From positions 1-64,000 of the forward strand of contig JAFYSJ010000031.1 of assembly GCA_017559445.1 (NCBI GenBank): DNA of 64,000 nucleotides. The letters run 5' to 3'. The position numbers were made by a program, and so were the translations under genes. Each line of letters begins with the position of its first letter. Positions within the stretch are counted from its first letter, which is position 1. The notes under the pieces were generated by a model, which was not told the DNA's origin, did no database searches, and saw only the letters and a program-made list of their open reading frames with translations. This document shows positions 1 to 64,000 of this stretch, piece by piece. The stretch is from Clostridia bacterium. GTDB taxonomy: Bacteria > Bacillota > Clostridia > RGIG7378.

Positions 1-56
1 GGGTAGGAACTACCCGAAGTCACGCTTGTGGAGTTAGTAGGTTGCAAGGACATTGA
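1..56 (+). CDS. C-terminal end of an IS200/IS605-family TnpB/OrfB (partial)
   Basis: The third forward frame is open from the window edge to a TGA at 54-56 and encodes VGTTRSHACGVSRLQGH. The GTTRxxACG pattern followed by a short polar tail is how many OrfB/TnpB proteins of IS605-type elements end. TnpB is an RNA-guided nuclease ancestral to Cas12. Only 17 codons are visible, so whether the gene outside the window is intact cannot be judged. The call is supported mainly by the IS-like right end that follows at once. Confidence 0.65.
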   Translation, partial: VGTTRSHACGVSRLQGH

Positions 57-95
57 AGCAAGAAGCCAGTAAGCTTTAGCTTAGTGGTAGTTCAC
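57..95 (+). mobile_element. Right end of an IS200/IS605-type element
   Basis: A hairpin at 66-87 pairs CCA-g-TAAGCT with AGCTTA-g-TGG around a TT loop and one G-G mismatch. It is followed by GTAGTTCAC ending at 95. A subterminal imperfect hairpin then TAGTTCAC is the usual right end of IS605-group elements in Firmicutes. In TnpB systems this end also forms the 3' part of the guide (omega) RNA, and the guide is read from the flanking host DNA, here position 96 onward inside yfiH. The junction position is inferred. Confidence 0.65.
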
Positions 96-898
96 TTTGG
101 AGTAATAACTGCAACCATGCTGCCTCTTCTAAGGCCATTTCTCCTATGAGAATAGAACTTATCTGGGTTACAACATGTGCACTCATCGCATACGCTAATA
201 TTCTCCGGTTTCACGCCTGCCTCAATAAGTATGGCTCTGTTTATCCCTGCTAAATCCACCATAAACTTGCCATTTTCTATTGGTTCTACGAATTTGTCCA
301 CCATATCACCAAGCTGTTCTCTCATGCTATCTGGTACATCGCAATGTGTCTCAAAACAACATTTACCGATACATGGTCCAACAGACGCTTTCAAATCCTT
401 AGGATTGCATCCAAATTCTGTCTCCATTTTATTCACCAGAAGTCCTGCTATGCGTCCTGCAGTACCTCTCCATCCACCATGGGCTGCTCCAACAGCCTTT
501 CCATCCGGTGTGGCAACCATTATAGGACAGCAATCTGCGTAAAATGTAACCAAAGAAACATGTGGATCATTTGTCACCAGGCCGTCACAACTTACAAAAA
601 CCTGTGGCGTATATAGTCCATTACCTGCCAAGCTACTATCCACTCTCTCAATTACAGTTTCGTGAATCTGCTTAGACAAACAGAGGCTACTGGACTCAAC
701 GCCCAGCGCCTCTGCAAATATTTCGTAATTCTTTTTTACATTTTCCTCTGTATCGCCTGTGTTCAAAGTAAAGTTCAAAGACTCACAATGGTCCTGGCTA
801 ACTCCGCCTGTTCGCAGAGAAAATCCATGTCTTACATGAGACAACGAATCAAAATCCACATATTGAACCTGACCTACAGACTTAATGGTGTATGACAT
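92..898 (-). CDS. YfiH/YlmD family multi-copper polyphenol oxidase-like (purine nucleoside phosphorylase) protein
   Basis: A 268-residue protein of the YfiH/YlmD/LACC1-like family, usual length about 250-280. The metal-site motif HGGWRGT is at about residues 139-145, and the family cysteine/histidine signatures GPCIGKCCFE and YSHRRNG are both present. Homologues were first called laccases; work on the family indicates purine nucleoside phosphorylase/deaminase activity with zinc, so the substrate should be held loosely. The ATG overlaps the prmA stop codon (TAATG), implying coupling, and this is the last gene of the hrcA operon. The stop codon at 92-94 lies inside the IS right end, so the last residues were probably reset by the insertion. 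Confidence 0.85.
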   Translation of the reverse strand: MSYTIKSVGQVQYVDFDSLSHVRHGFSLRTGGVSQDHCESLNFTLNTGDTEENVKKNYEIFAEALGVESSSLCLSKQIHETVIERVDSSLAGNGLYTPQVFVSCDGLVTNDPHVSLVTFYADCCPIMVATPDGKAVGAAHGGWRGTAGRIAGLLVNKMETEFGCNPKDLKASVGPCIGKCCFETHCDVPDSMREQLGDMVDKFVEPIENGKFMVDLAGINRAILIEAGVKPENISVCDECTCCNPDKFYSHRRNGLRRGSMVAVITPK

Positions 899-1845
899 TA
901 CTTAGGAGCCCTCATGAGCATAGCTGTCCACTCACCAGATGTTCTAGCAGAAATCTTAGTGAAACCTACGGACTCAAGTGCCTCCTGAACCTCATCTGCT
1001 CTCTCGGAAATAATGCCGGAGCAAAGGAGCAATCCGTTTGGCTTAATGTATCCTCTAAACAAATCCTTCATAGCCTTAATAACATCTGCAACAATGTTAG
1101 CTGTAATAAGGTCAAACTCTCTGTCTGGAATCTTGTTTGCAAAGCTTGTGTTGCCGAGAACGTTTCCTGTCATAACAGTGTACTTATCCTTAGCAATTCC
1201 ATTAATCTCCATGTTAGCAACTGCTGTCTCTGTAGCAATGCTGTCGATGTCAACCAATGTTGCTTCCTTAGCGCCGGAAAGGAGTGCTGCAATAGCCAAA
1301 ATACCGCTACCACAACCCATGTCCAACACCTTAGCATTTGGCTTAGTATTCTGCTCGATGAACTCAAGGCAAAGCTTTGTTGTGTGGTGCTGTCCTGTAC
1401 CAAAAGCCATACCAGGATCGATGTTGATGATTGTTCTATCCTCTGGATCCTCTACCTTCTCCCATGTGGGGCTTACGATAAAGTTCTCACCTACTGCGAA
1501 GGGCTTAAAATACTTCTTCCAGTTGTTTGCCCAGTCCTCATCGTTTACGTGAGATCTGGAAACAGTAACATTCTCCATCTGAGAAAGGTCTGCAGCAATA
1601 TCTGCATAGAGTCTGTTACCCTCTTCGTCATCCTTAAAATATGTTCTGATGTAAACGAAGTCATCGCTACCAGAAAGGAGCTCCTCATCTACGTAGTCCC
1701 AGAACTGTCTATTGTTCTCCAAGAACTCTCTAATGTCGTTCTTATCCTCGATGGAAACGCCCATTACGCCATAGTCGTAAATCTCTGCGCATACCAAATC
1801 TGTTAACTCTGGAATTGTTCTTGCTGTTAACTCAATAAGTTTCAT
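898..1845 (-). CDS. prmA: Ribosomal protein L11 methyltransferase PrmA
   Basis: A 315-residue SAM-dependent methyltransferase that trimethylates ribosomal protein L11. The Rossmann SAM-binding motif VLDMGCGSGILAIAA is at about residues 173-187, preceded by the PrmA signature DPGMAFGTGQH. The catalytic-loop segment ITANIVADV follows. It starts 8 bp after dnaJ and overlaps yfiH by one base. prmA downstream of dnaJ is a conserved Firmicute arrangement. Length and start agree with the family. Confidence 0.95.
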   Translation of the reverse strand: MKLIELTARTIPELTDLVCAEIYDYGVMGVSIEDKNDIREFLENNRQFWDYVDEELLSGSDDFVYIRTYFKDDEEGNRLYADIAADLSQMENVTVSRSHVNDEDWANNWKKYFKPFAVGENFIVSPTWEKVEDPEDRTIINIDPGMAFGTGQHHTTKLCLEFIEQNTKPNAKVLDMGCGSGILAIAALLSGAKEATLVDIDSIATETAVANMEINGIAKDKYTVMTGNVLGNTSFANKIPDREFDLITANIVADVIKAMKDLFRGYIKPNGLLLCSGIISERADEVQEALESVGFTKISARTSGEWTAMLMRAPK

Positions 1846-1853
1846 AGTCTCAC

Positions 1854-2999
1854 CTACTTAAATTTCTTTTTGACTCTGTCAAAAAAGTTCTTACTGTTCT
1901 CAAAGGAATCTCCGCTAATTTCGCCGAACTTACGCAAAAGTTCCTTCTGCTTTTCGTTCATGTGGCGAGGAACGTCAATGTAGAACTTAACGTACTGATC
2001 GCCCCTAGCTGTGCTACGAAGAATTGGCATTCCCTTGCCCTTAAGACGGATAACAGTGTCTGTCTGAGTTCCTGCTGGAACATTGTACTTAACTCTACCA
2101 TCAATAGTTGGAATCTCAATCTCTGCACCAAGTGCTGCCTGGGCAAATGTCAAAGGCAACTTACAAATAACGTCGCTTCCCTGTCTCTCAAAGAGCTCGT
2201 GGGGCTGTACAGATACATTAACAATAACGTTGCCATTTGGGCCACCATTTGTGCCTACGTTACCTGCTCCGCCTACGGAAATAGCCTGGCCATCGTCAAT
2301 ACCTGCTGGAATCTTAACAGAAATCTTGTGCTGCTTACGAGTTGTACCCTTACCACCGCACTTAGAACAAGGCTCCTTAATAACCTTACCTGTGCCATGA
2401 CAAGCATCACACTCCTTAACAGTTGTATACTGAGCAAATCCCATGTTCTGACGAACGTTGATTCTACCAGTACCACCGCACATTGTACACTTAGTAACAG
2501 AGTTTGGATCCTTAGCACCTGTACCATGACAGTCCTCGCACTTCTCTGTTCTATAGTAGCTAATCTGCTTATCTACTCCTGTGGCTGCTTCTTCAAAACT
2601 AATTGTAACATTAACTTCAATGTTTTGTCCCTGCCTTGGAGCGTTTGGATTAGAATTCCTCATACCACCGCCTCCAAAGAAGGAGTCAAAAATATCGCCA
2701 AAGTCAAATCCGCCTGCTCCGCCAAAGCCACCAAATCCGCCGAAACCACCTGCTCCAGCACCTGCTGCTGGGTCAAATGCTGCATGGCCAAACTGGTCGT
2801 ACTTTGCCTTCTTGTCTGGGTCACTCAAGACACTGTATGCCTCGTTAACCTCTTTGAACTTTTCTTCGGCCTCTTTATTGCCTGGGTTAATGTCTGGGTG
2901 ATACTGCTTAGCCTTTTTTCTAAAAGCCTTCTTGATCTCTTCCTCAGAAGCTCCCTTTGTTAATCCCAGGGCCTCATAATAATCTCTTTTATCTGCCAT
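1854..2999 (-). CDS. dnaJ: Chaperone protein DnaJ (Hsp40)
   Basis: A 381-residue type I DnaJ, co-chaperone that delivers substrates to DnaK and stimulates its ATPase. An N-terminal J domain carries the HPD tripeptide (about residues 34-36). A Gly/Phe-rich linker follows (about 77-113). The zinc domain has four CxxCxGxG repeats ([32 protein letters not shown]) and the C-terminal substrate-binding domain is complete. It lies 140 bp after dnaK in the same operon, separated by a hairpin that may set relative expression. Confidence 0.97.
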
Positions 3000-3081
3000 A
3001 GTTTCTTCCTTAAACTCACTACCGGCAACCTACTTTATATGTAAAACCGGCTGTTTGGATAATTTCCTAATTACAGTCCAC

Positions 3082-3109
3082 GTCCCGCGTAAGAAAATCT
3101 CCGCGGGAC
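3082..3109 (-). other. Intercistronic hairpin between dnaK and dnaJ
   Basis: A perfect 8-bp inverted repeat, GTCCCGCG at 3082-3089 with CGCGGGAC at 3102-3109, sits in the 140-bp dnaK-dnaJ gap. It has no T-run on the minus strand, so it is not a classical terminator. mRNA stabilisation or processing is the likely role, by inference. Confidence 0.5.
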
Positions 3110-3139
3110 AGTGTAACCTATATTACTTGTTTTTGGCAA

Positions 3140-4969
3140 TTACTTATTGTCATCTACCTCAGTGAAGTCAGCATCGTAGTATGTCTGACCATCTGCTGTT
3201 GTACCTGCACCTGGGTTCTCAGCGCCAGGCTGTGCACCTGTCTGCTTGTAAACCTTCTCAGATACTGCATAGATTGCCTGAGTCAATGTCTCCATTGCAG
3301 CCTTTACTGCGTCAAGGTCTGTACCCTTGAGAGCTTCCTTAACACCGTTGCAAGCATTCTCGATGGAGCTCTTGTCGCCTGCATCCATCTTGTCGCCCAT
3401 ATCCTTAAGCATCTTCTCTGCCTGGTATACTGTAGCGTCTGCCTGGTTTCTTGTGTCGATGTCTTCCTTCTTCTTCTTATCTTCCTCTGCGAACTTCTCT
3501 GCTTCCTTAACAGCTGCATCGATATCGTCCTTAGAAAGGTTTGTAGAAGCTGTGATTGTTACCTTCTGCTCGTTACCTGTACCAAGGTCCTTAGCAGATA
3601 CGTTTACGATACCGTTTGCGTCGATATCGAATGTTACCTCAATCTGAGGAATTCCTCTTGGAGCTGGAGCAATACCGGACAAGCTGAAACGACCAAGTGT
3701 CTTGTTACCAGCTGCCATTTCTCTCTCACCCTGCAAAACGTGAATCTCTACAGATGTCTGACCGTCTGCTGCTGTGGAGAATACCTGGCTCTTCTTTGTA
3801 GGAATAGTTGTGTTTCTCTCAATAAGCTTTGTGCATACACCACCAAGTGTCTCAATACCAAGGGACAATGGAGTTACGTCCAAAAGGAGCAAGCCTGTAA
3901 CGTCACCTGTGAGAACACCAGCCTGAATAGCAGCACCAACTGCTACGCACTCGTCTGGGTTAATGCCCTTGAAAGGATCCTTACCCATGAACTTCTTAAC
4001 AGCTTCCTGAACTGCTGGAATTCTTGTGGAACCACCAACAAGGAGAACCTTGTCAACCTGAGCTGCAGATACGCCTGCATCGGACAATGCCTGTCTAAGA
4101 GGTCTCATTGTTCTCTCAACGAGGTCTGCTGTAAGCTCATCGAACTTAGCTCTGGAAAGTGTCATGTCAAGGTGCTTAGGACCTGTTGCATCTGCTGTGA
4201 TGAAAGGAAGGTTGATGTTAGAGTTTGTAACACCAGAAAGCTCGATCTTAGCCTTTTCTGCAGCTTCCTTAATTCTCTGCATTGCCATCTTGTCAGATGT
4301 AAGGTCGATACCTGTCTCGGACTTGAACTGAGCTACCATGTAATCCATGATTCTCTGGTCAAAATCGTCACCACCAAGCTTTGTGTCTCCGCCTGTTGCG
4401 AGAACCTCGCATACTCCATCGCCAATCTCCATGAGGGATACGTCGAAAGTACCACCACCCAAGTCGTAAACAAGGATCTTCTGATCATGCTCCTTGTCAA
4501 GGCCGTAAGCAAGAGCTGCAGCTGTAGGCTCGTTGATGATTCTCAAAACCTCAAGGCCTGCAATCTTACCAGCGTCCTTAGTTGCCTGTCTCTGAGAGTC
4601 AGAGAAATATGCAGGAACTGTGATAACTGCCTGTGTAACTGTCTCGCCCAAGTATGCCTCTGCATCGGACTTAATCTTCTGCAAAATCATTGCGGAGATT
4701 TCCTGAGGAGTGTACTGCTTACCGTTTACGTTCTCCTTCTCTGCTGTACCCATCTTTCTCTTGATGGAGATAATTGTACCATCTGGGTTTGTAATTGCCT
4801 GTCTCTTTGCAACCTGACCTACAAGTCTGTCGCCTGTCTTAGAGAATGCAACAACAGATGGAGTTGTTCTATTTCCTTCGGGATTAGCGATAACTACTGG
4901 CTCGCCACCTTCCATAACTGCTACGCATGAGTTTGTTGTACCTAAATCAATACCAATAACCTTTGCCAT
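3140..4969 (-). CDS. dnaK: Molecular chaperone DnaK (Hsp70)
   Basis: A 609-residue Hsp70. The ATPase domain begins [15 protein letters not shown] and contains the phosphate-2 loop [12 protein letters not shown] and the adenosine motif [11 protein letters not shown]. The substrate-binding domain starts after the linker [10 protein letters not shown]. The Firmicute-type N-domain lacks the extra loop of proteobacterial DnaK. The start is placed at the ATG preceded by GGAGGATATTAAA; an upstream TTG five codons earlier overlaps that ribosome site and is unlikely. Repressed by HrcA through CIRCE as part of the operon. Confidence 0.98.
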
Positions 4970-5014
4970 TTTAATATCCTCCAAAATCTAATTAATTTGC
5001 TAATAATATGTGGG

Positions 5015-5584
5015 TTAGTTTGCTACCTTAACCATGCTATGTCGAATAACCCTATCTCCAAGCATGTAGCCCTTTTGGAACTCTTCCACAACTGTATTGT
5101 CTCCAACAGTCTCATCCTCAACATGCATTACTGCATTGTGAAGGTTGGGGTCGAACTCCTTGCCCAAGGCCTCTATTTCAACAACGCCAATCTTGGACAT
5201 TACTTCCTTGAACTGACGGATTGTCATCTTTACACCTTCGTGATACTGCTTAGCCTCTGCAGTCTCTGGCTCTGCTGCCATGGCTCTGTCCAAATTGTCC
5301 AGAACTGGAAGAATCTTCTCCACTGCATCTGCCTTGCCATCTCCGTACATGAGCTCCTTTTCTCTAGTAGTACGACGACGGTAGTTATCGTACTCTGCTG
5401 CAAGTCTCATGAATTTATCATTTGCCTCTGCAAGCTCTGCTTCCTTAGCTGCCAGCTTCTCCTCAAGCTCTGCAACCTGCTTAGCTAACTTCTTGTCAAC
5501 CTTATCCTTTTTGGCAGAAGCCTTTGTGTCCTGAGCTACTGTCTCCTCTGGAGTAACAGTATCCTTAATGTTCTCTTCGTTCAT
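5015..5584 (-). CDS. grpE: Nucleotide exchange factor GrpE
   Basis: A 189-residue GrpE, which releases ADP from DnaK. An acidic, lysine-rich N-terminus is followed by a long coiled coil (about residues 28-75), including RLAAEYDNYRRRTTREK, and the C-terminal beta domain with GEEFDPNLHNAVMHV-like sequence (here GKEFDPNLHNAVMHV). It overlaps the end of hrcA by one base, indicating translational coupling, and lies 45 bp upstream of dnaK. Confidence 0.96.
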   Translation of the reverse strand: MNEENIKDTVTPEETVAQDTKASAKKDKVDKKLAKQVAELEEKLAAKEAELAEANDKFMRLAAEYDNYRRRTTREKELMYGDGKADAVEKILPVLDNLDRAMAAEPETAEAKQYHEGVKMTIRQFKEVMSKIGVVEIEALGKEFDPNLHNAVMHVEDETVGDNTVVEEFQKGYMLGDRVIRHSMVKVAN

Positions 5585-6657
5585 TATTTATCTCCCTCTA
5601 TATGAGCTCCGCTGTCTGGATTAAGGCTCTTAATCTCTCTGCGGTTCATAACTGATTTCATATCCTTAAGCACTGAAACTACTCTAGCGTAATCCATTCT
5701 CTTAGGTCCGATAACGCCGATCAAAACTCTGTGAGAAGAATCAACATCGTAGGTGCTGGCTACAATGGAACAATCCTGCATCTTCTCGTCCTGGTTCTCA
5801 CTACCGATGCTAACGTAAAGGTCCTGCTCCTGGTCCATCTCCATGTGTGTAACCACATCTCTAATGAAACCCTTCTCCTCCAACATTCCTATGAGTTCCT
5901 TAGCTCTAGCGGAATCACTGAACTCTGGATACTCCAAAACGTTCTTGGCGCCATCTGTGTAAGTTCTGTGCTCTTCGTTCCTGCGTCTTGACTCCACAAT
6001 GCCCTGAAGTACTGGAAGCAAAATGTCGATCCTAATGCCCTCAATCTTGCTAAGGGTGTTGGCCAAAGCAACGTCAATGGAGGAAATCTCAACTCCGTGA
6101 AGCTTAGCAGAAAGCATCTTGGCTACCTTGTCAACCTGGTCCTGTGTGGCATCTGCTGGAATCAAAATGATCCTGTTATGAATGCTGCCAGACTCTGTGG
6201 TAACAACTACCATTGCCTTCTCCACATCTACCAAGAAAAGCTGCACGTTCTTGATAATCTCTGTGTCGCCGTCTGTCTTAGCTGTAGCAACAATAGGATA
6301 TCCTGTAATCTGAGAAAGTAGTCTAGTCGCTCTCTGGAGCATGTAGCTTAACTCGTCAATCTTAGAGTGCAGAATCTCTGTCATGGCTGCCAGACCCTCT
6401 TGGTCGTCAAACTGTCTGGGGCTCATAAGAGAGTCAACATACAGTCTGTAGCCTCTGTCAGAAGGAACGCGTCCTGCAGATGTATGAGGCTGTTCTAGGT
6501 AACCCATCTCCTCCAAATCTGCCATCTCGTTACGGATAGTGGCTGGAGAAAGTTTAAGGTCGAGCTTCTTAGAAATATTACGAGATCCTACTGGTTCGCC
6601 AGTCTGGATGTACTCGTCTATGATAGCCTCTAATATTTTTAACTTTCTATCGTCCAT
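5584..6657 (-). CDS. hrcA: Heat-inducible transcription repressor HrcA
   Basis: A 357-residue repressor of class I heat-shock genes that binds CIRCE and depends on GroE for folding. The N-terminal winged helix contains the family sequence SPATIRNEMADLEEMGYL (about residues 37-54), then the HTSAGRVPSDRGYR signature. The C-terminal end IGPKRMDYARVVSVL is also typical. It is the first gene of the operon, and a perfect CIRCE lies 55 bp upstream, so it is autoregulated. Confidence 0.97.
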   Translation of the reverse strand: MDDRKLKILEAIIDEYIQTGEPVGSRNISKKLDLKLSPATIRNEMADLEEMGYLEQPHTSAGRVPSDRGYRLYVDSLMSPRQFDDQEGLAAMTEILHSKIDELSYMLQRATRLLSQITGYPIVATAKTDGDTEIIKNVQLFLVDVEKAMVVVTTESGSIHNRIILIPADATQDQVDKVAKMLSAKLHGVEISSIDVALANTLSKIEGIRIDILLPVLQGIVESRRRNEEHRTYTDGAKNVLEYPEFSDSARAKELIGMLEEKGFIRDVVTHMEMDQEQDLYVSIGSENQDEKMQDCSIVASTYDVDSSHRVLIGVIGPKRMDYARVVSVLKDMKSVMNRREIKSLNPDSGAHIEGDK

Positions 6658-6711
6658 TTAATCCTCCGACCGTTTCCGGTCATGTGACTTAGTGCCCTCT
6701 GTTTTAGTTTG

Positions 6712-6738
6712 TTAGCACTCACCTCGGTCGAGTGCTAA
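6712..6738 (-). promoter_or_regulatory. CIRCE operator (HrcA binding site)
   Basis: TTAGCACTC at 6712-6720 and GAGTGCTAA at 6730-6738 form the exact CIRCE consensus with the standard 9-bp spacer. It sits between the -10 box and the hrcA start, so bound HrcA would block transcription of the whole hrcA-grpE-dnaK-dnaJ-prmA-yfiH operon. Confidence 0.97.
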
Positions 6739-6749
6739 TCACTGGTTAC

Positions 6750-6778
6750 AGTTTACTACCATAAGAATATGTTGTCAA
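6750..6778 (-). promoter_or_regulatory. Sigma-A promoter of the hrcA operon
   Basis: On the minus strand TTGACA (6773-6778) is followed after 17 bp by TAAACT (6750-6755). The -35 is a perfect consensus and the spacing is ideal; the -10 is moderate. CIRCE begins about 11 bp downstream, around the expected start site. Confidence 0.75.
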
Positions 6779-6906
6779 CAACATCAAATGTGAAATAATT
6801 CATAACAAAGCCAGTTTATTTTGTGCATATTTCGTAAGAAAAATCCATTTGCCTTATATAATAGGTATAAATATTTCCAAATGGGGTTTTTTTGCTAGAA
6901 ACTTCT

Positions 6907-6914
6907 GTTATAAT
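6907..6914 (+). promoter_or_regulatory. Extended -10 promoter of the argJ-like gene
   Basis: TGTTATAAT is an extended -10 element (TGnTATAAT). It lies 35 bp before the ATG of the ArgJ-like gene, which has its own ribosome site GAGGTGG. No clear -35 is seen, which is common for extended -10 promoters. Confidence 0.55.
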
Positions 6915-6949
6915 AGGGGGATAGAAAAAGAAGTACGAGGTGGTTCTTT

Positions 6950-8116
6950 ATGCAGATTAAGTTAATTGATGGCGGTGTAGTTGCACCAGAGGGCTTTTTT
7001 GCCTCCGGTATTGCAACTGGTATTAAGCCAAATGATGTAAATGATTTTGCACTTGTTTGCTCTGACGACACAGCAGCAGCTGCTGGCGTTTTTTCTGGAC
7101 TCAATGTTCGTAGCAATTCCACTAAAGTGGTTATGGAGAATATCGCAAATGGTTACGCAAACGCTATTGTAGTTAACAGTGGCAATGCTAATGCATGTAA
7201 CGGCCAGCAGGGCGTTGCAGATGCTAAGCATATTTGCTCCCTTGTAGCTGAGCAGCTTGGTTGTGAGGCAGATGACGTTCTCTTCCTCTCCACTGGTGTT
7301 ATGGGCAAGGCTCTTCCCATGGATAATCTCACAGCTTCTGTTGAGACACTTGTTGGTAACATGTCTGACAGCGGCAACCTTGATGCTATTGATGCAATCA
7401 TGACATGCGACACTCGTCGTAAGGAGTATGCAGCAGAGTTCAAGCTTCAGGATGAGACAGTTCGCGTTGGCGTTATGGTTAAGGGTTCTGGTATCTACTA
7501 TCCTCTCATGGGTGGTATAACAGTTATCATCACAACAGACGTTAACATTTCTAAGGCACTTCTTCAGAAGTCCATTGAAACTGTAGTAGCTAAGACATTC
7601 GCTAAGATTTCCGTAGATGGTAAGCTTAACGCTTACGAGGCAGTTGTTGCACTTGCTAACGGCCAGGCAGATAACTCTGGCGTAGTTGCACAGGACAACG
7701 CATACGACAGCTTCACAAACGTTCTTCAGTACCTTTGCTCCAACCTTTGCAAGGATCTCGTTAGAGACTGCGAGAGTGGCAAGTTCGTTGAGGTTACAGT
7801 TAAGAACGCTACTACACAGGAGCAGGCACTTGAGCTCGCAAATGCAATTGCTGGTTCTAACGCTTTCAAGGAGGATCTTTCTGAGGGCATCTGCGATGTA
7901 AGCAGCATCGTTAATGCTATTAACGGTTCCAACGTAGAGATTACAGACTCCATGCTTGATGTATTCCTTGGAGATGTACAGATTCTCAGAGCTGGTAGCG
8001 TAGCAGATTACGAGGACGAGCAGGTTGCTGAGATTCTTTCCAAGAACTCTGTAGCACTTACTGTTGTTGTATCTACTGGCACATGCACAGACAAGGTACT
8101 TGCTAGCTTGTATTAA
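6950..8116 (+). CDS. ArgJ-like protein lacking the autocleavage nucleophile
   Basis: A 388-residue protein of the ArgJ (ornithine acetyltransferase / N-acetylglutamate synthase) family. The family sequence VNSGNANACNG is at about residues 75-85 and KGSG at 178-181. ArgJ precursors cut themselves between Ala and Thr in a PNMATML-like motif, and that Thr is the catalytic nucleophile. Here the aligned stretch is PLMGGIT (185-191), so Ala-Thr reads Gly-Gly. The downstream DGDTSTND-type motif is DGKLNAYE (223-230), and the usual ...YVKINADYRT C-terminus is missing. The reading frame is intact, with a good promoter, ribosome site and terminator, and there are no arg genes nearby. It is probably an expressed paralogue without classical ArgJ activity; annotating it as ArgJ would be unsafe. 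Confidence 0.75.
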   Translation: MQIKLIDGGVVAPEGFFASGIATGIKPNDVNDFALVCSDDTAAAAGVFSGLNVRSNSTKVVMENIANGYANAIVVNSGNANACNGQQGVADAKHICSLVAEQLGCEADDVLFLSTGVMGKALPMDNLTASVETLVGNMSDSGNLDAIDAIMTCDTRRKEYAAEFKLQDETVRVGVMVKGSGIYYPLMGGITVIITTDVNISKALLQKSIETVVAKTFAKISVDGKLNAYEAVVALANGQADNSGVVAQDNAYDSFTNVLQYLCSNLCKDLVRDCESGKFVEVTVKNATTQEQALELANAIAGSNAFKEDLSEGICDVSSIVNAINGSNVEITDSMLDVFLGDVQILRAGSVADYEDEQVAEILSKNSVALTVVVSTGTCTDKVLASLY

Positions 8117-8141
8117 TCATCTAACTTAAAAGCAAACAAAT

Positions 8142-8171
8142 AATCACCATATCCAATCGGGTATGGTGATT
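8142..8171. terminator. Bidirectional terminator after the argJ-like gene
   Basis: AATCACCATA (8142-8151) pairs with TATGGTGATT (8162-8171), followed by TTTGTT on the plus strand. It separates the plus-strand argJ-like gene from the converging minus-strand DUF4279 gene and may serve both. Confidence 0.7.
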
Positions 8172-8201
8172 TTGTTATTCTGATATTAAATTAGTTCTAT
8201 T

Positions 8202-8696
8202 TTACAAAAACTCGAAACGTATGGATGCGCCTGCTTTTCCCCAAAACTCCACACTTTCCTTTGGAATCTCCAGATAAGGAAAATCCTTCTTAGGGCCATA
8301 TAACTTAATGATTAAATTAGCGTACATACCATACTCTTCACATATTCTTGAAATAACCTGGTCTTTATCCTGAAAAGATTTCTCAAACTGTTTTAAGCAC
8401 TGATCCACCCAAATAGAATTCATTTCTGGTGATTCAAAACTATACGAACCATGCACTATATATTTATGGTACAAGCTATCTCCTGAAATTATTGTGCACC
8501 AGGGCATATCTCTTTCGATTTCCTCTTTTGAATATTCCTTAGATATCCTTCCCCTACTAATTTTAGGTGGAGATATTTTAGTTGGTGTAATTCCAAGGGC
8601 ATTTGTTATAACATCCCAGTCCATATCTGCACTATCTTTTTTTGTTAGAGAAAATACAATTTTAATCCTAGCTTTATTCTTAAATCCCAATATCAT
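8202..8696 (-). CDS. DUF4279-like protein, possible immunity protein
   Basis: A 164-residue protein resembling DUF4279. The N-terminal half has the pattern ALGITPTKISPP (about residues 31-42), the middle has the conserved tryptophans, and the C-terminal end reads FWGKAGASIRFEFL, like the ...GAxIxIEFY ending of the family. DUF4279 proteins often occur in toxin-immunity neighbourhoods. It overlaps the upstream gene by 17 bp and has an AAGGAG ribosome site. Codons are visibly AT-richer than in the flanking housekeeping genes, suggesting transfer. No toxin gene is adjacent. Function is inferred from family resemblance only. Confidence 0.6.
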   Translation of the reverse strand: MILGFKNKARIKIVFSLTKKDSADMDWDVITNALGITPTKISPPKISRGRISKEYSKEEIERDMPWCTIISGDSLYHKYIVHGSYSFESPEMNSIWVDQCLKQFEKSFQDKDQVISRICEEYGMYANLIIKLYGPKKDFPYLEIPKESVEFWGKAGASIRFEFL

Positions 8697-9057
8697 ACAA
8701 ATTAATCTCCTTAAGCTTTACACAAACGTACTGCTCCTTAAACTCATCGAATTTTTGATCTTGAGAAAGATTTACCATCATTAAAGATTCACCTAGTCTC
8801 AAAAAGAGCATGTGATCCTCAACATCTTCTACATAACCTGTCAGATAAACAACATCATCTTCATAGCTAATTTCTGCGCCACGCCACTTTGGGACCTTGA
8901 TTATAGCATCAAGTGTAAGTTTCTCTTTGCTATCTAACTCAACATAATATTGCCTCGATACAACTGGAGTCTCTGTGCACCATTTGGCCTCAAATATTCC
9001 AATTGAAGATTTTACCTTCACTCGATCTGCAATTTTACTAAGCACACGTACTTTCAT
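8680..9057 (-). CDS. Hypothetical protein in the immunity-like trio
   Basis: A 125-residue protein that I do not recognise. It has alternating hydrophobic strands (MKVRVLSKIADRVKVK, VVYLTGYVEDVEDHMLFLRLG) and reads as a small soluble beta-rich protein, with no signal peptide or membrane segment. It starts directly after the Imm32-like gene stop codon, with AAAGG eight bases before its ATG, and overlaps the DUF4279 gene, so the three are one translational unit. It may be a third immunity-type protein; this is inference from context. Confidence 0.6.
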   Translation of the reverse strand: MKVRVLSKIADRVKVKSSIGIFEAKWCTETPVVSRQYYVELDSKEKLTLDAIIKVPKWRGAEISYEDDVVYLTGYVEDVEDHMLFLRLGESLMMVNLSQDQKFDEFKEQYVCVKLKEINLYDIGI

Positions 9058-9312
9058 TTAATCAACCTTTTCTATTAGAAGCTCTTTGCCTTCTTGTTTT
9101 GTAAAAAAACTATCATAATGAATATGACTTCCCTCTGGCAGGTCATTATATGCCATATACAACATCTGTTTTGCTATTGCGATTAAGCCCTCCCTATTAG
9201 CAGATAAACCAACTTCTCCATCATAGACCGTTATCCTACACTTAGAATTTTCATCCCAAATCACATCAATACCATTGCCATCATAATCCGGAAGTTCAAT
9301 TACTATCTTCAT
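9058..9312 (-). CDS. Imm32-like small protein
   Basis: An 84-residue protein with the pattern of immunity protein Imm32: VGLSANREGLIAIAKQML (about residues 34-51), then GSHIHYDSFF near the C-terminus. Imm32-type proteins are predicted to neutralise polymorphic toxins. The start is placed at the ATG with GAAAGG ten bases upstream; an ATG seven codons earlier is possible but has only a weak ribosome site. First gene of the three-gene unit; no toxin with a delivery domain lies in the window. Confidence 0.6.
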   Translation of the reverse strand: MKIVIELPDYDGNGIDVIWDENSKCRITVYDGEVGLSANREGLIAIAKQMLYMAYNDLPEGSHIHYDSFFTKQEGKELLIEKVD

Positions 9313-9513
9313 AATAAAGTACCTTTCAAACATTTCTCTGCTTTAATGCTCTAAATTCATCGCATCTAAAACTTACTACTTCACAGTACTTATACACCTA
9401 TAATCTTGCCATATCCATGCCAAATTTCAATGGACTTGCGCAAAAATTTCGTGTTTTCTTCGTGCTTCTTTCGTGTTTTCATAAGAAACATGTGCTTTTT
9501 GGGGTGAAACAAC

Positions 9514-9539
9514 AAAAAAGCCAAGGTCACCCTCAGCTT
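9514..9539 (-). terminator. Terminator of the uvrB-uvrA-clpE unit
   Basis: On the minus strand AAGC..AGG pairs with CCT..GCTT around a short loop and is followed by six T residues (9514-9519). It lies about 10 bp after the clpE stop codon. The rest of the 9313-9549 gap shows no gene. Confidence 0.7.
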
Positions 9540-9549
9540 AATTTTGTAT

Positions 9550-11847
9550 TTACATCTGTTTTGTTATTACAGGACCATTGTCGTCCACATCCAATGTAAG
9601 GCTGTCTCCGTCCACAATAGTTCCCTCTAAGTACATTCTAGCCATGCGCTCCTCAATGTTGCGCTGAATGCTTCTCTTAAGTGGTCTAGCACCAAATGCA
9701 TCATTACGCTCATAGTTGAGAAGGTAATCCTTAAGGCCATCAGTTACTGTAATAGTAATCTTCTTGTCCATAAGGTCCTTGGCCAACATATTAATCTGCA
9801 GATCAAGAATCTGTCTAAGCTCTGTTTCTGTCAACTTATCGAATACAACGATATCGTCTACTCTATTCAAGAACTCAGGTCTAAACAAGCTCTTAAGTGC
9901 TGACTTAATACGTGCTTCGGATCTGTCTGTTGTGTCAGAACCAAAGCCCACATCTCCTACCTTGAGAGTAGTACCAGCATTAGATGTCATAACAATAACT
10001 GTGTTCTCAAAGTTAACAACTCTACCCTGGCTATCTGTGAGACGACCATCGTCCAAAATCTGAAGCAAAATGTTAAATACATCCTGATGTGCCTTTTCGA
10101 TCTCGTCCATCAAGATTACAGAGTAGGGTCTGCGACGAATCTTCTCTGTCAACTGACCTGCCTCGTCATATCCCACATATCCTGGAGGGGAACCAATAAG
10201 CTTGGAAGTTGTGTGCTTCTCCATGAACTCAGACATATCAAGTCTAACCATGGCTTCCTCTGTGCCAAAAAGCTCCTGTGTAAGAGCCTTTACGAGCTCA
10301 GTCTTACCAACACCTGTAGGTCCTACAAAGATAAAGGATGCTGGACGCTTTTTAGCTCTCAAACCTGCTCTGCATCTGCGAATAGTAGAAGAAACAGAGT
10401 TAATAGCCTTTTCCTGACCAATTACTCTCTCGTGCAAACTTTCCTCAAGCTTAAGAAGTCGTGCTCCCTCTGCCTCGGATACCTTATTGATCGGGATACC
10501 TGTCCACATTTCAACAACGCCAGCTACATCGTCAAAGGAAACCTCAAATGAGTATGCCTCCTCTGCCAAAGCCTTAACCTTATCCTGCAATACACAAAGT
10601 TCCTGACGCATCTGTGCAAGCTTCTCATAGTCTGGCTGAGTACGAGCCTCCTCCACTGCAACTGCTGCCTCTGTATCTGCTAACTTGTCTGTAAGCTGGT
10701 CAAGCTCCTGGAGCTTAGTATTCTTAAGGTTAGCTCTAGATGCTGCCTCATCCATAATATCTATGGCCTTATCTGGCAAAAATCTATCTGTAACATATCT
10801 CTCAGACAAAGTAACCATTCTCTCCAAAATATGGTCGGAAATTGTTACTCCGTGATACTTCTCATAGTATGGTCTAACTGCCTTCATGATCTCGATGGCA
10901 TCCAAGATACTGGGCTCATTAACCATAACTGGCTGGAATCTACGCTCCAAGGCGCTATCCTTCTCAATATGCTTACGATACTCATCCAATGTTGTTGCAC
11001 CAATAATACGAAGCTCGCCTCTAGCCAAAACTGGCTTAAGGATGTTAGCTGCGTTCATAGCACCCTCTGCATTGCCTGCTCCTACAATATTGTGAAGCTC
11101 GTCAATTACAAGGATAATGTTGCCACACTTAATAGCCTCATCTACAACGCCTTTGATTCTAGCCTCGAACTGACCTCTAAACTGAGTACCGGCTACCATG
11201 CCTGTCATATCCAACTGGATAATCTCGTAATTCTTAAGTCGCTCTGGAACCTTGCCCTCTACAATAGCTGTAGCCAAGCCCTCTGCAATAGCTGTCTTAC
11301 CTACACCTGGCTCACCAATAAGTACAGGGTTATTCTTCTGTCTACGATTAAGGATCTGGATAACTCTGTCGAGCTCCTTGTCTCTACCTACGATCTTGTC
11401 AATCTCGCCTCTAGCAGCCTTGTTAGTCAAGTTAGTACCATATGTCTCAAGGAACTTGTGCTTAACCTTCTTAGTTTCCTTATCCTTAGTCTCTGTAGTA
11501 GAAGTGCGCTCCTCCTTGTGATCAGAGGTACTATGGGATTCCTCTGAAAGGCTCTCGCTGTCTCCCTGCTGCATGGCACTGTTAAGCAAATCCTTAAGCA
11601 TGCTGGGGTCACCAAGCTTCTCAAGCATCTCTGGATCTGCATCCTTCATACTCTCTGTCATCTGCTCACAGAACTCATCCACCTGGTCAGGATCAATACC
11701 TAACTGCTTAATAACTGAATCTACCATACCAAGGTTCATCTTCTTGGCACAGGACAAACAGAGGAACTCCTGCTTAACCGCAGTTCCTTCTGACTTCATG
11801 ATTTGAATCATGGCGACATTCTTTTTGCACTTAGAACACAATTGCAT
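9550..11847 (-). CDS. clpE: Clp protease ATP-binding subunit, ClpE type
   Basis: A 765-residue HSP100/Clp unfoldase that feeds ClpP. The N-terminus has a four-cysteine zinc finger (CSKC at about 4-7, CLSC at about 30-33) in place of the ClpN repeats, which distinguishes ClpE from ClpC. AAA domain 1 has Walker [10 protein letters not shown]; a UVR-like coiled segment ([12 protein letters not shown]) lies between the domains. AAA domain 2 has GPTGVGKTE and DEIEKAH. The start is taken at the ATG preceded by GAGAGGTGACACAG; the GTG three codons earlier overlaps that ribosome site. It lies 37 bp after uvrA on the same strand with no terminator seen between them. No CtsR operator was found by eye. 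Confidence 0.85.
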
Positions 11848-11884
11848 CTGTGTCACCTCTCTAATTTACAATAGTAATTTGAAA

Positions 11885-14761
11885 TTATACTCCCTTAGAC
11901 AGTGCTTTTGCAAGATATTGGCCTGTATATGACTCTGGAACCTTAGCAACCTGCTCTGGAGTACCCTTTGCAATAACGGTTCCGCCCATGTCTCCGCCCT
12001 CCGGGCCCATGTCAATTACGTAGTCTGCACACTTAATAACATCCAAGTTATGCTCAATTACTACAACTGTATTACCTGCGTCTGTCAATCTCTGGAGAAT
12101 AGTAATAAGCCTCTTAACATCATCCATATGGAGACCTGTTGTGGGCTCATCCAAAATATATAATGTCTTGCCTGTGCTACGCTTAGAAAGCTCTGTAGCA
12201 AGCTTAACTCTCTGGGCCTCACCACCAGACAATGTGGTGGCTGACTGACCAAGTCTAATATATCCAAGACCTACATCATATAATGCCTGTATTTTGCGAT
12301 GCAGAGAAGGAACATTCTTAAAGAATGTCATTGCCTCATCTACAGTCATGTCCAAAACTTCGGAAATATTCTTGCCCTTATATCTAATGTTAAGAGTCTC
12401 ACGGTTATATCTCTTACCACGGCATACTTCACATGGTACGTAAACATCTGACAAGAAGTTCATCTCGATCTTAATAATACCGCCACCCTGGCAAGCCTCA
12501 CATCTACCGCCCTTAACGTTAAAGCTAAATCTACCTGCTGTGTATCCCTGCATCTTAGCATCTGGTGTTGCTGCAAAGAGCTCACGGATCATGTCAAACA
12601 TACCTGTGTATGTGGCAGGATTAGATCTAGGAGTACGTCCTATTGGTGTCTGGTCAATATTAATAATCTTATCAAGTTGCTCTATTCCTGTAATGTTGCG
12701 GCACTTACCACCACGAATTCTAGCCTTGTTAAGGTCGTGAAGAAGTCTCTTGCACAAAACCTCGTTAATAAGGGAACTCTTACCAGAACCTGAAACACCA
12801 GTTACACATGTAAATACTCCAACTGGAACATCCACATCAACATCCTTAAGGTTGTTTTCGCTGGCACCTTCAATATGCAACCACTTGCCATCGCAGGTTC
12901 TCCTTACAACTGGAGTGGGAATTGCTAACTCTCCATTTAAGTATCTGCCTGTAAGAGATGCAGGATTTGCCATTAACTCCTGTGCTGTACCCTGGGCCAC
13001 AATGGTACCACCCATTTCACCTGCTCCAGGTCCCACATCTACAATGTGGTCAGCTACTAACATAGTTTCCTCATCGTGTTCAACAACAATAAGGGAGTTA
13101 CCCAAATCTCTAAGTTGCTCCAATGTCTTAAGGAGCTTAGCATTATCCCTCTGGTGCAAACCAATGGAAGGCTCATCCAAAATATATAGAACGCCCATAA
13201 GACCTGAGCCAATCTGTGTTGCAAGTCTAATACGCTGAGCCTCACCACCTGACAATGTGGATGCGCTACGTGAAAGTGTCAAATATCCAAGACCTACGTT
13301 ATACAAGAAGTCGAGTCTTGCTCTAATCTCCTTGAGAATCTTGTCTGCGATCATCTGCTCTCTCTCAGTAATCTGGCAGTTGGCAAAGAATTCCCTTGCG
13401 TCTACTACTGCCATCTGGCTTACTTCATGGATATTCTTGCCGCAGAACTTAACTGCCAATGTCTCTGGCTTATATCTTGTGCCATGGCATACAGGACAGT
13501 CATGAGTGCTCATATAGCCCTCATAGTACTTCTTCATAGACTCAGACTCTGTATTGTTATATCTGCGCCACATGCCATTTATAACGCCCTCAAAGGACAT
13601 GTAATATTTGTTGCCATTTGGCATTATAATCTGGAACTTTTCCCTGTTTGTGCCATAAAGGATTACGTCCAAAGCCTTTTGTGGAAGTTCCTTAACTGGA
13701 ACATCTACGCTAAAGTTGTATGCTCTAGCAAGGCCTGTGAACACCTGTGTAATCCAGCCCTCTTCGTTCTCAGTATTCCAACCAGATACAGAAATCGCAC
13801 CTTCCCTAAGGCTCAACTCCTTGTCCGGAATTACAAGGTCAGGGTCAACCTGAGAAATAGCACCTAATCCGCTACAGTGAGGACATGCACCCTGAGGAGC
13901 ATTAAAGGAGAACATACGTGGCTCCAACTCCTCCAAGCTAATACCACAATCTGGACATGCGAAGTTAAGACTCATTGTATCCTCGTGGGATCCAACATAG
14001 TCCACAACCACAAGACCATCTGCCAACTTAAGACACTGCTCAAGAGAGTCTGCCAATCTACGTCTAATACTTTCTTTAACTACGAGACGGTCAACAACAA
14101 CCTCGATGCTATGCTTCTTATTTCTGTCAAGCTGGATATCGTCCTCCATGTCGTATACTTGTCCATCTACTCTTACGCGGACATATCCCTGCTGCTTAAA
14201 CTCTGAAATTAATTTAATATATTCACCCTTACGGCTTCTAACTACTGGAGCCAACAACTGAATCTTGGTTCCCTCAGGCATGGACATTACCTTGTCCACC
14301 ATCTGGTCCACTGTCTGCTGCAAAATAGGCTTACCACACTTAGGACAGTGAGGGTGTCCTACTCTAGCAAACAAAAGTCTCAAATAGTCATGAATCTCTG
14401 TAACGGTACCAACTGTAGATCTAGGGTTACGGGAAGTAGTCTTCTGGTCAATGGAAATAGCTGGAGAAAGGCCACCTATATAGTCCACATCCGGCTTATC
14501 CATCTGGCCCAAGAACTGTCTAGCATAACTAGAAAGGGACTCCATGTATCTCCTCTGTCCCTCTGCATATATGGTGTCAAAAGCAAGTGAAGTTTTGCCA
14601 CTGCCAGAAAGGCCTGTGAACACTACTAACTTATCTCTAGGTATTTTGAGGTTAATATCCTTAAGGTTATTTTCTCTAGCACCGCGAATGACGATATATT
14701 CCTTGTCTAAAGATGGAACACCTGTGCCCATCTCACTATCTACAAAATCTTGGAATTTCAT
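11885..14761 (-). CDS. uvrA: Excinuclease ABC subunit A
   Basis: A 958-residue UvrA, the damage-recognition ATPase of nucleotide excision repair. Two ABC modules carry Walker A motifs ([14 protein letters not shown] and [14 protein letters not shown]) and two LSGGEAQR signatures. Zinc-finger cysteine pairs are present (CPKC/CPDC in the first half, CEACQGGG and CEVCRGKR in the second). Its ATG overlaps the uvrB stop codon by four bases, indicating coupling. Length is normal. Located directly upstream of clpE. Confidence 0.98.
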
Positions 14762-16776
14762 TTCTTTGTTCCTTTCAATCCAATGTTAACCGTCTGGAGC
14801 TCCGCCTTAAGCTCATAGATCCTGTCTCTGATCATGGCGGCTGCCTCGTATCTCTCCTCTGCCGCTGCTGCTCTCATCTCTACTGTCAACTGTTGGATCA
14901 TATTCTCCAATGTTGCAATGTCTGGTGTACCCAAGACCTCGCCTGTCTCATAATCCACATCCATAACCTTGGTAGTCTCGATAATAGTCTTAACTGCCTT
15001 GGTAATGCTGGTGGGAGTAATGTTGTGGTCAATGTTATACTGCTGCTGAATCTGTCTCCTACGATTGGTCTCTGCAATAGCTCTGCTCATGGAGTCAGTA
15101 ATTGTGTCTGCATACATAATTACTCTGCCGTCCACGTTACGGGCTGCTCTACCAATTGTCTGTACCAAACTTGTTTCACTACGAAGGAAACCCTCTTTGT
15201 CCGCGTCCAAAATAGCTACAAGTCCTACCTCAGGAATATCCAAACCCTCTCTAAGCAAGTTAATACCTACTAGCACATCGAATACACCCTTACGCAAATC
15301 CTGAATAATCTCAGTACGCTCAATAGTTACGATATCACTGTGAAGATATCTAACCTTAACCCCCATTTTGTCCAAATAGTCGGTCAAATCCTCTGCCATC
15401 TTCTTAGTCAAAGTTGTAACCAAAACTCTATGTCCCTGGGATGTTACAAGTCCAATCTCATCAAGCAAATCGTCAATCTGACCTGTAACTGGTCTAACAA
15501 TAATCTCTGGATCAATAAGACCTGTTGGTCTGATAATCTGCTGAACCTCCTGGGTGGAACGCTCGCGCTCAAACTTGGCAGGGGTTGCACTTACGCAAAT
15601 CATCTGTGGAACTCTATCCAAAAACTCGTCGAATTTAAGAGGTCTATTGTCATATGCAGAAGGAAGTCTCCAACCATATGTGACCAAGTTATCCTTACGT
15701 GCACGGTCTCCGTTATACATGGCTCCAACCTGTGGAACTGTAACGTGGGACTCATCGATGAACATAATGAAATCCTCTGGCATAAAGTCCAAAAGTGTAA
15801 ATGGTGGTGTTCCGGGCTCTCTTCCTGACAAGTGGCGAGAATAGTTCTCAATACCCTTGCATGTGCCTGTCTCGGTAAGCATCTCCATATCGTTAAGAGT
15901 ACGCTCCTCAATACGCTGAGCCTCTACATATCTGCCCCTATCCTTAAAGTCCTTAGCACAGTCCTCCATCTCTCTTACAATGCCTGCAATGGCAGACTGC
16001 ATCTTGGAACGCATAACTGCATGGTGAGATGCAGGTGTAATACCAACGTGGGAACGAGTGGCCAAAACCTCTCCCGTAATGCTATTAATCTCTCTAATCC
16101 TGTCAATCTCATCTCCAAAGAACTCAACTCTAATAATAGTTCCAGATGAATAGGATGGAAAAATCTCAAGTGTATCGCCCTTAACTCCAAAGGTACCTCT
16201 AACTCTATTGTAGTCATTGCGCTGGAACTGCATGTCCACCAAGGCCTGCATGACCTGGTCCATGGGTTTCTCCATACCAGGGCGAAGAGAAAGCATAAGT
16301 TCCTTGTAATCCTCTGGGTCTCCTAGGCCATATATACAGCTAACAGAAGAAACGATAATAACATCCTTACGTTCAAACAAAGCTGTAGTGGCAGAGTGTC
16401 TAAGTCTATCTATTTCGTCGTTAATGTCACAATCCTTCTCAATATAAAGGTCAGACAAAGGAAGATATGACTCTGGCTGATAATAGTCATAGTAGGACAC
16501 AAAGAACTCAACTGCATTATCTGGGAAAAAGTCTCTAAACTCTGAGCATAGCTGCGCTGCCAAGGTCTTGTTATGGGCCAAAACCAGAGTAGGTCTCTGA
16601 ACCTTCTGGATAACATTAGCCATGGTATATGTCTTACCAGAGCCTGTTACACCCTTAAGCGTCTGGCATCTATCTCCCCTAAGGATACCTTGAGACAAGC
16701 GCTCAATAGCCTCTGGCTGATCGCCAGTAGGCTTATATTCAGAATGTAATTCAAAACGTTTCTGTACTTCCGACAT
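14758..16776 (-). CDS. uvrB: Excinuclease ABC subunit B
   Basis: A 672-residue UvrB, the helicase-like partner that verifies damage and loads UvrC. It has Walker [15 protein letters not shown] (about residues 41-54), the beta-hairpin region with [16 protein letters not shown]-like motif DESH, and a C-terminal UVR domain (about 625-660). Ribosome site GGAGCAAGAA precedes the ATG. The first 84 bp counted from that ribosome site into the gene are exactly duplicated at 18292-18375, beyond the rhuM cassette. Confidence 0.98.
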
Positions 16777-16832
16777 ATTTCTTGCTCCATAGTCTATAGT
16801 AAAAAGTTGGCTAACAACCTGAAATTCGTATT

Positions 16833-16838
16833 ATTATA
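16833..16838 (-). promoter_or_regulatory. Possible -10 box of uvrB
   Basis: TATAAT on the minus strand, 57 bp before the uvrB ATG. No good -35 is seen 17 bp upstream. The sequence belongs to the inserted cassette side of the duplicated uvrB start, so the current promoter may be acquired. Confidence 0.3.
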
Positions 16839-16864
16839 ATTGATAGTACTTGGCTGTATTTATT

Positions 16865-16899
16865 CATTACACGAATTTAGGTCACAAAGTTGTATTCGT
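16865..16899. repeat. Direct repeat flanking rhuM, copy 1
   Basis: CATTA followed by an 18-bp core, ACGAATTTAGGTCACAAA, shared exactly with copy 2 at 18133-18166. Each copy is bounded by the inverted hexamers ACGAAT and ATTCGT with 16-17 bp between them. Both copies are in the same orientation, 1,268 bp apart, and enclose rhuM. Confidence 0.8.
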
Positions 16900-16970
16900 A
16901 GTACGTGCAAAGTTGTCAGATGAATATTCACTGAATAATTTTTCATTACGTCACTTTTGTTCAACGAATC

Positions 16971-17996
16971 TTATTGCTTATTTTTGATTTCTTTTACAAC
17001 TTTATCAAAATCAGATTCAATCGGCTGTGTTTTATTAAATATTTCATATTCATTATATGCCTTTTCTAACGCCTGTTTGTGCGATACCATCCCATTATCT
17101 CGCAAGATATCGTATCTACGAAATTCCAAAAAGGCATTAATACTATCTGAAAATTCTTGCATTGTAAAAACATTTTCTCTTTCAATCAAATCTTCGACAT
17201 AATCAAAATATCCCGTAACTGCACGCTCTAATTGACGAATTTGTTTTTCATTCAAATAATTCTTTGCAATTGATATATCTGACTTTAAAATTCGTCCATC
17301 TGGAGCATTTTTCCAAGTAGTTAATCCCATATTACCTTTTGTATGATCTGCTGTATCATATACAATTTCTGCTGCTGTTTTTCCTGTTATGGCAAAATGG
17401 AACTTATTTTGTACTGTAGCATAGAATTTATATGTAACCTCTGAAGTCTTATCATAATCTATACTACATTCGGCAAAAATATCTGTTATCTGCTGCCATA
17501 TTCTTCTTTCACTAGCTCTGATAGAACGAACTCTCTCAAGCAATTCACGGAAGTAATCTTTACCAAATAAAGTTTTTCCTTGCTTCAAGCGTTCATCATC
17601 CATGGCAAAACCTTTTCGCATATATTCTTTTAAGACATTCGTTGCCCAAATACGAAATTGAGTTGCCTGCTTAGAATCCACTCGATAACCAACAGATATA
17701 ATTGCATCTAAATTATAATAATTTGTCAACGAACTTTGTGTTTTCCCTTCTATTGCACCATGCTGAGTGGTTGTTGCAATTTTTGCAACAACCACTTCCT
17801 CATCTAGTTCTCCAGACTTAAAAATATTAGACAAATGTCTGCTAATTCCTGACTTATCTATTCCAAATAATTCAGCCATAGCTTTCTGTGTAATCCATAT
17901 TGTTTCATCTTTTATAATAGCATTAACGGTAACATCACTTTGCTCTGAGTGATATAAGACCATTTCCATCTGTTTTCTTATTTCCACTACAATCAT
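16971..17996 (-). CDS. RhuM family protein
   Basis: A protein of about 341 residues matching the virulence RhuM family. The N-terminal helix-turn-helix-like part reads TIWITQKAMAELFGIDKSGI and then HLSNIF; the middle has the family sequence YNLDAIISVGYRVDSKQATQFRIWA, here split by position (about 105-130). The C-terminal half contains NKFHFAITGKTAAEI and the helical region around LNEKQIRQLERAV. RhuM proteins are widespread on islands and often near restriction systems; their molecular function is unknown. The start is uncertain: ATG 17996 or a GTG three codons later with AGGGAG upstream. The gene is clearly AT-richer than its neighbours and sits between direct repeats, so it was acquired. Confidence 0.85.
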   Translation of the reverse strand: MIVVEIRKQMEMVLYHSEQSDVTVNAIIKDETIWITQKAMAELFGIDKSGISRHLSNIFKSGELDEEVVVAKIATTTQHGAIEGKTQSSLTNYYNLDAIISVGYRVDSKQATQFRIWATNVLKEYMRKGFAMDDERLKQGKTLFGKDYFRELLERVRSIRASERRIWQQITDIFAECSIDYDKTSEVTYKFYATVQNKFHFAITGKTAAEIVYDTADHTKGNMGLTTWKNAPDGRILKSDISIAKNYLNEKQIRQLERAVTGYFDYVEDLIERENVFTMQEFSDSINAFLEFRRYDILRDNGMVSHKQALEKAYNEYEIFNKTQPIESDFDKVVKEIKNKQ

Positions 17997-18014
17997 CTCC
18001 CTGTTTTCGTACAA

Positions 18015-18252
18015 GTACTACAAACTCTATCAATGTATTATTTCTTGGCTTCAAAATCTATTTAACTTTTTGACTCCGTTTTTGTATTCCTCATTTTCCT
18101 TAATTTATCCTTCAACAGTAGTTGTATATCATCATTAAACGAATTTAGGTCACAAATCCGATTCGTGCTATTCCGTCCAAACCATGTTTCAGTCCAAATT
18201 ATATGAAAATACAGATAAAATGGACGTTTCAGCACCCCAAATCGGTCAAAAC
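18015..18252. other. AT-rich flank of the rhuM cassette
   Basis: No gene seen. It contains the second direct repeat and, beyond it (18168-18240), a stretch with the inverted words GTCCA...TGGAC and a repeated GTTTCAG. It may be decayed mobile DNA; nothing more can be supported. Confidence 0.4.
18133..18166. repeat. Direct repeat flanking rhuM, copy 2
   Basis: Same orientation as copy 1 (16865-16899), with one substitution and one indel outside the 18-bp identical core. It also carries ACGAAT and ATTCGT at its ends. A diverged relative of the core (GATTTAGGTAACAAA) lies at about 18497-18511. Confidence 0.8.
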
Positions 18253-18375
18253 CATACTAAGACACAAAGAACTCAACTGCATTATCCAGGAAATAGCCTC
18301 TGGCTGATCGCCAGTAGGCTTATATTCAGAATGTAATTCAAAACGTTTCTGTACTTCCGACATATTTCTTGCTCC
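18253..18375 (-). pseudogene. Displaced duplicate of the uvrB 5' end
   Basis: Bases 18292-18375 are identical to 16705-16788: the uvrB ribosome site, ATG and first codons. Bases 18253-18290 match 16488-16525, deeper in uvrB, with a few changes; the 179 bp between these two segments is deleted. The copy cannot encode UvrB. Its upstream junction differs from that of the living gene, so it probably marks the original uvrB start displaced by the rhuM insertion. Confidence 0.85.
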
Positions 18376-18386
18376 GCAATCCTTCT

Positions 18387-18506
18387 TTACAACTTCACTA
18401 TGACGCCACCGCCAATGCTGAACATTTGTTCTATTGTAGCATTCGTTTCATCTTCCGTAAATACTAATCTAAAGTATTCCCCAAAATTAGTCAAAGGATT
18501 TAGGTA
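18387..18506 (-). pseudogene. C-terminal remnant of an unidentified gene
   Basis: The minus frame is open for 39 codons to a TAA at 18387-18389. It ends with protein-like sequence: FTEDETNATIEQMF, then SIGGGVIVKL. There is no start codon context, and a stop lies just upstream. It ends 11 bp before the ribosome site of the displaced uvrB start, so it was probably the gene once preceding uvrB. The family is not recognised. Confidence 0.35.
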
Positions 18507-18518
18507 ACAAAATCACCT

Positions 18519-18545
18519 AAAAAAGGGATGGACTCACTCCACCCC
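18519..18545 (-). terminator. Terminator of the lipoprotein gene 18572-19360
   Basis: On the minus strand GGGGTGGA pairs with TCCATCCC around GTGAG, followed by TTTTTT. It lies 27 bp after the stop codon. Confidence 0.85.
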
Positions 18546-18571
18546 CTCTAATAAACAACATGTTATCAAAT

Positions 18572-19360
18572 CTAGTTGTTAAAATCTACCATTACTCCTT
18601 CAATCCACTGGTACAAGTTAGACCATTCATTAATATCAACATATGCATTTATCGACATAGAATAACCCCTAGTACTTCTTCCCTTATCTATTCTTATATA
18701 GCGATTCTTATTTTCTTCGTCTATTACACATCTTATTTCTGAATCCCATACAATGTTTTCAGCCTCGTTAAAATGTACTCTAATATACACCTTAACACTT
18801 TCATGAATTTCGGATTCAAATCCTTTATCATTATATCCCCATGTAGGTCTTATGGTTACTCCATCTACTGTATCAGGGCATAGAACAAAATCCTTAAATT
18901 CTTCGAAAATCAAAGATTCTGTTGTTGAAGCTATAATCCTCATTGGGGTTCTTGCAGGCTCTTCTTCATCTTCTATTTTTTTAGATGCACCTTCTATTCT
19001 ATTATAATCCAAGCTTATGTAGTAAATTTCTATTTCTTTGATAGTCCAGTCCTGCAAAACATCTACATAATTTTGAGGATTTTGCATTACCACAATATCC
19101 ACTTGTGAAAACCTATGTTCTACTCTCGCACAAATAAATTGTTCATCGGATACACCTACTGGCTTTCTAAACTTGAAAGAGTACCACTCTCCATCAAGTT
19201 TCTTTTCATAATAACCTATTTTATCCTGAGCATCGAGGCAAAAGAGGTGAGTATCATAACACTTATATCTACTATAGTCGCTTCCTTTAATTGTTTCTTT
19301 ATTACTACATCCTGTAAGAACTAAAGCTATCAAAACAAACACTAAAGCTAATTTCTTCAT
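18572..19360 (-). CDS. Lipoprotein of unknown function, with conserved leader
   Basis: A 262-residue secreted lipoprotein. The signal peptide MKKLALVFVLIALVLTGC ends in the lipobox LTGC, with Cys18 as the lipidated residue. The mature part is rich in acidic and aromatic residues and is predicted mostly beta, with no recognised domain. The start is at the ATG preceded by AAGGAGGAAAAG; a longer open frame upstream is not used. It is preceded by a hairpin leader also found before the lipoproteins at 38295 and 54122, although the mature proteins are unrelated by eye. Confidence 0.8.
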   Translation of the reverse strand: MKKLALVFVLIALVLTGCSNKETIKGSDYSRYKCYDTHLFCLDAQDKIGYYEKKLDGEWYSFKFRKPVGVSDEQFICARVEHRFSQVDIVVMQNPQNYVDVLQDWTIKEIEIYYISLDYNRIEGASKKIEDEEEPARTPMRIIASTTESLIFEEFKDFVLCPDTVDGVTIRPTWGYNDKGFESEIHESVKVYIRVHFNEAENIVWDSEIRCVIDEENKNRYIRIDKGRSTRGYSMSINAYVDINEWSNLYQWIEGVMVDFNN

Positions 19361-19396
19361 CTTTTCCTCCTTTTTCAAGCTATACTTTTTCAAAAA

Positions 19397-19489
19397 CACA
19401 AAGAGCGCCCATACTCCTCAACAGAGTACAGACGCTCCCACTAAGTCTATCTAAAATCTCTAGGACTATGGTGGTAGAGGCTATGCCCC
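19397..19489 (-). ncRNA. Lipoprotein-associated leader RNA, copy 1
   Basis: On the minus strand a conserved block at 19465-19489 (…AGCCTCTACCACCATAGT) is followed by GACTTAGTGGGAGCG and a 14-bp hairpin at 19403-19437, GAGCGTCTGTACTC paired with GAGTATGGGCGCTC. It ends TTTGTGTTTTT. The same layout occurs at 55034-55131 and, more diverged, at 39299-39390. It may be a terminator-type riboregulator; it matches no riboswitch class I know. Confidence 0.65.
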
Positions 19490-19578
19490 TTGAAGAGTGT
19501 AGTAATCACTTCTCGCCTATGTGTCCTTTTATAATATACTTATATCATAGATGTATATCTTAATAAAGATAGTATACC

Positions 19579-20691
19579 TTACAGCAACATACAAAAACCT
19601 AACAAAATTCCAAGGAATATGAAGTTAATAATGAGGAATAACAGCACATATCTTCCTCTGCTCTCGGGAAAGTGATGAACATATTCTCTGAATGTGATCA
19701 AGCTGGCCAAGGAGGATATCAGTGTACCTACACCTCCAATGTTAACGCCCCACAAAAGTTCCTTGTAATTATCCGTAAACTGTGAAAGCAAGATCGCAGA
19801 TGGTACATTGCTTATAAACTGGCATGAAATGGTGCTATACAAAAGTGTATTTTGCTCCATAAGGCCAGACATTAAGTCTCTTACCACTTCTATTCTGGAC
19901 ATGTTTCCAGAGAAAATAAAGAATGCCACGAAAGTAAGAAGCAAAGGATAATCCACCATCTTAAGGGCCTTTTTGTCCAGCATCCAAACCACAACAGGAA
20001 TTACAACAAGTCCCACAATGTATGGAATCACCCTAAACACAATGGCAATTGCAAGCACCATGAGAATCAAATACACAATGGTACGCTTGCGCACAACCTG
20101 TGGCTCAGCTGGTGGCAATGTTAGTGGCTCGTTCTTAACAAACAAACAACAAATAGCCAACATAACCATTGAAAGCACAAAAGGTGCCCACATTATCTGG
20201 ACAAACTCTGTGTTGGAAATGTTAAATTTGCTGTAAAGATACAAGTTCTGTGGGTTGCCAAAGGGAGTAAGCATACCACCTAGATTAGCAGCAATATTCT
20301 GCAGGATAAAGGTAATGGCTGCGTACTTAGTCATACCTGTTGTGCTTAATACAAAGTATCCCAAGGGCAAGAATGTGAGCAATGCCATATCATTTGCAAT
20401 AAGCATAGAGCCTGCAAAGGTTATAACAAGCAAGGCCATGACACATTTACGAGCTGTGTTAAAGCCTGTAACTATTCGTCTGGCCAATATGTAGAAAAAG
20501 TTAACATTCTTAAGTGCACAAACAACAGCCAACACGCAGAACAGACAAGTTAGAGTCCTAAAATCTAGATAACTCAAGTACTGTCTGTCTGGTTTGACAA
20601 ATATGGTAGTAATTGCTGCTGCAAATGTTGCAATAACAAAAACTGGATTTTTGCGAATATAGTTCCAAATAAGTTTAAGCGTTGCGCTCAT
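19579..20691 (-). CDS. SLC13/ArsB-like anion permease
   Basis: A 370-residue integral membrane protein with about ten hydrophobic segments. The family re-entrant signature NLGGMLTPFGNPQN (about residues 136-149) is of the citrate/sulfate/arsenite permease type (SLC13, CitMHS or ArsB superfamily). The substrate cannot be read from the sequence. It starts 4 bp after the parC stop codon with GGGAGATATC as ribosome site, so it is the third gene of the parE-parC unit, an unusual companion for a topoisomerase. Confidence 0.75.
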   Translation of the reverse strand: MSATLKLIWNYIRKNPVFVIATFAAAITTIFVKPDRQYLSYLDFRTLTCLFCVLAVVCALKNVNFFYILARRIVTGFNTARKCVMALLVITFAGSMLIANDMALLTFLPLGYFVLSTTGMTKYAAITFILQNIAANLGGMLTPFGNPQNLYLYSKFNISNTEFVQIMWAPFVLSMVMLAICCLFVKNEPLTLPPAEPQVVRKRTIVYLILMVLAIAIVFRVIPYIVGLVVIPVVVWMLDKKALKMVDYPLLLTFVAFFIFSGNMSRIEVVRDLMSGLMEQNTLLYSTISCQFISNVPSAILLSQFTDNYKELLWGVNIGGVGTLISSLASLITFREYVHHFPESRGRYVLLFLIINFIFLGILLGFCMLL

Positions 20692-20695
20692 CTAA

Positions 20696-22918
20696 TTAGA
20701 TATCTCCCAATGTCATCTGCTCTTCGGGACGATCCTCGCTCTTGAGGAAACTGCCTACCGCAGGAATATGTCTTGCACGATAGTACTTCTCATTTCCAAT
20801 ATTTGCAATACTCTGTAAATGAGCTTTTGTGACAACACTTCCCTTTTTGGATGTCATTACCTGAACACCCTGGTTATTCTTAGTAGTTTTGGCTGCTACC
20901 AAGGATGTGTTAAAGATCATAATCTTAGAAATATTGCTAAAGAGAACCATATCTGCATCCTCTGTAAGGTAAAGAGCGTTTACCAATGGAGATGCATCGC
21001 TGTATGCGTTCTGAAGCTTCTTACGGTTAGTCTTAGTCTCATATGCAGACATAGGAACCTTAGAAACCTTGCCGTTTTCGAATACGAATACCATGTGGCC
21101 TTCATACTTGTTAAGAACTACGTAGTTAATCGGCTTCTCACCTGCATCCATGTTAAGCTCGTTGAACAAATAATTACCAAGCATAGAAGCCTTGGATTCT
21201 GGCATATCGTAAAGCTTACACTTGTATACGTTCTGCTTATTTGTGAAGAAGAGAATTTCGTTGCGGTTGGTGTAATCACCCTCCTGAACAATGAAGTCTC
21301 CATCCTTAATCTTCTGCTCTGGATTACCCCTAAGAGCTGTAGCAGGAAGCTTCTTAAAGTAGCCATCGTTAGTAAGGATAACCTTGCAGTTGTAATCCTC
21401 AATCAATTCCTCTGCGGACTGCTGAAGTTCCTCTACTTCGTAGAGAATCTCTGTGCGTCTTGGCTGGCCATACTTCTTAGCAATGTCTGCCAACTGGTTA
21501 GCAATATGCTTACGAATCTTGCGGTCGCTACCTCTCAATGCAGTCATGTCATCAATAGCCTTGCGCAAGTCATCGATATCTGCTGTTCTGTCCAAAATGT
21601 ACTTTTTGTTAAGGTTACGGAGCTTAATGTCTGCAACAAACTCTGCCTGAAGCTGGTCAATGCCAAATGCCTCCATCAAGTTAGGTACAACCTTGGAGTC
21701 CTCTTCTGTGCCACGGATAACTGCAATTGCCTTGTCGATATCAAGCAAGATTTTCTTAAGACCCTCTAACAAGTGAAGCTGTCTTTCCTTGCGGTTAATC
21801 TCGTGAGTCAAAACTCTGCGAACACAGTTCATACGGAATCTAACCCACTCAGCAATAATACCCTTTACACCGAGAACCATGGGCTTACCCTCAACCAAAA
21901 CGTTGAAGTTACAGCCAAATGTATCCTCAAGGGATGTGGACTTAAAGAGCTTGAGCATCAAAGCGTCAGGATCTACGTTGCGCTTAATGTCGATAGTAAT
22001 CTTGAGACCGTTAATATCAGTCTCGTCACGCATGTCGTTGATCTCCTTAACCTTGTTCTCCTTGAACAGGTCGATGATAGTATCCATAATTGCCTCAACT
22101 GAGGTTGTATATGGAATCTGTGTGATCTCGATACAGCTATTTGCCTTGTCGTAGTTGTACTTAGCTCTAAGTCTAAAGGAACCTCTACCTGTGTTAACTA
22201 CATTGCGGAGAACATTCTCGTCAAATACATAGTATCCACCTGTGGAGAAGTCGGGGCCCTTAATGTAGTTCATCATATCCACATCTGGGTCGTTAAGGTA
22301 TGCGATAGTTGCCTCGCAAACCTCCTTAAGGTTAAAGCTACAAATATTAGATGCCAAACCTACAGCAATACCTGCTGTGGGGTTGCACAAAATGTTAGGG
22401 AATGTGGATGGGAGCAATGTGGGCTCCTTAAGTGTGCCATCGTAGTTGTCTACAAAGTCAACTGCATCCTTGTCCATATCTCCGAAAATCTCAGAACAAA
22501 TCTTGTCAAGGCGAACCTCTGTATAACGGGAAGCAGCAAACTTCATATCTCTAGAATACTGCTTACCAAAGTTACCCTTAGAATCTACCAAGGGATGCAA
22601 AAGTGCCTCGTTACCACGAGACAATCTAACCATGGTCTCATAAATAGCCTGGTCACCGTGGGGGTTAAGCTTCATGGTCTGACCAACTACGTTAGCAGAC
22701 TTAGTTCTACCACCACTGAGCAAGCCCATCTTGTACATTGTGTAAAGGAGCTTACGGTGAGAGGGCTTAAAGCCGTCAATCTCAGGAATAGCACGAGACA
22801 AAATTACGCTCATGGCGTAAGGCATGTAGTTAGACTCAAGTGTGTCTGTAATATACTGATACTGTATTGGCGCTGGTGGCAGCTTAACCACTGGCTTGTC
22901 CTTTGACTTTTTTGCCAT
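20696..22918 (-). CDS. parC: Topoisomerase IV subunit A (type IIA topoisomerase A subunit)
   Basis: A 740-residue type IIA topoisomerase A subunit. The catalytic tyrosine is in AASRYTEVRL (Tyr132). The winged-helix quinolone region reads NPHGDQAIYE: the position equal to E. coli GyrA Ser83 is Gln90, while the acidic residue equal to Asp87 is kept as Glu94. The C-terminal part is shorter than in GyrA, and no GyrA-box (QRRGGKG) is seen, favouring topoisomerase IV over gyrase. Paired with parE 12 bp upstream. The family is divergent and is sometimes annotated as a second gyrase. Confidence 0.85.
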   Translation of the reverse strand: MAKKSKDKPVVKLPPAPIQYQYITDTLESNYMPYAMSVILSRAIPEIDGFKPSHRKLLYTMYKMGLLSGGRTKSANVVGQTMKLNPHGDQAIYETMVRLSRGNEALLHPLVDSKGNFGKQYSRDMKFAASRYTEVRLDKICSEIFGDMDKDAVDFVDNYDGTLKEPTLLPSTFPNILCNPTAGIAVGLASNICSFNLKEVCEATIAYLNDPDVDMMNYIKGPDFSTGGYYVFDENVLRNVVNTGRGSFRLRAKYNYDKANSCIEITQIPYTTSVEAIMDTIIDLFKENKVKEINDMRDETDINGLKITIDIKRNVDPDALMLKLFKSTSLEDTFGCNFNVLVEGKPMVLGVKGIIAEWVRFRMNCVRRVLTHEINRKERQLHLLEGLKKILLDIDKAIAVIRGTEEDSKVVPNLMEAFGIDQLQAEFVADIKLRNLNKKYILDRTADIDDLRKAIDDMTALRGSDRKIRKHIANQLADIAKKYGQPRRTEILYEVEELQQSAEELIEDYNCKVILTNDGYFKKLPATALRGNPEQKIKDGDFIVQEGDYTNRNEILFFTNKQNVYKCKLYDMPESKASMLGNYLFNELNMDAGEKPINYVVLNKYEGHMVFVFENGKVSKVPMSAYETKTNRKKLQNAYSDASPLVNALYLTEDADMVLFSNISKIMIFNTSLVAAKTTKNNQGVQVMTSKKGSVVTKAHLQSIANIGNEKYYRARHIPAVGSFLKSEDRPEEQMTLGDI

Positions 22919-22930
22919 TTGTCTTCTCCT

Positions 22931-24898
22931 TTACATAACATCCAAGGAATCCAGATACAAATGTCCAAACTCCTCAATATGCTTTTTACGTGCGGGCAGG
23001 TCGTCACCCAACAGTACAGAGAATGTCTCTGCTGTCTCATCTATATCTGCTGGTGTAACCTGAATAAGCTTACGTGTAGCAGGGTCCATGGTTGTGAGCT
23101 TCATCATATCAGGCTCGTTTTCACCAAGTCCCTTAGAACGCTGGATAGTAACCTTACCTGTAAGGCCAGCCACTATGTCGTTCTTCTCCTTATCTGTATA
23201 TGCGAAATAAGTGTCGTCCTTGTTAGTAATCTCAAAGAGTGGAGACTCTGCAATAAAAATCTTACCAGCTCTAATAAGTGTTGGCGCAAGTCTATAGAAC
23301 ATGGCAAGACACAATGTTCTAATCTGGTATCCGTCAACGTCAGCATCGGTACAGATAATAATCTTGGACCAACGGAGATTATCCAAATCAAAGTGTGGAA
23401 TCTCCTTGTTATTCTTGGAAGAAACCTCTACGCCACAGCCCAAAATCTTGAGCAAATCGGTGATGATCTCGTTCTTAAAAACAGTGTCCAAAGGAGCCTT
23501 CATACAGTTAAGAATCTTACCTCTAATGGGCATAACTGCCTGGAACTCAGAGTCACGTGCCATCTTAACTGAACCCAATGCGGAGTCACCCTCTACGATG
23601 TAGAGCTCTCTCTCATCTGTCTCCTTAGATCTGCAGTCAACAAACTTCTTAACCTTGTTGGAAAGGTCCATCTTCTCTGTCATCTTCTTTTTAGAAGCAA
23701 CTCTAGCGCGCTCTGCATTTTCGCGGCTACGCTTGTTAACAAGAATCTGGTCCAAAACCTTCTCGCCCTCGATGGTATTTTCAATAAAGAAAACCTCCAT
23801 CTTTTCTCTCAAGAAGCGAGTCATGGCATCCTGAATGAACTTGTTAGTAATGGCCTTCTTAGTCTGGTTCTCGTAGCTAGTAACTGTGGAGAAGGAGTTC
23901 ATAATGAAGACCAAGGAGTCCTGGATATCTGCAAAAGTAACCTTAGACTCATCCTTATTGTACTTGCCCTTAGCGGTCAAATACTTATCTACTTCAGCAA
24001 CAAATGCTGCCTTAAGAGCCTTGTCGGGGGCACCGCCATACTCCAAGAAACTGGAGTTGTGGTAATACTCAATAACATTAACGGAGTTAGAGAAACAGAA
24101 TGCAGCCTGCATCTTAACCTTATACTCAGGCTTATCTGCACGGTCGCGTCCCTTAGCATTGCTCTCACAGAACTGAATATCTGTAAATGCTGTCTCGCCA
24201 ACAAGCTCCTTAATATAGTCTGCAATACCATCCTTGTATGTATAGGAGAAGGACTGCTTAGACTGCTCGTCGTAGAGTTCAAATGTAACACCGCTATTAA
24301 CTACGGCCTGCTTCTTAAGTACGTCGCAGAAATACTCAAGGGGAATGTCAATATCTGTGAAAACCTCAATGTCTGGCTTCCAATGCTGAGTTGTACCTGT
24401 ACGACGGCGAGATACAGCCTCCTTCTTGAGGCCACCTACGTTGTAACCCTTTTCGAAATGAAGGTCATACTTAAATCCATCTCTATAAACAGTAACGTCA
24501 AAAAATTCGGAGCTAAACTGCGTAGCACAGCTACCCAGACCGTTAAGACCTAAGCTGTATTCGTAATCTGAACCTGCATTGTTGTCATACTTACCACCTG
24601 CGTACATCTCGCAGAAAACAAGTTCCCAGTTATATCTCTCCTCGCGAGAGTTCCAATCCAATGGAATACCACGTCCATTGTCCACAACTGTAATGGACTT
24701 ATCTCTATGTCTAGTTACAGAAATAAGATCACCGTATCCCTCTCTAGCCTCGTCGATAGAGTTGGACAAAATCTCAAAGAAGGAATGCTCACATCCCTCC
24801 AAACTATCTGAACCAAATATAACTCCGGGACGAAGTCTAACCTTGTCCGGACCCTTTAATGACTTGATACTCTCGTTGTCGTACTGTTTCTTAGCCAT
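22931..24898 (-). CDS. parE: Topoisomerase IV subunit B
   Basis: A 655-residue ATPase subunit. The GHKL ATP-binding motifs are NSIDEAREGYGD, DNGRGIP and LGLNGLGSCATQ. The TOPRIM domain has IVEGDSALG and DADVDGYQIRTL. The start is placed at the ATG preceded by GGGGGATTTTGCCTG; an upstream in-frame ATG would add 15 poorly supported residues. It forms an operon with parC and the SLC13-like gene. The upstream 24899-25057 gap is a divergent promoter region. Confidence 0.88.
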   Translation of the reverse strand: MAKKQYDNESIKSLKGPDKVRLRPGVIFGSDSLEGCEHSFFEILSNSIDEAREGYGDLISVTRHRDKSITVVDNGRGIPLDWNSREERYNWELVFCEMYAGGKYDNNAGSDYEYSLGLNGLGSCATQFSSEFFDVTVYRDGFKYDLHFEKGYNVGGLKKEAVSRRRTGTTQHWKPDIEVFTDIDIPLEYFCDVLKKQAVVNSGVTFELYDEQSKQSFSYTYKDGIADYIKELVGETAFTDIQFCESNAKGRDRADKPEYKVKMQAAFCFSNSVNVIEYYHNSSFLEYGGAPDKALKAAFVAEVDKYLTAKGKYNKDESKVTFADIQDSLVFIMNSFSTVTSYENQTKKAITNKFIQDAMTRFLREKMEVFFIENTIEGEKVLDQILVNKRSRENAERARVASKKKMTEKMDLSNKVKKFVDCRSKETDERELYIVEGDSALGSVKMARDSEFQAVMPIRGKILNCMKAPLDTVFKNEIITDLLKILGCGVEVSSKNNKEIPHFDLDNLRWSKIIICTDADVDGYQIRTLCLAMFYRLAPTLIRAGKIFIAESPLFEITNKDDTYFAYTDKEKNDIVAGLTGKVTIQRSKGLGENEPDMMKLTTMDPATRKLIQVTPADIDETAETFSVLLGDDLPARKKHIEEFGHLYLDSLDVM

Positions 24899-25057
24899 CA
24901 GGCAAAATCCCCCGATTTTTATCAATATGGGGCATTTTAACACATCGACAACACTATATCAAGGTTTCAGGGAGACAAAAAGAACATTTGTTTGCGATTC
25001 TTCGGGATAAATCTTTCCCATACTGGCAATACTTTCACCAAAACACATGGAGGCAAT

Positions 25058-26020
25058 ATGAAAAAGCATTCTATTAAATCAACTGTAATTGTACTTGGCA
25101 TATATTCCCTGCTGTCTTGGTCCCTGTTTGCCAGCACCCTGTCCGGCAAGGGCATAGGCAACACACTGGCCACCCTGGGCCTGTACGTCCTGGCCACAGC
25201 CACTTTGTTCTACCTTCTAAGCGCCACCGCCTCCACTGTGGCCTCCCACACTTCAAGTCAGGCCACCACACGCCTTTACTCCAGGGCTGGCCAATCAAAT
25301 GCCTTGCTCCCTATTTCCCTAGGCACCATCTATGCCCTTGCCATATACGCCCTAGGCAGGGTGCTGGCAATCTGGCAGGCTTCTACTTCCATGTCCTCTA
25401 GCCTGTTGCCTGCCAGCATAACCTCAGCTTTAAACTCACCACGCTTCTATTTAATAACTGTTGTTTGTGCCTGTGCCCTATATACATTTATATCTAGTCA
25501 CAAGGCCCTGCTACTTGTTGGTACATCCAAAAGTGAAACCCCAAGAATAGCAATAAAAAAAGCGACCGCATTCCTTAAAGAAATTGGTCGCTATTGCCTT
25601 TATAGAATATGTATTTGTATTCCCGTTGCATTAGTGGTCTGGGTTCTGCTGTACTTCTTAGAGAAGCCAAGTGCAAACTCGGTGGCATATGTTTCACTTT
25701 TCGCCACTTCTATTCCTGCCATTGGCTGGATCCTAGCCTGCTTTGTGATTTTCCCTGCCTTGCTTAACACATACGGTATACTCTCTGCAATTAGGGCTTG
25801 CCTTGCAATCTGCTTAAGCTACCTTTTGTTAAGTAGTTTATTCTCTAAAAGATTCAAGGAATATACCAAAAGCTTATTCCAAATAGTGCTTGTGACTATT
25901 TTATCCTTCGCACTTTTAGGCTCTGACTTTGCCTTAATCTCTGGCTGTCTTTACCTAGGAATTGCCTCCCTGATCACTTCTAAAACTGCTAGGAAACGTC
26001 AAACCTCGTCTGCGATATAG
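25058..26020 (+). CDS. Multi-pass membrane protein of unknown function
   Basis: A 320-residue protein with about eight hydrophobic segments, unusually rich in Ser, Ala and Leu (for example SLLSWSLFASTLSGKG near the N-terminus). No family is recognised. The start is at the ATG preceded by GGAGGCAAT rather than 22 codons upstream. Early codons are GC-richer than in neighbours (many GCC, CTG, ACC). The 3' end overlaps the 3' end of convergent rmuC by 22 bp, so neither gene has a terminator between them. Confidence 0.65.
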   Translation: MKKHSIKSTVIVLGIYSLLSWSLFASTLSGKGIGNTLATLGLYVLATATLFYLLSATASTVASHTSSQATTRLYSRAGQSNALLPISLGTIYALAIYALGRVLAIWQASTSMSSSLLPASITSALNSPRFYLITVVCACALYTFISSHKALLLVGTSKSETPRIAIKKATAFLKEIGRYCLYRICICIPVALVVWVLLYFLEKPSANSVAYVSLFATSIPAIGWILACFVIFPALLNTYGILSAIRACLAICLSYLLLSSLFSKRFKEYTKSLFQIVLVTILSFALLGSDFALISGCLYLGIASLITSKTARKRQTSSAI

Positions 26021-27270
26021 AGAGTCTTTTCTGCCAAGCCAAGAACGTCACTTGACTCCTGCTCCTCCAAAGTCTCAACAGTCTTAAGCTTGTTCTTAAT
26101 GATGTTGTTTCTGTGGGATGCATCGTCCAAAGCCTTATCTGCCTCGCTAAGCTTCTTCTTAGCCTTTTCCAATGCAAGAGCAAATGTCTCGTACTGCTGC
26201 TTTGCTGCGCCAAGGATTTTCCAAACCTCAGATGCCTTTTTGTCCAATGCGATGGTCTTAAATCCAACGTTCAAAGTATTAAGGAATGCTGTGATTGTAG
26301 TAGGTCCTGCAACCATGATTCTGTACTTGTTCTGAAGCTCTTCTGCCAAACCTGGTCTACGCAAAATCTCTGCATAAAGTCCCTCTGTTGGCAAGAACAT
26401 AATGGCAAAGTCTGTTGTCTTGGGCACTTCGATATACAAACCTGCAATTGTTGCTGCAAACTTCTTGATAGAAGACTCAAGTGCCTTACCATGGGCCTCA
26501 ACTGCCTCTCTATCTGCTCTATCAGCAGCTTCCTGCAACTTAACGTATTCTTCCTGAGGGAACTTGGAGTCAATTGGCAAAAGCACGTACTCGCCGTCAA
26601 CCTCTCTAGATGGAATCTTCACTGCAAACTCTACGCGCTCCTTGTTGTTACGGATAGATGCGTTGCGGATGAACTGATTCTCTGTCAAAGTCTGTTCCAA
26701 AATATTACCAAGCTGTACTTCAGCCCATGTACCTCTAGTCTTAACATTTGTCAAAACTCTCTGGAGCTCAGTAACACCACCTGCCAGCTCCTTCATCTCG
26801 CCCATGGTCTTGTATACATTCTGCAGCTGATCTCCTACCTGCTTAAAGCTGGAGTCCAATCTTTCCTTAAGTGTGGCTGTGAGTTTCTCGTCAACGACGG
26901 CTCTCATTTCATCCAACTTCTTTTCATTGCTACCCTGCAAATCCTTAACGGACTTAGACAAAGTCTCGTTAATTTCCTTAGTCTGTGTAGACATATGACT
27001 GTACATCTTCTCGGACTGCTCTGCCTGAGACTTCATCATATCCATCTGACCTTTGACGATCTGACTGTTCATGTTCTGCATGGCCTGAGACATTTCCCTG
27101 CGATTTTCGCCTAAATCCTTTCGAATCTGGCTCTCCAAACTACGGAGTTCATCGCGAGAGTTGTCCTGTCCACCCTTGCTGGCCTCCTTGAAAGACTTAA
27201 TCTGCATAATGAGAACTACAACTGCCAAAATAAGAATAGCTAGCAATCCAATAATGATGTAATCTGTCAT
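25999..27270 (-). CDS. rmuC: DNA recombination protein RmuC
   Basis: A 423-residue RmuC. An N-terminal membrane anchor (about residues 4-22) is followed by a long coiled coil (about 25-160) and the nuclease-like domain with GTWAEVQLGNILEQ, LLPIDSKFPQEEY and TDFAIMFLPTEGLYAE motifs. RmuC limits inversion at short repeats and is linked to repair of DNA-protein crosslinks in other bacteria. It lies upstream of, and overlaps, the convergent membrane-protein gene. Length is normal. Confidence 0.93.
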   Translation of the reverse strand: MTDYIIIGLLAILILAVVVLIMQIKSFKEASKGGQDNSRDELRSLESQIRKDLGENRREMSQAMQNMNSQIVKGQMDMMKSQAEQSEKMYSHMSTQTKEINETLSKSVKDLQGSNEKKLDEMRAVVDEKLTATLKERLDSSFKQVGDQLQNVYKTMGEMKELAGGVTELQRVLTNVKTRGTWAEVQLGNILEQTLTENQFIRNASIRNNKERVEFAVKIPSREVDGEYVLLPIDSKFPQEEYVKLQEAADRADREAVEAHGKALESSIKKFAATIAGLYIEVPKTTDFAIMFLPTEGLYAEILRRPGLAEELQNKYRIMVAGPTTITAFLNTLNVGFKTIALDKKASEVWKILGAAKQQYETFALALEKAKKKLSEADKALDDASHRNNIIKNKLKTVETLEEQESSDVLGLAEKTLYIADEV

Positions 27271-27320
27271 GATTTCTCCTTTTTCCGCAAGCAGAGCTTG
27301 CTAGTGTTCCAATGCGCTAA

Positions 27321-28259
27321 TTATTCCTGTCCAAACAAATACTTTGCAAATGGGGAATCCTTGTCGATGATAATTGTTGTGTTAGCATCCTTAAGGCTTT
27401 CCTTGTATGCCAAAAGTGTTCTGTAGAACTCGTAGAATTCGCTGTCGATTGAGTATGCCTCGTTATAAATCTTGGCTGCCTCTGCGTCTGCCTGACCCTT
27501 AGTAATAGCAGCGTTCTTCTCTGCCTCAGCTGTGATTACAGCTGCCTGCTTATCTGCATCTGACTTAATCTTAAGAGCCTCTTCCTGACCCTCAGAACGG
27601 TAAAGTGTAGCCATCTGGTTACGCTCTGCGATCATACGGTCATAAATGTTTCTGTAGTTTTCCTCTGGGTAGTCAGCCTTCTTAATTCTAACAAATGTAA
27701 CGTTCATACCATACTGGTTAAGTGTTGCATTGTTTTCATCTGCGATTGCTGTAAGCATTTCCTCAGAATACTCTCTATCGGAAATCAAAGTTGCAGCAGT
27801 TGTCTTACCAACCTTTTCATTCATCTTGGAGTACAAAAGGTCATCCAAACGGCTCTGAGCATTGTTTACGCTACCAATACTTACCTTAAACAAAACAGGG
27901 TTTGTAATCTGCCACTGTGCACTGTTGTCGATTGTTACAGACTTTTTGTCCATTGTGATAACTTCACGTGCAGAAGCATCGTATGTATAAAGCTGTGTGG
28001 AGAAGTACTGAACTGTATCGAGGAAAGGAACCTTGAAGAAAATACCTCTGCCCTGTTCTACAACTACCTTAGAAAAACGAGCATCGTTTGCAAGCTCTGC
28101 CTTAACCTGCTCATAACTTTCTTCTGGAACAATAACCTTAACGATTTCACCGAATCTAGAAACAACTGCCTGCTGTGTCTCGTCTACTGTAAAATAAGCA
28201 CCGCTTACAATGATAATGGCCAAAACAGCCACAATAACAAAAATGATATTCTTTTTCAT
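27321..28259 (-). CDS. hflC: SPFH-domain protease modulator HflC
   Basis: A 312-residue membrane-anchored SPFH/band-7 protein. One N-terminal transmembrane helix (about residues 5-24) is followed by TQQAVVSRFGEIVKV. The C-terminal coiled coil (YRSEGQEEALKIKSDADKQ, in the region 208-245) is Ala/Glu/Lys-rich as in HflC. HflK and HflC form a cage around FtsH and tune its proteolysis. The start has GGAGGCCACC upstream and lies 10 bp after hflK. Confidence 0.92.
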   Translation of the reverse strand: MKKNIIFVIVAVLAIIIVSGAYFTVDETQQAVVSRFGEIVKVIVPEESYEQVKAELANDARFSKVVVEQGRGIFFKVPFLDTVQYFSTQLYTYDASAREVITMDKKSVTIDNSAQWQITNPVLFKVSIGSVNNAQSRLDDLLYSKMNEKVGKTTAATLISDREYSEEMLTAIADENNATLNQYGMNVTFVRIKKADYPEENYRNIYDRMIAERNQMATLYRSEGQEEALKIKSDADKQAAVITAEAEKNAAITKGQADAEAAKIYNEAYSIDSEFYEFYRTLLAYKESLKDANTTIIIDKDSPFAKYLFGQE

Positions 28260-28269
28260 GGTGGCCTCC

Positions 28270-29238
28270 TTACTTATCTCCCAAAATTGACTGAAGAGGA
28301 AGCAATGTATTTACGTTGCTAGAACTCTCGTCCATGATGTAAATGGTTGTACCACCGAGCACTTCCTCGATAGTTTCCAAATACATACGTGTTCTCATAA
28401 GGTCCTCGTACTGAGAGAACTGCTCATAAAGTGCCAAGAATGCAGCTACATCACCTTCTGCTGTGGCTACCTTAGTCTGTGCGTATGCATCTGCAGCATT
28501 TGTTACGGACTGTGCGTTACCTCTAGCAATAGGGATAATCTTGTTTGCGTAGCTGTTTGCTTCGTTGATATATGTGGACTTATCCTCTCTTGCACTGGCA
28601 ACATCCTTAAATGCGCTCTGCACTTCCTCTGGTGGATTTACGTCCTGAAGCTGTACGTTGATTACTGTAAGACCGAGCTTGTACTCCTTGCACATTTCCT
28701 GCAAGTCATCGAAAATCTCCTGCTGTACTGCAGACTTGTTGTCTGTCATGGACTCATCCAAAGTGTGATTTGCGATGGCTCTGCGGAGAGCTGTCTTAAC
28801 CAAAATAGCAAATGTCTCATCTGGTCTCTCTGTCTTAAAGAGGTATGTGTACAAGTCAGAAATCATGTACTGAGCACTGCACTCTACGTTAACAAGGCAC
28901 TCATCACTGGTGAGCATCATAACGTCATCTTCGGAGTCAGTGTATGTAATGTTGTTTGTCTTGCTAGCCTCTGTTACGTAACCGAACTCATATCTTCTGA
29001 CGCTACTTACATTTTCCTTAGTTACTGAATCCACAAAAGGCACCTTGAATCTGATACCTGCCTGGGAATCTGTGTGTGAATATGCACCAAATCTGCAAAT
29101 AACGGCTTCCTCACCTGACTGCAGTACATAGAAGCTGTTGAAAAGCATTACCAATGCAAAAATCACAACAATTGCAGTTGGTACAATCTTTTTGAGCTTA
29201 GGCTTAATGTTCAAGCCTGACATCTTTATTGTTGACAT
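28270..29238 (-). CDS. hflK: SPFH-domain protease modulator HflK
   Basis: A 322-residue partner of HflC, with one transmembrane helix (about residues 15-34) and the SPFH domain beginning with VLQSGEEAVICRFGAYSH. The family coiled coil contains SAREDKSTYINEANSYANK. The start is placed at the ATG preceded by CGGGAGGAAAC. The open frame extends 25 codons further, but that part is the palindromic leader and is not expected to be coding. Transcribed with hflC. Confidence 0.9.
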   Translation of the reverse strand: MSTIKMSGLNIKPKLKKIVPTAIVVIFALVMLFNSFYVLQSGEEAVICRFGAYSHTDSQAGIRFKVPFVDSVTKENVSSVRRYEFGYVTEASKTNNITYTDSEDDVMMLTSDECLVNVECSAQYMISDLYTYLFKTERPDETFAILVKTALRRAIANHTLDESMTDNKSAVQQEIFDDLQEMCKEYKLGLTVINVQLQDVNPPEEVQSAFKDVASAREDKSTYINEANSYANKIIPIARGNAQSVTNAADAYAQTKVATAEGDVAAFLALYEQFSQYEDLMRTRMYLETIEEVLGGTTIYIMDESSSNVNTLLPLQSILGDK

Positions 29239-29276
29239 GTTTCCTCCCGTCTTTGCGTTGCCGCAAAAAGTGTTTA

Positions 29277-29313
29277 GTGTTGAATATTTGGTATTTAACC
29301 AAGGTACCAACAC
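29277..29313. repeat. 37-bp interrupted palindrome in the hflK leader
   Basis: GTGTTG..TTGGT pairs with ACCAA..CAACAC across a 5-base centre, with matching 5-base internal loops on each side. It sits 39 bp before the hflK ATG and is preceded by AGTGTTTAGTGTTGA, the same heptad wording as the palindromic elements at 33113 and 36756. Confidence 0.6.
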
Positions 29314-29387
29314 GTATTTTCTATTTTACTGTCTATTTTTTAACTTTGTTTAACTTGCGCTGTAATGTCGTGATTTGAGTCTAACTC

Positions 29388-29567
29388 TTCACTAGCGTAG
29401 CGGTTCACTAGCGTAGCGGTTCACTAGCGCGACAGCGCGTATACTAGCGCAGCGGTTCACTAGCGCGACAGCGCGTATACTAGCGCAGCGGCTCACTAGC
29501 GCGACAGCGCGTATACTAGCGCAGCGGTTCACTAGCACAGCGGTTCACTAGCACAGCGGTTCACTAG
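29388..29567. repeat. Tandem repeat array of 16-bp and 36-bp units
   Basis: Two 16-bp units (TTCACTAGCGTAGCGG) are followed by three 36-bp units that insert GCGCGACAGCGCGTATAC after TTCACTA, then by two 16-bp units with A for G (TTCACTAGCACAGCGG) and a half unit. The 36-bp units differ at one base only, so the expansion is recent. Units contain short GC palindromes (GCGCGACAGCGCG). The array fills the gap between DUF1015 and hflK; 29314-29387 holds nothing recognised except a possible hflK promoter. Confidence 0.9.
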
Positions 29568-29592
29568 AAAAATTGTCTTCAGACAATTTTTC
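29567..29592 (-). terminator. Hairpin at the end of the DUF1015 gene
   Basis: GAAAAATTGTC pairs with GACAATTTTTC around TTCA; the structure includes the stop codon at 29579-29581. On the minus strand the descending arm ends in CAATTTTTC, compatible with an intrinsic terminator although AT-rich. Confidence 0.55.
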
Positions 29593-30805
29593 TCACTTCC
29601 ATATAATATCTCTTATCCATTGCTTCACCCATGGAGAATGCCTTTCGTGGCAAAGCACCGCTCCTGGACACGCTTTCCATAACACCTGCCTTGGAAATAG
29701 CTGGCAACAAGATACCTATGCCACCATCTCTGTCGCAGATTGTCTTAAGATCCTGCTCACCATGGATGTAGTCAACCTCTATCTCATTTTCTTCAGCATA
29801 TCTATCCAAGAACATCTGGATTGGCTTAACCACCATTGGAATAGATGCATCTGTATATACAGGGATTTCGTTACTATCTGCATACAATGTGAAGATTGGT
29901 GTATCTCCCTCTGCGTCAAGCTGGATGCCCTCCTCTGCAAAGTATGCTGTCATTGCATCAAAAAAGTTTTCCATTTCTGCCTTAAGCACAACTCTGTGAA
30001 TTGGCTCAAAGTCCAATGCCTGGTCATGGATATTAACTACCTCAACCAATGCAAATCTAGCAGGGTGGTTTGCATCTGCTCCATTTGCCTTAAGCTGCTC
30101 CCACAATGCCTTAGCTGATGCCAAAGAATGGTTACCATCTCCTACTGCAAAGAGCATGCCGCCCTCAGACTCCATGGACTCCATTGCCTCGATCAAGGTC
30201 ATGGCTGTGTCCTGTGCCACCTTGTATCCTGTAATATGTCCACCATTTGCCATAAGGTCCAAATCGTAGATCACGTCCTTGTTTCCTTTTGTTGTGATGC
30301 TGTCTAATGTGAAATTTGGATCGTCTACCAAAAGCATTACGTGAGGCATTTCCAATCTTGCGCTGGCACGAATCTTTACGCGAGGTGGAATTCTGCTAAT
30401 TACTGTAGCCTCGGATGCTCTGATAAGAGCCTGCTTTGATGGGTCAAAGTCGTATGCCTCCAGGTCAATTGCCACAAGCCAACCGTGACGTGTTTTGCTA
30501 TTGGAACTACCTCTCTCAATATATGTAATATACTCACCCTTGTTTTCTAAGATTCCATCTGCCATGTACTGTGCCATGTGACCATCAATACTAGCTAATC
30601 TCTCCTCTGTTGCAGGGAGATATACCTCTGGAAGCATCATCCTAAGGGTAGAAGGTGCATCTGCTACTACCTTTTCAACCTCTGCCCAATACTCAGGCTG
30701 GGATGTGTACTGATCACATGCAATGCATGCCCACCTTGTCAAATCCACCTTTTCATTAGGCATCCAAACCTCTGGAATAGCAATTCCCTTTTTGCTTACG
30801 TACAT
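29579..30805 (-). CDS. DUF1015 family protein
   Basis: A 408-residue DUF1015 protein. The family's WACIACDQYTSQPEYW at about residues 25-40, VGDGNHSLASAKALWE at about 222-237 and FEPIHRVV are all present. DUF1015 genes are common near serine metabolism genes in Clostridia, but the biochemical function is unproven. GGAGG precedes the ATG. The 3' end is fused to a hairpin and the tandem array. Confidence 0.88.
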   Translation of the reverse strand: MYVSKKGIAIPEVWMPNEKVDLTRWACIACDQYTSQPEYWAEVEKVVADAPSTLRMMLPEVYLPATEERLASIDGHMAQYMADGILENKGEYITYIERGSSNSKTRHGWLVAIDLEAYDFDPSKQALIRASEATVISRIPPRVKIRASARLEMPHVMLLVDDPNFTLDSITTKGNKDVIYDLDLMANGGHITGYKVAQDTAMTLIEAMESMESEGGMLFAVGDGNHSLASAKALWEQLKANGADANHPARFALVEVVNIHDQALDFEPIHRVVLKAEMENFFDAMTAYFAEEGIQLDAEGDTPIFTLYADSNEIPVYTDASIPMVVKPIQMFLDRYAEENEIEVDYIHGEQDLKTICDRDGGIGILLPAISKAGVMESVSRSGALPRKAFSMGEAMDKRYYMEVRKIV

Positions 30806-30825
30806 AAAACCTCCAATAAAGATAC

Positions 30826-30845
30826 CGGGAGACTTTCGCCTCCCG
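30826..30845 (-). terminator. Hairpin after the glycine-zipper microprotein gene
   Basis: CGGGAG and CTCCCG pair around an 8-base loop 16 bp after the 30861 stop codon. On the minus strand it is followed by GTATCTTTATTGG, a weak T-run, so termination would be partial. Confidence 0.45.
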
Positions 30846-30860
30846 ACATAAGTTCTTAAA

Positions 30861-31010
30861 TTAATCCATTAAGTCGCTAATGACTCGCTTGCCCTTTTTG
30901 ACTAATCTGCTCTTTTTGATGCTGCCATCTACCATCCACATTTCCGCAACAGTTCCAACTGCAACTCCTGCAACCATGCCCATGGCCATTCCCTTAACAA
31001 AATTGTTCAT
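30861..31010 (-). CDS. Glycine-zipper (YtxH-like) membrane microprotein
   Basis: A 49-residue protein that starts MNNFVKGMAMGMVAGVAVG and ends in a basic tail (KKSRLVKKGKRVISDLMD). Alternating small residues (G-M-A-M-G-M-V-A-G-V-A-V-G-T) form a glycine zipper of the kind that begins YtxH-like proteins. The start has GGAGGAAGC directly upstream and the codon use is normal, so it is a real small gene. It lies 58 bp after ligA on the same strand. Function unknown; a membrane or envelope role is inferred. Confidence 0.75.
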   Translation of the reverse strand: MNNFVKGMAMGMVAGVAVGTVAEMWMVDGSIKKSRLVKKGKRVISDLMD

Positions 31011-31068
31011 GCTTCCTCCAAAGATTCATACTACAAATATGTTTCCCCGGAGTGGGAATTTGTTGCAT

Positions 31069-33108
31069 CTAGGATTCCAACATCTCCATAAATTGCTCTT
31101 CGGAAATTACTGGAATACCAAGTGTTCTGGCCTTTGTTTCCTTAGAACCACTGTTTTCGCCAGCCAAAACATATGTGGTCTTCTTGGATACGCTGTCGGA
31201 AGACTTTCCGCCATGAGATTCGATTACTGCCTTGATCTCATCTCTTCCAAAATGCTGAAGCTTACCTGTTACTACGATGTTCATGCCTGCGAACTTGTTG
31301 CTCTGAAGGCCACTATCGTAAGTAACCTTAACTCCAGATGCTGCCAAGCTCTGAACAAGCTCTACATTTCTAGGTTCACTAAAGAATCTAATAACAGACT
31401 CTGCGATTACTTCGCCCACATCCTCTACTACAGCCAAATCCTGCTGTGTTGCTGCCATAAGCTGCTCCAAAGAGGGATATGTTTTGGCGATCATACGAGC
31501 TGTATGCTTGCCAACATGTCTAATGCCAAGTCCGTAAAGTAGCTTGTCTAAACCTGCTTCCTTGGACTTTTCGATGGCTTCGATAAGATTGTCCGTGGAC
31601 TTTGCTCCCATTTTATCTAGGGATTCCACATCTCCTCTGCGCTCTGCCAACTTATACAGGTCTGCCACATTGGAAATGATGCCCTTGTTAACTAAGGTCT
31701 CTGCCAAGGCATCTCCAAGACCGTCGATGTTCATGGCATCTCTTTGCACATAGTGGATAATGCTCCTTACTAACTGTGCTGGGCATGTTGGGGATGTGCA
31801 TCTCCATGCTACCTCGTTGTTTTCTCTAACTGCCTGTGAACCGCAAACTGGACAAACAGTTGGGAACTCATATGGCACGCTGTCTACAGGTCTCTTGGTC
31901 AAATCTACCTTCACTATCTCTGGAATAATGTCTCCTGCCTTCTGTACCCATACTGTGTCGCCAATTCGAATATCCTTGTCACGGATATAGTCAGCGTTAT
32001 GCAATGTGGCTCTAGCAACTGTAGAACCTGCCAATCTAACTGGCTCAAGCTCTGCTGTAGGTGTCAAAACTCCTGTTCTGCCAACCTGAATTGTAATATC
32101 TGTAACTACTGTAGGCTGCTGCTCTGGTGGGTACTTGTATGCTGCTGCCCACTTTGGTGCGTGGCTAGTGCCTCCGATTACCTGTCTCAAAGAAAGGTCG
32201 TCCACCTTAATAACCGCGCCGTCGATATCGTATGGAAGATTAGGTCTATCTGTACCAATCTGACAAATGGCCTCCCAAACTTCCGTTGCTCCTACACAGC
32301 GCTTGTAGTTTTTGACAACATTAAAGCCAAGGCTACGCAAATATTCGAAGCCCTGAGTATGACCAACAAGACCAGTGTCCTCTGAGCTACGCTGGATGTT
32401 AAAAATAAAAATGTTAAGGTGTCTCTTGGCTGCAATCCTAGAGTCCAACTGTCTAAGTGAACCTGCTGCTGCATTTCTAGGATTTGCGAAAGGTTGCTGA
32501 CCATTTTCGTCAGCCTGTCTATTTAATTCTGCAAAATCTGCTTTGGAAATATATACTTCACCGCGAACTTCCAAAAGTTCTGGTGCACCCTTAATGGAAA
32601 GGGGCAATGAACCAATGGTACGCATATTTTCGGTAACGTCTTCGCCTACCAAACCATTTCCTCTAGTGGCGCCCCTAACAAGCATGCCGTTTTCGTAAAG
32701 GGCGGATGCTGAAAGTCCGTCAATCTTGTGCTCTACGGAGAACACGATGTCCTTGCCATACTTGGAAGTAAGGTCGTTGACCCATGTTTCTACCTCTTCC
32801 TGAGAGAAAAGGTCCTCTAAACTCTGCATGGGAACTTCGTGGTTAACCTTGGTAAAGCCTGAGAGAACTTGTCCGCCAACTCGAGCCAAAGGTGAGTCCT
32901 GAGGCATGAGGTGAGGGTACTGAGTTGCCAAATCTGACAACTCTCTAAAGGCCTTGTCGTACTCGTGGTCCTCTATTTCTGGCTTATCCAAGACATAGTA
33001 AAGATAGCTATGATGATTAAGGAAATCACACAGTTCGCGAATCCTGTCTTGTGCCTCGTTTGTTTGTGGCTCCTGAGGCTCTATGCCAAATAAAGAAAGC
33101 TGATCCAT
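31069..33108 (-). CDS. ligA: NAD-dependent DNA ligase LigA
   Basis: A 679-residue NAD+-dependent ligase. The adenylation lysine is in EHKIDGLSAS (about residue 115). The OB fold is followed by the four-cysteine zinc finger (CPVCGSQ...CTSPTCPAQ, about 410-436). The helix-hairpin-helix array and a C-terminal BRCT domain (from about 600, NIVVTGKLQHFGR) are complete. It seals Okazaki fragments and repair nicks. The 5' side abuts a palindromic element. Confidence 0.98.
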   Translation of the reverse strand: MDQLSLFGIEPQEPQTNEAQDRIRELCDFLNHHSYLYYVLDKPEIEDHEYDKAFRELSDLATQYPHLMPQDSPLARVGGQVLSGFTKVNHEVPMQSLEDLFSQEEVETWVNDLTSKYGKDIVFSVEHKIDGLSASALYENGMLVRGATRGNGLVGEDVTENMRTIGSLPLSIKGAPELLEVRGEVYISKADFAELNRQADENGQQPFANPRNAAAGSLRQLDSRIAAKRHLNIFIFNIQRSSEDTGLVGHTQGFEYLRSLGFNVVKNYKRCVGATEVWEAICQIGTDRPNLPYDIDGAVIKVDDLSLRQVIGGTSHAPKWAAAYKYPPEQQPTVVTDITIQVGRTGVLTPTAELEPVRLAGSTVARATLHNADYIRDKDIRIGDTVWVQKAGDIIPEIVKVDLTKRPVDSVPYEFPTVCPVCGSQAVRENNEVAWRCTSPTCPAQLVRSIIHYVQRDAMNIDGLGDALAETLVNKGIISNVADLYKLAERRGDVESLDKMGAKSTDNLIEAIEKSKEAGLDKLLYGLGIRHVGKHTARMIAKTYPSLEQLMAATQQDLAVVEDVGEVIAESVIRFFSEPRNVELVQSLAASGVKVTYDSGLQSNKFAGMNIVVTGKLQHFGRDEIKAVIESHGGKSSDSVSKKTTYVLAGENSGSKETKARTLGIPVISEEQFMEMLES

Positions 33109-33112
33109 TTTT

Positions 33113-33230
33113 GTTAGTGTTTAGTGGTTAGTGATTGGTGGTTAGTGTTGGTCCCTATGTTCCAATGATCTATTTTGTATAGGAACATATTTCATTCGTT
33201 AAACACTCAACACCCAACACTAATCACTGA
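33113..33230. repeat. Heptad-armed palindromic element, copy A
   Basis: The left arm is tandem variants of GTGGTTA/GTGATTG/GTGTTGG; the right arm is the reverse (AACACTCAACACCCAACAC). Between them TCCCTATGTTCC faces GTATAGGAACATA. The reverse complement aligns along its length with 36756-36850, including TGTTTAACGAA. The inner and outer arms could fold into one long hairpin. It fills the ligA-metA gap. Confidence 0.75.
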
Positions 33231-33236
33231 TAGTTC

Positions 33237-34163
33237 CTAATTCATTGGTGTAATTTTGTCAATTTCGTAAGGTGTTGTCTGGTAAACGAAGTAGTTCAAC
33301 CAGTTAAAGTACAACAAATGTGCATGGCTTCTCCAACGCACAATTGGCTCCTTAGTATCATCATCATTGGGATAGTAGTTCTTGGGTACCTCAATTGGCA
33401 ATCCAAGAGCCTTATCTCTACGATACTCTGCATCCAATGTGTTGGGATCATACTCAGAGTGACCTGTAATGAATACCTGTCTACCACCCTCTGTGGCCAA
33501 TGCATAAATGCCGGCCTCTTCGGATGTGGCCAAAATCTTAAGCTTATCGCAAGCTTCGATGTCAGCTCTCTCAACTGTTGTATGTCTAGAATGAGGTGCA
33601 TAGAATTCATCGTCAAAGCCTCTCATAAGCATGGAGGAACGTCTCTCAACCTTATGAGGGAATACTCCAAAGAGCTTAGCATCCAATGGAACCTTATGAA
33701 TACCGTAGTGGTAATAAAGTCCTGCCTGTGCTCCCCAACAAATATGGAAGGTGCTATGTACGTGAGTCTTGGACCACTCCATGATCTCACAAAGTTCCTG
33801 CCAATAAGTTACCTCCTCAAAGTCCATCTGCTCTACAGGTGCACCTGTAATAACCATGCCGTCAAAGAATCTATCCTTAACCTTATCAAAGGTTGTGTAG
33901 AACTTAAGCATGTGCTCCTCTGAGGTGTTCTTAGCCTTGTGTGTAGCTGTCTGCATGAGCTCAAGTTCAACCTGCAAAGGTGTGTTGCTGAGCATACGAG
34001 CAAGCTGTGTCTCTGTAGCTACCTTAGTAGGCATCAAATTAAGCACCAAAATCTGAAGGGGTCTCATATCCTGCTGGATAGCCCTTGTTTCGGTCATTAT
34101 GAAAATGTTCTCATCGGTGAGCACCTTTGCTGCTGGTAACTCGTTGGGAATTTTAATGGGCAT
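33237..34163 (-). CDS. metA: Homoserine O-acetyltransferase (MetA family)
   Basis: A 308-residue MetA. The catalytic Cys142 lies in [18 protein letters not shown], and the His/Glu partners follow in [10 protein letters not shown]. Residue 111 in [10 protein letters not shown] is Glu. In this family Glu111 goes with acetyl-CoA use (Bacillus cereus type) and Gly with succinyl-CoA (E. coli type), so O-acetylhomoserine is the predicted product. This matches the metY gene just upstream (3-bp gap), which uses O-acetylhomoserine. First step of methionine synthesis from homoserine. Confidence 0.93.
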
Positions 34164-34166
34164 TAA

Positions 34167-35450
34167 TTAGTCCTCCAATGCCTGTGCAATGTCTGCAATA
34201 AGGTCTTCTGCATCCTCAATACCACAAGAGAATCTTACCAGATCTGGGGATACTCCTGCAGCTGCCAATTCTGCATCGTTCATCTGTCTATGTGTTGCTG
34301 AAGCTGGGTGCAAGCAGCATGTTCTTGCGTCTGCAACATGAGTCTCAATAGCAGCCAACTTAAGCTTGCCCATGAATGCCTCTGCTGCATCTCTGCCGCC
34401 CTTTACGCCGAAGCTTACTACACCGCATGTGCCGTTAGGCATATACTTCTGTGCCAATTCGTACTGGTCATCTCCAGGAAGGCCTGGGTACTTAACCCAT
34501 GTTACCTTTGGATGGCTCTGCAAGAACTTAGCTACTGCCAAGCCGTTGTCGCAGTGTCTCTTCATACGAACATGAAGGCTCTCCATACCAAGGTTGATGT
34601 AGAAAGCGTGCTGAGGAGACTGGATAGCACCAAAGTCTCTCATAAGTTGCACTGTAGCCTTAGTAATGAATGCTCCTGCAATACCAAATCTCTCTGTGTA
34701 TGTTACGCCATGGTAGCTGTCATCTGGAGTGCAAAGTCCAGGGAACTTCTCTGGATACTTAGTCCAATCGAACTTACCGCTGTCGATGATTGCACCACCA
34801 ACAGATACACCGTGACCATCCAAATACTTAGTTGTGGAATGTGTAACGATATCTGCTCCATGCTCAAAAGGTCTGCAGTTAACAGGTGTAGCAAATGTGT
34901 TGTCTACGATAAGTGGTACACCATGTGCATGTGCTGCAGATGCGAACTTGTCAAAGTCAAGAACTGTAAGAGCTGGGTTAGCAATAGTCTCTCCAAAAAC
35001 AGCCTTTGTATTAGGCTTAAATGCTGCATCCAACTCCTCCTGTGTGCAGTCAGGTGCAACGAATGTGAAATCAATACCCATACGCTTCATTGTAACTGCG
35101 AAAAGGTTGTATGTACCGCCGTAAATGCTAGATGTGCTAACGATGTGATCGCCTACTCCTGCAATGTTGAAAATAGCGAAGAAGTTAGCTGCCTGACCTG
35201 AAGATGTAAGCATACCTGCTGTACCACCCTCAAGCTCTGTAAGCTTAGCTGCTACGTAATCGTTAGTAGGGTTCTGCAATCTTGTATAGAAATAACCGCT
35301 TGCCTCAAGGTCAAAAAGCTTACCCATGTCGGAGCTAGTTGCATACTTAAATGTGGTGCTCTGATATATCGGAATCTGTCTAGGCTCACCATTGCCAGGA
35401 GTGTAACCACCCTGTACACACTTAGTACCCAAACCCTGTCTGTTGTCCAT
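34167..35450 (-). CDS. metY: O-acetylhomoserine sulfhydrylase MetY
   Basis: A 427-residue PLP enzyme of the Cys/Met metabolism family that makes homocysteine from O-acetylhomoserine and sulfide. Signatures are QIPIYQSTTFKY near the N-terminus, the PLP-phosphate region SSGQAANFFA, and the Schiff-base lysine in THSTTKYLDGHGVSVGG (about residue 210). First gene of a metY-metA operon, with GGAGG before its ATG and a structured leader with terminator upstream. It lacks the trans-sulfuration partners in the window. Confidence 0.94.
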   Translation of the reverse strand: MDNRQGLGTKCVQGGYTPGNGEPRQIPIYQSTTFKYATSSDMGKLFDLEASGYFYTRLQNPTNDYVAAKLTELEGGTAGMLTSSGQAANFFAIFNIAGVGDHIVSTSSIYGGTYNLFAVTMKRMGIDFTFVAPDCTQEELDAAFKPNTKAVFGETIANPALTVLDFDKFASAAHAHGVPLIVDNTFATPVNCRPFEHGADIVTHSTTKYLDGHGVSVGGAIIDSGKFDWTKYPEKFPGLCTPDDSYHGVTYTERFGIAGAFITKATVQLMRDFGAIQSPQHAFYINLGMESLHVRMKRHCDNGLAVAKFLQSHPKVTWVKYPGLPGDDQYELAQKYMPNGTCGVVSFGVKGGRDAAEAFMGKLKLAAIETHVADARTCCLHPASATHRQMNDAELAAAGVSPDLVRFSCGIEDAEDLIADIAQALED

Positions 35451-35483
35451 AAAAACCTCCTATACAGCACATAGATGATGTGT

Positions 35484-35524
35484 AAAAAAATAAAGGCGTC
35501 CAATGGCTGTAACCAAAGACGCCT
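35484..35524 (-). terminator. Intrinsic terminator in the metY leader
   Basis: On the minus strand AGGCGTC pairs with GACGCCT around a 17-base loop, then TTTATTTTTTT. It ends about 34 bp before the metY ATG, so it would stop transcription before the coding region. This is the hallmark of an attenuated leader. Confidence 0.85.
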
Positions 35525-35527
35525 GCA

Positions 35528-35558
35528 AATCGAATTCTCGTATTTTAAGAGAACGATT
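35528..35558 (-). other. Second hairpin in the metY leader
   Basis: AATCGTTCTC pairs with GAGAATTCGATT (a TT bulge) around TTAAAATAC. Its 5' arm shares bases with the 3' strand of the outer helix of the upstream structured element, so the two folds exclude each other. Confidence 0.6.
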
Positions 35559-35625
35559 AGTAGGCCAAAACGAGCATTATCATGTTCCACATGTGACACA
35601 TCATATTGGGCCCGCTCCTCTCTTA
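35546..35625 (-). promoter_or_regulatory. Candidate methionine-pathway riboswitch upstream of metY
   Basis: Minus-strand RNA: an outer helix UAAGAGA/UCUCUUA (35619-35625 with 35546-35552) encloses GAGC (35614-35617) paired with GCUC (35572-35575). Inside is a small hairpin CAUGU-GGA-ACAUG (35581-35593). GGCC after the first GAGC can pair with GGCC at 35563-35566, beyond GCUC, giving a pseudoknot. A terminator follows. The SAM-I core and the T-box UGG-CCGCG motif are absent. Ligand unknown; SAM, methionine or a relative is inferred from the genes controlled. Confidence 0.55.
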
Positions 35626-35720
35626 AAAACCTCTATAAATTCTATTTCATATGGTGTTTTTTGTCAATCCTAGAAGGGGGTATCGCGCACCTGTAAAGCA
35701 CACGAAAATCACTTATATTT

Positions 35721-36560
35721 CTACTCTAAATCTACTGTGTTGGTCAGCGTTTTTACTGCCTTTCTCCTTGCTCTTTTTACAAAGACTATGATAAGTATGC
35801 CTGATACTAAGGCCACAAACACAACTGCTCCACAGATTATGTAAGCCAATTGGACCCTAGTTAAGGATTCCTTTTCTATTTCAACAAGGTTATCTATGGT
35901 TGAGACCGGAGCTTGAACAAAAATCTCTCTAACCTCTTCTGCTGAAAGTGCAGCTTCTGACTCTGAAAATTCTACATATTCGCACTCGTAAACATAATCC
36001 TTATACTGAATTACACAACTCCAAATATAAGCTGGCTTGCCATCTCTTTTACTATATTCCTCTTCCTCTAAATACAACCTTACATTATCACTCAACGTCA
36101 TAAAAGGTTCGCAATCCGAGATAATATATTTATACAACCTCTTATACATATCATACGAATAATCCTCACTCGATGGAGACATAAGATAGTAGTCTATATA
36201 AGCATTCTCACTAACCTCAAAATAAAGATTAACTCGTCCCGTTTGAAAACGATAATAAACATCATAGGGCAACTTTTCCTGTGGAATTGGAAACTCGACT
36301 GTCTTCAACAGCTTAACTAAATCATGAACATACTGATTACTTTCTTTACCATAGCCAAAGTAAAAATGCTTGGTATAGTCAATATCCTCATCCTTAGAAT
36401 ATTCTTTTCGCAACTCTCGATCTATCTTTATCAAGTTTTCTATTTGTAACGAATTTAAATGACACACTTTTGCATCTATAACGTATGCTCCTGCTGGCTG
36501 ATAAAACAAGGAGCAAACTAAAATAGATAACACAAGCATAAATGCTAATCTTTTCTTCAT
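35721..36560 (-). CDS. Exported single-pass membrane protein of unknown function
   Basis: A 279-residue protein. A signal peptide (about residues 1-25, ending QPAGA) is followed by an extracytoplasmic domain rich in Tyr, Glu and Asp. One transmembrane helix near the C-terminus (about 239-262, YIICGAVVFVALVSGILIIV) precedes a short basic tail. The layout resembles TPM/YgcG-like exported proteins, but the TPM motifs are not seen, so no family is assigned. GGAGGACAAT precedes the ATG. Its codon use is AT-rich. Confidence 0.6.
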   Translation of the reverse strand: MKKRLAFMLVLSILVCSLFYQPAGAYVIDAKVCHLNSLQIENLIKIDRELRKEYSKDEDIDYTKHFYFGYGKESNQYVHDLVKLLKTVEFPIPQEKLPYDVYYRFQTGRVNLYFEVSENAYIDYYLMSPSSEDYSYDMYKRLYKYIISDCEPFMTLSDNVRLYLEEEEYSKRDGKPAYIWSCVIQYKDYVYECEYVEFSESEAALSAEEVREIFVQAPVSTIDNLVEIEKESLTRVQLAYIICGAVVFVALVSGILIIVFVKRARRKAVKTLTNTVDLE

Positions 36561-36755
36561 ATTGTCCTCCCTTCACCTTTTAACCACTAATCACCTAGAG
36601 CCTTTGGCCAAAAATGGCATCGTCGTGAAATGCACTTCACGCGTGAAATATCGCTTCGCGGATGTGAAATGTCCTGCGGACGTGAAAGCACTTCGCACAT
36701 GAAATGATCTCTGGAACAAAGGTTCCTTCACTAAACACAGAACAAACTTCGTTTG
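36561..36755. repeat. Degenerate GTGAAAT palindromic repeats
   Basis: Five units of about 17-21 bp start GTGAAAT (ATGAAAT in the last) between 36624 and 36716. Each carries its own mini-hairpin, for example CGTGAA..TTCACG, GTCC-TGCG-GAC and CGC-TT-CGCG; the pairing halves change together while the GTGAAAT words stay. Further small palindromes follow (GGAACAAAGGTTCC, CAAACTTCGTTTG). No open frame. Confidence 0.65.
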
Positions 36756-36850
36756 CAGTGATTAGTGGTTAGTGATTAGTGTTTAACGAAGGAAACATGT
36801 TCCTATAATGACCACATGACCATAGGGGCCAGCACTCAACACTAAACACT
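36756..36850. repeat. Heptad-armed palindromic element, copy B
   Basis: CAGTGATTAGTGGTTAGTG opens the left arm; the right arm ends CAACACTAAACAC. The centre has ACATGTTCCTATA facing CCATAGGGGCC. It aligns with the reverse complement of 33113-33230 throughout, including TGTTTAACGAA. Together the two copies define a short non-coding mobile-like repeat family. Confidence 0.75.
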
Positions 36851-36878
36851 CTAAAGCATAGCTTTGCGAACCGTGCCT

Positions 36879-36934
36879 CCCGCACTTCGGAGTAGCGGGC
36901 GACCTTTGATTACTTTGGGTCGTTCCAAAGTAAT
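36879..36934. repeat. Two hairpins downstream of the lipoprotein gene 36951
   Basis: CCCGC/GCGGG (36879-36899, 11-base loop) and ATTACTTTGG/CCAAAGTAAT (36909-36934, 6-base loop). The second lies 17 bp after the lipoprotein stop codon and may stop or protect the transcript; it has no T-run. Confidence 0.5.
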
Positions 36935-36950
36935 GGATATACACTAATCC

Positions 36951-38270
36951 CTATCTTTCTCCAAAGTTTGGATTAAAGGCTTCATCGCTATATCTGTCTA
37001 TCTCTAAAATCCTACCTAAATCCATCTCTACACATTCCTTGTCCAATTCAACAAGCATAATAGTGTGTTTGATATCTGCTGTACCTAGTCCTCTAAAACC
37101 ATTCACAACAACGGGATACATCTTGTTGTTATTAACAATCACACCAACAAACTTGTGTATTTGGTCAGATCCTGAGAAATGCATGAACTGAACCATCAAA
37201 ACAACTTTATCATTAAAGTACTCATCGTTGTATGTAGCTATTTTATCCTCTGAAACCTTATCTCCCAGCAACTGAATAATATCCTGAGAAGATGTGACCA
37301 TGATCATGTTTTCGTTAAACCATGCATTATCGCGGCGAGAAAGGAATTTCACATTATGTACTGTTGCTGTTTCATAACCCTCCAGCAATGCCTCATATTG
37401 ATCTGGTGGTGTTATGTCCTCGTACTGAGACAAATCGATTTCTGGGAACTCCATTCCTGGAATTTCAATTTTTCCATCCACGTTATAATAAGATTCACTG
37501 TACTCAAAAGCCATACCTTCTGAATCATCGTATTCAACACATACAATCAAAGTTTTTTCATGTGGTGTTCTGATTTCATCGCGACCTACTTCCAACCAAT
37601 ACCTAATGTCTATAGACACTGGTTCTCCAAACATATCCACCTTATCACCCAATACAGTATTATAGATTAGTCTTTCGTACTCCGGAGTGTAATCCTGGAA
37701 ATGAATAGATACTCGGCCACCATCTATTACATAACCTCCTATAATTGCACACTTATCTTTTGTCGGTCTAAGAACTTCCATAAGTTCAGGAGTAAAAACC
37801 TCAAAGGCATACTGTTCTACAGTAACAGCCTGTCTATATTGAGAAATAATTTCATCTTCTTTAGTTAATTCTAGAAATTCATATCCATCTATATAGCCGT
37901 GTTCTTCTAAAACAATCGTCTTCTCGCCTGTAGTTAGGTTCTCAACTCTATAACTTGTTGAAATATATTCCCTAAAATCTTCCCTGTTTTTGTTTATGCA
38001 TATCGCATCAGATGTCCTAAAAATATCATAATTTTGGCCTCCTATGATTCCGCCAAAACTATAAGAAATTCCTCTGCAATATGAGACAAACTCAACCTTT
38101 TCCATTTTCTCATACACAGAAAGTGCCCACTCGGTAGTTCTCTCCTCTTCTGTCGGTGTGGCCTCAGGAGATGGAGTTGCATCCGGTGTATTATCTCCAC
38201 TGCATGCTGTTAACATGACAAAGGACAACACAAGTGCTGCCACAATCAATAACAATTTGTTGATCTTCAT
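36951..38270 (-). CDS. Lipoprotein, larger paralogue
   Basis: A 439-residue lipoprotein. The signal peptide MKINKLLLIVAALVLSF leads to the lipobox LTAC (Cys23). A Pro/Glu/Thr-rich linker follows (about residues 28-47). The C-terminal 165 residues are homologous to the N-terminal half of the mature neighbour 38295-39221: both have YETA, a YNDEYFNDKVVLM/YDEEFFKNKVLLM block and FMHxSGSDxIH. The N-terminal part is unique to this protein. No enzymatic motif seen. It lies 24 bp after the paralogue, so they are co-transcribed. Confidence 0.8.
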   Translation of the reverse strand: MKINKLLLIVAALVLSFVMLTACSGDNTPDATPSPEATPTEEERTTEWALSVYEKMEKVEFVSYCRGISYSFGGIIGGQNYDIFRTSDAICINKNREDFREYISTSYRVENLTTGEKTIVLEEHGYIDGYEFLELTKEDEIISQYRQAVTVEQYAFEVFTPELMEVLRPTKDKCAIIGGYVIDGGRVSIHFQDYTPEYERLIYNTVLGDKVDMFGEPVSIDIRYWLEVGRDEIRTPHEKTLIVCVEYDDSEGMAFEYSESYYNVDGKIEIPGMEFPEIDLSQYEDITPPDQYEALLEGYETATVHNVKFLSRRDNAWFNENMIMVTSSQDIIQLLGDKVSEDKIATYNDEYFNDKVVLMVQFMHFSGSDQIHKFVGVIVNNNKMYPVVVNGFRGLGTADIKHTIMLVELDKECVEMDLGRILEIDRYSDEAFNPNFGER

Positions 38271-38294
38271 ATTGCCCTCCTTCTCTATACTTGC

Positions 38295-39221
38295 TTATCT
38301 ATCAACTTGCTCAGTTAAGAACTCAATCTCTGCAATTTCAAAATTGGTGTATTCCTTATCTACCTCTGCTGTCATTACTGTTACCTGTGTAGCATCTCCA
38401 ACAACATGACCTTCAAAGTCATATGTAGTGATTGTTGGGTAGATAGTGTTTCCTTCGATCCTTGGATATGCTCCTAAATATCTATCATCATAGTAATCCC
38501 ATTCTACAACTACTACGAACAAAGCCTTATTTTCAAAGAAGCTGGCGTCATACGCACTACCTATGCCGAGAGCCTTGTACTCATCCAATGTCTTTACCCA
38601 ATATGCACCAAATTGCTCTTCCTTGAAAGAATAGTTTGTTTTGCATTGAATGTTCGAAAAAACTTTGACCTGATCCTTTCGCTCAAAAGTGCCTTCTCCA
38701 TCACGGTACTTGTTGATGTTCAAAATTGTTCCTGGCTCTTTATTTGCATAATCCTTATCTAGTTCAATAAGCAAAACAGTATATATAACATCCATTGTAC
38801 CGTTGCCTATATATCCATTTTCTATAACTGGACAAAGCTTATTATCTATTACCACAACTCCTAGAACGTTATGAATTCTGTCACTTCCTGAAGTGTGCAT
38901 AAACTTTGCCATCAGAAGGACCTTGTTTTTGAAGAATTCTTCGTCGTATTTTTTAGTTAAATTCTCATTAACCAAATTCTCTGAGGGAGCAACATCATAT
39001 AACTCCTGTGTAGAAGTTATAATCTTTGAATCTCCTCTCCATCCCTGACCTTGAACTTTCACTACACCATAAATTGGTGCTGTCTCATATCCCTCTAATC
39101 TTGAGTCAACTTCCAAAGGTGTTCCTTTATCCCCAGTTGTAGTCTCTCCTCCACATGCTGTCAGCACGGCAAAGGACAACACAAGTGCTGCTGCGATCAA
39201 TAGTAATTTGTTAATCTTCAT
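38295..39221 (-). CDS. Lipoprotein, smaller paralogue
   Basis: A 308-residue lipoprotein whose signal peptide (MKINKLLLIAAALVLSF, lipobox LTAC, Cys22 or Cys23) is nearly identical to that of the downstream gene. The first domain is shared with 36951-38270; a second domain of about 110 residues (FFENKALFVVVVEWDYYDD) looks like a diverged repeat of the first (EFFKNKVLLMAKFMH). So the protein is probably two copies of one fold. It is the first gene of the pair and carries the hairpin leader. GGAGGACAAT precedes the ATG. Confidence 0.8.
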   Translation of the reverse strand: MKINKLLLIAAALVLSFAVLTACGGETTTGDKGTPLEVDSRLEGYETAPIYGVVKVQGQGWRGDSKIITSTQELYDVAPSENLVNENLTKKYDEEFFKNKVLLMAKFMHTSGSDRIHNVLGVVVIDNKLCPVIENGYIGNGTMDVIYTVLLIELDKDYANKEPGTILNINKYRDGEGTFERKDQVKVFSNIQCKTNYSFKEEQFGAYWVKTLDEYKALGIGSAYDASFFENKALFVVVVEWDYYDDRYLGAYPRIEGNTIYPTITTYDFEGHVVGDATQVTVMTAEVDKEYTNFEIAEIEFLTEQVDR

Positions 39222-39298
39222 ATTGTCCTCCTAAACTTCTGCGTTCACTATATGACACGAAATTTATATGATTTTAGTTCAAACTTACTTCCAAAAAG

Positions 39299-39390
39299 CA
39301 CAAAGAGCGCCCTGCCTCCACTACAGAGGACATGCGCTCCTAAAACTCTTCCAAATATTTCACTGGTTAGTCAAATGAGGCCTGACCTCC
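39299..39390 (-). ncRNA. Lipoprotein-associated leader RNA, copy 2 (diverged)
   Basis: The terminal hairpin (39305-39339) keeps GAGCG/CGCTC at its base and CTC/GAG at its top, while the middle has changed; CTTTGTGCTTTTT follows. Upstream, GGAGGTCAGGCCTC (39377-39390) takes the place of the GAGG..AGCCTC block of copies 1 and 3. The rest of the 39222-39474 gap shows no gene; about 75 bp of leader lies between the hairpin and the ATG. Confidence 0.5.
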
Positions 39391-39474
39391 ACTTAACTTA
39401 AGCTTCTCTATGAACAGTGTCTTTTTACACCCTTAATTTAACATATTTTTCTTAGGTGCGTCAATCTTTTTTGC

Positions 39475-40140
39475 TTAGGGTTCTTTGGTATCTATTATGG
39501 TCAAAGCTTCTTGGATAGCATCTGCCAAAGCCTTTGCAGCTGCCCTTTGAAAACTCTCTGACACCATCTGTCCCCTTTCGTTACTGTTTGACAAATATCC
39601 TATTTCTGCTATGCATGCAGCCATGTTTGTCTTGCGGATTACTGCCAAATTGGACCTAGCAACAGTGCCCCTATCCCTAGTGCCCAGCTGTGATACTAAC
39701 TGGTTTTGGACTATTTGCGCCAGTTCCTCTCCCGACAACAAAAGCATCTTGTCCTTAGAGGGGAAATACAAGGTCTCCGTTCCATTGGCAGATGCAGCAT
39801 TCTTAATGGCGTTATGGTGTATGCTTATAAATACATCTCCGTCGTACTGGTTGGCAATGTTTGCTCTATCGCTAAGTGAAACAAAGGTGTCATCCTCTCG
39901 GGTAAGCTTATAGGAAACTCCTCGTTTTTCCAGTTCTTCTGCTAGATATTGGGCTATTTTGAGGTTTAGGTTCTTCTCCTCTACTCCATCGTAGGTGCTG
40001 CCTGAATCTTGCCCTCCATGTCCTGGGTCAATTATGACTCTAACCTTTCGTTCTGCATCCGCTCCTGTCAAGGCATCCACCACAAACAATCCCGCCAAAA
40101 GCAAAATGGAAACCCACAATATTATTCGATGTTTGTCCAT
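39475..40140 (-). CDS. cwlD: Germination-specific N-acetylmuramoyl-L-alanine amidase CwlD
   Basis: A 221-residue Amidase_3 protein. One N-terminal membrane anchor (about residues 7-26) is followed by VIIDPGHGGQDSGS with the zinc His, then EEKNLNLKIA with the zinc Glu, SIHHNA with the third ligand, and the catalytic Glu in CIAEIGYLSN. CwlD helps make the muramic lactam of spore cortex. The ATG lies 19 bp inside the gpr 3' end, so the two spore genes are coupled. Confidence 0.88.
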   Translation of the reverse strand: MDKHRIILWVSILLLAGLFVVDALTGADAERKVRVIIDPGHGGQDSGSTYDGVEEKNLNLKIAQYLAEELEKRGVSYKLTREDDTFVSLSDRANIANQYDGDVFISIHHNAIKNAASANGTETLYFPSKDKMLLLSGEELAQIVQNQLVSQLGTRDRGTVARSNLAVIRKTNMAACIAEIGYLSNSNERGQMVSESFQRAAAKALADAIQEALTIIDTKEP

Positions 40141-41240
40141 AGGTATTCCTGCTCCTGTTTTCTAGTATCCACTCCGTGAAAAGCCATGTTAATAGCCGCC
40201 GAAAGGACGCTAGACATTTTTTCTATCAATGCATCCACATCCTTTGGGGTTACCACCATATCCCCTATCCTTGGGTACAGCACTTCCTTAAAAAGAAGGT
40301 GTTTTTGACCACCGTCTAAATGCTCCAATAGTCCCAAGATCTGCCCCTTGCTTTTGGGCTCCACATGGTCTGCCAAACTTTCCAAAAGAAGGTCCACTGT
40401 ATCCACTGTAAGGGTTGCAGCATCCACCACGGTAGGCACACCAATGGCAACTACAGGGATTCCAAGGGTCTCCTTAGAAAGTTCCATTCTCCTGTTGCCC
40501 ACACCAGAGCCTGGAACTATACCGCTGTCTGTAAGCTGTATGGACTTTCCAAGTCTCCCAATGCTTCGAGATGCCAGTGCGTCTATGACAATCACAAGGC
40601 CAGGCTTTACCACTTCCACTATTCCTTTGACTGTTTCTGCAGTTTCTATGCCCGTTATGCCCAATACTCCTGGTGCCATGGCGCAAAGAGATCGAATGCC
40701 TGCTGTGTATTTTTCTGGCACATTGCCCCACATGTGACGAGTAACCAAAACTTGCTCTGTCACTTTGGTACCTAGACTATCTGCTGTAACATATCTATTA
40801 CCAAGGCCCAGCACCATAATGGGCGCATCTGAACTTATGTTTCCACACAATTCCTTGATGCACTGGACACAGGTTTGGATGCACGTATCGTAGACCTCCG
40901 GGTCGTACTCAGGGTCCTTTCCCTCCATATCTATGGTGAAATATGTGCCCATTGGTTTACCCAAGGTCTCTGCCCTTTCTGGGGTGCTAATCTCAACCTT
41001 TGTAAGCCTTACTTTTTCGCCTCTTTTGTCCTCGTTGACATAAACTCCTTGCTTATCTTCCCCTATATCCCCAATGGATTCTAGGGCCATGTCGGTCCTG
41101 ACCTCACAAACTCTACTGACATCTGCAATTCCACATTTTACGTCTGCCAAATTTCTGCAAAGCATGGTCTTGTCCACTGAATCGTATGACACTCCTGTGG
41201 CTGGAGTTTGTATGTTTTGCCTCTTATTTACTCTATCCAT
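40122..41240 (-). CDS. gpr: Germination protease GPR
   Basis: A 372-residue aspartic-type protease that degrades small acid-soluble proteins during spore germination. The N-terminal propeptide region contains VRTDMALE (about residues 47-54), like the self-cleavage/SASP site. The catalytic region includes MVLGLGNRYVTADSLG and the family sequence IAVIDALASRS-type (here VIVIDALASRSIGR). The start is placed at the ATG at 41240 with AGAGAGA upstream. The frame stays open 259 codons further, but that runs antisense to lepA and is not coding. Confidence 0.93.
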   Translation of the reverse strand: MDRVNKRQNIQTPATGVSYDSVDKTMLCRNLADVKCGIADVSRVCEVRTDMALESIGDIGEDKQGVYVNEDKRGEKVRLTKVEISTPERAETLGKPMGTYFTIDMEGKDPEYDPEVYDTCIQTCVQCIKELCGNISSDAPIMVLGLGNRYVTADSLGTKVTEQVLVTRHMWGNVPEKYTAGIRSLCAMAPGVLGITGIETAETVKGIVEVVKPGLVIVIDALASRSIGRLGKSIQLTDSGIVPGSGVGNRRMELSKETLGIPVVAIGVPTVVDAATLTVDTVDLLLESLADHVEPKSKGQILGLLEHLDGGQKHLLFKEVLYPRIGDMVVTPKDVDALIEKMSSVLSAAINMAFHGVDTRKQEQEYLWTNIE

Positions 41241-41318
41241 GTTAAATCTCTCTTGTTTTAAGTTAGTATTTGCAAAAAATTTCGTATCATGAATTGAGAA
41301 TATAGGAATTTTGGCAAC

Positions 41319-41347
41319 TTTACGCTTAACCTCTTTTAGTGTAAAAT
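41319..41347 (+). promoter_or_regulatory. Likely promoter of lepA-hemW
   Basis: TTTACG (41319-41324) and TAAAAT (41342-41347) are separated by 17 bp and lie 31 bp before the lepA ATG. Both boxes are moderate matches to sigma-A. Confidence 0.5.
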
Positions 41348-41378
41348 TAACCCAGCTTTTTAATAATGGAGAAATATT

Positions 41379-43184
41379 ATGTCTGAGAGACAGAAGCATA
41401 TACGTAATTTTTGTATTATCGCCCATATTGACCACGGTAAGTCCACACTGGCAGATAGACTCATTGAGGCTACTGGTGTTTTGACTGCTCGTGAAATGGA
41501 GAATCAGGTACTGGACAACATGGAACTTGAGAAGGAGCGTGGTATTACTATCAAGGCTCAGTCTGTTCGCATGGTTTATAAGCACACAGATGGTGAGGAG
41601 TATATCCTTAACCTTATTGACACTCCTGGACACGTTGACTTTAGCTACGAGGTTTCTAGATCCCTTGCTGCATGCGAAGGTGCTATTTTGGTAGTTGACT
41701 CTGCTCAGGGCGTTGAGGCTCAGACATTGGCCAACGTATATTTGGCTATCGACAACGACTTGGAGATTTTGCCAGTTCTTAACAAGGTTGACTTGCCTTC
41801 TGCAGATCCAGAGGCGGCTAGAACTGAGATTGAGGATGTAATCGGTATCGACGCATCCATGGCTCCATGCATTTCTGCTAAGAACAAGATTAACATTCCT
41901 GAGGTTTTTGACCGCATTATCGACACTCTTCCCGCTCCTAGCGGAGATGAGAACGCACCTCTCAAGGGTCTTGTTTTCGACTCCTACTACGACACATACA
42001 AGGGTGTTATTGTACACACCAGCATTAAGGACGGTTCCGTTAAGGCTGGCGACACCATTAGATTTATGAACTCTGGTTCCACATACCAGATTACAGAGCT
42101 TGGTTACTTTAAGCCAGGTGGATACGTACCTACTAAGGAGCTTTTGGCTGGAGAGGTAGGTTACATCATTGCAAGCATTAAGAACGTAAGAGATATTACA
42201 GTTGGTGATACCATTACTTTGGACAGCAACCCTGCTTCAGAGCCATTGCCAGGTTACCACGATGTTCACCCCATGGTATACAGTGGTATTTATCCTTTGG
42301 ATGGTTCTGAGTACGACGAGCTCAAGGAGGCTATGGAGAAGCTTCAGCTTAATGATGCTGCTTTCCACTTTGAGCCTGAGACATCTGCTGCTTTGGGCTT
42401 TGGTTTCCGTTGTGGTTTCTTGGGTCTTCTCCACATGGAGATTATTCAGGAGCGTCTGGAGCGAGAGTACAACATGGACATCATCACAACTGCTCCCAGC
42501 GTTATTTACAAGGTTCACAAGACAGATGGCACAGTTATCGACTTGGATAACCCATCTAACTTGCCACCAACAACTGAGATTGAGTTCATGGAGGAGCCAA
42601 TTGTTTCTGCATCCATCATGACACCTAAGGAGTACGTTGGTAACATCATGCAGCTTGTTCAGGAGCGCCGTGGCGTTTACCTTGACATGAAGTACCTTGA
42701 CGTTACTAGAGTTATTTTGGAGTACGAGATTCCACTTAACGAGATTATTTACGACTTCTTTGACTCCCTCAAGAGCCGTACTAAGGGATATGCTTCCTTT
42801 GACTATGACCTTAAGGGATATGCTCAGTCTGACCTTGTTAAGCTCGACTTCTACATGAACGGCGAGATTGTTGACGCTCTTTCCTTCATCGTTTTCAGAG
42901 ATAATGCATACCCAAGAGCTCGTAAGTTGGCTGAGCGTCTTAAGGACGTAATTCCAAGACAGCAGTTCGAGGTTCCGATTCAGGCTTACATCGGTGGTAA
43001 GATTATCGCCCGTGAGACTGTACGTGCATACCGCAAGGACGTTACTGCCAAGTGTTACGGTGGTGACATTACCCGTAAGAAGAAGTTGCTTGAGAAGCAG
43101 AAAGAGGGTAAGAAGCGTATGCGTCAGTTCGGTTCTGTGGAGATTCCACAGGAGGCCTTCATGGAGATCCTCAAGATTGACTAA
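41379..43184 (+). CDS. lepA: Elongation factor 4 (LepA)
   Basis: A 601-residue translational GTPase. G1 is [11 protein letters not shown]2 includes RGITIKAQ, G3 is DTPGHVDF, G4 is NKVDL. The C-terminal EF4-specific domain ends with [20 protein letters not shown] split across the last 60 residues. GGAGAAATATT precedes the ATG. It acts on paused or pretranslocation ribosomes. The neighbour hemW starts one base after its stop codon, as in many Firmicutes. Confidence 0.98.
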
Positions 43185-43185
43185 A

Positions 43186-44328
43186 ATGAATACTGTTGGC
43201 TTATACATTCACGTTCCCTTTTGTAGGCATAAGTGTATATACTGTGGTTTCTATTCTGTTCCCTGCGGGGAACAGTTTTCTCTTGCGGAGAAATATTTGG
43301 AAATGCTCGAAAAGGAATGTAAGATTAAGTCTCGCAAATATGGAAAGCTTTCTTTAGATACTATTTTTGTAGGTGGTGGCACGCCCTCTCTCCTGTCTCC
43401 TGACAACTTGAGAACTCTTGGCAGAATCATCCACACCTACTTTGACTTAACCAATCTAACTGAGTTTACATTCGAGTCTAACCCTGGCACTTTAGATGCA
43501 GAAAAGCTTAAGACCATGAGGGAAATTGGAGCAAATAGGCTCAGCATGGGACTACAGTCATCTAGTGACGAAACCCTTTCCTTAATAGGACGAATTCACA
43601 ACAAAGCCACCTTCGAGGAGTCATACAAGCTAGTTCGAGAAGCAGGTTTCGACAACGTTTCAGTGGATATGATTTTTGGCTTCCCTAACCAGACACTAGA
43701 GGATGTAAAGCAGGACATCGGCTACTTAACATCCCTTAAGCCTGAGCATATTTCTGCATATAGCCTTATGATTGACGAGGGCACCATGTTAGAACAGATG
43801 CTTGATGATGGCAAGGTCACACTTCCTCCCGAGGATGTGGAAAGGCAGATGTACTATGCATACAGAGAAATGCTATCAAACGCAGGATATGTGCAGTACG
43901 AAATCTCCAACTGGGCTCAGCCCGGTCGCCAGTCACAGCACAACGCAAGGTACTGGAGGGACAAGGATTACATTGGAATTGGCCCCTCTGCACACTCCCT
44001 TATGCTGGGTGAAAGATTTGGAAACCCTGACTCTTTGGACACATGGTCAGAGTCCCTTGCCAATGACCAGGATCCTGGCATATTGCAGGAAAAGCGTTCT
44101 ATAGATGACCATATGACAGAATACATGTTTACAGGTCTTCGCATGTTGGAAGGCATTAGCTTGGAGGGATTCCAAAGCACCTTTGGACAAAGCATAGATG
44201 AGGCATACCCCGGCATTGTGGACAGTCTAATAGAGCGAGGACTATTGGCTAAAGAAAATGGATATATCCACCTAACAGACAAGGGCCTTGACTTGGGCAA
44301 CCAGGTATTTGTGGAGTTTGTAAGATAA
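43186..44328 (+). CDS. hemW: Heme chaperone HemW (radical SAM)
   Basis: A 380-residue HemW-type radical SAM protein; such proteins are often misannotated as HemN. The cluster motif CRHKCIYCGF is at about residues 13-22, followed by FVGGGTPSLLS and the SMGLQSSSDE motif. HemW inserts heme into apoproteins. The start one base after the lepA stop is preferred over an in-frame start 64 codons earlier, which lies within lepA. Ends at a strong terminator. Confidence 0.93.
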   Translation: MNTVGLYIHVPFCRHKCIYCGFYSVPCGEQFSLAEKYLEMLEKECKIKSRKYGKLSLDTIFVGGGTPSLLSPDNLRTLGRIIHTYFDLTNLTEFTFESNPGTLDAEKLKTMREIGANRLSMGLQSSSDETLSLIGRIHNKATFEESYKLVREAGFDNVSVDMIFGFPNQTLEDVKQDIGYLTSLKPEHISAYSLMIDEGTMLEQMLDDGKVTLPPEDVERQMYYAYREMLSNAGYVQYEISNWAQPGRQSQHNARYWRDKDYIGIGPSAHSLMLGERFGNPDSLDTWSESLANDQDPGILQEKRSIDDHMTEYMFTGLRMLEGISLEGFQSTFGQSIDEAYPGIVDSLIERGLLAKENGYIHLTDKGLDLGNQVFVEFVR

Positions 44329-44335
44329 GTAACAG

Positions 44336-44365
44336 AGCTCAAACCGTTTCGGTTTGGGCTTTTTT
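44336..44365 (+). terminator. Terminator of lepA-hemW
   Basis: AGCTCAAACC pairs with GGTTTGGGCT around GTTTC, then TTTTTG. Eight bases after the hemW stop codon. Confidence 0.92.
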
Positions 44366-44437
44366 GTATCCTTGAACACTTCTTTCCACTGTAATACAAT
44401 AACCTTGTAAATAACATTTCCCATGAGGATAACTACC

Positions 44438-44659
44438 ATGCCTATCTTAGTAGAAATTCTTTTCTTTATACTGGGGTTAGCCTTCACTTTATTTGGCTAT
44501 TTCATCTTCTTTAAAAAGAATTACTCCCTCATTAATGGCTTCGATGTGAACCTTAAGGCAGGCAAAAAGGATGAATCCTATGCCCGTAAAGTTGGCATTA
44601 TTGAATTTGTTCTTGGTATTGTTATCCTAGTTGCAGATATTTTTGTTGTGTTGGTTTAA
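44438..44659 (+). CDS. DUF3784-like small membrane protein
   Basis: A 73-residue protein with two transmembrane helices (about residues 3-20 and 52-71) separated by a basic loop with YSLINGFDVNL. This order fits DUF3784-type Firmicute membrane proteins, where a similar LIAGFN loop is typical. The start is the ATG seven bases after GAGGAT; the ATG five codons earlier overlaps that ribosome site. It is followed within 3 bp by the GrpB-like gene. Function unknown. Confidence 0.65.
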   Translation: MPILVEILFFILGLAFTLFGYFIFFKKNYSLINGFDVNLKAGKKDESYARKVGIIEFVLGIVILVADIFVVLV

Positions 44660-44662
44660 AGC

Positions 44663-45178
44663 ATGCGCACACCTAGAGTTAATGTAATTCCATACGATCC
44701 CACTTGGAAAACTGCTTTTGAATCCATCAAGCAGGAGCTTTCCTGTGCCCTTGGTGATTTGGCTATTTCCATCGAACATGTAGGTAGCACCTCCGTTGAA
44801 GGGCTATCTGCTAAGCCTTGTATCGACATAGACGTTGTTATTGAAGACTACTCTATATTTGACCAAGTGATTGATAAATTAAGTTCCATTGGCTACATCC
44901 ACGAAGGTGATCTTGGCATCAAGGATCGCGAAGCATTTAAGTACACCGACAAGCCACGTCTATTGAATCATCACCTGTACGTATGCCCCAAGTATTCCCA
45001 AGAATTACATCGCCATATTACTTTTAGGGACTACCTTAGGAACAATCCAGATGCTGTTTTGAAGTATGGTTCTATCAAGGAAACTGCAGCCAAGCTTTTC
45101 CCCGATAATATCGACAAATATATCGAATACAAATCCCCCTGCATTCAAGAGATATATAGGATTTGCGGGTTGCTTTAA
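44663..45178 (+). CDS. GrpB family (UPF0157) nucleotidyltransferase-fold protein
   Basis: A 171-residue GrpB/UPF0157 protein. YDPTWKTAFE at about residues 10-19, the EHVGSTSVEGLSAKPCIDID motif (about 38-57) with the nucleotidyltransferase-like Asp pair, and LNHHLYVC are all present. Some members are fused to CoaE. The activity is unproven. It lies 3 bp after the DUF3784-like gene; the ribosome site is weak, so it may rely on coupling. Confidence 0.9.
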   Translation: MRTPRVNVIPYDPTWKTAFESIKQELSCALGDLAISIEHVGSTSVEGLSAKPCIDIDVVIEDYSIFDQVIDKLSSIGYIHEGDLGIKDREAFKYTDKPRLLNHHLYVCPKYSQELHRHITFRDYLRNNPDAVLKYGSIKETAAKLFPDNIDKYIEYKSPCIQEIYRICGLL

Positions 45179-45182
45179 GAAA

Positions 45183-45210
45183 ACCTCCACCTAACCGTGG
45201 AGGTATTTTA
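45183..45210 (+). terminator. Terminator after the GrpB-like gene
   Basis: ACCTCCAC pairs with GTGGAGGT around a 6-base loop, followed by ATTTTATT. The rest of the 45179-45387 gap holds a TATAAT box at about 45352 for the next gene. Confidence 0.8.
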
Positions 45211-45387
45211 TTGCATTATGATCTCCTCGATCTAACTTTAGATTACCTTTAAGGCCCATACAACCAGTAGTTGAGCTAAAATTCTCCAATTAGTTGACCT
45301 CTTTTATTCATGTTCAACTAATAAGCCATTCATACAATGTGACTTCTCCATTATAATAAGGTTATCATCAACAAGGAGACAACCACA

Positions 45388-45888
45388 ATGGATACATCAC
45401 TTGGAAAAAGAATTGCTACTTTAAGAAAAGAAAAAGGAATGACACAGGATGACATAGCTCAGAAACTGGATGTCAGCTCTCAAGCTGTAAGTAAATGGGA
45501 AAATGACCAAACATGTCCGGATATAAGCCTTCTTCCTAGACTTGCAAACATTCTAGGCATTACTGTAGATGAATTGCTTTCCGGGAAAGAAGAAATGAAA
45601 CCTATTGTAACTCTAGGTTCAAAGGAGAATTCCAAAGACATCAAGGATATGATGCTTCGCATTGTCGTAGATTCAAAAGAAGGCGATAAGGTACGTATTA
45701 ACTTACCTATGGCACTTATTCAGTTAACTATAGAAATGGGATTAGAGATGCCACAGATTTCCGGAAACAGTGCACTTAAAGACATTGATTGGAAGAAAAT
45801 CATGGACTTAGTAAGCCTCGGTGTCATAGGAAATCTTGTAGAGGTGGAATCATCAGATGGCGACACTGTCCGTATATTTGTCGAGTAA
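45388..45888 (+). CDS. XRE-family transcriptional regulator
   Basis: A 166-residue regulator with an N-terminal HTH_3 domain (about residues 7-61; recognition helix around SSQAVSKWENDQTCP). The C-terminal part has an amphipathic segment and ends VEVESSDGDTVRIFVE. That ending is also found at the end of the next gene product. Such pairs occur in Clostridia beside small DUF proteins; the target is unknown. AAGGAGACAACCACA precedes the ATG. Confidence 0.88.
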   Translation: MDTSLGKRIATLRKEKGMTQDDIAQKLDVSSQAVSKWENDQTCPDISLLPRLANILGITVDELLSGKEEMKPIVTLGSKENSKDIKDMMLRIVVDSKEGDKVRINLPMALIQLTIEMGLEMPQISGNSALKDIDWKKIMDLVSLGVIGNLVEVESSDGDTVRIFVE

Positions 45889-45891
45889 ACT

Positions 45892-46137
45892 ATGAAAATT
45901 GTTGTAAAAAGCGAAAACGACTCAAAATATAAATTTCTTCTGCCTTCATGTCTTGTTTTTAATCCCTTTACGGCTATAATTTCTCCACAAATTCTTAAGA
46001 AATATGGTGTTAACATTACAAAAAAGCAAGCATATACCTTCATAAGAGCTCTTAACAAATATCGACATAGACATCCGAATTGGGTATTAGTGGAAGTACG
46101 CAGTTCCGATGGAGATCATGTAAAAATCAAGTTATAA
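45892..46137 (+). CDS. Small basic protein paired with the XRE regulator
   Basis: An 81-residue protein, three bases after the regulator. The N-terminus is MKIVVKSENDSKYKFLLP and the C-terminus VEVRSSDGDHVKIKL repeats the ending of the regulator (VEVESSDGDTVRI), so the two share a C-terminal beta-hairpin module. A central helix (KKQAYTFIRALNKY) is basic. Possibly an auxiliary factor or anti-regulator; function unknown. Confidence 0.7.
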   Translation: MKIVVKSENDSKYKFLLPSCLVFNPFTAIISPQILKKYGVNITKKQAYTFIRALNKYRHRHPNWVLVEVRSSDGDHVKIKL

Positions 46138-46174
46138 TCGACCAAACTGATATTTGTTCAAGTTCAATTACATC

Positions 46175-46204
46175 AAAAAACCCACTGGCAAATACCAGTG
46201 GGTT
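46175..46204 (-). terminator. Terminator of hfq
   Basis: AACCCACTGG pairs with CCAGTGGGTT around a 6-base loop; the minus strand continues in TTTTTTG. It also lies downstream of the converging small gene and may work in both directions. Confidence 0.85.
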
Positions 46205-46223
46205 GAATTTTATCTATTACCAA

Positions 46224-46481
46224 TTATTCCTCGTCTACAGGAGTACTGAACAAGATATCCATAGGTCTTGTGGGTGAGATTGTAGAGATAGCATGCTTAT
46301 AAATCATCTGCTGTCTGCCGTCAGATTCAAGTACTACTGTAAAGTTATCGAAAGCCTTTACAAATCCTCTAATCTGAACACCATTTGTAATGAAAATAGT
46401 TACTGGATTGTTTGTCTTGCGAACGTGATTCAAGATTACATCCTGAATGTTGATTCCCTTTGTCTTGTTATCTCTCTCCAT
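46224..46481 (-). CDS. hfq: RNA chaperone Hfq
   Basis: An 85-residue Sm-like protein. The N-terminus has [20 protein letters not shown], Sm1 includes [20 protein letters not shown], and Sm2 is the [10 protein letters not shown] form of the Hfq YKHA motif. It binds small RNAs and U-rich or A-rich mRNA. It follows miaA by 128 bp, the same order as in E. coli. GAGGAGATTCTT precedes the ATG. Confidence 0.97.
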
Positions 46482-46609
46482 AAGAATCTCCTCTAGAATA
46501 ATGCGTACTGATGTCTATTTTTTTGCACCAAGGAAAATTATACCCCTTTTTACCAAAAATGCACTTTCTTTTTCCGTCATAAAAGCACACTTTTATTGAC
46601 ACTTTCGCT

Positions 46610-47470
46610 TTATTTAACAATCTTGTTTCTAAACCACGTAAGCTGACGCTTAGCATAGTTACGAGTCTTCTGCTTGAGGTAATCCTTTGCCTCTTCCAAA
46701 GTCTGCTCTCCCCTTATGTAAGCTGCCATTTCCTTGTAAGCAATAGCCTTAGCGCATGGGCAGGACTCAGGCAAATTCCAGCTCATAAACATCTCTGTTT
46801 CAGCAACTAATCCCCTCTCAACCATTATGCCTACTCGGCGATTAATTCTGTCGTAGAGCACCTCTCTTGGCATGTCGATCATATGTACCTGGAAGTCATA
46901 TGGGGACTCCTGAAGCTTAGATTCTGCCTCGATGTCTATTATTGACCTACCTGTGGTCAACTTAACCTCAATGGCCCTTATGATTCTCTTAGTATCTCCA
47001 GAGGACAATCTCTGTGCAGCATTGGGATCTAACTCTGTAAGTCTCTGATAAAGAGTTTCTGTACCATCAACTCTTGCCTGCTCCATTAACTGTGCGCGCA
47101 AGTTGTCGTCTGTTTCTATCTCTGTGTATGTAATGTTTTCCATAAGGGCACTTACATACTGACCTGTACCGCCTACCACAATGGGAGTTTTGCCCCTTGC
47201 CAAGATGTCCTCAATAGAATTTACTGCATCTTCCTTGTATTTTGCCACACTATAAAAATCCTGGGGTTCCAAAATGCTCATCAGGTGATGAGGGATACCC
47301 TGCTTTTCTTCCTCTGTGGGCTTACCTGTGCCAATATCTAAATACTTGTACACCTGCATGGAGTCACAGTTAATTACCTCGCCACCTGTCTTAAGGGCCA
47401 AGTCTATGCCATATGCAGTTTTGCCAGAGGCGGTTGGACCGCACACTATGTGTACCAGTGGCTTTGTCAT
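46610..47470 (-). CDS. miaA: tRNA dimethylallyltransferase MiaA
   Basis: A 286-residue enzyme that prenylates A37 of tRNAs reading UNN codons. Walker A GPTASGKTAYG, then INCDSMQVYKYLDIGTGKP, the VVGGTGQYVSAL motif and the C-terminal KTRNYAKRQLTWFRN are all present. The ATG overlaps the mutL stop codon by four bases. Its product is the substrate for MiaB, encoded three genes upstream. Confidence 0.97.
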   Translation of the reverse strand: MTKPLVHIVCGPTASGKTAYGIDLALKTGGEVINCDSMQVYKYLDIGTGKPTEEEKQGIPHHLMSILEPQDFYSVAKYKEDAVNSIEDILARGKTPIVVGGTGQYVSALMENITYTEIETDDNLRAQLMEQARVDGTETLYQRLTELDPNAAQRLSSGDTKRIIRAIEVKLTTGRSIIDIEAESKLQESPYDFQVHMIDMPREVLYDRINRRVGIMVERGLVAETEMFMSWNLPESCPCAKAIAYKEMAAYIRGEQTLEEAKDYLKQKTRNYAKRQLTWFRNKIVK

Positions 47471-49368
47471 ATGATTCTCCTAAACATCTTTTCCACATCT
47501 GTGGTGGAAAGCTTAATGGCTGTTGGTCTGCCATGGGGGCAGTTAAATGGATTGTCCAACTTTTTGAGATCCTCTACCAGCTGGTCAATCTGTGGTTTCT
47601 GCAAGCGCTGGTTAGCCTTAACAGCTCCTGTACATGCAATCTTGTGCAGGAATGACTCGTGGCGAACCTCAACCTTTTGTCCACTCATGAGGCTATCCAA
47701 CATATAGACAAAAGTTTCTGCGAAGCCATCTGGATCTGCATTAACTGGAATTGCTCTAATTACAACTGTGTTCTTACCAAAGTCCTCAAAGAGCACGCCC
47801 AGGGACTCAAAGTCCTGTGTGTATGCAAATACAGATGAATACTCTGTGGTTGTAAGTGGCACCGTAATTGGGAAGAGCATCTGCTGTAAGTCGATCTCGC
47901 CCCTGTGGTACTCTGCCAACAATCTTTCAAATCTAATTCTCTCGTGGGCCGCGTGCTGGTCAATCAAGATAGCATCTGTACCACGCTGGAACATAAGATA
48001 TGTGTTCCAAAGTGTACCCACATACTCCATACCGTCGAACTCCTTGTTACCCTTGGGGGTATGGTCCTGTGGCTGTGAAATTGGCTCCAAAATTTCTTCC
48101 TTAACAGGTTCAACCTTGGGGTTAATGTATGGTTTAGGCTGGAAAACGGGCTTAATTTCAGCTGTTTCTGTCTTCTTATTTGATACGGGCTCATAAACGA
48201 CGGATTCTACTGGTTTTGACTCCACTTTTGGCTCAACCTTTGGTTCAACCTTAGGAATATATGTAGCCTTAGGCTCCTGAACCTGAATATCAGTCAAAAT
48301 CTGCTGAATCTCTGGATCTGGTTCTGGTACATACTGTGCTGTTTTCTTAGCGCTTAAGAGAGCTTCAGGAATCTTGTTTCCCTCCTCCAAGCTAATAGAC
48401 ACAGCATGTCTAAGGGCATCTGCAACCTTTGCCTCCTCTGCAAAGCGAACCTCTGTCTTCTGTGGATGCACGTTCACGTCTACCGCCCATGGTGACACAG
48501 ATATGTTAAGACATGCAAAGGGGAACTGCTTTTTCATAAGGCGGTTGCCATATCCAAGCTCCAAAGCCATGGTCATGGACCTGGACTGAAACAATCTACC
48601 ATTGCAATACAAGAGCTCATTGGCTCTGTTTCCTCTAGCGATAGCTGGAATTCCGATATATCCGTTGACTGTTACGTTGTTTTCGGTGTGAGATACTGGA
48701 ACCAAGTGTTCTGCAATAACTGGACCGAAAATGGAGTAAATAGCCTCCTTAAGGTCACCACTGCCTGTGGTAGCAAACTGCTTGTCCCCTCCACTATAAA
48801 AGGACACTGCCACCTCAGGGTGTGCCAAAGCAAGGCGACTCAGGACTTCTGCAATAGCTCCGCCCTCATATGTATCCTTTTTGAGGAACTTATATCTAGC
48901 TGGTGTGTTAAAGAAAAGGTCCTTAACTGTAATAGTTGTACCTGTTGGTGCTCCATGAGGACAGAGATTCATAACATCTCCGCCACTAATATTAATCCTA
49001 GTACCACCTTCGGAATCGCAAGTCTTGGTGATCATCTCAAGGTTAGACACAGATGCAATACTTGCCAAGGCCTCACCTCTAAATCCATTAGTGCTAATAC
49101 CATTTTCCAGATCCTGGGCTGTGCGGAGCTTAGATGTGGCATGACGCTCAAATGCCATGGCAACATCCTCTGCTGCAATACCGCAACCATTATCTGAAAC
49201 TCTAATGTATTTGATACCTCCACCGCGAATATCTACGCGCACGGAAGTCGCTCCTGCGTCAATGGAGTTCTCTACTAATTCCTTAACTACAGAAGCTGGT
49301 CTCTCAACCACCTCACCTGCAGCTATTTGGTTAGCTGTCAATTCGTCTAGGATAATAATCTTGGCCAT
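47467..49368 (-). CDS. mutL: DNA mismatch repair protein MutL
   Basis: A 633-residue MutL. The GHKL ATPase domain has ELVENSIDAGA, DNGCGI and TNGFRGEALASI. A linker of about 110 residues is rich in repeated VEPKVEPKVESKPVE. The C-terminal domain has the endonuclease motif DQHAAHERIRFERL and the ACTGAVKANQRL region, so it should be a nicking MutL. It lies 2 bp after mutS and overlaps miaA. Confidence 0.97.
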   Translation of the reverse strand: MAKIIILDELTANQIAAGEVVERPASVVKELVENSIDAGATSVRVDIRGGGIKYIRVSDNGCGIAAEDVAMAFERHATSKLRTAQDLENGISTNGFRGEALASIASVSNLEMITKTCDSEGGTRINISGGDVMNLCPHGAPTGTTITVKDLFFNTPARYKFLKKDTYEGGAIAEVLSRLALAHPEVAVSFYSGGDKQFATTGSGDLKEAIYSIFGPVIAEHLVPVSHTENNVTVNGYIGIPAIARGNRANELLYCNGRLFQSRSMTMALELGYGNRLMKKQFPFACLNISVSPWAVDVNVHPQKTEVRFAEEAKVADALRHAVSISLEEGNKIPEALLSAKKTAQYVPEPDPEIQQILTDIQVQEPKATYIPKVEPKVEPKVESKPVESVVYEPVSNKKTETAEIKPVFQPKPYINPKVEPVKEEILEPISQPQDHTPKGNKEFDGMEYVGTLWNTYLMFQRGTDAILIDQHAAHERIRFERLLAEYHRGEIDLQQMLFPITVPLTTTEYSSVFAYTQDFESLGVLFEDFGKNTVVIRAIPVNADPDGFAETFVYMLDSLMSGQKVEVRHESFLHKIACTGAVKANQRLQKPQIDQLVEDLKKLDNPFNCPHGRPTAIKLSTTDVEKMFRRII

Positions 49369-49370
49369 GC

Positions 49371-51965
49371 TTATCCCCTCTTAATCTTTTGCTGCATCTG
49401 ATACAGCACGTTAAGTGCCTCAAGTGGGCTCAATTTATCTATTTCTACTGCCTTGAGCATATCCAAAACTGCCTCTGTCTCTGCAGGGAAGTTGGAATAT
49501 GACAAAAGATCAAACTGTCCTTCGATTTGTTTCTTGGTCTTAGGTCTGTGCACAATGTTAGCCTTTTCAAGCTGTGCCAAAAGTTCCTCAGCCCTATCCG
49601 TTACGCTATCGGAAATGCCAGCGAGTCTAGCAACCTCAATACCATAGCTGCCGTCTGCTCCGCCTCTCTTAATCTTGTGAAGGAATACAATGGACTTACC
49701 TCTACCCTGGGCTGCGATGGAGTAATTTTTAACACCATCTATCTTGCCCTCTAAGTCTGTGAGCTCGTGGTAATGTGTTGCGAAGAGCATACGAGATCCA
49801 ATTTTGTCACAAATATGCTCTGTAACTGCCCACGCAATGGAAAGACCGTCATAAGTAGATGTACCTCTACCGATTTCGTCCAAAATAACTAAGCTACGGT
49901 CAGTTGCATTTTCGATAATGTTGGCAACCTCGTTCATCTCAACCATGAAGGTACTCTGTCCACCTGCCAAGTCATCAGAGGCGCCTACTCTAGTGAAAAT
50001 CCTATCTGCCACGCCAATATGTGCGCTAGTTGCAGGGACAAAGGAACCTGTCTGTGCCATGAGCACGATAATGGCTGTCTGTCTCATGAATGTAGACTTA
50101 CCAGACATATTAGGTCCAGTGATAATCATGGCCCTATTGTCCTGTGAATCCAAATACGTATCGTTAGGAATGAAGGAGCCACTCTCCAGCATCTTCTCTA
50201 CAACTGGGTGTCTACCTTCCTTAATATCGATTGCATCGCTTGTATCTACTACAGGTCTTACATATCCACCCTCTGCTGCTGCCTCAGCCAAGGAGCAAAC
50301 TGCATCCAAAATAGCCATGGCATTTGCTGTGGACTTAAGAGCCACAATTCTAGAGAGAAGTGCGTTCTTAACCTCTGTGAAGAGCTTATACTCCAGGTCA
50401 ACAAGCTTAGTCTCTGCTCCAAGCAAATCCTCTTCAATCTTCTTAAGATCCTCGGTAATATATCTCTCTGCATTAGCCAAGGTCTGCTTACGAATGTAAT
50501 CTGCTGGCACAAGGTCATAGAAGGACTTAGTTACCTCGATAAAGTAACCAAATACTCTGTTATATCCAATTTTGAGATTCTTAATACCTGTACGGTCGCG
50601 CTCCTTAGCCTCTTCTGCTGCAAGCCACTCCCTGCCATGGTCTCTAATATCTCTAAGTCTATCTACCTCGCTGTTATATCCAGCCTTAATAACTCCACCT
50701 TCCTTAGTAGTAACAGGAGGGAAGTCCTCGATAGCTCTATCGATAAGGTCAAAGATGTCTGGCATTTCATCCAAAGCATCCTTAACATCTGCCAGCATGT
50801 TGCCAGAAAGATGTGACAATATGCCCTTGAGATCTGGCACAACGCGAAGTGTGTTCTTAATAGAGATCAAATCTCTGCCGTTAACGTTACCTAAGATCAA
50901 CTTACCTGTTAATCTCTCCACGTCATACGTAACCTTAAGGAGCTGTCTAATCTGATCTCTTCTGACCAAATCATCCTTAAGGGCCTCAACTGCATCTAAT
51001 CTGTAGTTGATGTCATCCACATTAAGCATGGGCTGTTCTAGCCATCCCTTAAGCATACGAGCTCCAGGAGATGTAACAGTGTTGTCCAAAACCCAAACAA
51101 GTGTGGCCTTTCTATTTTTGTCTCTGATGTTTTCGGAAATCTCAAGATTTCTACGGGAAGATGGATCCAAAACCATGTATGACTCAATCTTGTAGCTTGT
51201 GAATCTGTCGATATGTGTAAGTTCACAGCGCTGTGTCTCGTCAAGATATGCCAAAAGAGCACCTGCTGCAGTCATCTCAAGCTCGTTCATCTGGGCTGTA
51301 GCCTGGGAACCGAACTGCTCCACTGCTCTAGCCTTGGCCTGGCGTGGCTCAAAGTCCTGATCTGTCAGCATTGTTGTGTAGATATTCTGAGAAACAATGG
51401 TCCTAGCCACTGGCCCCTCCTGCTTAAGGGCAGAACTACACAAAAGTTCAGCTGGCTTAATTCTGGCCAACTCATCTGCCACCTTGGCATATGTGTCACC
51501 ATATGTGGCGGATGTTACCTTAAAATCACCTGTGGAAACCTCTGCAATGGCAATACCGTGAAGCATACCAGCAGAATATACGCATGTGATGTAGTTGTTT
51601 GTGTTCTGTGCCAACATGGACTGTTCGCTAAGAGTACCTGGAGTTAGAACTCTAACTACCTCTCTCCTAACAAGTCCCTTTGCCTCTGCTGGATTCTCTG
51701 TCTGCTCTACGATTACAACCTTGTGGCCCTTTTCCAAAAGCTTAGAGGCATATCCTTCAATGGCATGGAAAGGAACGCCACACATTGGAGCTCGTTCTTC
51801 CAAGCCACAATCTCTGCCCGTTAAGGTAATCTCTAGATCTCTAGAAGCAATCTTGGCATCTTCAAAGAAGGTCTCATAGAAATCTCCCAAGCGGAACAAA
51901 ACAATACAGTCACTGTACTGCTCCTTAATCTGGATATATTGTTGCATCATGGGAGATAATGCCAT
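49371..51965 (-). CDS. mutS: DNA mismatch recognition protein MutS
   Basis: A 864-residue MutS1. The mismatch-reading Phe-x-Glu is in RLGDFYETFFEDA. Walker A TGPNMSGKSTFMRQ, DEIGRGTSTYDGLSIA and the ATHYHELTDLE motif form the ATPase. It starts directly after the miaB stop codon. With MutL it corrects replication errors. Confidence 0.98.
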   Translation of the reverse strand: MALSPMMQQYIQIKEQYSDCIVLFRLGDFYETFFEDAKIASRDLEITLTGRDCGLEERAPMCGVPFHAIEGYASKLLEKGHKVVIVEQTENPAEAKGLVRREVVRVLTPGTLSEQSMLAQNTNNYITCVYSAGMLHGIAIAEVSTGDFKVTSATYGDTYAKVADELARIKPAELLCSSALKQEGPVARTIVSQNIYTTMLTDQDFEPRQAKARAVEQFGSQATAQMNELEMTAAGALLAYLDETQRCELTHIDRFTSYKIESYMVLDPSSRRNLEISENIRDKNRKATLVWVLDNTVTSPGARMLKGWLEQPMLNVDDINYRLDAVEALKDDLVRRDQIRQLLKVTYDVERLTGKLILGNVNGRDLISIKNTLRVVPDLKGILSHLSGNMLADVKDALDEMPDIFDLIDRAIEDFPPVTTKEGGVIKAGYNSEVDRLRDIRDHGREWLAAEEAKERDRTGIKNLKIGYNRVFGYFIEVTKSFYDLVPADYIRKQTLANAERYITEDLKKIEEDLLGAETKLVDLEYKLFTEVKNALLSRIVALKSTANAMAILDAVCSLAEAAAEGGYVRPVVDTSDAIDIKEGRHPVVEKMLESGSFIPNDTYLDSQDNRAMIITGPNMSGKSTFMRQTAIIVLMAQTGSFVPATSAHIGVADRIFTRVGASDDLAGGQSTFMVEMNEVANIIENATDRSLVILDEIGRGTSTYDGLSIAWAVTEHICDKIGSRMLFATHYHELTDLEGKIDGVKNYSIAAQGRGKSIVFLHKIKRGGADGSYGIEVARLAGISDSVTDRAEELLAQLEKANIVHRPKTKKQIEGQFDLLSYSNFPAETEAVLDMLKAVEIDKLSPLEALNVLYQMQQKIKRG

Positions 51966-53393
51966 TTAGTCCTCCGTAATTACTGTACCCTCAAGGTACC
52001 ATGTTTTAGCTGTATCAATTCTAACCTTAAGTATATCACCGGGCTTACAATCCTGGTGGGAATAAAGCACAATTTTGTTACCTTCTGTACGACCTGTCAT
52101 CATACTTGGATTACTCTGGCTGGGGCCCTCGTGCATTACTGTAAGCACTGTGCCCTCCTGAGCCTTAGATGACTTATAAGAACTGTCAGTAATAATCTTC
52201 TGCATTTCTTCGAAACGTGCATGTACCACATCCTCAGGAATCTGGTCCTCTCTCTTAGCAGCAGGAGTACCTGTTCTGCGGGAGTAAATGAAGATGTATG
52301 CCATATCAAAGGCGCACTCCTCGATAAATGCCATGGACTCCTTGTGCTGCTCATCTGTCTCTCCAGGGAATCCTGTAATAAGGTCTGTGGAAACAGTAAC
52401 ACCAGGAATTCTATCTCTAATCTTAGCAAGTAATGCTCTGTACTGATCTGCTGTGTACTTGCGGTTCATCTGACGCAATGTCTCTGTGCATCCAGACTGA
52501 AGTGGCAGGTGAATCTGCTTACACATCTTAGGCTCTGTGGCTACTGCCTCGATGATCTCGTCAGACAAATCCTTGGGGTGAGATGTCATAAATCTAACTC
52601 TCTTGATTCCCTCTACCTGACAAACTGTGTGAAGCAACTCTGCAAAGGCCTGTCCTCCAGGAAGTCCTCTCTCGGAGCCATAGGAGTTAACGTTCTGGCC
52701 CAAGAGTGTAATCTCCTGAACGCCAGCCTTAGCAAGGCTAGTAACCTCTGCCATAATGTCCTCAACGGAGCGGGATCTCTCCCTGCCTCTAACGTATGGA
52801 ACAATACAGTAGGAACAGAAGTTGTTGCAACCATACATGATGGTAACCCATGCCTTAATGTTGCCGTGAGATTCCTTAGGTGTACCCTCTGCAATACGCT
52901 CTGTACCGGACAAATCTGCTACTCTGCGACCCTTTTCGATAACCTGACATACCATGTCTGGCAAGTTATTAATGTTGCCTGTACCTGCGATGATATCTAC
53001 ATGGCGGTAGCTGCGCTTAAGCTCCTCAACTACTGTGGGTTGCTGAGTCATGCATCCCATTATACCAATAATGAGGTGAGGCTTGCGCTTCTTAAGACCC
53101 TTGAGCACGCCAACGTGACCATATACCTTTTGCTCAGCGTTCTCTCTAACGCAGCATGTATTGTAAATAATAACGTCAGCCTCATCCTGAGTGTTAACCT
53201 CTACCATGCTACTGTCCAAAAGTACGCCGAGAATCTTCTCGCCTTCCTCTTCACTCATCTGGCAACCAAAGGTCTGAACATATGCCTTGCGAGGATGTCC
53301 ATGTTCTATGGCAAACTGACGATTTAACTCTTGTAATCTATGAATAGCACCGGAATGGTCGCTATATTTATCTACTGGATATTTAATCTGCAT
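51966..53393 (-). CDS. miaB: tRNA-2-methylthio-N6-dimethylallyladenosine synthase MiaB
   Basis: About 475 residues. UPF0004 domain begins AYVQTFGCQMS; the radical SAM motif CNNFCSYCIVPYVRGRERS follows; a C-terminal TRAM domain (about the last 65 residues) ends the protein. It adds methylthio to i6A37 made by MiaA. The start is uncertain: the ATG at 53393 has AAAGAG directly against it, whereas the open frame continues to 53498, overlapping the end of the next upstream gene. Confidence 0.94.
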   Translation of the reverse strand: MQIKYPVDKYSDHSGAIHRLQELNRQFAIEHGHPRKAYVQTFGCQMSEEEGEKILGVLLDSSMVEVNTQDEADVIIYNTCCVRENAEQKVYGHVGVLKGLKKRKPHLIIGIMGCMTQQPTVVEELKRSYRHVDIIAGTGNINNLPDMVCQVIEKGRRVADLSGTERIAEGTPKESHGNIKAWVTIMYGCNNFCSYCIVPYVRGRERSRSVEDIMAEVTSLAKAGVQEITLLGQNVNSYGSERGLPGGQAFAELLHTVCQVEGIKRVRFMTSHPKDLSDEIIEAVATEPKMCKQIHLPLQSGCTETLRQMNRKYTADQYRALLAKIRDRIPGVTVSTDLITGFPGETDEQHKESMAFIEECAFDMAYIFIYSRRTGTPAAKREDQIPEDVVHARFEEMQKIITDSSYKSSKAQEGTVLTVMHEGPSQSNPSMMTGRTEGNKIVLYSHQDCKPGDILKVRIDTAKTWYLEGTVITED

Positions 53394-53460
53394 CTCTTTC
53401 AAAATCAAAACTCGGATTGGTTGCCCTCTCCGAGTCTTAAGTCTCCGTTTGTTATATGGG

Positions 53461-54006
53461 TTATTCCTCGGCAGAAATTGACTTGCGGTTAGCCTCAAGT
53501 ACGTCTCTCATCTCGCCAAGGTCGCGGTCTACAGGCATCAAAGCCTTGTCCAATGACTCCTGGAATGCGACTACTGTTGTGTTATATGCATTGTTAATAA
53601 CGGACATTGTCTCGCCAACAGCCTTCTGCAAATCGGAGAGAATGGAGTCTGCATACTGTCTAGATGCCTCTCTCATCTGTCTGTCATACTCATCTGCCTT
53701 GTCGCAAATCTCGTCTGCCATACGGCGTGCATCATTAGTAATCTGGTGCTCATCCAAGAGGTACTCACGACGCTTATCTGCATCTGCCAAAATCTTCTCA
53801 GCATCTGCACGAGCATTGCCGATAATCTCGTCTCTCTTGTTAATGATACGGTTAGCTTCCTTAATCTCATCTGGAAGGTGCAAACGCATCTCGTTAAGGA
53901 TCTCGATAACCTGGTCCTTATCTATCATACAACGGCCAGTAAGTGGAACTGCCTTAGCCTCGTCAATAATCTTGTCAAGCTGATCAATGAGAATTCTAAA
54001 ATTCAT
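53461..54006 (-). CDS. Coiled-coil protein, ATP-synthase-B/DivIVA-like
   Basis: A 181-residue highly charged helical protein. A short N-terminal helix (FRILIDQLDKIIDEAK) is followed by a continuous coiled coil (about residues 45-120) with KRDEIIGNARADAEKILADA. Proteins of this shape are often annotated as ATPases or vesicle-type H+-ATPase subunit H, without evidence of such activity. It may act in septum or envelope organisation by analogy with DivIVA. First gene of the miaB-mutS-mutL-miaA-hfq stretch. Confidence 0.6.
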   Translation of the reverse strand: MNFRILIDQLDKIIDEAKAVPLTGRCMIDKDQVIEILNEMRLHLPDEIKEANRIINKRDEIIGNARADAEKILADADKRREYLLDEHQITNDARRMADEICDKADEYDRQMREASRQYADSILSDLQKAVGETMSVINNAYNTTVVAFQESLDKALMPVDRDLGEMRDVLEANRKSISAEE

Positions 54007-54080
54007 ATGATCCCCCTATTAATAATAATTATTATGCTAGAGTATAGCATACAGGTTGTGTCTTTGCAATTTTAGTAGTC

Positions 54081-54109
54081 AAAAAGGGCCACAAAAAGTG
54101 TCCCCCTTT
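54081..54109 (-). terminator. Terminator of the lipoprotein gene 54122-55000
   Basis: On the minus strand AAAGGG..CAC pairs with GTG.CCCTTT around TTTTT with a small internal loop, followed by TT. Located 13 bp after the stop codon. Confidence 0.75.
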
Positions 54110-54121
54110 AAGAATATTTAT

Positions 54122-55000
54122 TCAATTGTTTGGACAAACCATAATCTTCATAGTCTCTGTATATGTCTTTAACTTTGTCACAGAAGTTACTTGAGCCTCC
54201 ACCTCGTATATAAGGCATGGAGTACCATCTGCCACTACGGACAAAACTGGTTCAGACAATGTGTACTTTTGATTGCTAAAGTTCTTGTAAACCTGATCCA
54301 ACTTTGCATAAACGTTGGCCTCTACTTTTTCCATATCAAAGCCTGCTATGGTTACATCCGCAGAAATCCTATCGTACATCCTAGAGTTAAACGACATTAT
54401 TCTGCCTGTTACTTTTACAGAAATGTTAATCCATTCCGTTGTCTTAAGTTCATCCACATATCTTTCGTATGTGATGTTGTAATAGGAGCCATCACTACTT
54501 TGCTTAATGGTCTCTTTGTAGATTGACCAATCTATTCCCTCATAGCCAGAAGTCTCCTCTACAAAAGTTCTAGCAATCTCTGCACACTTTTCGCCGTGAT
54601 AAATAACCATAGAATCCACATTTGTATTAAGTGCCATGTATGCAGTTACTCTACCCTTTTCATCCACGTCGAAATTTTCCATACTTTTGCCAATATGGTA
54701 ATTGTACACAGGATAATAACAATCCACGTTATTATAAGTACGAGAGTATGTTCCTGTAATACTTTGGCCTCCGATTAAAACAGTTTTAGATTCAGATGGA
54801 ATGATATCTTTAAATTTCGACTCATCATAAACCTTATATATTTCGCCATACTCCACCTTATCAATATCACAATCACACACATCGATTACGTATACTGTAC
54901 AAGTCCCATTATCAATGGTTAACGCATCCTTTAATCCACAGGACGAAAAAGCCATTGTCACAACCAACATCAACACTATTAAAGCAATCCTTTTCTTCAT
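54122..55000 (-). CDS. Lipoprotein of unknown function, with conserved leader
   Basis: A 292-residue lipoprotein. The signal peptide MKKRIALIVLMLVVTMAFS ends in the lipobox FSSC (Cys22). The mature protein contains VYVIDVCDCDIDKVEYGEIY split over residues 35-55 and is mostly polar with beta periodicity. No domain is recognised. The start is the ATG preceded by CAGGAGGAAAAT, not the one twelve codons earlier. The leader is the best match to that of 18572-19360; the mature proteins are not alike by eye. Confidence 0.8.
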   Translation of the reverse strand: MKKRIALIVLMLVVTMAFSSCGLKDALTIDNGTCTVYVIDVCDCDIDKVEYGEIYKVYDESKFKDIIPSESKTVLIGGQSITGTYSRTYNNVDCYYPVYNYHIGKSMENFDVDEKGRVTAYMALNTNVDSMVIYHGEKCAEIARTFVEETSGYEGIDWSIYKETIKQSSDGSYYNITYERYVDELKTTEWINISVKVTGRIMSFNSRMYDRISADVTIAGFDMEKVEANVYAKLDQVYKNFSNQKYTLSEPVLSVVADGTPCLIYEVEAQVTSVTKLKTYTETMKIMVCPNN

Positions 55001-55033
55001 ATTTTCCTCCTGCCTTTCTTTTTCCTTACAAAG

Positions 55034-55131
55034 CACAAAGAGCGCCTATACCCTTTACAGAGTATGGACGCTCCCACTTAAGTCATTATATATCATCTAA
55101 AGAACTATGGTGGTAGAGGCTATACCTCTGC
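55034..55131 (-). ncRNA. Lipoprotein-associated leader RNA, copy 3
   Basis: Minus strand: AGAGGTATAGCCTCT, then ACCACCATAGT (55104-55131), a variable stretch, GACTTAAGTGGGAGCG and a hairpin at 55040-55073, GAGCGTCCATACTC with GGGTATAGGCGCTC. It ends CTTTGTGCTTTG. Relative to copy 1 the stem shows paired changes. The ATG follows the hairpin by about 40 bp. Confidence 0.65.
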
Positions 55132-55228
55132 AAATCTGCTCATCGCTAAATCCTATGTTTCCTTAGTTTCAATTTTATTTTACCATATGTATTTTTTATA
55201 AAAAAGAGTAAATGTTTATGGGCAAACC

Positions 55229-55705
55229 CTATCTAAACTTCTCTGCCACAATTTCCTTAATACTCTCCGGCACAAAACCTGTCAAATCCGCCTTGTGCTT
55301 AGCTAAGTCTCTAACCATGCTGGAGCTAAGGTACAAGTGGTTCTGGTTTGCCAACAAAAAGATGGTATCTAAGTCAGGATTAATACTCTTGTTAAGGAAT
55401 GCAATCTGAAGCTCGTAGTCAAAGTCAGACACAGCCCTAAGGCCTCTAACCAAGGTCTTGCTACCTGTTAACTTCATGTATTCAGCAGTAAGTCCACTAA
55501 AGGATTCAACATCCACGTTATCCATACCTGCTGTTGCCAACTTAAGCATGTCAACTCTCTCCTCTACGGAGAAAACTGAATTCTTAGCATTGTTGTCCAA
55601 TACAGCAACTACCAAGCGGTCACAAAGAGAACTTGCTCTCTTAATAATGTCCATGTGGCCCTCTGTAACTGGATCAAATGTTCCTGGATATACAAATGTG
55701 TTCAT
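55229..55705 (-). CDS. coaD: Phosphopantetheine adenylyltransferase
   Basis: A 158-residue CoaD, the fourth step of coenzyme A synthesis. The nucleotidyltransferase motif TFDPVTEGHMDI (T/HxGH) is at about residues 9-20, then LVRGLRAVSDFDYE and the SSSMVRDLAKH signature. Last gene of the htrA-recG-rsmD-coaD unit, 3 bp after rsmD with GAAGGAG as ribosome site. The 55132-55228 gap shows nothing else. Confidence 0.97.
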   Translation of the reverse strand: MNTFVYPGTFDPVTEGHMDIIKRASSLCDRLVVAVLDNNAKNSVFSVEERVDMLKLATAGMDNVDVESFSGLTAEYMKLTGSKTLVRGLRAVSDFDYELQIAFLNKSINPDLDTIFLLANQNHLYLSSSMVRDLAKHKADLTGFVPESIKEIVAEKFR

Positions 55706-55708
55706 CTC

Positions 55709-56281
55709 TTAGTTCTCCTTCCTATAAAAGGTTAGGTGGCTAACTCCGTATCTCTTGGAGCGGTATGCCTTAAGGCTACCAACCTCCTCTGGTACTGGAT
55801 AGCTATGCTCAACTATTATAATGCAGTTCTTTGCCAACAAGCAAGAATCTGACAAAAGCTCAAGAATTTCGCCATAAATTGGATTAATTATCTTGGTATC
55901 TCCGTCTGCGTATGGTGGATCCATGAAAATAAAGTCAAAGGACTTGTTCTGACTCTCAAGCTCCCTCAATGCACGCATTACATCGTAACTCTTAACTGTT
56001 GCCTTGGCCTCAAAACCACATGTCTTGATGTTGCCCATGAGGATACCTGCTGTACGCCTATCCTTTTCCACAAAAGTTGCACTAGCAGCACCTCTGCTAA
56101 TGGCCTCAATGCCAACTGCTCCACTACCAGCAAAAAGGTCCAAGAAGTTAGAACCTGCAATATCAAAACCAAGCATGCTAAAAAGTGCTTCTCTTGTCTG
56201 ATCTGTGGTAGGTCTAGTTGCATTACCCTCTGGTGTATTTATTTTGCGGCCACCTGCTGTGCCGGAAATAATTCTAATCAT
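55709..56281 (-). CDS. rsmD: 16S rRNA (guanine966-N2)-methyltransferase RsmD
   Basis: A 190-residue methyltransferase. RIISGTAGGRKINTPEG at the N-terminus, SAM motif FLDLFAGSGAVGIEA and catalytic DPPY (about residues 121-124) are the RsmD/YhhF signatures. Its position directly before coaD is conserved in Firmicutes. It lies 3 bp after recG. Confidence 0.96.
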   Translation of the reverse strand: MIRIISGTAGGRKINTPEGNATRPTTDQTREALFSMLGFDIAGSNFLDLFAGSGAVGIEAISRGAASATFVEKDRRTAGILMGNIKTCGFEAKATVKSYDVMRALRELESQNKSFDFIFMDPPYADGDTKIINPIYGEILELLSDSCLLAKNCIIIVEHSYPVPEEVGSLKAYRSKRYGVSHLTFYRKEN

Positions 56282-56284
56282 ACT

Positions 56285-58366
56285 CTATCCTATGTAATAG
56301 TTATTTTGCTGCATCTGCTGAACTTCAGTCTCCAATCTCCTTGAGAATCTCTCCTGTTCAGCCTCTGTCATTGTACCATTCATTTCCTCAATGTCTTCTG
56401 AAATACCAGCTAACAAATTGGAATTTTTGAAAAATGCACTCATTTTCATGGGTGGCAAACCATGCTGGCCTGTTCCAAAGAAGTTTCCAGGACCTCTAAG
56501 TTCCAAATCCTTCTCGGCAATATAAAAACCGTCGTTCGATGACTTAAATATCTTAAGACGATTATGTACGTCCTCTTTTCCTGATCTATCCACCACAATA
56601 CAGTTAGCTTCTGTGTTTCCGCGGCCTACTCTACCCCTTAACTGATGGAGCTGAGATAAACCAAATCGCTCTCCATTTTGGATAATCATAAGGTTCGCCT
56701 CTGGTACGTTTACACCAACCTCAATTACTGTGGTTGCTACCATTACGTTTGTCTCACCCACACGGAAGGACTCCATGGCAGCTTCCTTATCTGCCTTTTT
56801 CATTTTACCATGAATCAAAACTGGTTTAATCCATGGGCTATTTGCAGACAACTCTGTAACCTCGCGATACATTTCCTCTGCAGAAACAAGCTCACCAGGA
56901 ACACCAAATACTCCCTCTGCTTCATCTGACTCCTCAACCAAGGGGCAAACAATATATACCCTACCGCCTTCCTTCGTAGTCTTGGCAATGAATGCCCTAA
57001 TTCGCTCATCGTAAGATGGGTTAACTACAAAGGTCTTAACTGGCTGTCTGCCAGATGGAAGCTGATTAACTACAGAAATATCTGTATCTCCGTACATGGT
57101 CAAGGATAGAGTCCTAGGAATAGGAGTGGCAGACATAATCATAACATCTGGATATACTGCCTTGGACTGCAAAACCTTGCGCTGTTCCACGCCAAATCTA
57201 TGCTGCTCGTCTGTTACAACGAGTCCAACCTTAGCATATTCCATGTCGTCCACAAGCAAAGCATGGGTTCCGAATGCTACCAAATTGGTGCATTCCCTGG
57301 CCAAAGCAACTGCCTCGCGCTTTTGTGCTGCCTTCATACCACCTGTAATAAGCACACTGGGAATATTGGGGAACATTTTGCTAAAGTCCTTGTATAGCTG
57401 AGTAGCCAAAACTTCTGTTGGTGCCATCATAAGGGCCTGATACCCAGAGCTAGATGCCTTGATCAAGCTCAAAAATGCTAAAATAGACTTGCCACAACCT
57501 ACGTCTCCCTGAACCAATCTGTTCATAGGTGAATGGCTCTCCATATCTCTGCTGATTTCTACCCACGCATCACTCTGAGCATCTGTCAGCTTATATGGCA
57601 AGCTGTCGATTATATCCTGCACATTTGCTGTTCGTGGCTCCTTAGCTCCTGCTGAAGTAGACCTAATCCTACGGGAATACTTTTCGAGAAGCTCCTTAAT
57701 TACTAAGATTTCCTCGTAGAGAAGTCTCCTCTTTGCCTCCTCCAGCACATCGAAATCCTTAGGAAAATGCAAACCCATAAGGCTATCGTAAAGACTCATG
57801 AACTTGTGCTTTTTCATGATGCAACTTGGCAAATACTCAGGCAAATCCTTTAACATTTCACATGCAAAAGCCACCGACTTGCGATAGCCGGCAGCTCCTA
57901 CTTTGCCCTCGTTCCTATAAACAGGGAGTATTGTCTTGTACTGCTTGTCTGCCTTGTACTTTTCAAAGGATGGATTAACTAGGGAAACTTGTCCCTTTTT
58001 CTCTGGATAGCCATAGAAAACATAAATGTCCCCAGGCTTCATGATCCTCTGAAGGTATACGGCATTAAAAAATGTAAGTTTGGCAACGTCTGTGCCATCT
58101 GTGACGCTAACTGTACACCAACTACGATTGCGATTGCGTTGAACTGTAACTCTAGATGCAACTCTAGCCACAAAGCCCTGCAATGTGCCATCCTGTGTCA
58201 GCTTATCTATGCTACGAACATCTCTTCGATCCTCATATCTCAAGGGATAGTTAAATACTAGGTCATAGAGAGTATGGATACCCATTTTGTTGAGTTCCTC
58301 TGCTCGCTTTTCCCCTATTCCCTTGATAGTAGTTATGCTACTACTGAATAACTCGAAGCTGTCCAT
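56285..58366 (-). CDS. recG: ATP-dependent DNA helicase RecG
   Basis: A 693-residue fork-reversal helicase. The N-terminal wedge OB domain (about residues 50-140) is followed by helicase motifs I (VQGDVGCGKS), Ia, II (DEQHRFG) and VI (QLRGRVGRGN). The C-terminal TRG-like motif region contains AEKDLELRGPGNFFGTGQHG split over about 620-640. It lies 8 bp after htrA. Confidence 0.98.
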   Translation of the reverse strand: MDSFELFSSSITTIKGIGEKRAEELNKMGIHTLYDLVFNYPLRYEDRRDVRSIDKLTQDGTLQGFVARVASRVTVQRNRNRSWCTVSVTDGTDVAKLTFFNAVYLQRIMKPGDIYVFYGYPEKKGQVSLVNPSFEKYKADKQYKTILPVYRNEGKVGAAGYRKSVAFACEMLKDLPEYLPSCIMKKHKFMSLYDSLMGLHFPKDFDVLEEAKRRLLYEEILVIKELLEKYSRRIRSTSAGAKEPRTANVQDIIDSLPYKLTDAQSDAWVEISRDMESHSPMNRLVQGDVGCGKSILAFLSLIKASSSGYQALMMAPTEVLATQLYKDFSKMFPNIPSVLITGGMKAAQKREAVALARECTNLVAFGTHALLVDDMEYAKVGLVVTDEQHRFGVEQRKVLQSKAVYPDVMIMSATPIPRTLSLTMYGDTDISVVNQLPSGRQPVKTFVVNPSYDERIRAFIAKTTKEGGRVYIVCPLVEESDEAEGVFGVPGELVSAEEMYREVTELSANSPWIKPVLIHGKMKKADKEAAMESFRVGETNVMVATTVIEVGVNVPEANLMIIQNGERFGLSQLHQLRGRVGRGNTEANCIVVDRSGKEDVHNRLKIFKSSNDGFYIAEKDLELRGPGNFFGTGQHGLPPMKMSAFFKNSNLLAGISEDIEEMNGTMTEAEQERFSRRLETEVQQMQQNNYYIG

Positions 58367-58374
58367 TACCTCTA

Positions 58375-59604
58375 CTATGAATTAGGTTTAGACTCCACAA
58401 GGGTAAACTCTATGGTCATAGTAACCTCATTTCTAATAATTTTAACCTGTACCACATCTCCTGCCTTGTAAGAAAGCATGAGGGATACAATGTCACTGCT
58501 AGATTCAATCTTTTTGTCGTCAATGGAAACAATGTAGTCTCCTACCTTAAAAGGAGAATTCTCCAAGGCAGAAAGTACATATACACCATACCTATTCACC
58601 TGATACTTTATAGCAGTGAAATAGTCGTTAATATCGATGAACTCAAGGTCCATTGTTGCTCTGCCAGAAACATATCCCTGCTCCATAAGCTGGTTAGCTA
58701 CTGAAATAGCATAGTCAATTGGAATTGCAAATCCAATACCCTCAATCTCTGTATCGGATGCCTTGGCGTTAACAATTCCAATAAGCTGTCCATATGAGTT
58801 AAACAAACCACCACCAGAGTTGCCTGGGTTAATCTGAGCATTTGTCTGCATAAGGTTCATACGAATACCATTTACTACAATTTCGCGGCTCAGGGCAGAA
58901 ACAATACCATCTGTCACTGTGCTACCAAGACCCATAGGGTTACCAATAACGACTACTGTCTCACCAAGCTGAACATCTGCTGTCTTACCTGCTACGGCAA
59001 CTGTAAGAACCTTGTCTCCTGGATTAATCTTAATAACTGCAATATCTGCCGGCTCATCTGTCGCAATAAGTGTGGCATCAAAAGTTGTGCCATCTGTCAA
59101 AGTAACCTTAATAGTATCTGCACCATCAATAACGTGATGGTTAGTTACAATGATTCCGTCAGCTGACATAATAACACCAGAACCTGCGCCACTAGTTACA
59201 TAGGACTGGTTCCAGCTGCCTGTGGTCTTAGCCTCTGTGTGTACCATAACAACACTGTCTACGCATTTAGCAACTACCTGCTGAACTGTCATTTGTTCGC
59301 CAATTACTGGTGTGGCTATTGGGGATGCAGATGGCTTATCTGTCTGTGTAATTGGATTAGTTGTAGCTGTAGGAACCGGTGTTGGTGTAGAAGTTACTGC
59401 TGCCGCATCACCTGTGTTCTGAGAATTGTTAAGCACTCCGCCGCCCCATACGCCAATGCCAAAGCCCAAACCTAACAACACGACAACACCAAGGATAGCT
59501 CCAACAATCTTGAGTCCCTTTCTCTTCTTAGGGCCTTTAACAACAGGAGAGCTTACTCCTGAATATGTGCCGTCTGGATTAAATTTGTACTCTACGTTAA
59601 TCAT
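58375..59604 (-). CDS. htrA: HtrA/DegP-like membrane-anchored serine protease
   Basis: A 409-residue HtrA. A cytoplasmic basic start (KKRKG) is followed by one transmembrane helix (about 31-54) and a Thr/Pro linker. The trypsin-like triad is His157 (VTNHHVI), Asp187 (PADIAVI) and Ser263 (GNSGGGL). A single C-terminal PDZ domain (about 315-400) follows. It degrades misfolded exported proteins. Unusual in heading the recG-rsmD-coaD unit. Confidence 0.92.
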   Translation of the reverse strand: MINVEYKFNPDGTYSGVSSPVVKGPKKRKGLKIVGAILGVVVLLGLGFGIGVWGGGVLNNSQNTGDAAAVTSTPTPVPTATTNPITQTDKPSASPIATPVIGEQMTVQQVVAKCVDSVVMVHTEAKTTGSWNQSYVTSGAGSGVIMSADGIIVTNHHVIDGADTIKVTLTDGTTFDATLIATDEPADIAVIKINPGDKVLTVAVAGKTADVQLGETVVVIGNPMGLGSTVTDGIVSALSREIVVNGIRMNLMQTNAQINPGNSGGGLFNSYGQLIGIVNAKASDTEIEGIGFAIPIDYAISVANQLMEQGYVSGRATMDLEFIDINDYFTAIKYQVNRYGVYVLSALENSPFKVGDYIVSIDDKKIESSSDIVSLMLSYKAGDVVQVKIIRNEVTMTIEFTLVESKPNS

Positions 59605-59686
59605 CTCATATCTCCCAAAAGTTCTATTATTCTAGTGTACAGGAACATTGTTAACATTCATGGAACACTATATTAAGAGAGATTTT

Positions 59687-60592
59687 CTATTCTTCGTCGT
59701 TTGCAAAAAGTTTTTGATACATCTCGATAAGGTCGTTAGGGTCGCCCTCAAGGTCCATAACTGCTCTTACAGCCTCTGTAAGGAACAATCTGTCAACTAA
59801 TGCAGGGTTCTTGTCAATAAAGCCCTTAATGAATCCTATGGCTCTGTGATTACCCACCTTACCAAAGAGTTCAAGGAGGAATGGTCTATCCATGCTCTCT
59901 TTAACACCTCTCTTAAGAAGTGCGTATGTATCCTCTGCATATTCAGGGTAATCTGCCAAGTATCTGAGAAGAGGTGTGTGCATTGCTGTCAAAACAGATG
60001 CTTCCTTAATATACTCAACTACAGTACTGCAAACGTTGTCACCCTCACAATTATGAAGTGCAACTACAACTGCATCCTGCACAACTTCCCAATCTGCATC
60101 TCCCTGCTCTACCATGCGGAAGCTAGCCTCGTTAAGACGGAAAATAACATCGAACAAATCTGCATCTCCACACTTGGAGTAAAGCTTAAGAGCTGTTGCC
60201 ACCTCTGTGGACTGGCTGTCAAAATTAAGTGTACAGAACTGCTTAGTAACTGCTGCAACCTTTGACTCATACTCTGTACCCTTGTAAGAAGCAACCTTCT
60301 CCTCAACGCTGTCTGGAAGGAAGTCTATAAGGTAAAGCATTGGATCAGCCAAGAGCTCCAAGAACATATCTGCCTCCATCTCCTTGATGTATGCAGTAAC
60401 AGTCTTGCCATCCAACTCAGCTACTGGCTGTCTGTCGAAGCACATAACCTCAGCCTCGTGCATCTGTGCCATTGCCTGCTCCTCGATCTCTGCCATATTC
60501 TCGCCAGAAAGCTTCTCAACGATATTATCAATCTCCAAGCCAAGCTGCTGTGTCATCTCTTCTATTGCTGTGAACAAATTATTAAACTTCAT
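59687..60592 (-). CDS. HEAT-like helical protein of unknown function
   Basis: A 301-residue, acidic, all-helical protein without signal peptide or membrane segment. Repeated helix pairs such as EVVQDAVVVALHNCEG and RPFLLELFGKVGNHRAIGF suggest HEAT/ARM-like repeats. No known family is recognised. It lies 14 bp after the YIP1-like gene and is probably co-transcribed with it. A scaffold role is inferred from fold type only. Confidence 0.6.
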   Translation of the reverse strand: MKFNNLFTAIEEMTQQLGLEIDNIVEKLSGENMAEIEEQAMAQMHEAEVMCFDRQPVAELDGKTVTAYIKEMEADMFLELLADPMLYLIDFLPDSVEEKVASYKGTEYESKVAAVTKQFCTLNFDSQSTEVATALKLYSKCGDADLFDVIFRLNEASFRMVEQGDADWEVVQDAVVVALHNCEGDNVCSTVVEYIKEASVLTAMHTPLLRYLADYPEYAEDTYALLKRGVKESMDRPFLLELFGKVGNHRAIGFIKGFIDKNPALVDRLFLTEAVRAVMDLEGDPNDLIEMYQKLFANDEE

Positions 60593-60606
60593 GTCATATA
60601 CCTCTC

Positions 60607-61194
60607 TTAAAACTTACGTCTTGTGCGCTTAACATATTCGTAGCCAGATTCCTCTGCCTTGGGGCCCTCTTTCTTAAGGATCTTAACATCAACCCAATTG
60701 CCTACGTCAAACTTCTTAATAGCTGCCAAATATCCAAGGCCGCTAACAACTACTGGAATAATAAGTGCTGTCAATCTAAGCAACAAACCACTGGATGCAC
60801 CATAGTAGAAATATCCACCATATGCCATAAGAGTCTGGACAAGACCTGCAAAGTCAATGGCTACCATCCAATCTGTAGACTTAGGAAGTGCAAACTCCGC
60901 AACAACCATAACTACCGCAAAGGGGATCATAGAAATAGTGCCTGTTACAAATCCCTTGATATTGCCAAGGGATCCAATTTCATTATCTCTAACCTCTCTG
61001 ATTGCCTCTTTGTTAACAAAGGAATACACAATGCAAATCTGCATGATCAAAGCCAAGAATGAGAAAAAGCTCAACAACTTAGGTCCAAGGGCAAAAAATG
61101 GAATACATCCAAATATAAAAATCAGCACGGACATGCCATATGCTCGCAATGTGCTAAATACAATATTCTTAGTCTGAGAAATAAAGGATTTCAT
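60607..61194 (-). CDS. YIP1-like integral membrane protein
   Basis: A 195-residue protein with four to five transmembrane segments (about 13-35, 38-58, 80-100, 110-130, 140-160) and a basic C-terminal tail (YVKRTRRKF). The order resembles bacterial YIP1-family proteins; the resemblance is weak. The start is the ATG preceded by GGAGATTTAAG; the open frame continues 17 codons upstream without a better site. Upstream gene of the HEAT-like protein pair. Confidence 0.5.
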   Translation of the reverse strand: MKSFISQTKNIVFSTLRAYGMSVLIFIFGCIPFFALGPKLLSFFSFLALIMQICIVYSFVNKEAIREVRDNEIGSLGNIKGFVTGTISMIPFAVVMVVAEFALPKSTDWMVAIDFAGLVQTLMAYGGYFYYGASSGLLLRLTALIIPVVVSGLGYLAAIKKFDVGNWVDVKILKKEGPKAEESGYEYVKRTRRKF

Positions 61195-61314
61195 CTTAAA
61201 TCTCCTATATAAATATACCATTACAATTTTATTAGTTTGTGCCATAACTGTAAAGCATTAATTAGTAATATGGTCTTTAAGTTTTATATTTGCTGTGATA
61301 TAATAGCCGTCAGC

Positions 61315-61401
61315 GCCGCCTTGGTGGAATTGGCAGACACAAGGGACTTAAAATCCCTCGGTGTAACAACCGTACCGGTTCAAGTCCGGTAGGCGGCACC
61401 A
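61315..61401 (+). tRNA. tRNA-Leu (anticodon TAA)
   Basis: The acceptor stem GCCGCCT pairs with AGGCGGC, discriminator A and encoded CCA end at 61401. D-loop TGGTGGAATTGGCAGACAC, anticodon loop CTTAAAA (TAA), long variable arm TCGGTGTAACAACCGTA as in class II tRNAs, and T-loop GGTTCAAGTCC. It reads UUA codons (and UUG by wobble). Confidence 0.97.
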
Positions 61402-61433
61402 GAAGCTCTAGGGAAACCTGGAGCTTTTGTTTT
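61402..61433 (+). terminator. Terminator of tRNA-Leu
   Basis: AAGCTC.AGG pairs with CCT.GAGCTT around GAAA, then TTGTTTT. The first 20 bases are repeated exactly at 62315-62334 on the other side of the TPR gene. Confidence 0.9.
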
Positions 61434-61447
61434 AACGAGGTGTGTTT

Positions 61448-62305
61448 ATGAAGAACAAAAAATTACAGGCTATTCTAGTTACATTTGTTTCACTTTTGAT
61501 ATTTTGCATAATAGGTTTCTATCTATATGAGGTTCTCTATCTCAAAGTACCCTACGATCAACATCTTTATCGCACAATAACAACTGTCTTTGTATTAATA
61601 GGAACAATAATTAAGACATGCAAAGGTGGACGCAAACGCAGAAAATCACTTAAATTTTACGAAGAAGCCTACAAGGAACATTTAGGAACAGCCTTTGATA
61701 ATCAACCTAGATATCGTATCAAGCTCTTGAATGCATGTCGTTTGTACGACGAATCCAACGAAAAAAAGGCTATATCCGAATTGACCAAATTAAATAATTT
61801 TGCAATAACAAGTCGTGACTATGCTGCAATATGGTTCTTCCTTGGACTGTGCTATTCCGAATTAGAGTTACTCACTAATGCTATTGAGTCTTATCGTAAA
61901 ACCATAGAATACGACCCTAACAACGCATCTGCTCACAGCAACCTCGGTCAAATTCTTGTGAATATAGGAGATTTTGAATTAGCCATCCACCACTTCGACA
62001 AATCTATCGAAGCAGATCCTAATAATTACTACGCATACAACAACAAGGCTACAGCATATTTCAAGCTTGGTGATTACGAAATGGCAATCAAAAATGCCAC
62101 TAAGGCTCTTGAGTTCAAGAACAATGGTGCTGAGGCTGCATCTCTTTTAACCATAATATATGCATTATTTGGCGACGAAGAAAACAAGCAGTATTATTAC
62201 CATCTTGCAATAACTTCTGGCAAGAACCCTAACTCTTTGAACTTTGCTATCCAGCACTTCCTTCATGAAAACAGCATTTCCGAGGAAGAAGAATCCGAAT
62301 TCTAA
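61448..62305 (+). CDS. TPR-repeat membrane protein
   Basis: A 285-residue protein. Two N-terminal transmembrane helices (about residues 6-26 and 37-55) are followed by a basic patch and at least three TPR units, for example NASAHSNLGQILVNIGDFEL and NYYAYNNKATAYFKLGDYEM. The start is the ATG preceded by GAGGTGTGTTT; a GTG two codons earlier overlaps that site. It is AT-richer than its neighbours. It lies between two copies of the tRNA-Leu terminator. Cytoplasmic TPR part presumably binds other proteins; partner unknown. Confidence 0.8.
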   Translation: MKNKKLQAILVTFVSLLIFCIIGFYLYEVLYLKVPYDQHLYRTITTVFVLIGTIIKTCKGGRKRRKSLKFYEEAYKEHLGTAFDNQPRYRIKLLNACRLYDESNEKKAISELTKLNNFAITSRDYAAIWFFLGLCYSELELLTNAIESYRKTIEYDPNNASAHSNLGQILVNIGDFELAIHHFDKSIEADPNNYYAYNNKATAYFKLGDYEMAIKNATKALEFKNNGAEAASLLTIIYALFGDEENKQYYYHLAITSGKNPNSLNFAIQHFLHENSISEEEESEF

Positions 62306-62314
62306 AACGATTTC

Positions 62315-62348
62315 GAAGCTCTAGGGAAACCTGGGGCTTCTGTTTTTT
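62315..62348 (+). terminator. Terminator of the TPR gene, near-copy of the tRNA-Leu terminator
   Basis: Identical to 61402-61421 for 20 bases, then two substitutions (GGCTTCTG for AGCTTTTG), and a longer T-run TGTTTTTT. The stem is kept through a G-U pair. Confidence 0.85.
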
Positions 62349-62354
62349 GCAATG

Positions 62355-62380
62355 AAAAAGCACTACATCTCTGTAGTGCT
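62355..62380 (-). terminator. Terminator on the suhB side
   Basis: AGCACTAC pairs with GTAGTGCT around ATCTCT; on the minus strand it is followed by TTTTTCATT. It lies 140 bp after suhB, beyond a protein-like remnant. Confidence 0.8.
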
Positions 62381-62389
62381 CTAAAACTC

Positions 62390-62480
62390 TATTTTTTATG
62401 ATTTTTGATCCAATCTAGAATATATTCATATTCCTTTTCCCCTGCAGCCACCAAAAGATATTTATTATAATCATTGGACT
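62390..62480 (-). pseudogene. Short protein-like remnant downstream of suhB
   Basis: The minus frame ending TAG at about 62390-62392 encodes NDYNKYLLVAAGEKEYEYI and then LDWIKNHKK, with a stop (TAG) just upstream and no start codon. The composition is protein-like, so it may be the 3' end of a decayed small gene. Weak evidence. Confidence 0.25.
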
Positions 62481-62520
62481 ATATCACAATATTTTTAGGG
62501 ATTTCATTGTTTCTTATGTA

Positions 62521-63264
62521 TTACTGTGGGTAGGCGCAAACAATGAGTCCTGGCTTACCATACTCAAAATCACTTCCATCTACCATGCTGTAAGAACAAC
62601 CTGCCTCTGTTGCGATCAGAAGTCCTGGAGCAATGTCCCAAATCTTGTGATAGTAAGTAATGTACATCTGTGCATTGCTATTGGCCATCATGGCAAAATC
62701 AACACAAGCCGCTCCGAAATGTCTTGTCTTAAGGAACTTGTCCTGCAAGGATTTAACCAAGTTAAACTGAGCATCCATCGGAATCTCAATATTGCTGTAG
62801 TAATCGCTAATGAGCAAAATACCACTCTCTGGAGCAATGCTCCTATTAACTCTAATCCTTTGACCGTTCTTAAAGGCTCCCTCACCCTTAATGGCTGTAT
62901 ACATGTCTCCCGAAGTGGGGAAATACATGAGAGCAGCCACACATGTGTCCCCATCGAACAAAGCCATCTGCACGCCATATAAATCCAATCCCGCTGCATA
63001 GTTACATGTGCCGTCAATTGGGTCTATTACTACTGTCAATCCCTCAAGTTTAGCATTAGGATTGTTTTCTTCACTGACAATGTTAATGTCTGGAAACTCT
63101 GTCTTAATCTTTGCAATTATTCTATTCTCTGTCTCAATATCGTTCTTGGTGAGCAGATCGTTCTTACTCTTATGCTCAATCACCTCGATATTTTGGCTTA
63201 AGAGTTCCTGGCCTGCCTCTGTGGCAGCTGCGGCCATTACTCCTAATTCCTTAAGATATTTCAT
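62521..63264 (-). CDS. suhB: Inositol-1-monophosphatase family protein
   Basis: A 247-residue metal-dependent phosphatase. Motif 1 is VIDPIDGTCNYAAGLD (about residues 79-94) with the metal Asp pair; the upstream Glu is in VSEENN; motif 2 is WDIAPGLLIATEAG near residue 210. Substrate may be myo-inositol phosphate or another small phosphate ester (this fold also includes SuhB and CysQ-type enzymes). Starts 4 bp inside the end of the upstream gene, so they are coupled. Confidence 0.88.
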   Translation of the reverse strand: MKYLKELGVMAAAATEAGQELLSQNIEVIEHKSKNDLLTKNDIETENRIIAKIKTEFPDINIVSEENNPNAKLEGLTVVIDPIDGTCNYAAGLDLYGVQMALFDGDTCVAALMYFPTSGDMYTAIKGEGAFKNGQRIRVNRSIAPESGILLISDYYSNIEIPMDAQFNLVKSLQDKFLKTRHFGAACVDFAMMANSNAQMYITYYHKIWDIAPGLLIATEAGCSYSMVDGSDFEYGKPGLIVCAYPQ

Positions 63265-64000
63265 ACTGCCTCTCCAATTTTCAAAACACCCTGAATATAT
63301 TCAATCCAGCTGTCGATATATTCGTTGTCGTCATCATCCAACATGACGCGTTTGCTACACCTCTTAGACAATGTCTTTGCCATCAAGTTGCACTCCGCCT
63401 TTTCCAAGTATGCGTCGATATCGTCGTAAATATCTGCACCTTCCTTGGCGCACTTAAGGCCCTCTTCGCAAATTGCATCGTCTTCCATATGGTTAAGCAA
63501 TGCATCCAATGCCAACAAGAAATTAATCTGTCCCTTGTCGTATTTACCAGAGGCATCCTTAAGCAAAGCCCTAAGCTCATCCCTAACGCCCTCTGCAGCT
63601 CTTTCCATAATTCTCAAGAACAAGCTTGTATACTGGAAACGAATATAGTATCTGTCCACTGTATTGCGGTTAGCAAGGTAAATCTCCTCTGCCTTATCCA
63701 AACACTCCTCTGCAGCCTCATACTCCTCCTGCCAAATATAGCCGTATGCAGAAACTCTATAGTCCTCTGCCAGGAACAGCTCATTGGATGTGCGCTTGTC
63801 CCCCTCCGGCATGGAATCGATTTTGCGTGACAAAACTTTAACTGCCTTGCGACAGCTCTTATTACTCTCGCTAAAGCGCAATGTGCTCAAGTAAATCTTA
63901 CCTGTGATTAGGTGTGCCAAGGAAAGTTCAAACTCTGCGTCGCTATACGGATTTTCTTCTTCATCCATGGCCATTTCGGCATACTCGATACTACGCTCAA
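63261..64000 (-). CDS. TPR-like protein, partial at the window edge
   Basis: The frame ending at 63261 is open to the window end. An ATG at 63974 exists, but eight more in-frame codons (ERSIEYAE) lie upstream and continue the helix pattern, so the gene probably extends beyond 64000. The visible 245 residues are all-helical with TPR-like pairs (LITGKIYLSTLRFSESNKSC, EEYEAAEECLDKAEEIYLA). No family is recognised. It overlaps suhB by four bases. Confidence 0.6.
   Translation of the reverse strand, partial: ERSIEYAEMAMDEEENPYSDAEFELSLAHLITGKIYLSTLRFSESNKSCRKAVKVLSRKIDSMPEGDKRTSNELFLAEDYRVSAYGYIWQEEYEAAEECLDKAEEIYLANRNTVDRYYIRFQYTSLFLRIMERAAEGVRDELRALLKDASGKYDKGQINFLLALDALLNHMEDDAICEEGLKCAKEGADIYDDIDAYLEKAECNLMAKTLSKRCSKRVMLDDDDNEYIDSWIEYIQGVLKIGEAV

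Follow-up and report, generated by a model that had tools for sequence, protein, structure and literature searches.

An hrcA-adjacent ArgJ-fold protein without the self-cleavage nucleophile, conserved in two species of Clostridia

The question raised by this locus is what remains of an ArgJ, and what such a protein could be kept for, once the nucleophile has been lost. ArgJ activity depends on self-cleavage, the same threonine cutting the chain and carrying the acetyl group, and the C-terminal tail of the protein completes the active site. The gene considered here (the paralogue gene below) lies in a stretch of 64,000 nucleotides from a Clostridia bacterium of the gut, referred to as the window, together with the following signals:

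6712 to 6738, no strand: perfect CIRCE element, TTAGCACTC-N9-GAGTGCTAA, between hrcA and the paralogue gene, conserved in the sister species
6908 to 6916 (within 1-2 bases), + strand: extended –10 element TGTTATAAT (TGnTATAAT), in the sister species TGCTATAAT
6937 to 6945 (within 1-2 bases), + strand: ribosome-binding site GAGGTGG, kept in the sister species
6950 to 8116, + strand: gene of the nucleophile-less ArgJ-fold protein, ATG start, TAA stop, 388 amino acids, frame intact
8142 to 8171, + strand: intrinsic terminator hairpin, stem of 13 pairs followed by a T-rich tail

The promoter, ribosome site, intact frame and terminator described in a first-pass annotation of this DNA are all present, the first two being conserved in the sister species; a simple –35/–10 scan did not detect the extended –10 element. 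The gene is solitary and transcribed away from hrcA-grpE-dnaK-dnaJ-prmA, with its own extended –10 element and ribosome site, while the CIRCE element, located closer to hrcA and upstream of the hrcA-grpE-dnaK-dnaJ cluster, likely has hrcA as its target. The gene had also been described as standing away from arginine genes, among which an argJ usually, though not necessarily, lies, and indeed its neighbour is hrcA. A search for a second, canonical argJ had been proposed, and an intact one (motifs DGDTSTND, PNMATML and NGDYRT) is found elsewhere in the host genome (1.68 Mb in 40 contigs), within the complete, separate operon argG-argH-argC-argJ-argB-argD-argF. In the same assembly, rplP (L16) carries an in-frame TGA near the ninth codon (KRVK-TGA-RKVQRG; G000:C36:18960-19346, L094; L095 near 9308-9330), possibly an assembly error or a strain variant.

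The protein belongs to the ArgJ family, as the PF01960 (ArgJ) profile matches residues 18-384 with 279.6 bits against a cut-off of 32, and it falls short of both NCBIfam ArgJ equivalog models (284.3 against 351 and 253.8 against 298 bits). Alignment with 44 intact ArgJs locates its main motifs as follows:

7481 to 7492, + strand: KGSG, residues 178-181, retained; Lys178 corresponds to Lys189 of Mycobacterium tuberculosis (Mtb) ArgJ
7502 to 7522, + strand: PLMGGIT, residues 185-191, the former self-cleavage site, with Gly189 in place of the nucleophile Thr
7616 to 7639, + strand: DGKLNAYE, residues 223-230, replacing DGDTS(T/V)(N/C)D
7766 to 7786, + strand: DCESGKF, residues 273-279, replacing DGEGATK; Glu275 (Mtb Glu280) retained

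In addition, DANWGR is changed to ICDVSS and the last dozen residues, with the C-terminal NG(S/D)YR(S/T), are missing; the alpha-half motifs VNSGNANACNG, STG and KGSG are retained. Of 110 near-invariant columns (conserved in at least 90% of the intact ArgJs), 64 are retained and 46 altered, the latter mostly in the beta half (36 of 64, against 10 of 46 in the alpha half). The losses of the nucleophile, DGDTS, NWGR and C-terminus are common to both species. The first-pass annotation had recognized the replaced DGDTSTND-type motif, the absent C-terminus and the kept VNSGNANACNG and KGSG, all of which the alignment bears out, and the losses of DGEGATK and DANWGR come in addition. Its further statement that both residues at the scissile bond differ holds for Thr189Gly; the change from Ala to Gly is ordinary, because several intact ArgJs have Gly before the Thr (PNMGTM/PDMGTM in L014, L018, L021, L023 and L026), so that only Thr189Gly is diagnostic.

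The AlphaFold2 model, built on a 46-row alignment, has a complete, single-chain ArgJ fold (pLDDT 91.3, pTM 0.90), the only stretch below pLDDT 50 being residues 182-187, immediately before the former cut. The top Foldseek match is OAT2 (1vz6) over the full length (383 columns, E 4.5e-33, TM 0.85), followed by other ArgJ chains and then, at low similarity, by uncleaved ThnT/BapA precursors. That self-cleavage persists in a shifted register, with Thr191 as the nucleophile, is very improbable: this residue is conserved in both species two positions from the usual site, and model confidence is low only in the adjoining loop 182-187, but the alignment that had been proposed as a check puts Gly189 in the nucleophile column and Thr191 two residues downstream, opposite a Leu/Ile of ArgJ where a strand begins, and none of the other losses would be compensated.

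What is left of the pocket can be judged against Mtb ArgJ, in which ornithine is bound, in the complex 3it6, by Thr166, Lys189, Thr200, Glu280 and the C-terminal Asn399 and Thr404, with Thr127-Gly128 forming the oxyanion hole. T127, G128, T166, K189 and E280 are all retained in the alignment, as T115, G116, T152, K178 and E275, and Thr200 is aligned with Gly189. The self-cut of the Mtb enzyme takes place at the Ala199/Thr200 bond (PMC5887547). With the nucleophile Thr gone and the tail missing, cleavage at the usual bond and a Thr acyl-enzyme should be impossible, and part of the pocket remains; the protein is thus predicted to stay a single chain, unable to transfer acetyl.

The order is sampled by two genomes, the host (G000) and a sister species (G001), a contig of which matches JAFVXO010000002.1 ('Clostridia bacterium isolate RGIG5486', sheep colon). 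The sister species has, in addition to its own canonical argJ, an orthologue at the same site beside hrcA, with the same Gly-Gly and 84% identity, the genes downstream not being the same in the two genomes. Residues 181-210, which include the lost cleavage site, are identical at 29 of 30 positions, and residues 271-388 are more relaxed. The dN/dS values between host and sister species, rough because synonymous sites are near saturation, are 0.056 for the paralogue, 0.053 for argJ, 0.049 for hrcA and 0.056 for argB, and the paralogue is under purifying selection equal to that on argJ. A pseudogene, or an artefact of annotation or assembly, as the loss of catalytic motifs might suggest, is refuted by the argJ-like dN/dS, and does not fit an intact frame with conserved synteny and promoter, found at the same place in a separately assembled species with 84% identity. 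Relative to the ribosomal-protein genes of the host, the codon adaptation index (CAI) of the paralogue is 0.796 (argJ 0.711, rplB 0.812, dnaK 0.872), the third highest among 48 ORFs in the window, from which the protein can be inferred to be highly expressed.

A third ArgJ match in the sister species, at a contig end (G001:C43:22856-22948, L033), repeats the final 31 codons of the paralogue gene almost unchanged, followed by other DNA. It was considered as a second copy and rejected: the match is to the 3' terminus of that one gene, and the differing downstream DNA points to strain variation or assembly.

As to the origin of the protein, in the maximum-likelihood tree the pair of orthologues sits on a stem of 2.23 substitutions per site, with tips of 0.12 and 0.07, and its nearest rows are SVCD-type ArgJs of other Clostridia families (about 40% identity) and not the STND-type ArgJ of its own genome. 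A recent duplication of the resident argJ was rejected, as a tree constrained to join the pair to the argJs of the two genomes is 66 log units worse (p-AU 3.4e-6, in a test that carries the same possible long-branch bias as the tree model). The earlier designation as an ArgJ paralogue therefore stands in the sense of a second ArgJ-family protein, not of a duplicate of the host argJ. The simplest reading that we infer is that an ancestral ArgJ was displaced by the ArgJ of the operon, changed rapidly and was then fixed: an older SVCD-type ArgJ would have become redundant once the arginine operon gained an STND-type enzyme, and would then have undergone a burst of change before becoming fixed in a new function. 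These results also bear on the idea of a regulatory subunit that co-assembles with or controls canonical ArgJ, which would fit the maintenance of both proteins in both genomes, the oligomeric (A2B2) nature of ArgJ (PMC5887547) and the retained fold of the paralogue; it is nonetheless improbable, as the two proteins are of different ArgJ types with only about 34% identity, their genes lie apart, and from codon usage the paralogue is predicted to be more abundant than ArgJ.

Among 391 genomes of the class, no match above 315 bits occurs outside the genus, and a scan of genome contigs with exact 8-residue patterns, which divergent copies would escape, found only the sister species. In most genomes with two ArgJ matches in the class and phylum samples, the genes are split, truncated or at a contig end. 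Only G172 and G580 have a further full-length copy, which is degenerate in G172 and, in G580, intact (PNMATML and DGDTSTND) and beside the normal one (G580:C59:17277-18431, L088). In G723, a 239-amino-acid ArgJ remnant without nucleophile (G723:C1:1186329-1186787, L087) lies between argC-like and argB-like genes, the usual argJ site, and is the only ArgJ match in that genome.

The degenerate copy of G172 belongs to family f10, in which G047 has a single intact ArgJ adjoining a thioredoxin-domain gene. At this spot, G172 and G391 have orthologous copies (78% identity to each other) from which the whole KGSG-PNMAT loop is deleted and STG is also lost, with an STND-type ArgJ elsewhere, complete in G172 and a partial match at a contig end in G391. 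In both genomes the next genes encode a type III pantothenate kinase-like protein and a membrane protein (G172:C23:11189-12298, L068/L074; G391:C55, L075). Because these copies share only 28% identity with the paralogue and have lost different parts, the two degenerations are independent, and there is at least one further case of an ArgJ without cleavage site.

The paralogue has lost catalytic motifs and yet is maintained by selection, which marks it, as far as can be judged from its sequence, as a constrained ArgJ-fold pseudoenzyme, and since it is preserved as strictly as a real enzyme it probably has a different job from ArgJ. The initial proposal of an expressed, uncleaved protein with another role is favoured by the argJ-like dN/dS, the high CAI, the full fold, the lost nucleophile and C-terminus and the argJ elsewhere, expression and non-cleavage being predictions. 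The best explanation, put forward tentatively and at somewhat less than an even chance, is that of an abundant, uncleaved ArgJ-fold pseudoenzyme, left after the STND-type takeover and still binding an amino-acid-like ligand. The ligand of the kept pocket residues would be an acylated amino acid or one resembling glutamate or ornithine, bound without turnover, and the ligand-bound protein could act as a sensor, a buffer or a regulatory partner. Retention of ligand binding is most likely because the oxyanion Thr-Gly, Thr152, Lys178 and Glu275 are kept, whereas the f10 copy has lost STG and KGSG too, although this conservation is weakly tested with only two orthologues known, and binding may have been changed or abolished by the loss of the C-terminal contacts (Mtb Asn399/Thr404) and the alteration of the YYPLM loop.

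Codon usage at ribosomal-protein level is as compatible with an enzyme as with a binder. A new hydrolase or acyltransferase that reuses pocket and oxyanion hole without self-cleavage, through another nucleophile (e.g., Cys153, next to Thr152) or none, is an unlikely alternative. Cys153, Cys274 and Cys315 occur in none of the 44 intact ArgJs and are kept in both species, and the oxyanion Thr-Gly, Lys178 and a codon usage like that of highly expressed enzymes agree with it; against it, the protein no longer has the catalytic Thr, NWGR or the C-terminal tail, and Cys274 may be neutral, its position being variable in ArgJ (Ala in Mtb). A broader proposal, which we regard as rather doubtful, is a new class of single-chain, cleavage-independent ArgJ-fold proteins that evolved repeatedly on takeover by a second ArgJ, abundant in the present case and serving as N-acyl amino acid sensor or buffer or as Cys-nucleophile enzyme.

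The open-access literature, to which the search was confined, yielded no description of an ArgJ that is cleavage-dead by nature or of an ArgJ pseudoenzyme. A Pfam match alone could lead automatic annotation to name such a protein 'ArgJ'. The constrained, highly codon-adapted paralogue without nucleophile suggests a use of this fold apart from acetyl transfer, and could illustrate how displacement by another ArgJ type turns an enzyme into a pseudoenzyme.

Among known systems, the ArgJ ornithine acetyltransferases, bifunctional or monofunctional (PF01960, TIGR00120; solved structures 1vra, 3it4), share with the paralogue the fold, VNSGNANAC, STG, KGSG and five pocket residues, but have the nucleophile Thr, DGDTS, DGEGATK, DANWGR and NGxYR, all of which it lacks. 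OAT2/ORF6 of Streptomyces clavuligerus (1vz6), which acts in clavulanate biosynthesis, is likewise a second ArgJ-type protein beside a housekeeping one, but it is cleaved and active, whereas the paralogue is without nucleophile. The uncleaved precursor mutants of ThnT/BapA (4ihe, 3s3u, 3n5i) are single chains of DmpA/ArgJ-like fold with the nucleophile replaced; they are, however, laboratory mutants with a remote fold likeness only (11-12% identity, TM about 0.45). Finally, the degenerate ArgJs of G172 and G391 (L068/L075) resemble the paralogue in having no cleavage motif and another ArgJ elsewhere in the genome, and differ from it in the loop deletion, the lost STG and their decay at the resident ArgJ locus of family f10.

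Follow-up and report, generated by a model that had tools for sequence, protein, structure and literature searches.

Transcription attenuation by a leader peptide is an old mechanism, with classical trp, his, thr, leu and phe cases in enterobacteria. Control of methionine genes in Gram-positive bacteria has been described via SAM-I riboswitches, T-boxes and repressors. In Firmicutes, His leader peptides have been described (PMC2965389, PMC9413887), as has a Leu leader peptide in S. aureus (PMC5794164). A 2005 survey of Actinobacteria reported no conserved RNA structure before methionine operons (PMC1262725). For methionine a leader-peptide route seems barely described, while the mechanism itself is known: we found one weak precedent, the metL leader peptide proposed before metNIQ in Streptomyces lividans (PMC8079986). 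Like the metY leader described here, metL is a Met-containing leader peptide of a methionine-related operon. It differs in serving a transport operon from a leaderless transcript in a single genome, with two internal Met in 29 residues and no intrinsic terminator recognised (PMC8079986). No methionine leader peptide for a biosynthesis operon was found in searches confined to the open-access literature.

In the window (the whole 64,000-nt stretch of Clostridia DNA that was analysed), the leader preceding metY and metA is very probably, judging from its sequence, a ribosome-mediated transcription attenuator which senses methionine via a Met-rich leader peptide and controls metY-metA. Its parts, in order of transcription, are as follows.

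35639-35667, minus strand: sigma-70 type promoter, TTGACA (35667-35662), 17 nt, TAGAAT (35644-35639), 11/12 consensus
35609-35628, minus strand: region 1, UUUUAAGAGAG GAGC GGGCC (sequence and fold)
35619-35615, minus strand: AGGAG, Shine-Dalgarno (SD)-like site of the leader ORF, within region 1
35604-35557, minus strand: leader peptide ORF, MMCHMWNMIMLVLAY and stop codon; 15 codons, 5 Met (positions 1, 2, 5, 8 and 10)
35554-35565, minus strand: region 2, GCCUACUAAUCG, antiterminator 5' strand (the final two codons, the stop and the next 3 nt)
35521-35532, minus strand: region 3, CGAUUUGCAGGC, antiterminator 3' strand, overlapping the terminator 5' arm
35494-35524, minus strand: intrinsic terminator hairpin, AGGCGUCUUUGGUUACAGCCAUUGGACGCCU, -16.9 kcal/mol
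35484-35493, minus strand: terminator U tract, UUAUUUUUUU, 33 nt ahead of metY
35456-35460, minus strand: GGAGG, metY Shine-Dalgarno site (sequence)
34167-35450, minus strand: metY, O-acetylhomoserine aminocarboxypropyltransferase, the controlled gene (TIGR01326, 576.9 bits, cutoff 495.1)
33237-34163, minus strand: metA, homoserine O-acetyltransferase (NF047918, 502.5 bits, cutoff 460.5)

A promoter, TTGACA-17-TACAAT, is located at the matching place in the relative L085, and transcription in the window would be expected to start near 35632. metA begins 3 nt past the end of metY, and the two genes presumably form one operon, the product of which is homocysteine, a methionine precursor. The predicted proteins on either side, of 279 aa (35724-36560, minus strand) and 408 aa (29579-30805, minus strand), are without an NCBIfam match. 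As in the classical attenuators, there is an SD site, a small ORF enriched in the regulatory codon, predicted 1:2 / 2:3 / 3:4 competition and a U-tailed terminator, and the operon makes the amino acid which that codon specifies. Unlike in the classical cases, the regulatory codon is AUG, and the sequence is unrelated to any Rfam leader family.

The leader ORF, which was overlooked in the initial annotation, fills the inner hairpin proposed there. It reads ATG ATG TGT CAC ATG TGG AAC ATG ATA ATG CTC GTT TTG GCC TAC TAA, with scattered Met codons and no Met triplet. It lies between promoter and terminator with AGGAG upstream, at a long SD-to-ATG distance of 10 nt, and is predicted to be translated. 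In a genome of the same genus (G001), a counterpart at the same place encodes MMSNMMMPVSAY followed by a stop codon, with 5 Met in 12 codons (ATG ATG AGC AAT ATG ATG ATG CCC GTT TCG GCC TAC TAA). This ORF is 9 nt shorter through an in-frame indel, and the ORF end and the terminator arm are conserved. A search of 99 genomes with the leader DNA gave the sister genome as the sole true match; the exact leader is present in only two genomes. One further hit in L003 (G059:C11, 1501-1536), which matched the leader's end at 86% over 36 bp, lay in coding-like sequence and was rejected as probably due to chance.

The ORF, the cross-genome codon bias and the antiterminator-terminator competition presented below together argue for a leader that translates Met codons and thereby senses charged elongator Met-tRNA. 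We infer translation, stalling, a methionine response and a ribosome-free state, which would operate as follows. RNA synthesis would begin near 35632, and a ribosome would load onto the ORF of 15 codons. A shortage of charged elongator Met-tRNA would stall this ribosome at the Met codons and leave region 2 free, so that regions 2 and 3 pair, the terminator is blocked and metY-metA is transcribed. With ample Met-tRNA, the ribosome would reach the stop codon and cover region 2, allowing regions 3 and 4 to pair and transcription to terminate at the U tract. Without a ribosome, regions 1 and 2 would pair and the terminator would be favoured. By sequence and fold, the partners of region 1 in this last state are the ORF end and the bases just after it, and L085 has an equivalent long stem of different sequence.

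Since searches with leader DNA (L035, L027) gave few matches, the leaders diverging fast, metY orthologs were instead retrieved through their proteins, from genome contigs and from whole genomes, and 213 distinct upstream regions of related Clostridia were scanned. The nearest MetY proteins outside the genus belonged to MAGs labelled Ruminococcaceae, Oscillospiraceae or Clostridia. In 18 of the 213 regions, a small ORF opens with ATG and holds at least 3 Met within 8 residues, compared with 0-4 regions after shuffling (about 1 on average) and 1 when the reverse strand was scanned. When an SD site and a position in the last 330 nt were also required, 16 Met ORFs were observed against 0.12 expected (60 shuffles, maximum 1), an enrichment of over 100-fold. 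No other amino acid rose above 3-fold in the SD-required scan of the same 213 regions. The codon enrichment is Met-specific and is for the operon's own amino acid. Examples of Met leaders are MKMNMVSSMMMPCAVFGCF, MKSLYLNYNMMMCTCAFKN, MLKRTYNGFYMMMPITVFSRF, MYAIFTNSYMMMRRSAFKNT and MNMIHRAVMMMCDTACVNAL.

With L051 (MMRMCCC) and L155 joined by eye, the set came to 20 leaders, which we sorted into six families according to the sequences of terminator and leader; there is kinship within families, and the set represents about six independent cases. The leaders have no conserved sequence motif in common, and the wider support comes from leaders unrelated in sequence to that of the window. Many leaders have similar residues past the Met triplet (MMM-x-x-[SAT]-A-[FV]). 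The metY leader peptide of L051 (2867-2938), MMRMCCCEKVSFALCMPFLGRKM, has neighbouring Met and Cys codons, and its sequence suggests that both sulphur amino acids are sensed jointly. The longer leader peptide of L234 (G587), MKNKMMAMMMRMYLSMCFFLHAHQIVQ, contains seven internal Met; its terminator also differs, and it is apparently an independent case. A search of 394 genomes with the pattern ATGATGATG...CCKYCTT was discarded, as it returned mostly chance matches within coding frames. Inspection of ATGATGATG sites in genomes G000 and G001 gave no second convincing leader among the 30/55 sites read.

All 20 leaders have a U-tailed terminator hairpin after the ORF, placing an intrinsic terminator before the first gene. 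The last part of the ORF, stop codon included, is complementary to the terminator 5' arm and would serve as an antiterminator. If the freed RNA is taken to start 15 nt past the cluster's first Met, the RNA released by a ribosome on the Met codons is able to pair with the terminator arm in the predicted fold of 20/20 leaders; the codons just past the Met run join the terminator 5' arm. The energy of the 2:3 duplex compared with shuffles gave P values of 0.001-0.004 in most leaders and a combined P of 7e-11 over nine representatives. Values were 0.036 in the window, 0.111 in L085 and 0.107 in L051, and when longer stretches were compared the window duplex was not significant (P = 0.46). In the window, 10 of 12 positions of region 2 pair with region 3; both regions are identical in L085, which therefore lends no independent support. 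On these sequence comparisons, the 2:3 complementarity, and with it the predicted freeing of the antiterminator by a stall at the regulatory codons, is statistically strong over all families combined and weak in the window alone.

Covariation in six divergent leaders of family I supports this pairing. For their 2:3 helix 98.3% of cells were paired, against at most 53% when the strands were slid; three pairs had changed on both sides, and the score was reached by 3/500 shuffles. The same arm pairs 100% as the terminator helix. We also simulated the codon-by-codon walk of a ribosome along the leader; in the window the predicted antiterminator stayed likely as far as the Met cluster and was lost right past it. 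With a 15-nt edge, it was at 0.90 with the ribosome at Met5, 0.66 at Met8 and 0.14 at Met10, falling to 0.04 one codon further on; a 12-nt edge shifted the boundary by one codon. The boundary after MMM was equally sharp or sharper in L027, L152, L154, L155, L156 and L238, and blurred in L035 and L061. The predicted ribosome-free state of the window was not clean: pairing with upstream sequence took up 0.57 of the arm.

The initial annotation had described a structured leader with a possible pseudoknot and had proposed a different or strongly diverged methionine- or SAM-sensing RNA. The structure itself is real: the minus-strand leader folds at -46 kcal/mol (z = -3.66, with 0/200 shuffles as strong), and the outer helix UUUUAAGAGAG/CUCUUAAAA, the alternative hairpin UUCUC/GAGAA and the terminator (35524-35494) with its U tract (35493-35484) shortly before metY are all present as described. 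The proposed inner helix of GAGC (35617-35614) with GCUC (35575-35572) and the crossing pairing of GGGCC (35613-35609) with GGCCU (35566-35562) are likewise complementary. However, in the minimum-energy fold the former is unformed and the latter is nested inside the outer helix, and for this reason a pseudoknot is possible but unneeded. A new or strongly diverged aptamer, an H-type pseudoknot binding SAM, methionine or a related metabolite, would fit the low folding energy. It would also fit the preservation, in the sole close relative, of both crossing complementarities with compensating bases (GGGC/GCCC; GUAGGC/GCCUAC), a comparison of two sequences only; a helix of different sequence is also kept there at the outer position. 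Such an aptamer is nevertheless very unlikely. Its inner part is an ORF with strong Met bias, the leaders share no motif, and it leaves unexplained why that bias recurs before metY in leaders without shared sequence. At E <= 10, moreover, the sole Rfam match at the locus was ctRNA, at 15.7 bits against a threshold of 45. The leader is thus most likely not an aptamer, and the pairings taken for a pseudoknot make better sense as the alternatives that compete in an attenuator, mostly 1:2 plus part of the ORF. What stands of the earlier proposal is a methionine-related cis-regulatory attenuator that is neither SAM-I nor T-box; the metabolite-binding pseudoknot gives way to the leader ORF, its codon bias and the antiterminator-terminator competition. 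We allow a slight chance that the attenuator is combined with an H-type pseudoknot (GAGC/GCUC crossing GGGCC/GGCCU) in the untranslated RNA, which would bind a methionine-cycle metabolite or mask the ribosome site of the leader ORF; one RNA would then integrate two signals.

The Met codons could also owe their presence to the peptide rather than to tRNA charging. TnaC is an arrest peptide that senses tryptophan, and a Met-rich nascent peptide might itself stall the ribosome on sensing SAM or methionine, as the similar residues past the Met triplet in many leaders could suggest. That similarity is, however, accounted for by base pairing between the terminator arm and the codons for these residues, and the motif is absent from both the window peptide, which ends LVLAY, and its relative, which ends PVSAY. 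Since, in this geometry, a stall at the Met codons would turn the gene on, a stall induced by the product would have the wrong sign, and we consider nascent-peptide arrest highly improbable. ORFs of 15 codons are common, and the window's own 2:3 pairing is weakly above chance, as would be expected if a chance ORF preceded a constitutive or unrelated terminator. Against this stand the over 100-fold Met enrichment in 213 regions, conservation in frame in the sister genome and the combined duplex P of 7e-11, which make coincidence the least probable explanation, extremely unlikely in our view.

The absence of a known SAM or T-box class, noted by eye in the initial annotation, held in a scan with Rfam 15, in which nothing at the locus reached the gathering score. 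SAM-I (S-box, RF00162) also acts by transcription attenuation of Gram-positive methionine genes, but the covariance models of all Rfam SAM families had no match at the metY leader, and a genome-wide search of G000 and G001 found no SAM-I element. The methionine T-box (RF00230) likewise senses tRNA charging and controls termination. It binds the tRNA directly, whereas the leader would use translation, and the T-box covariance model (stem I, and antiterminator with the T-box sequence) gave no match at the locus. T-boxes were found elsewhere in these genomes, one in G000 before tyrS and two in G001 before tyrS and trpB. No Rfam match was obtained in any of 15 other Met-leader loci scanned, nor for most metY leaders scanned.

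To the SAM-I, T-box and repressor routes of methionine control, the metY leaders would add a leader peptide that gauges how far elongator Met-tRNA is charged, a route taken by several Clostridia leaders that look unrelated. Using an AUG run as sensor also poses the problem of preventing internal initiation. At metY the leader peptide apparently stands in for SAM-I. The metK genes of G000 and G001 are without a Met-rich ORF. In four other Met-leader genomes (L114-L117), a single SAM-I element precedes metK and metY has the leader peptide, which suggests that SAM sensing and methionine sensing are shared out between the two genes. In the relative L039, two T-boxes (729-973 and 2715-2940) lie about 2 kb apart; the second is directly before metY, occupying the place where others use a leader peptide.
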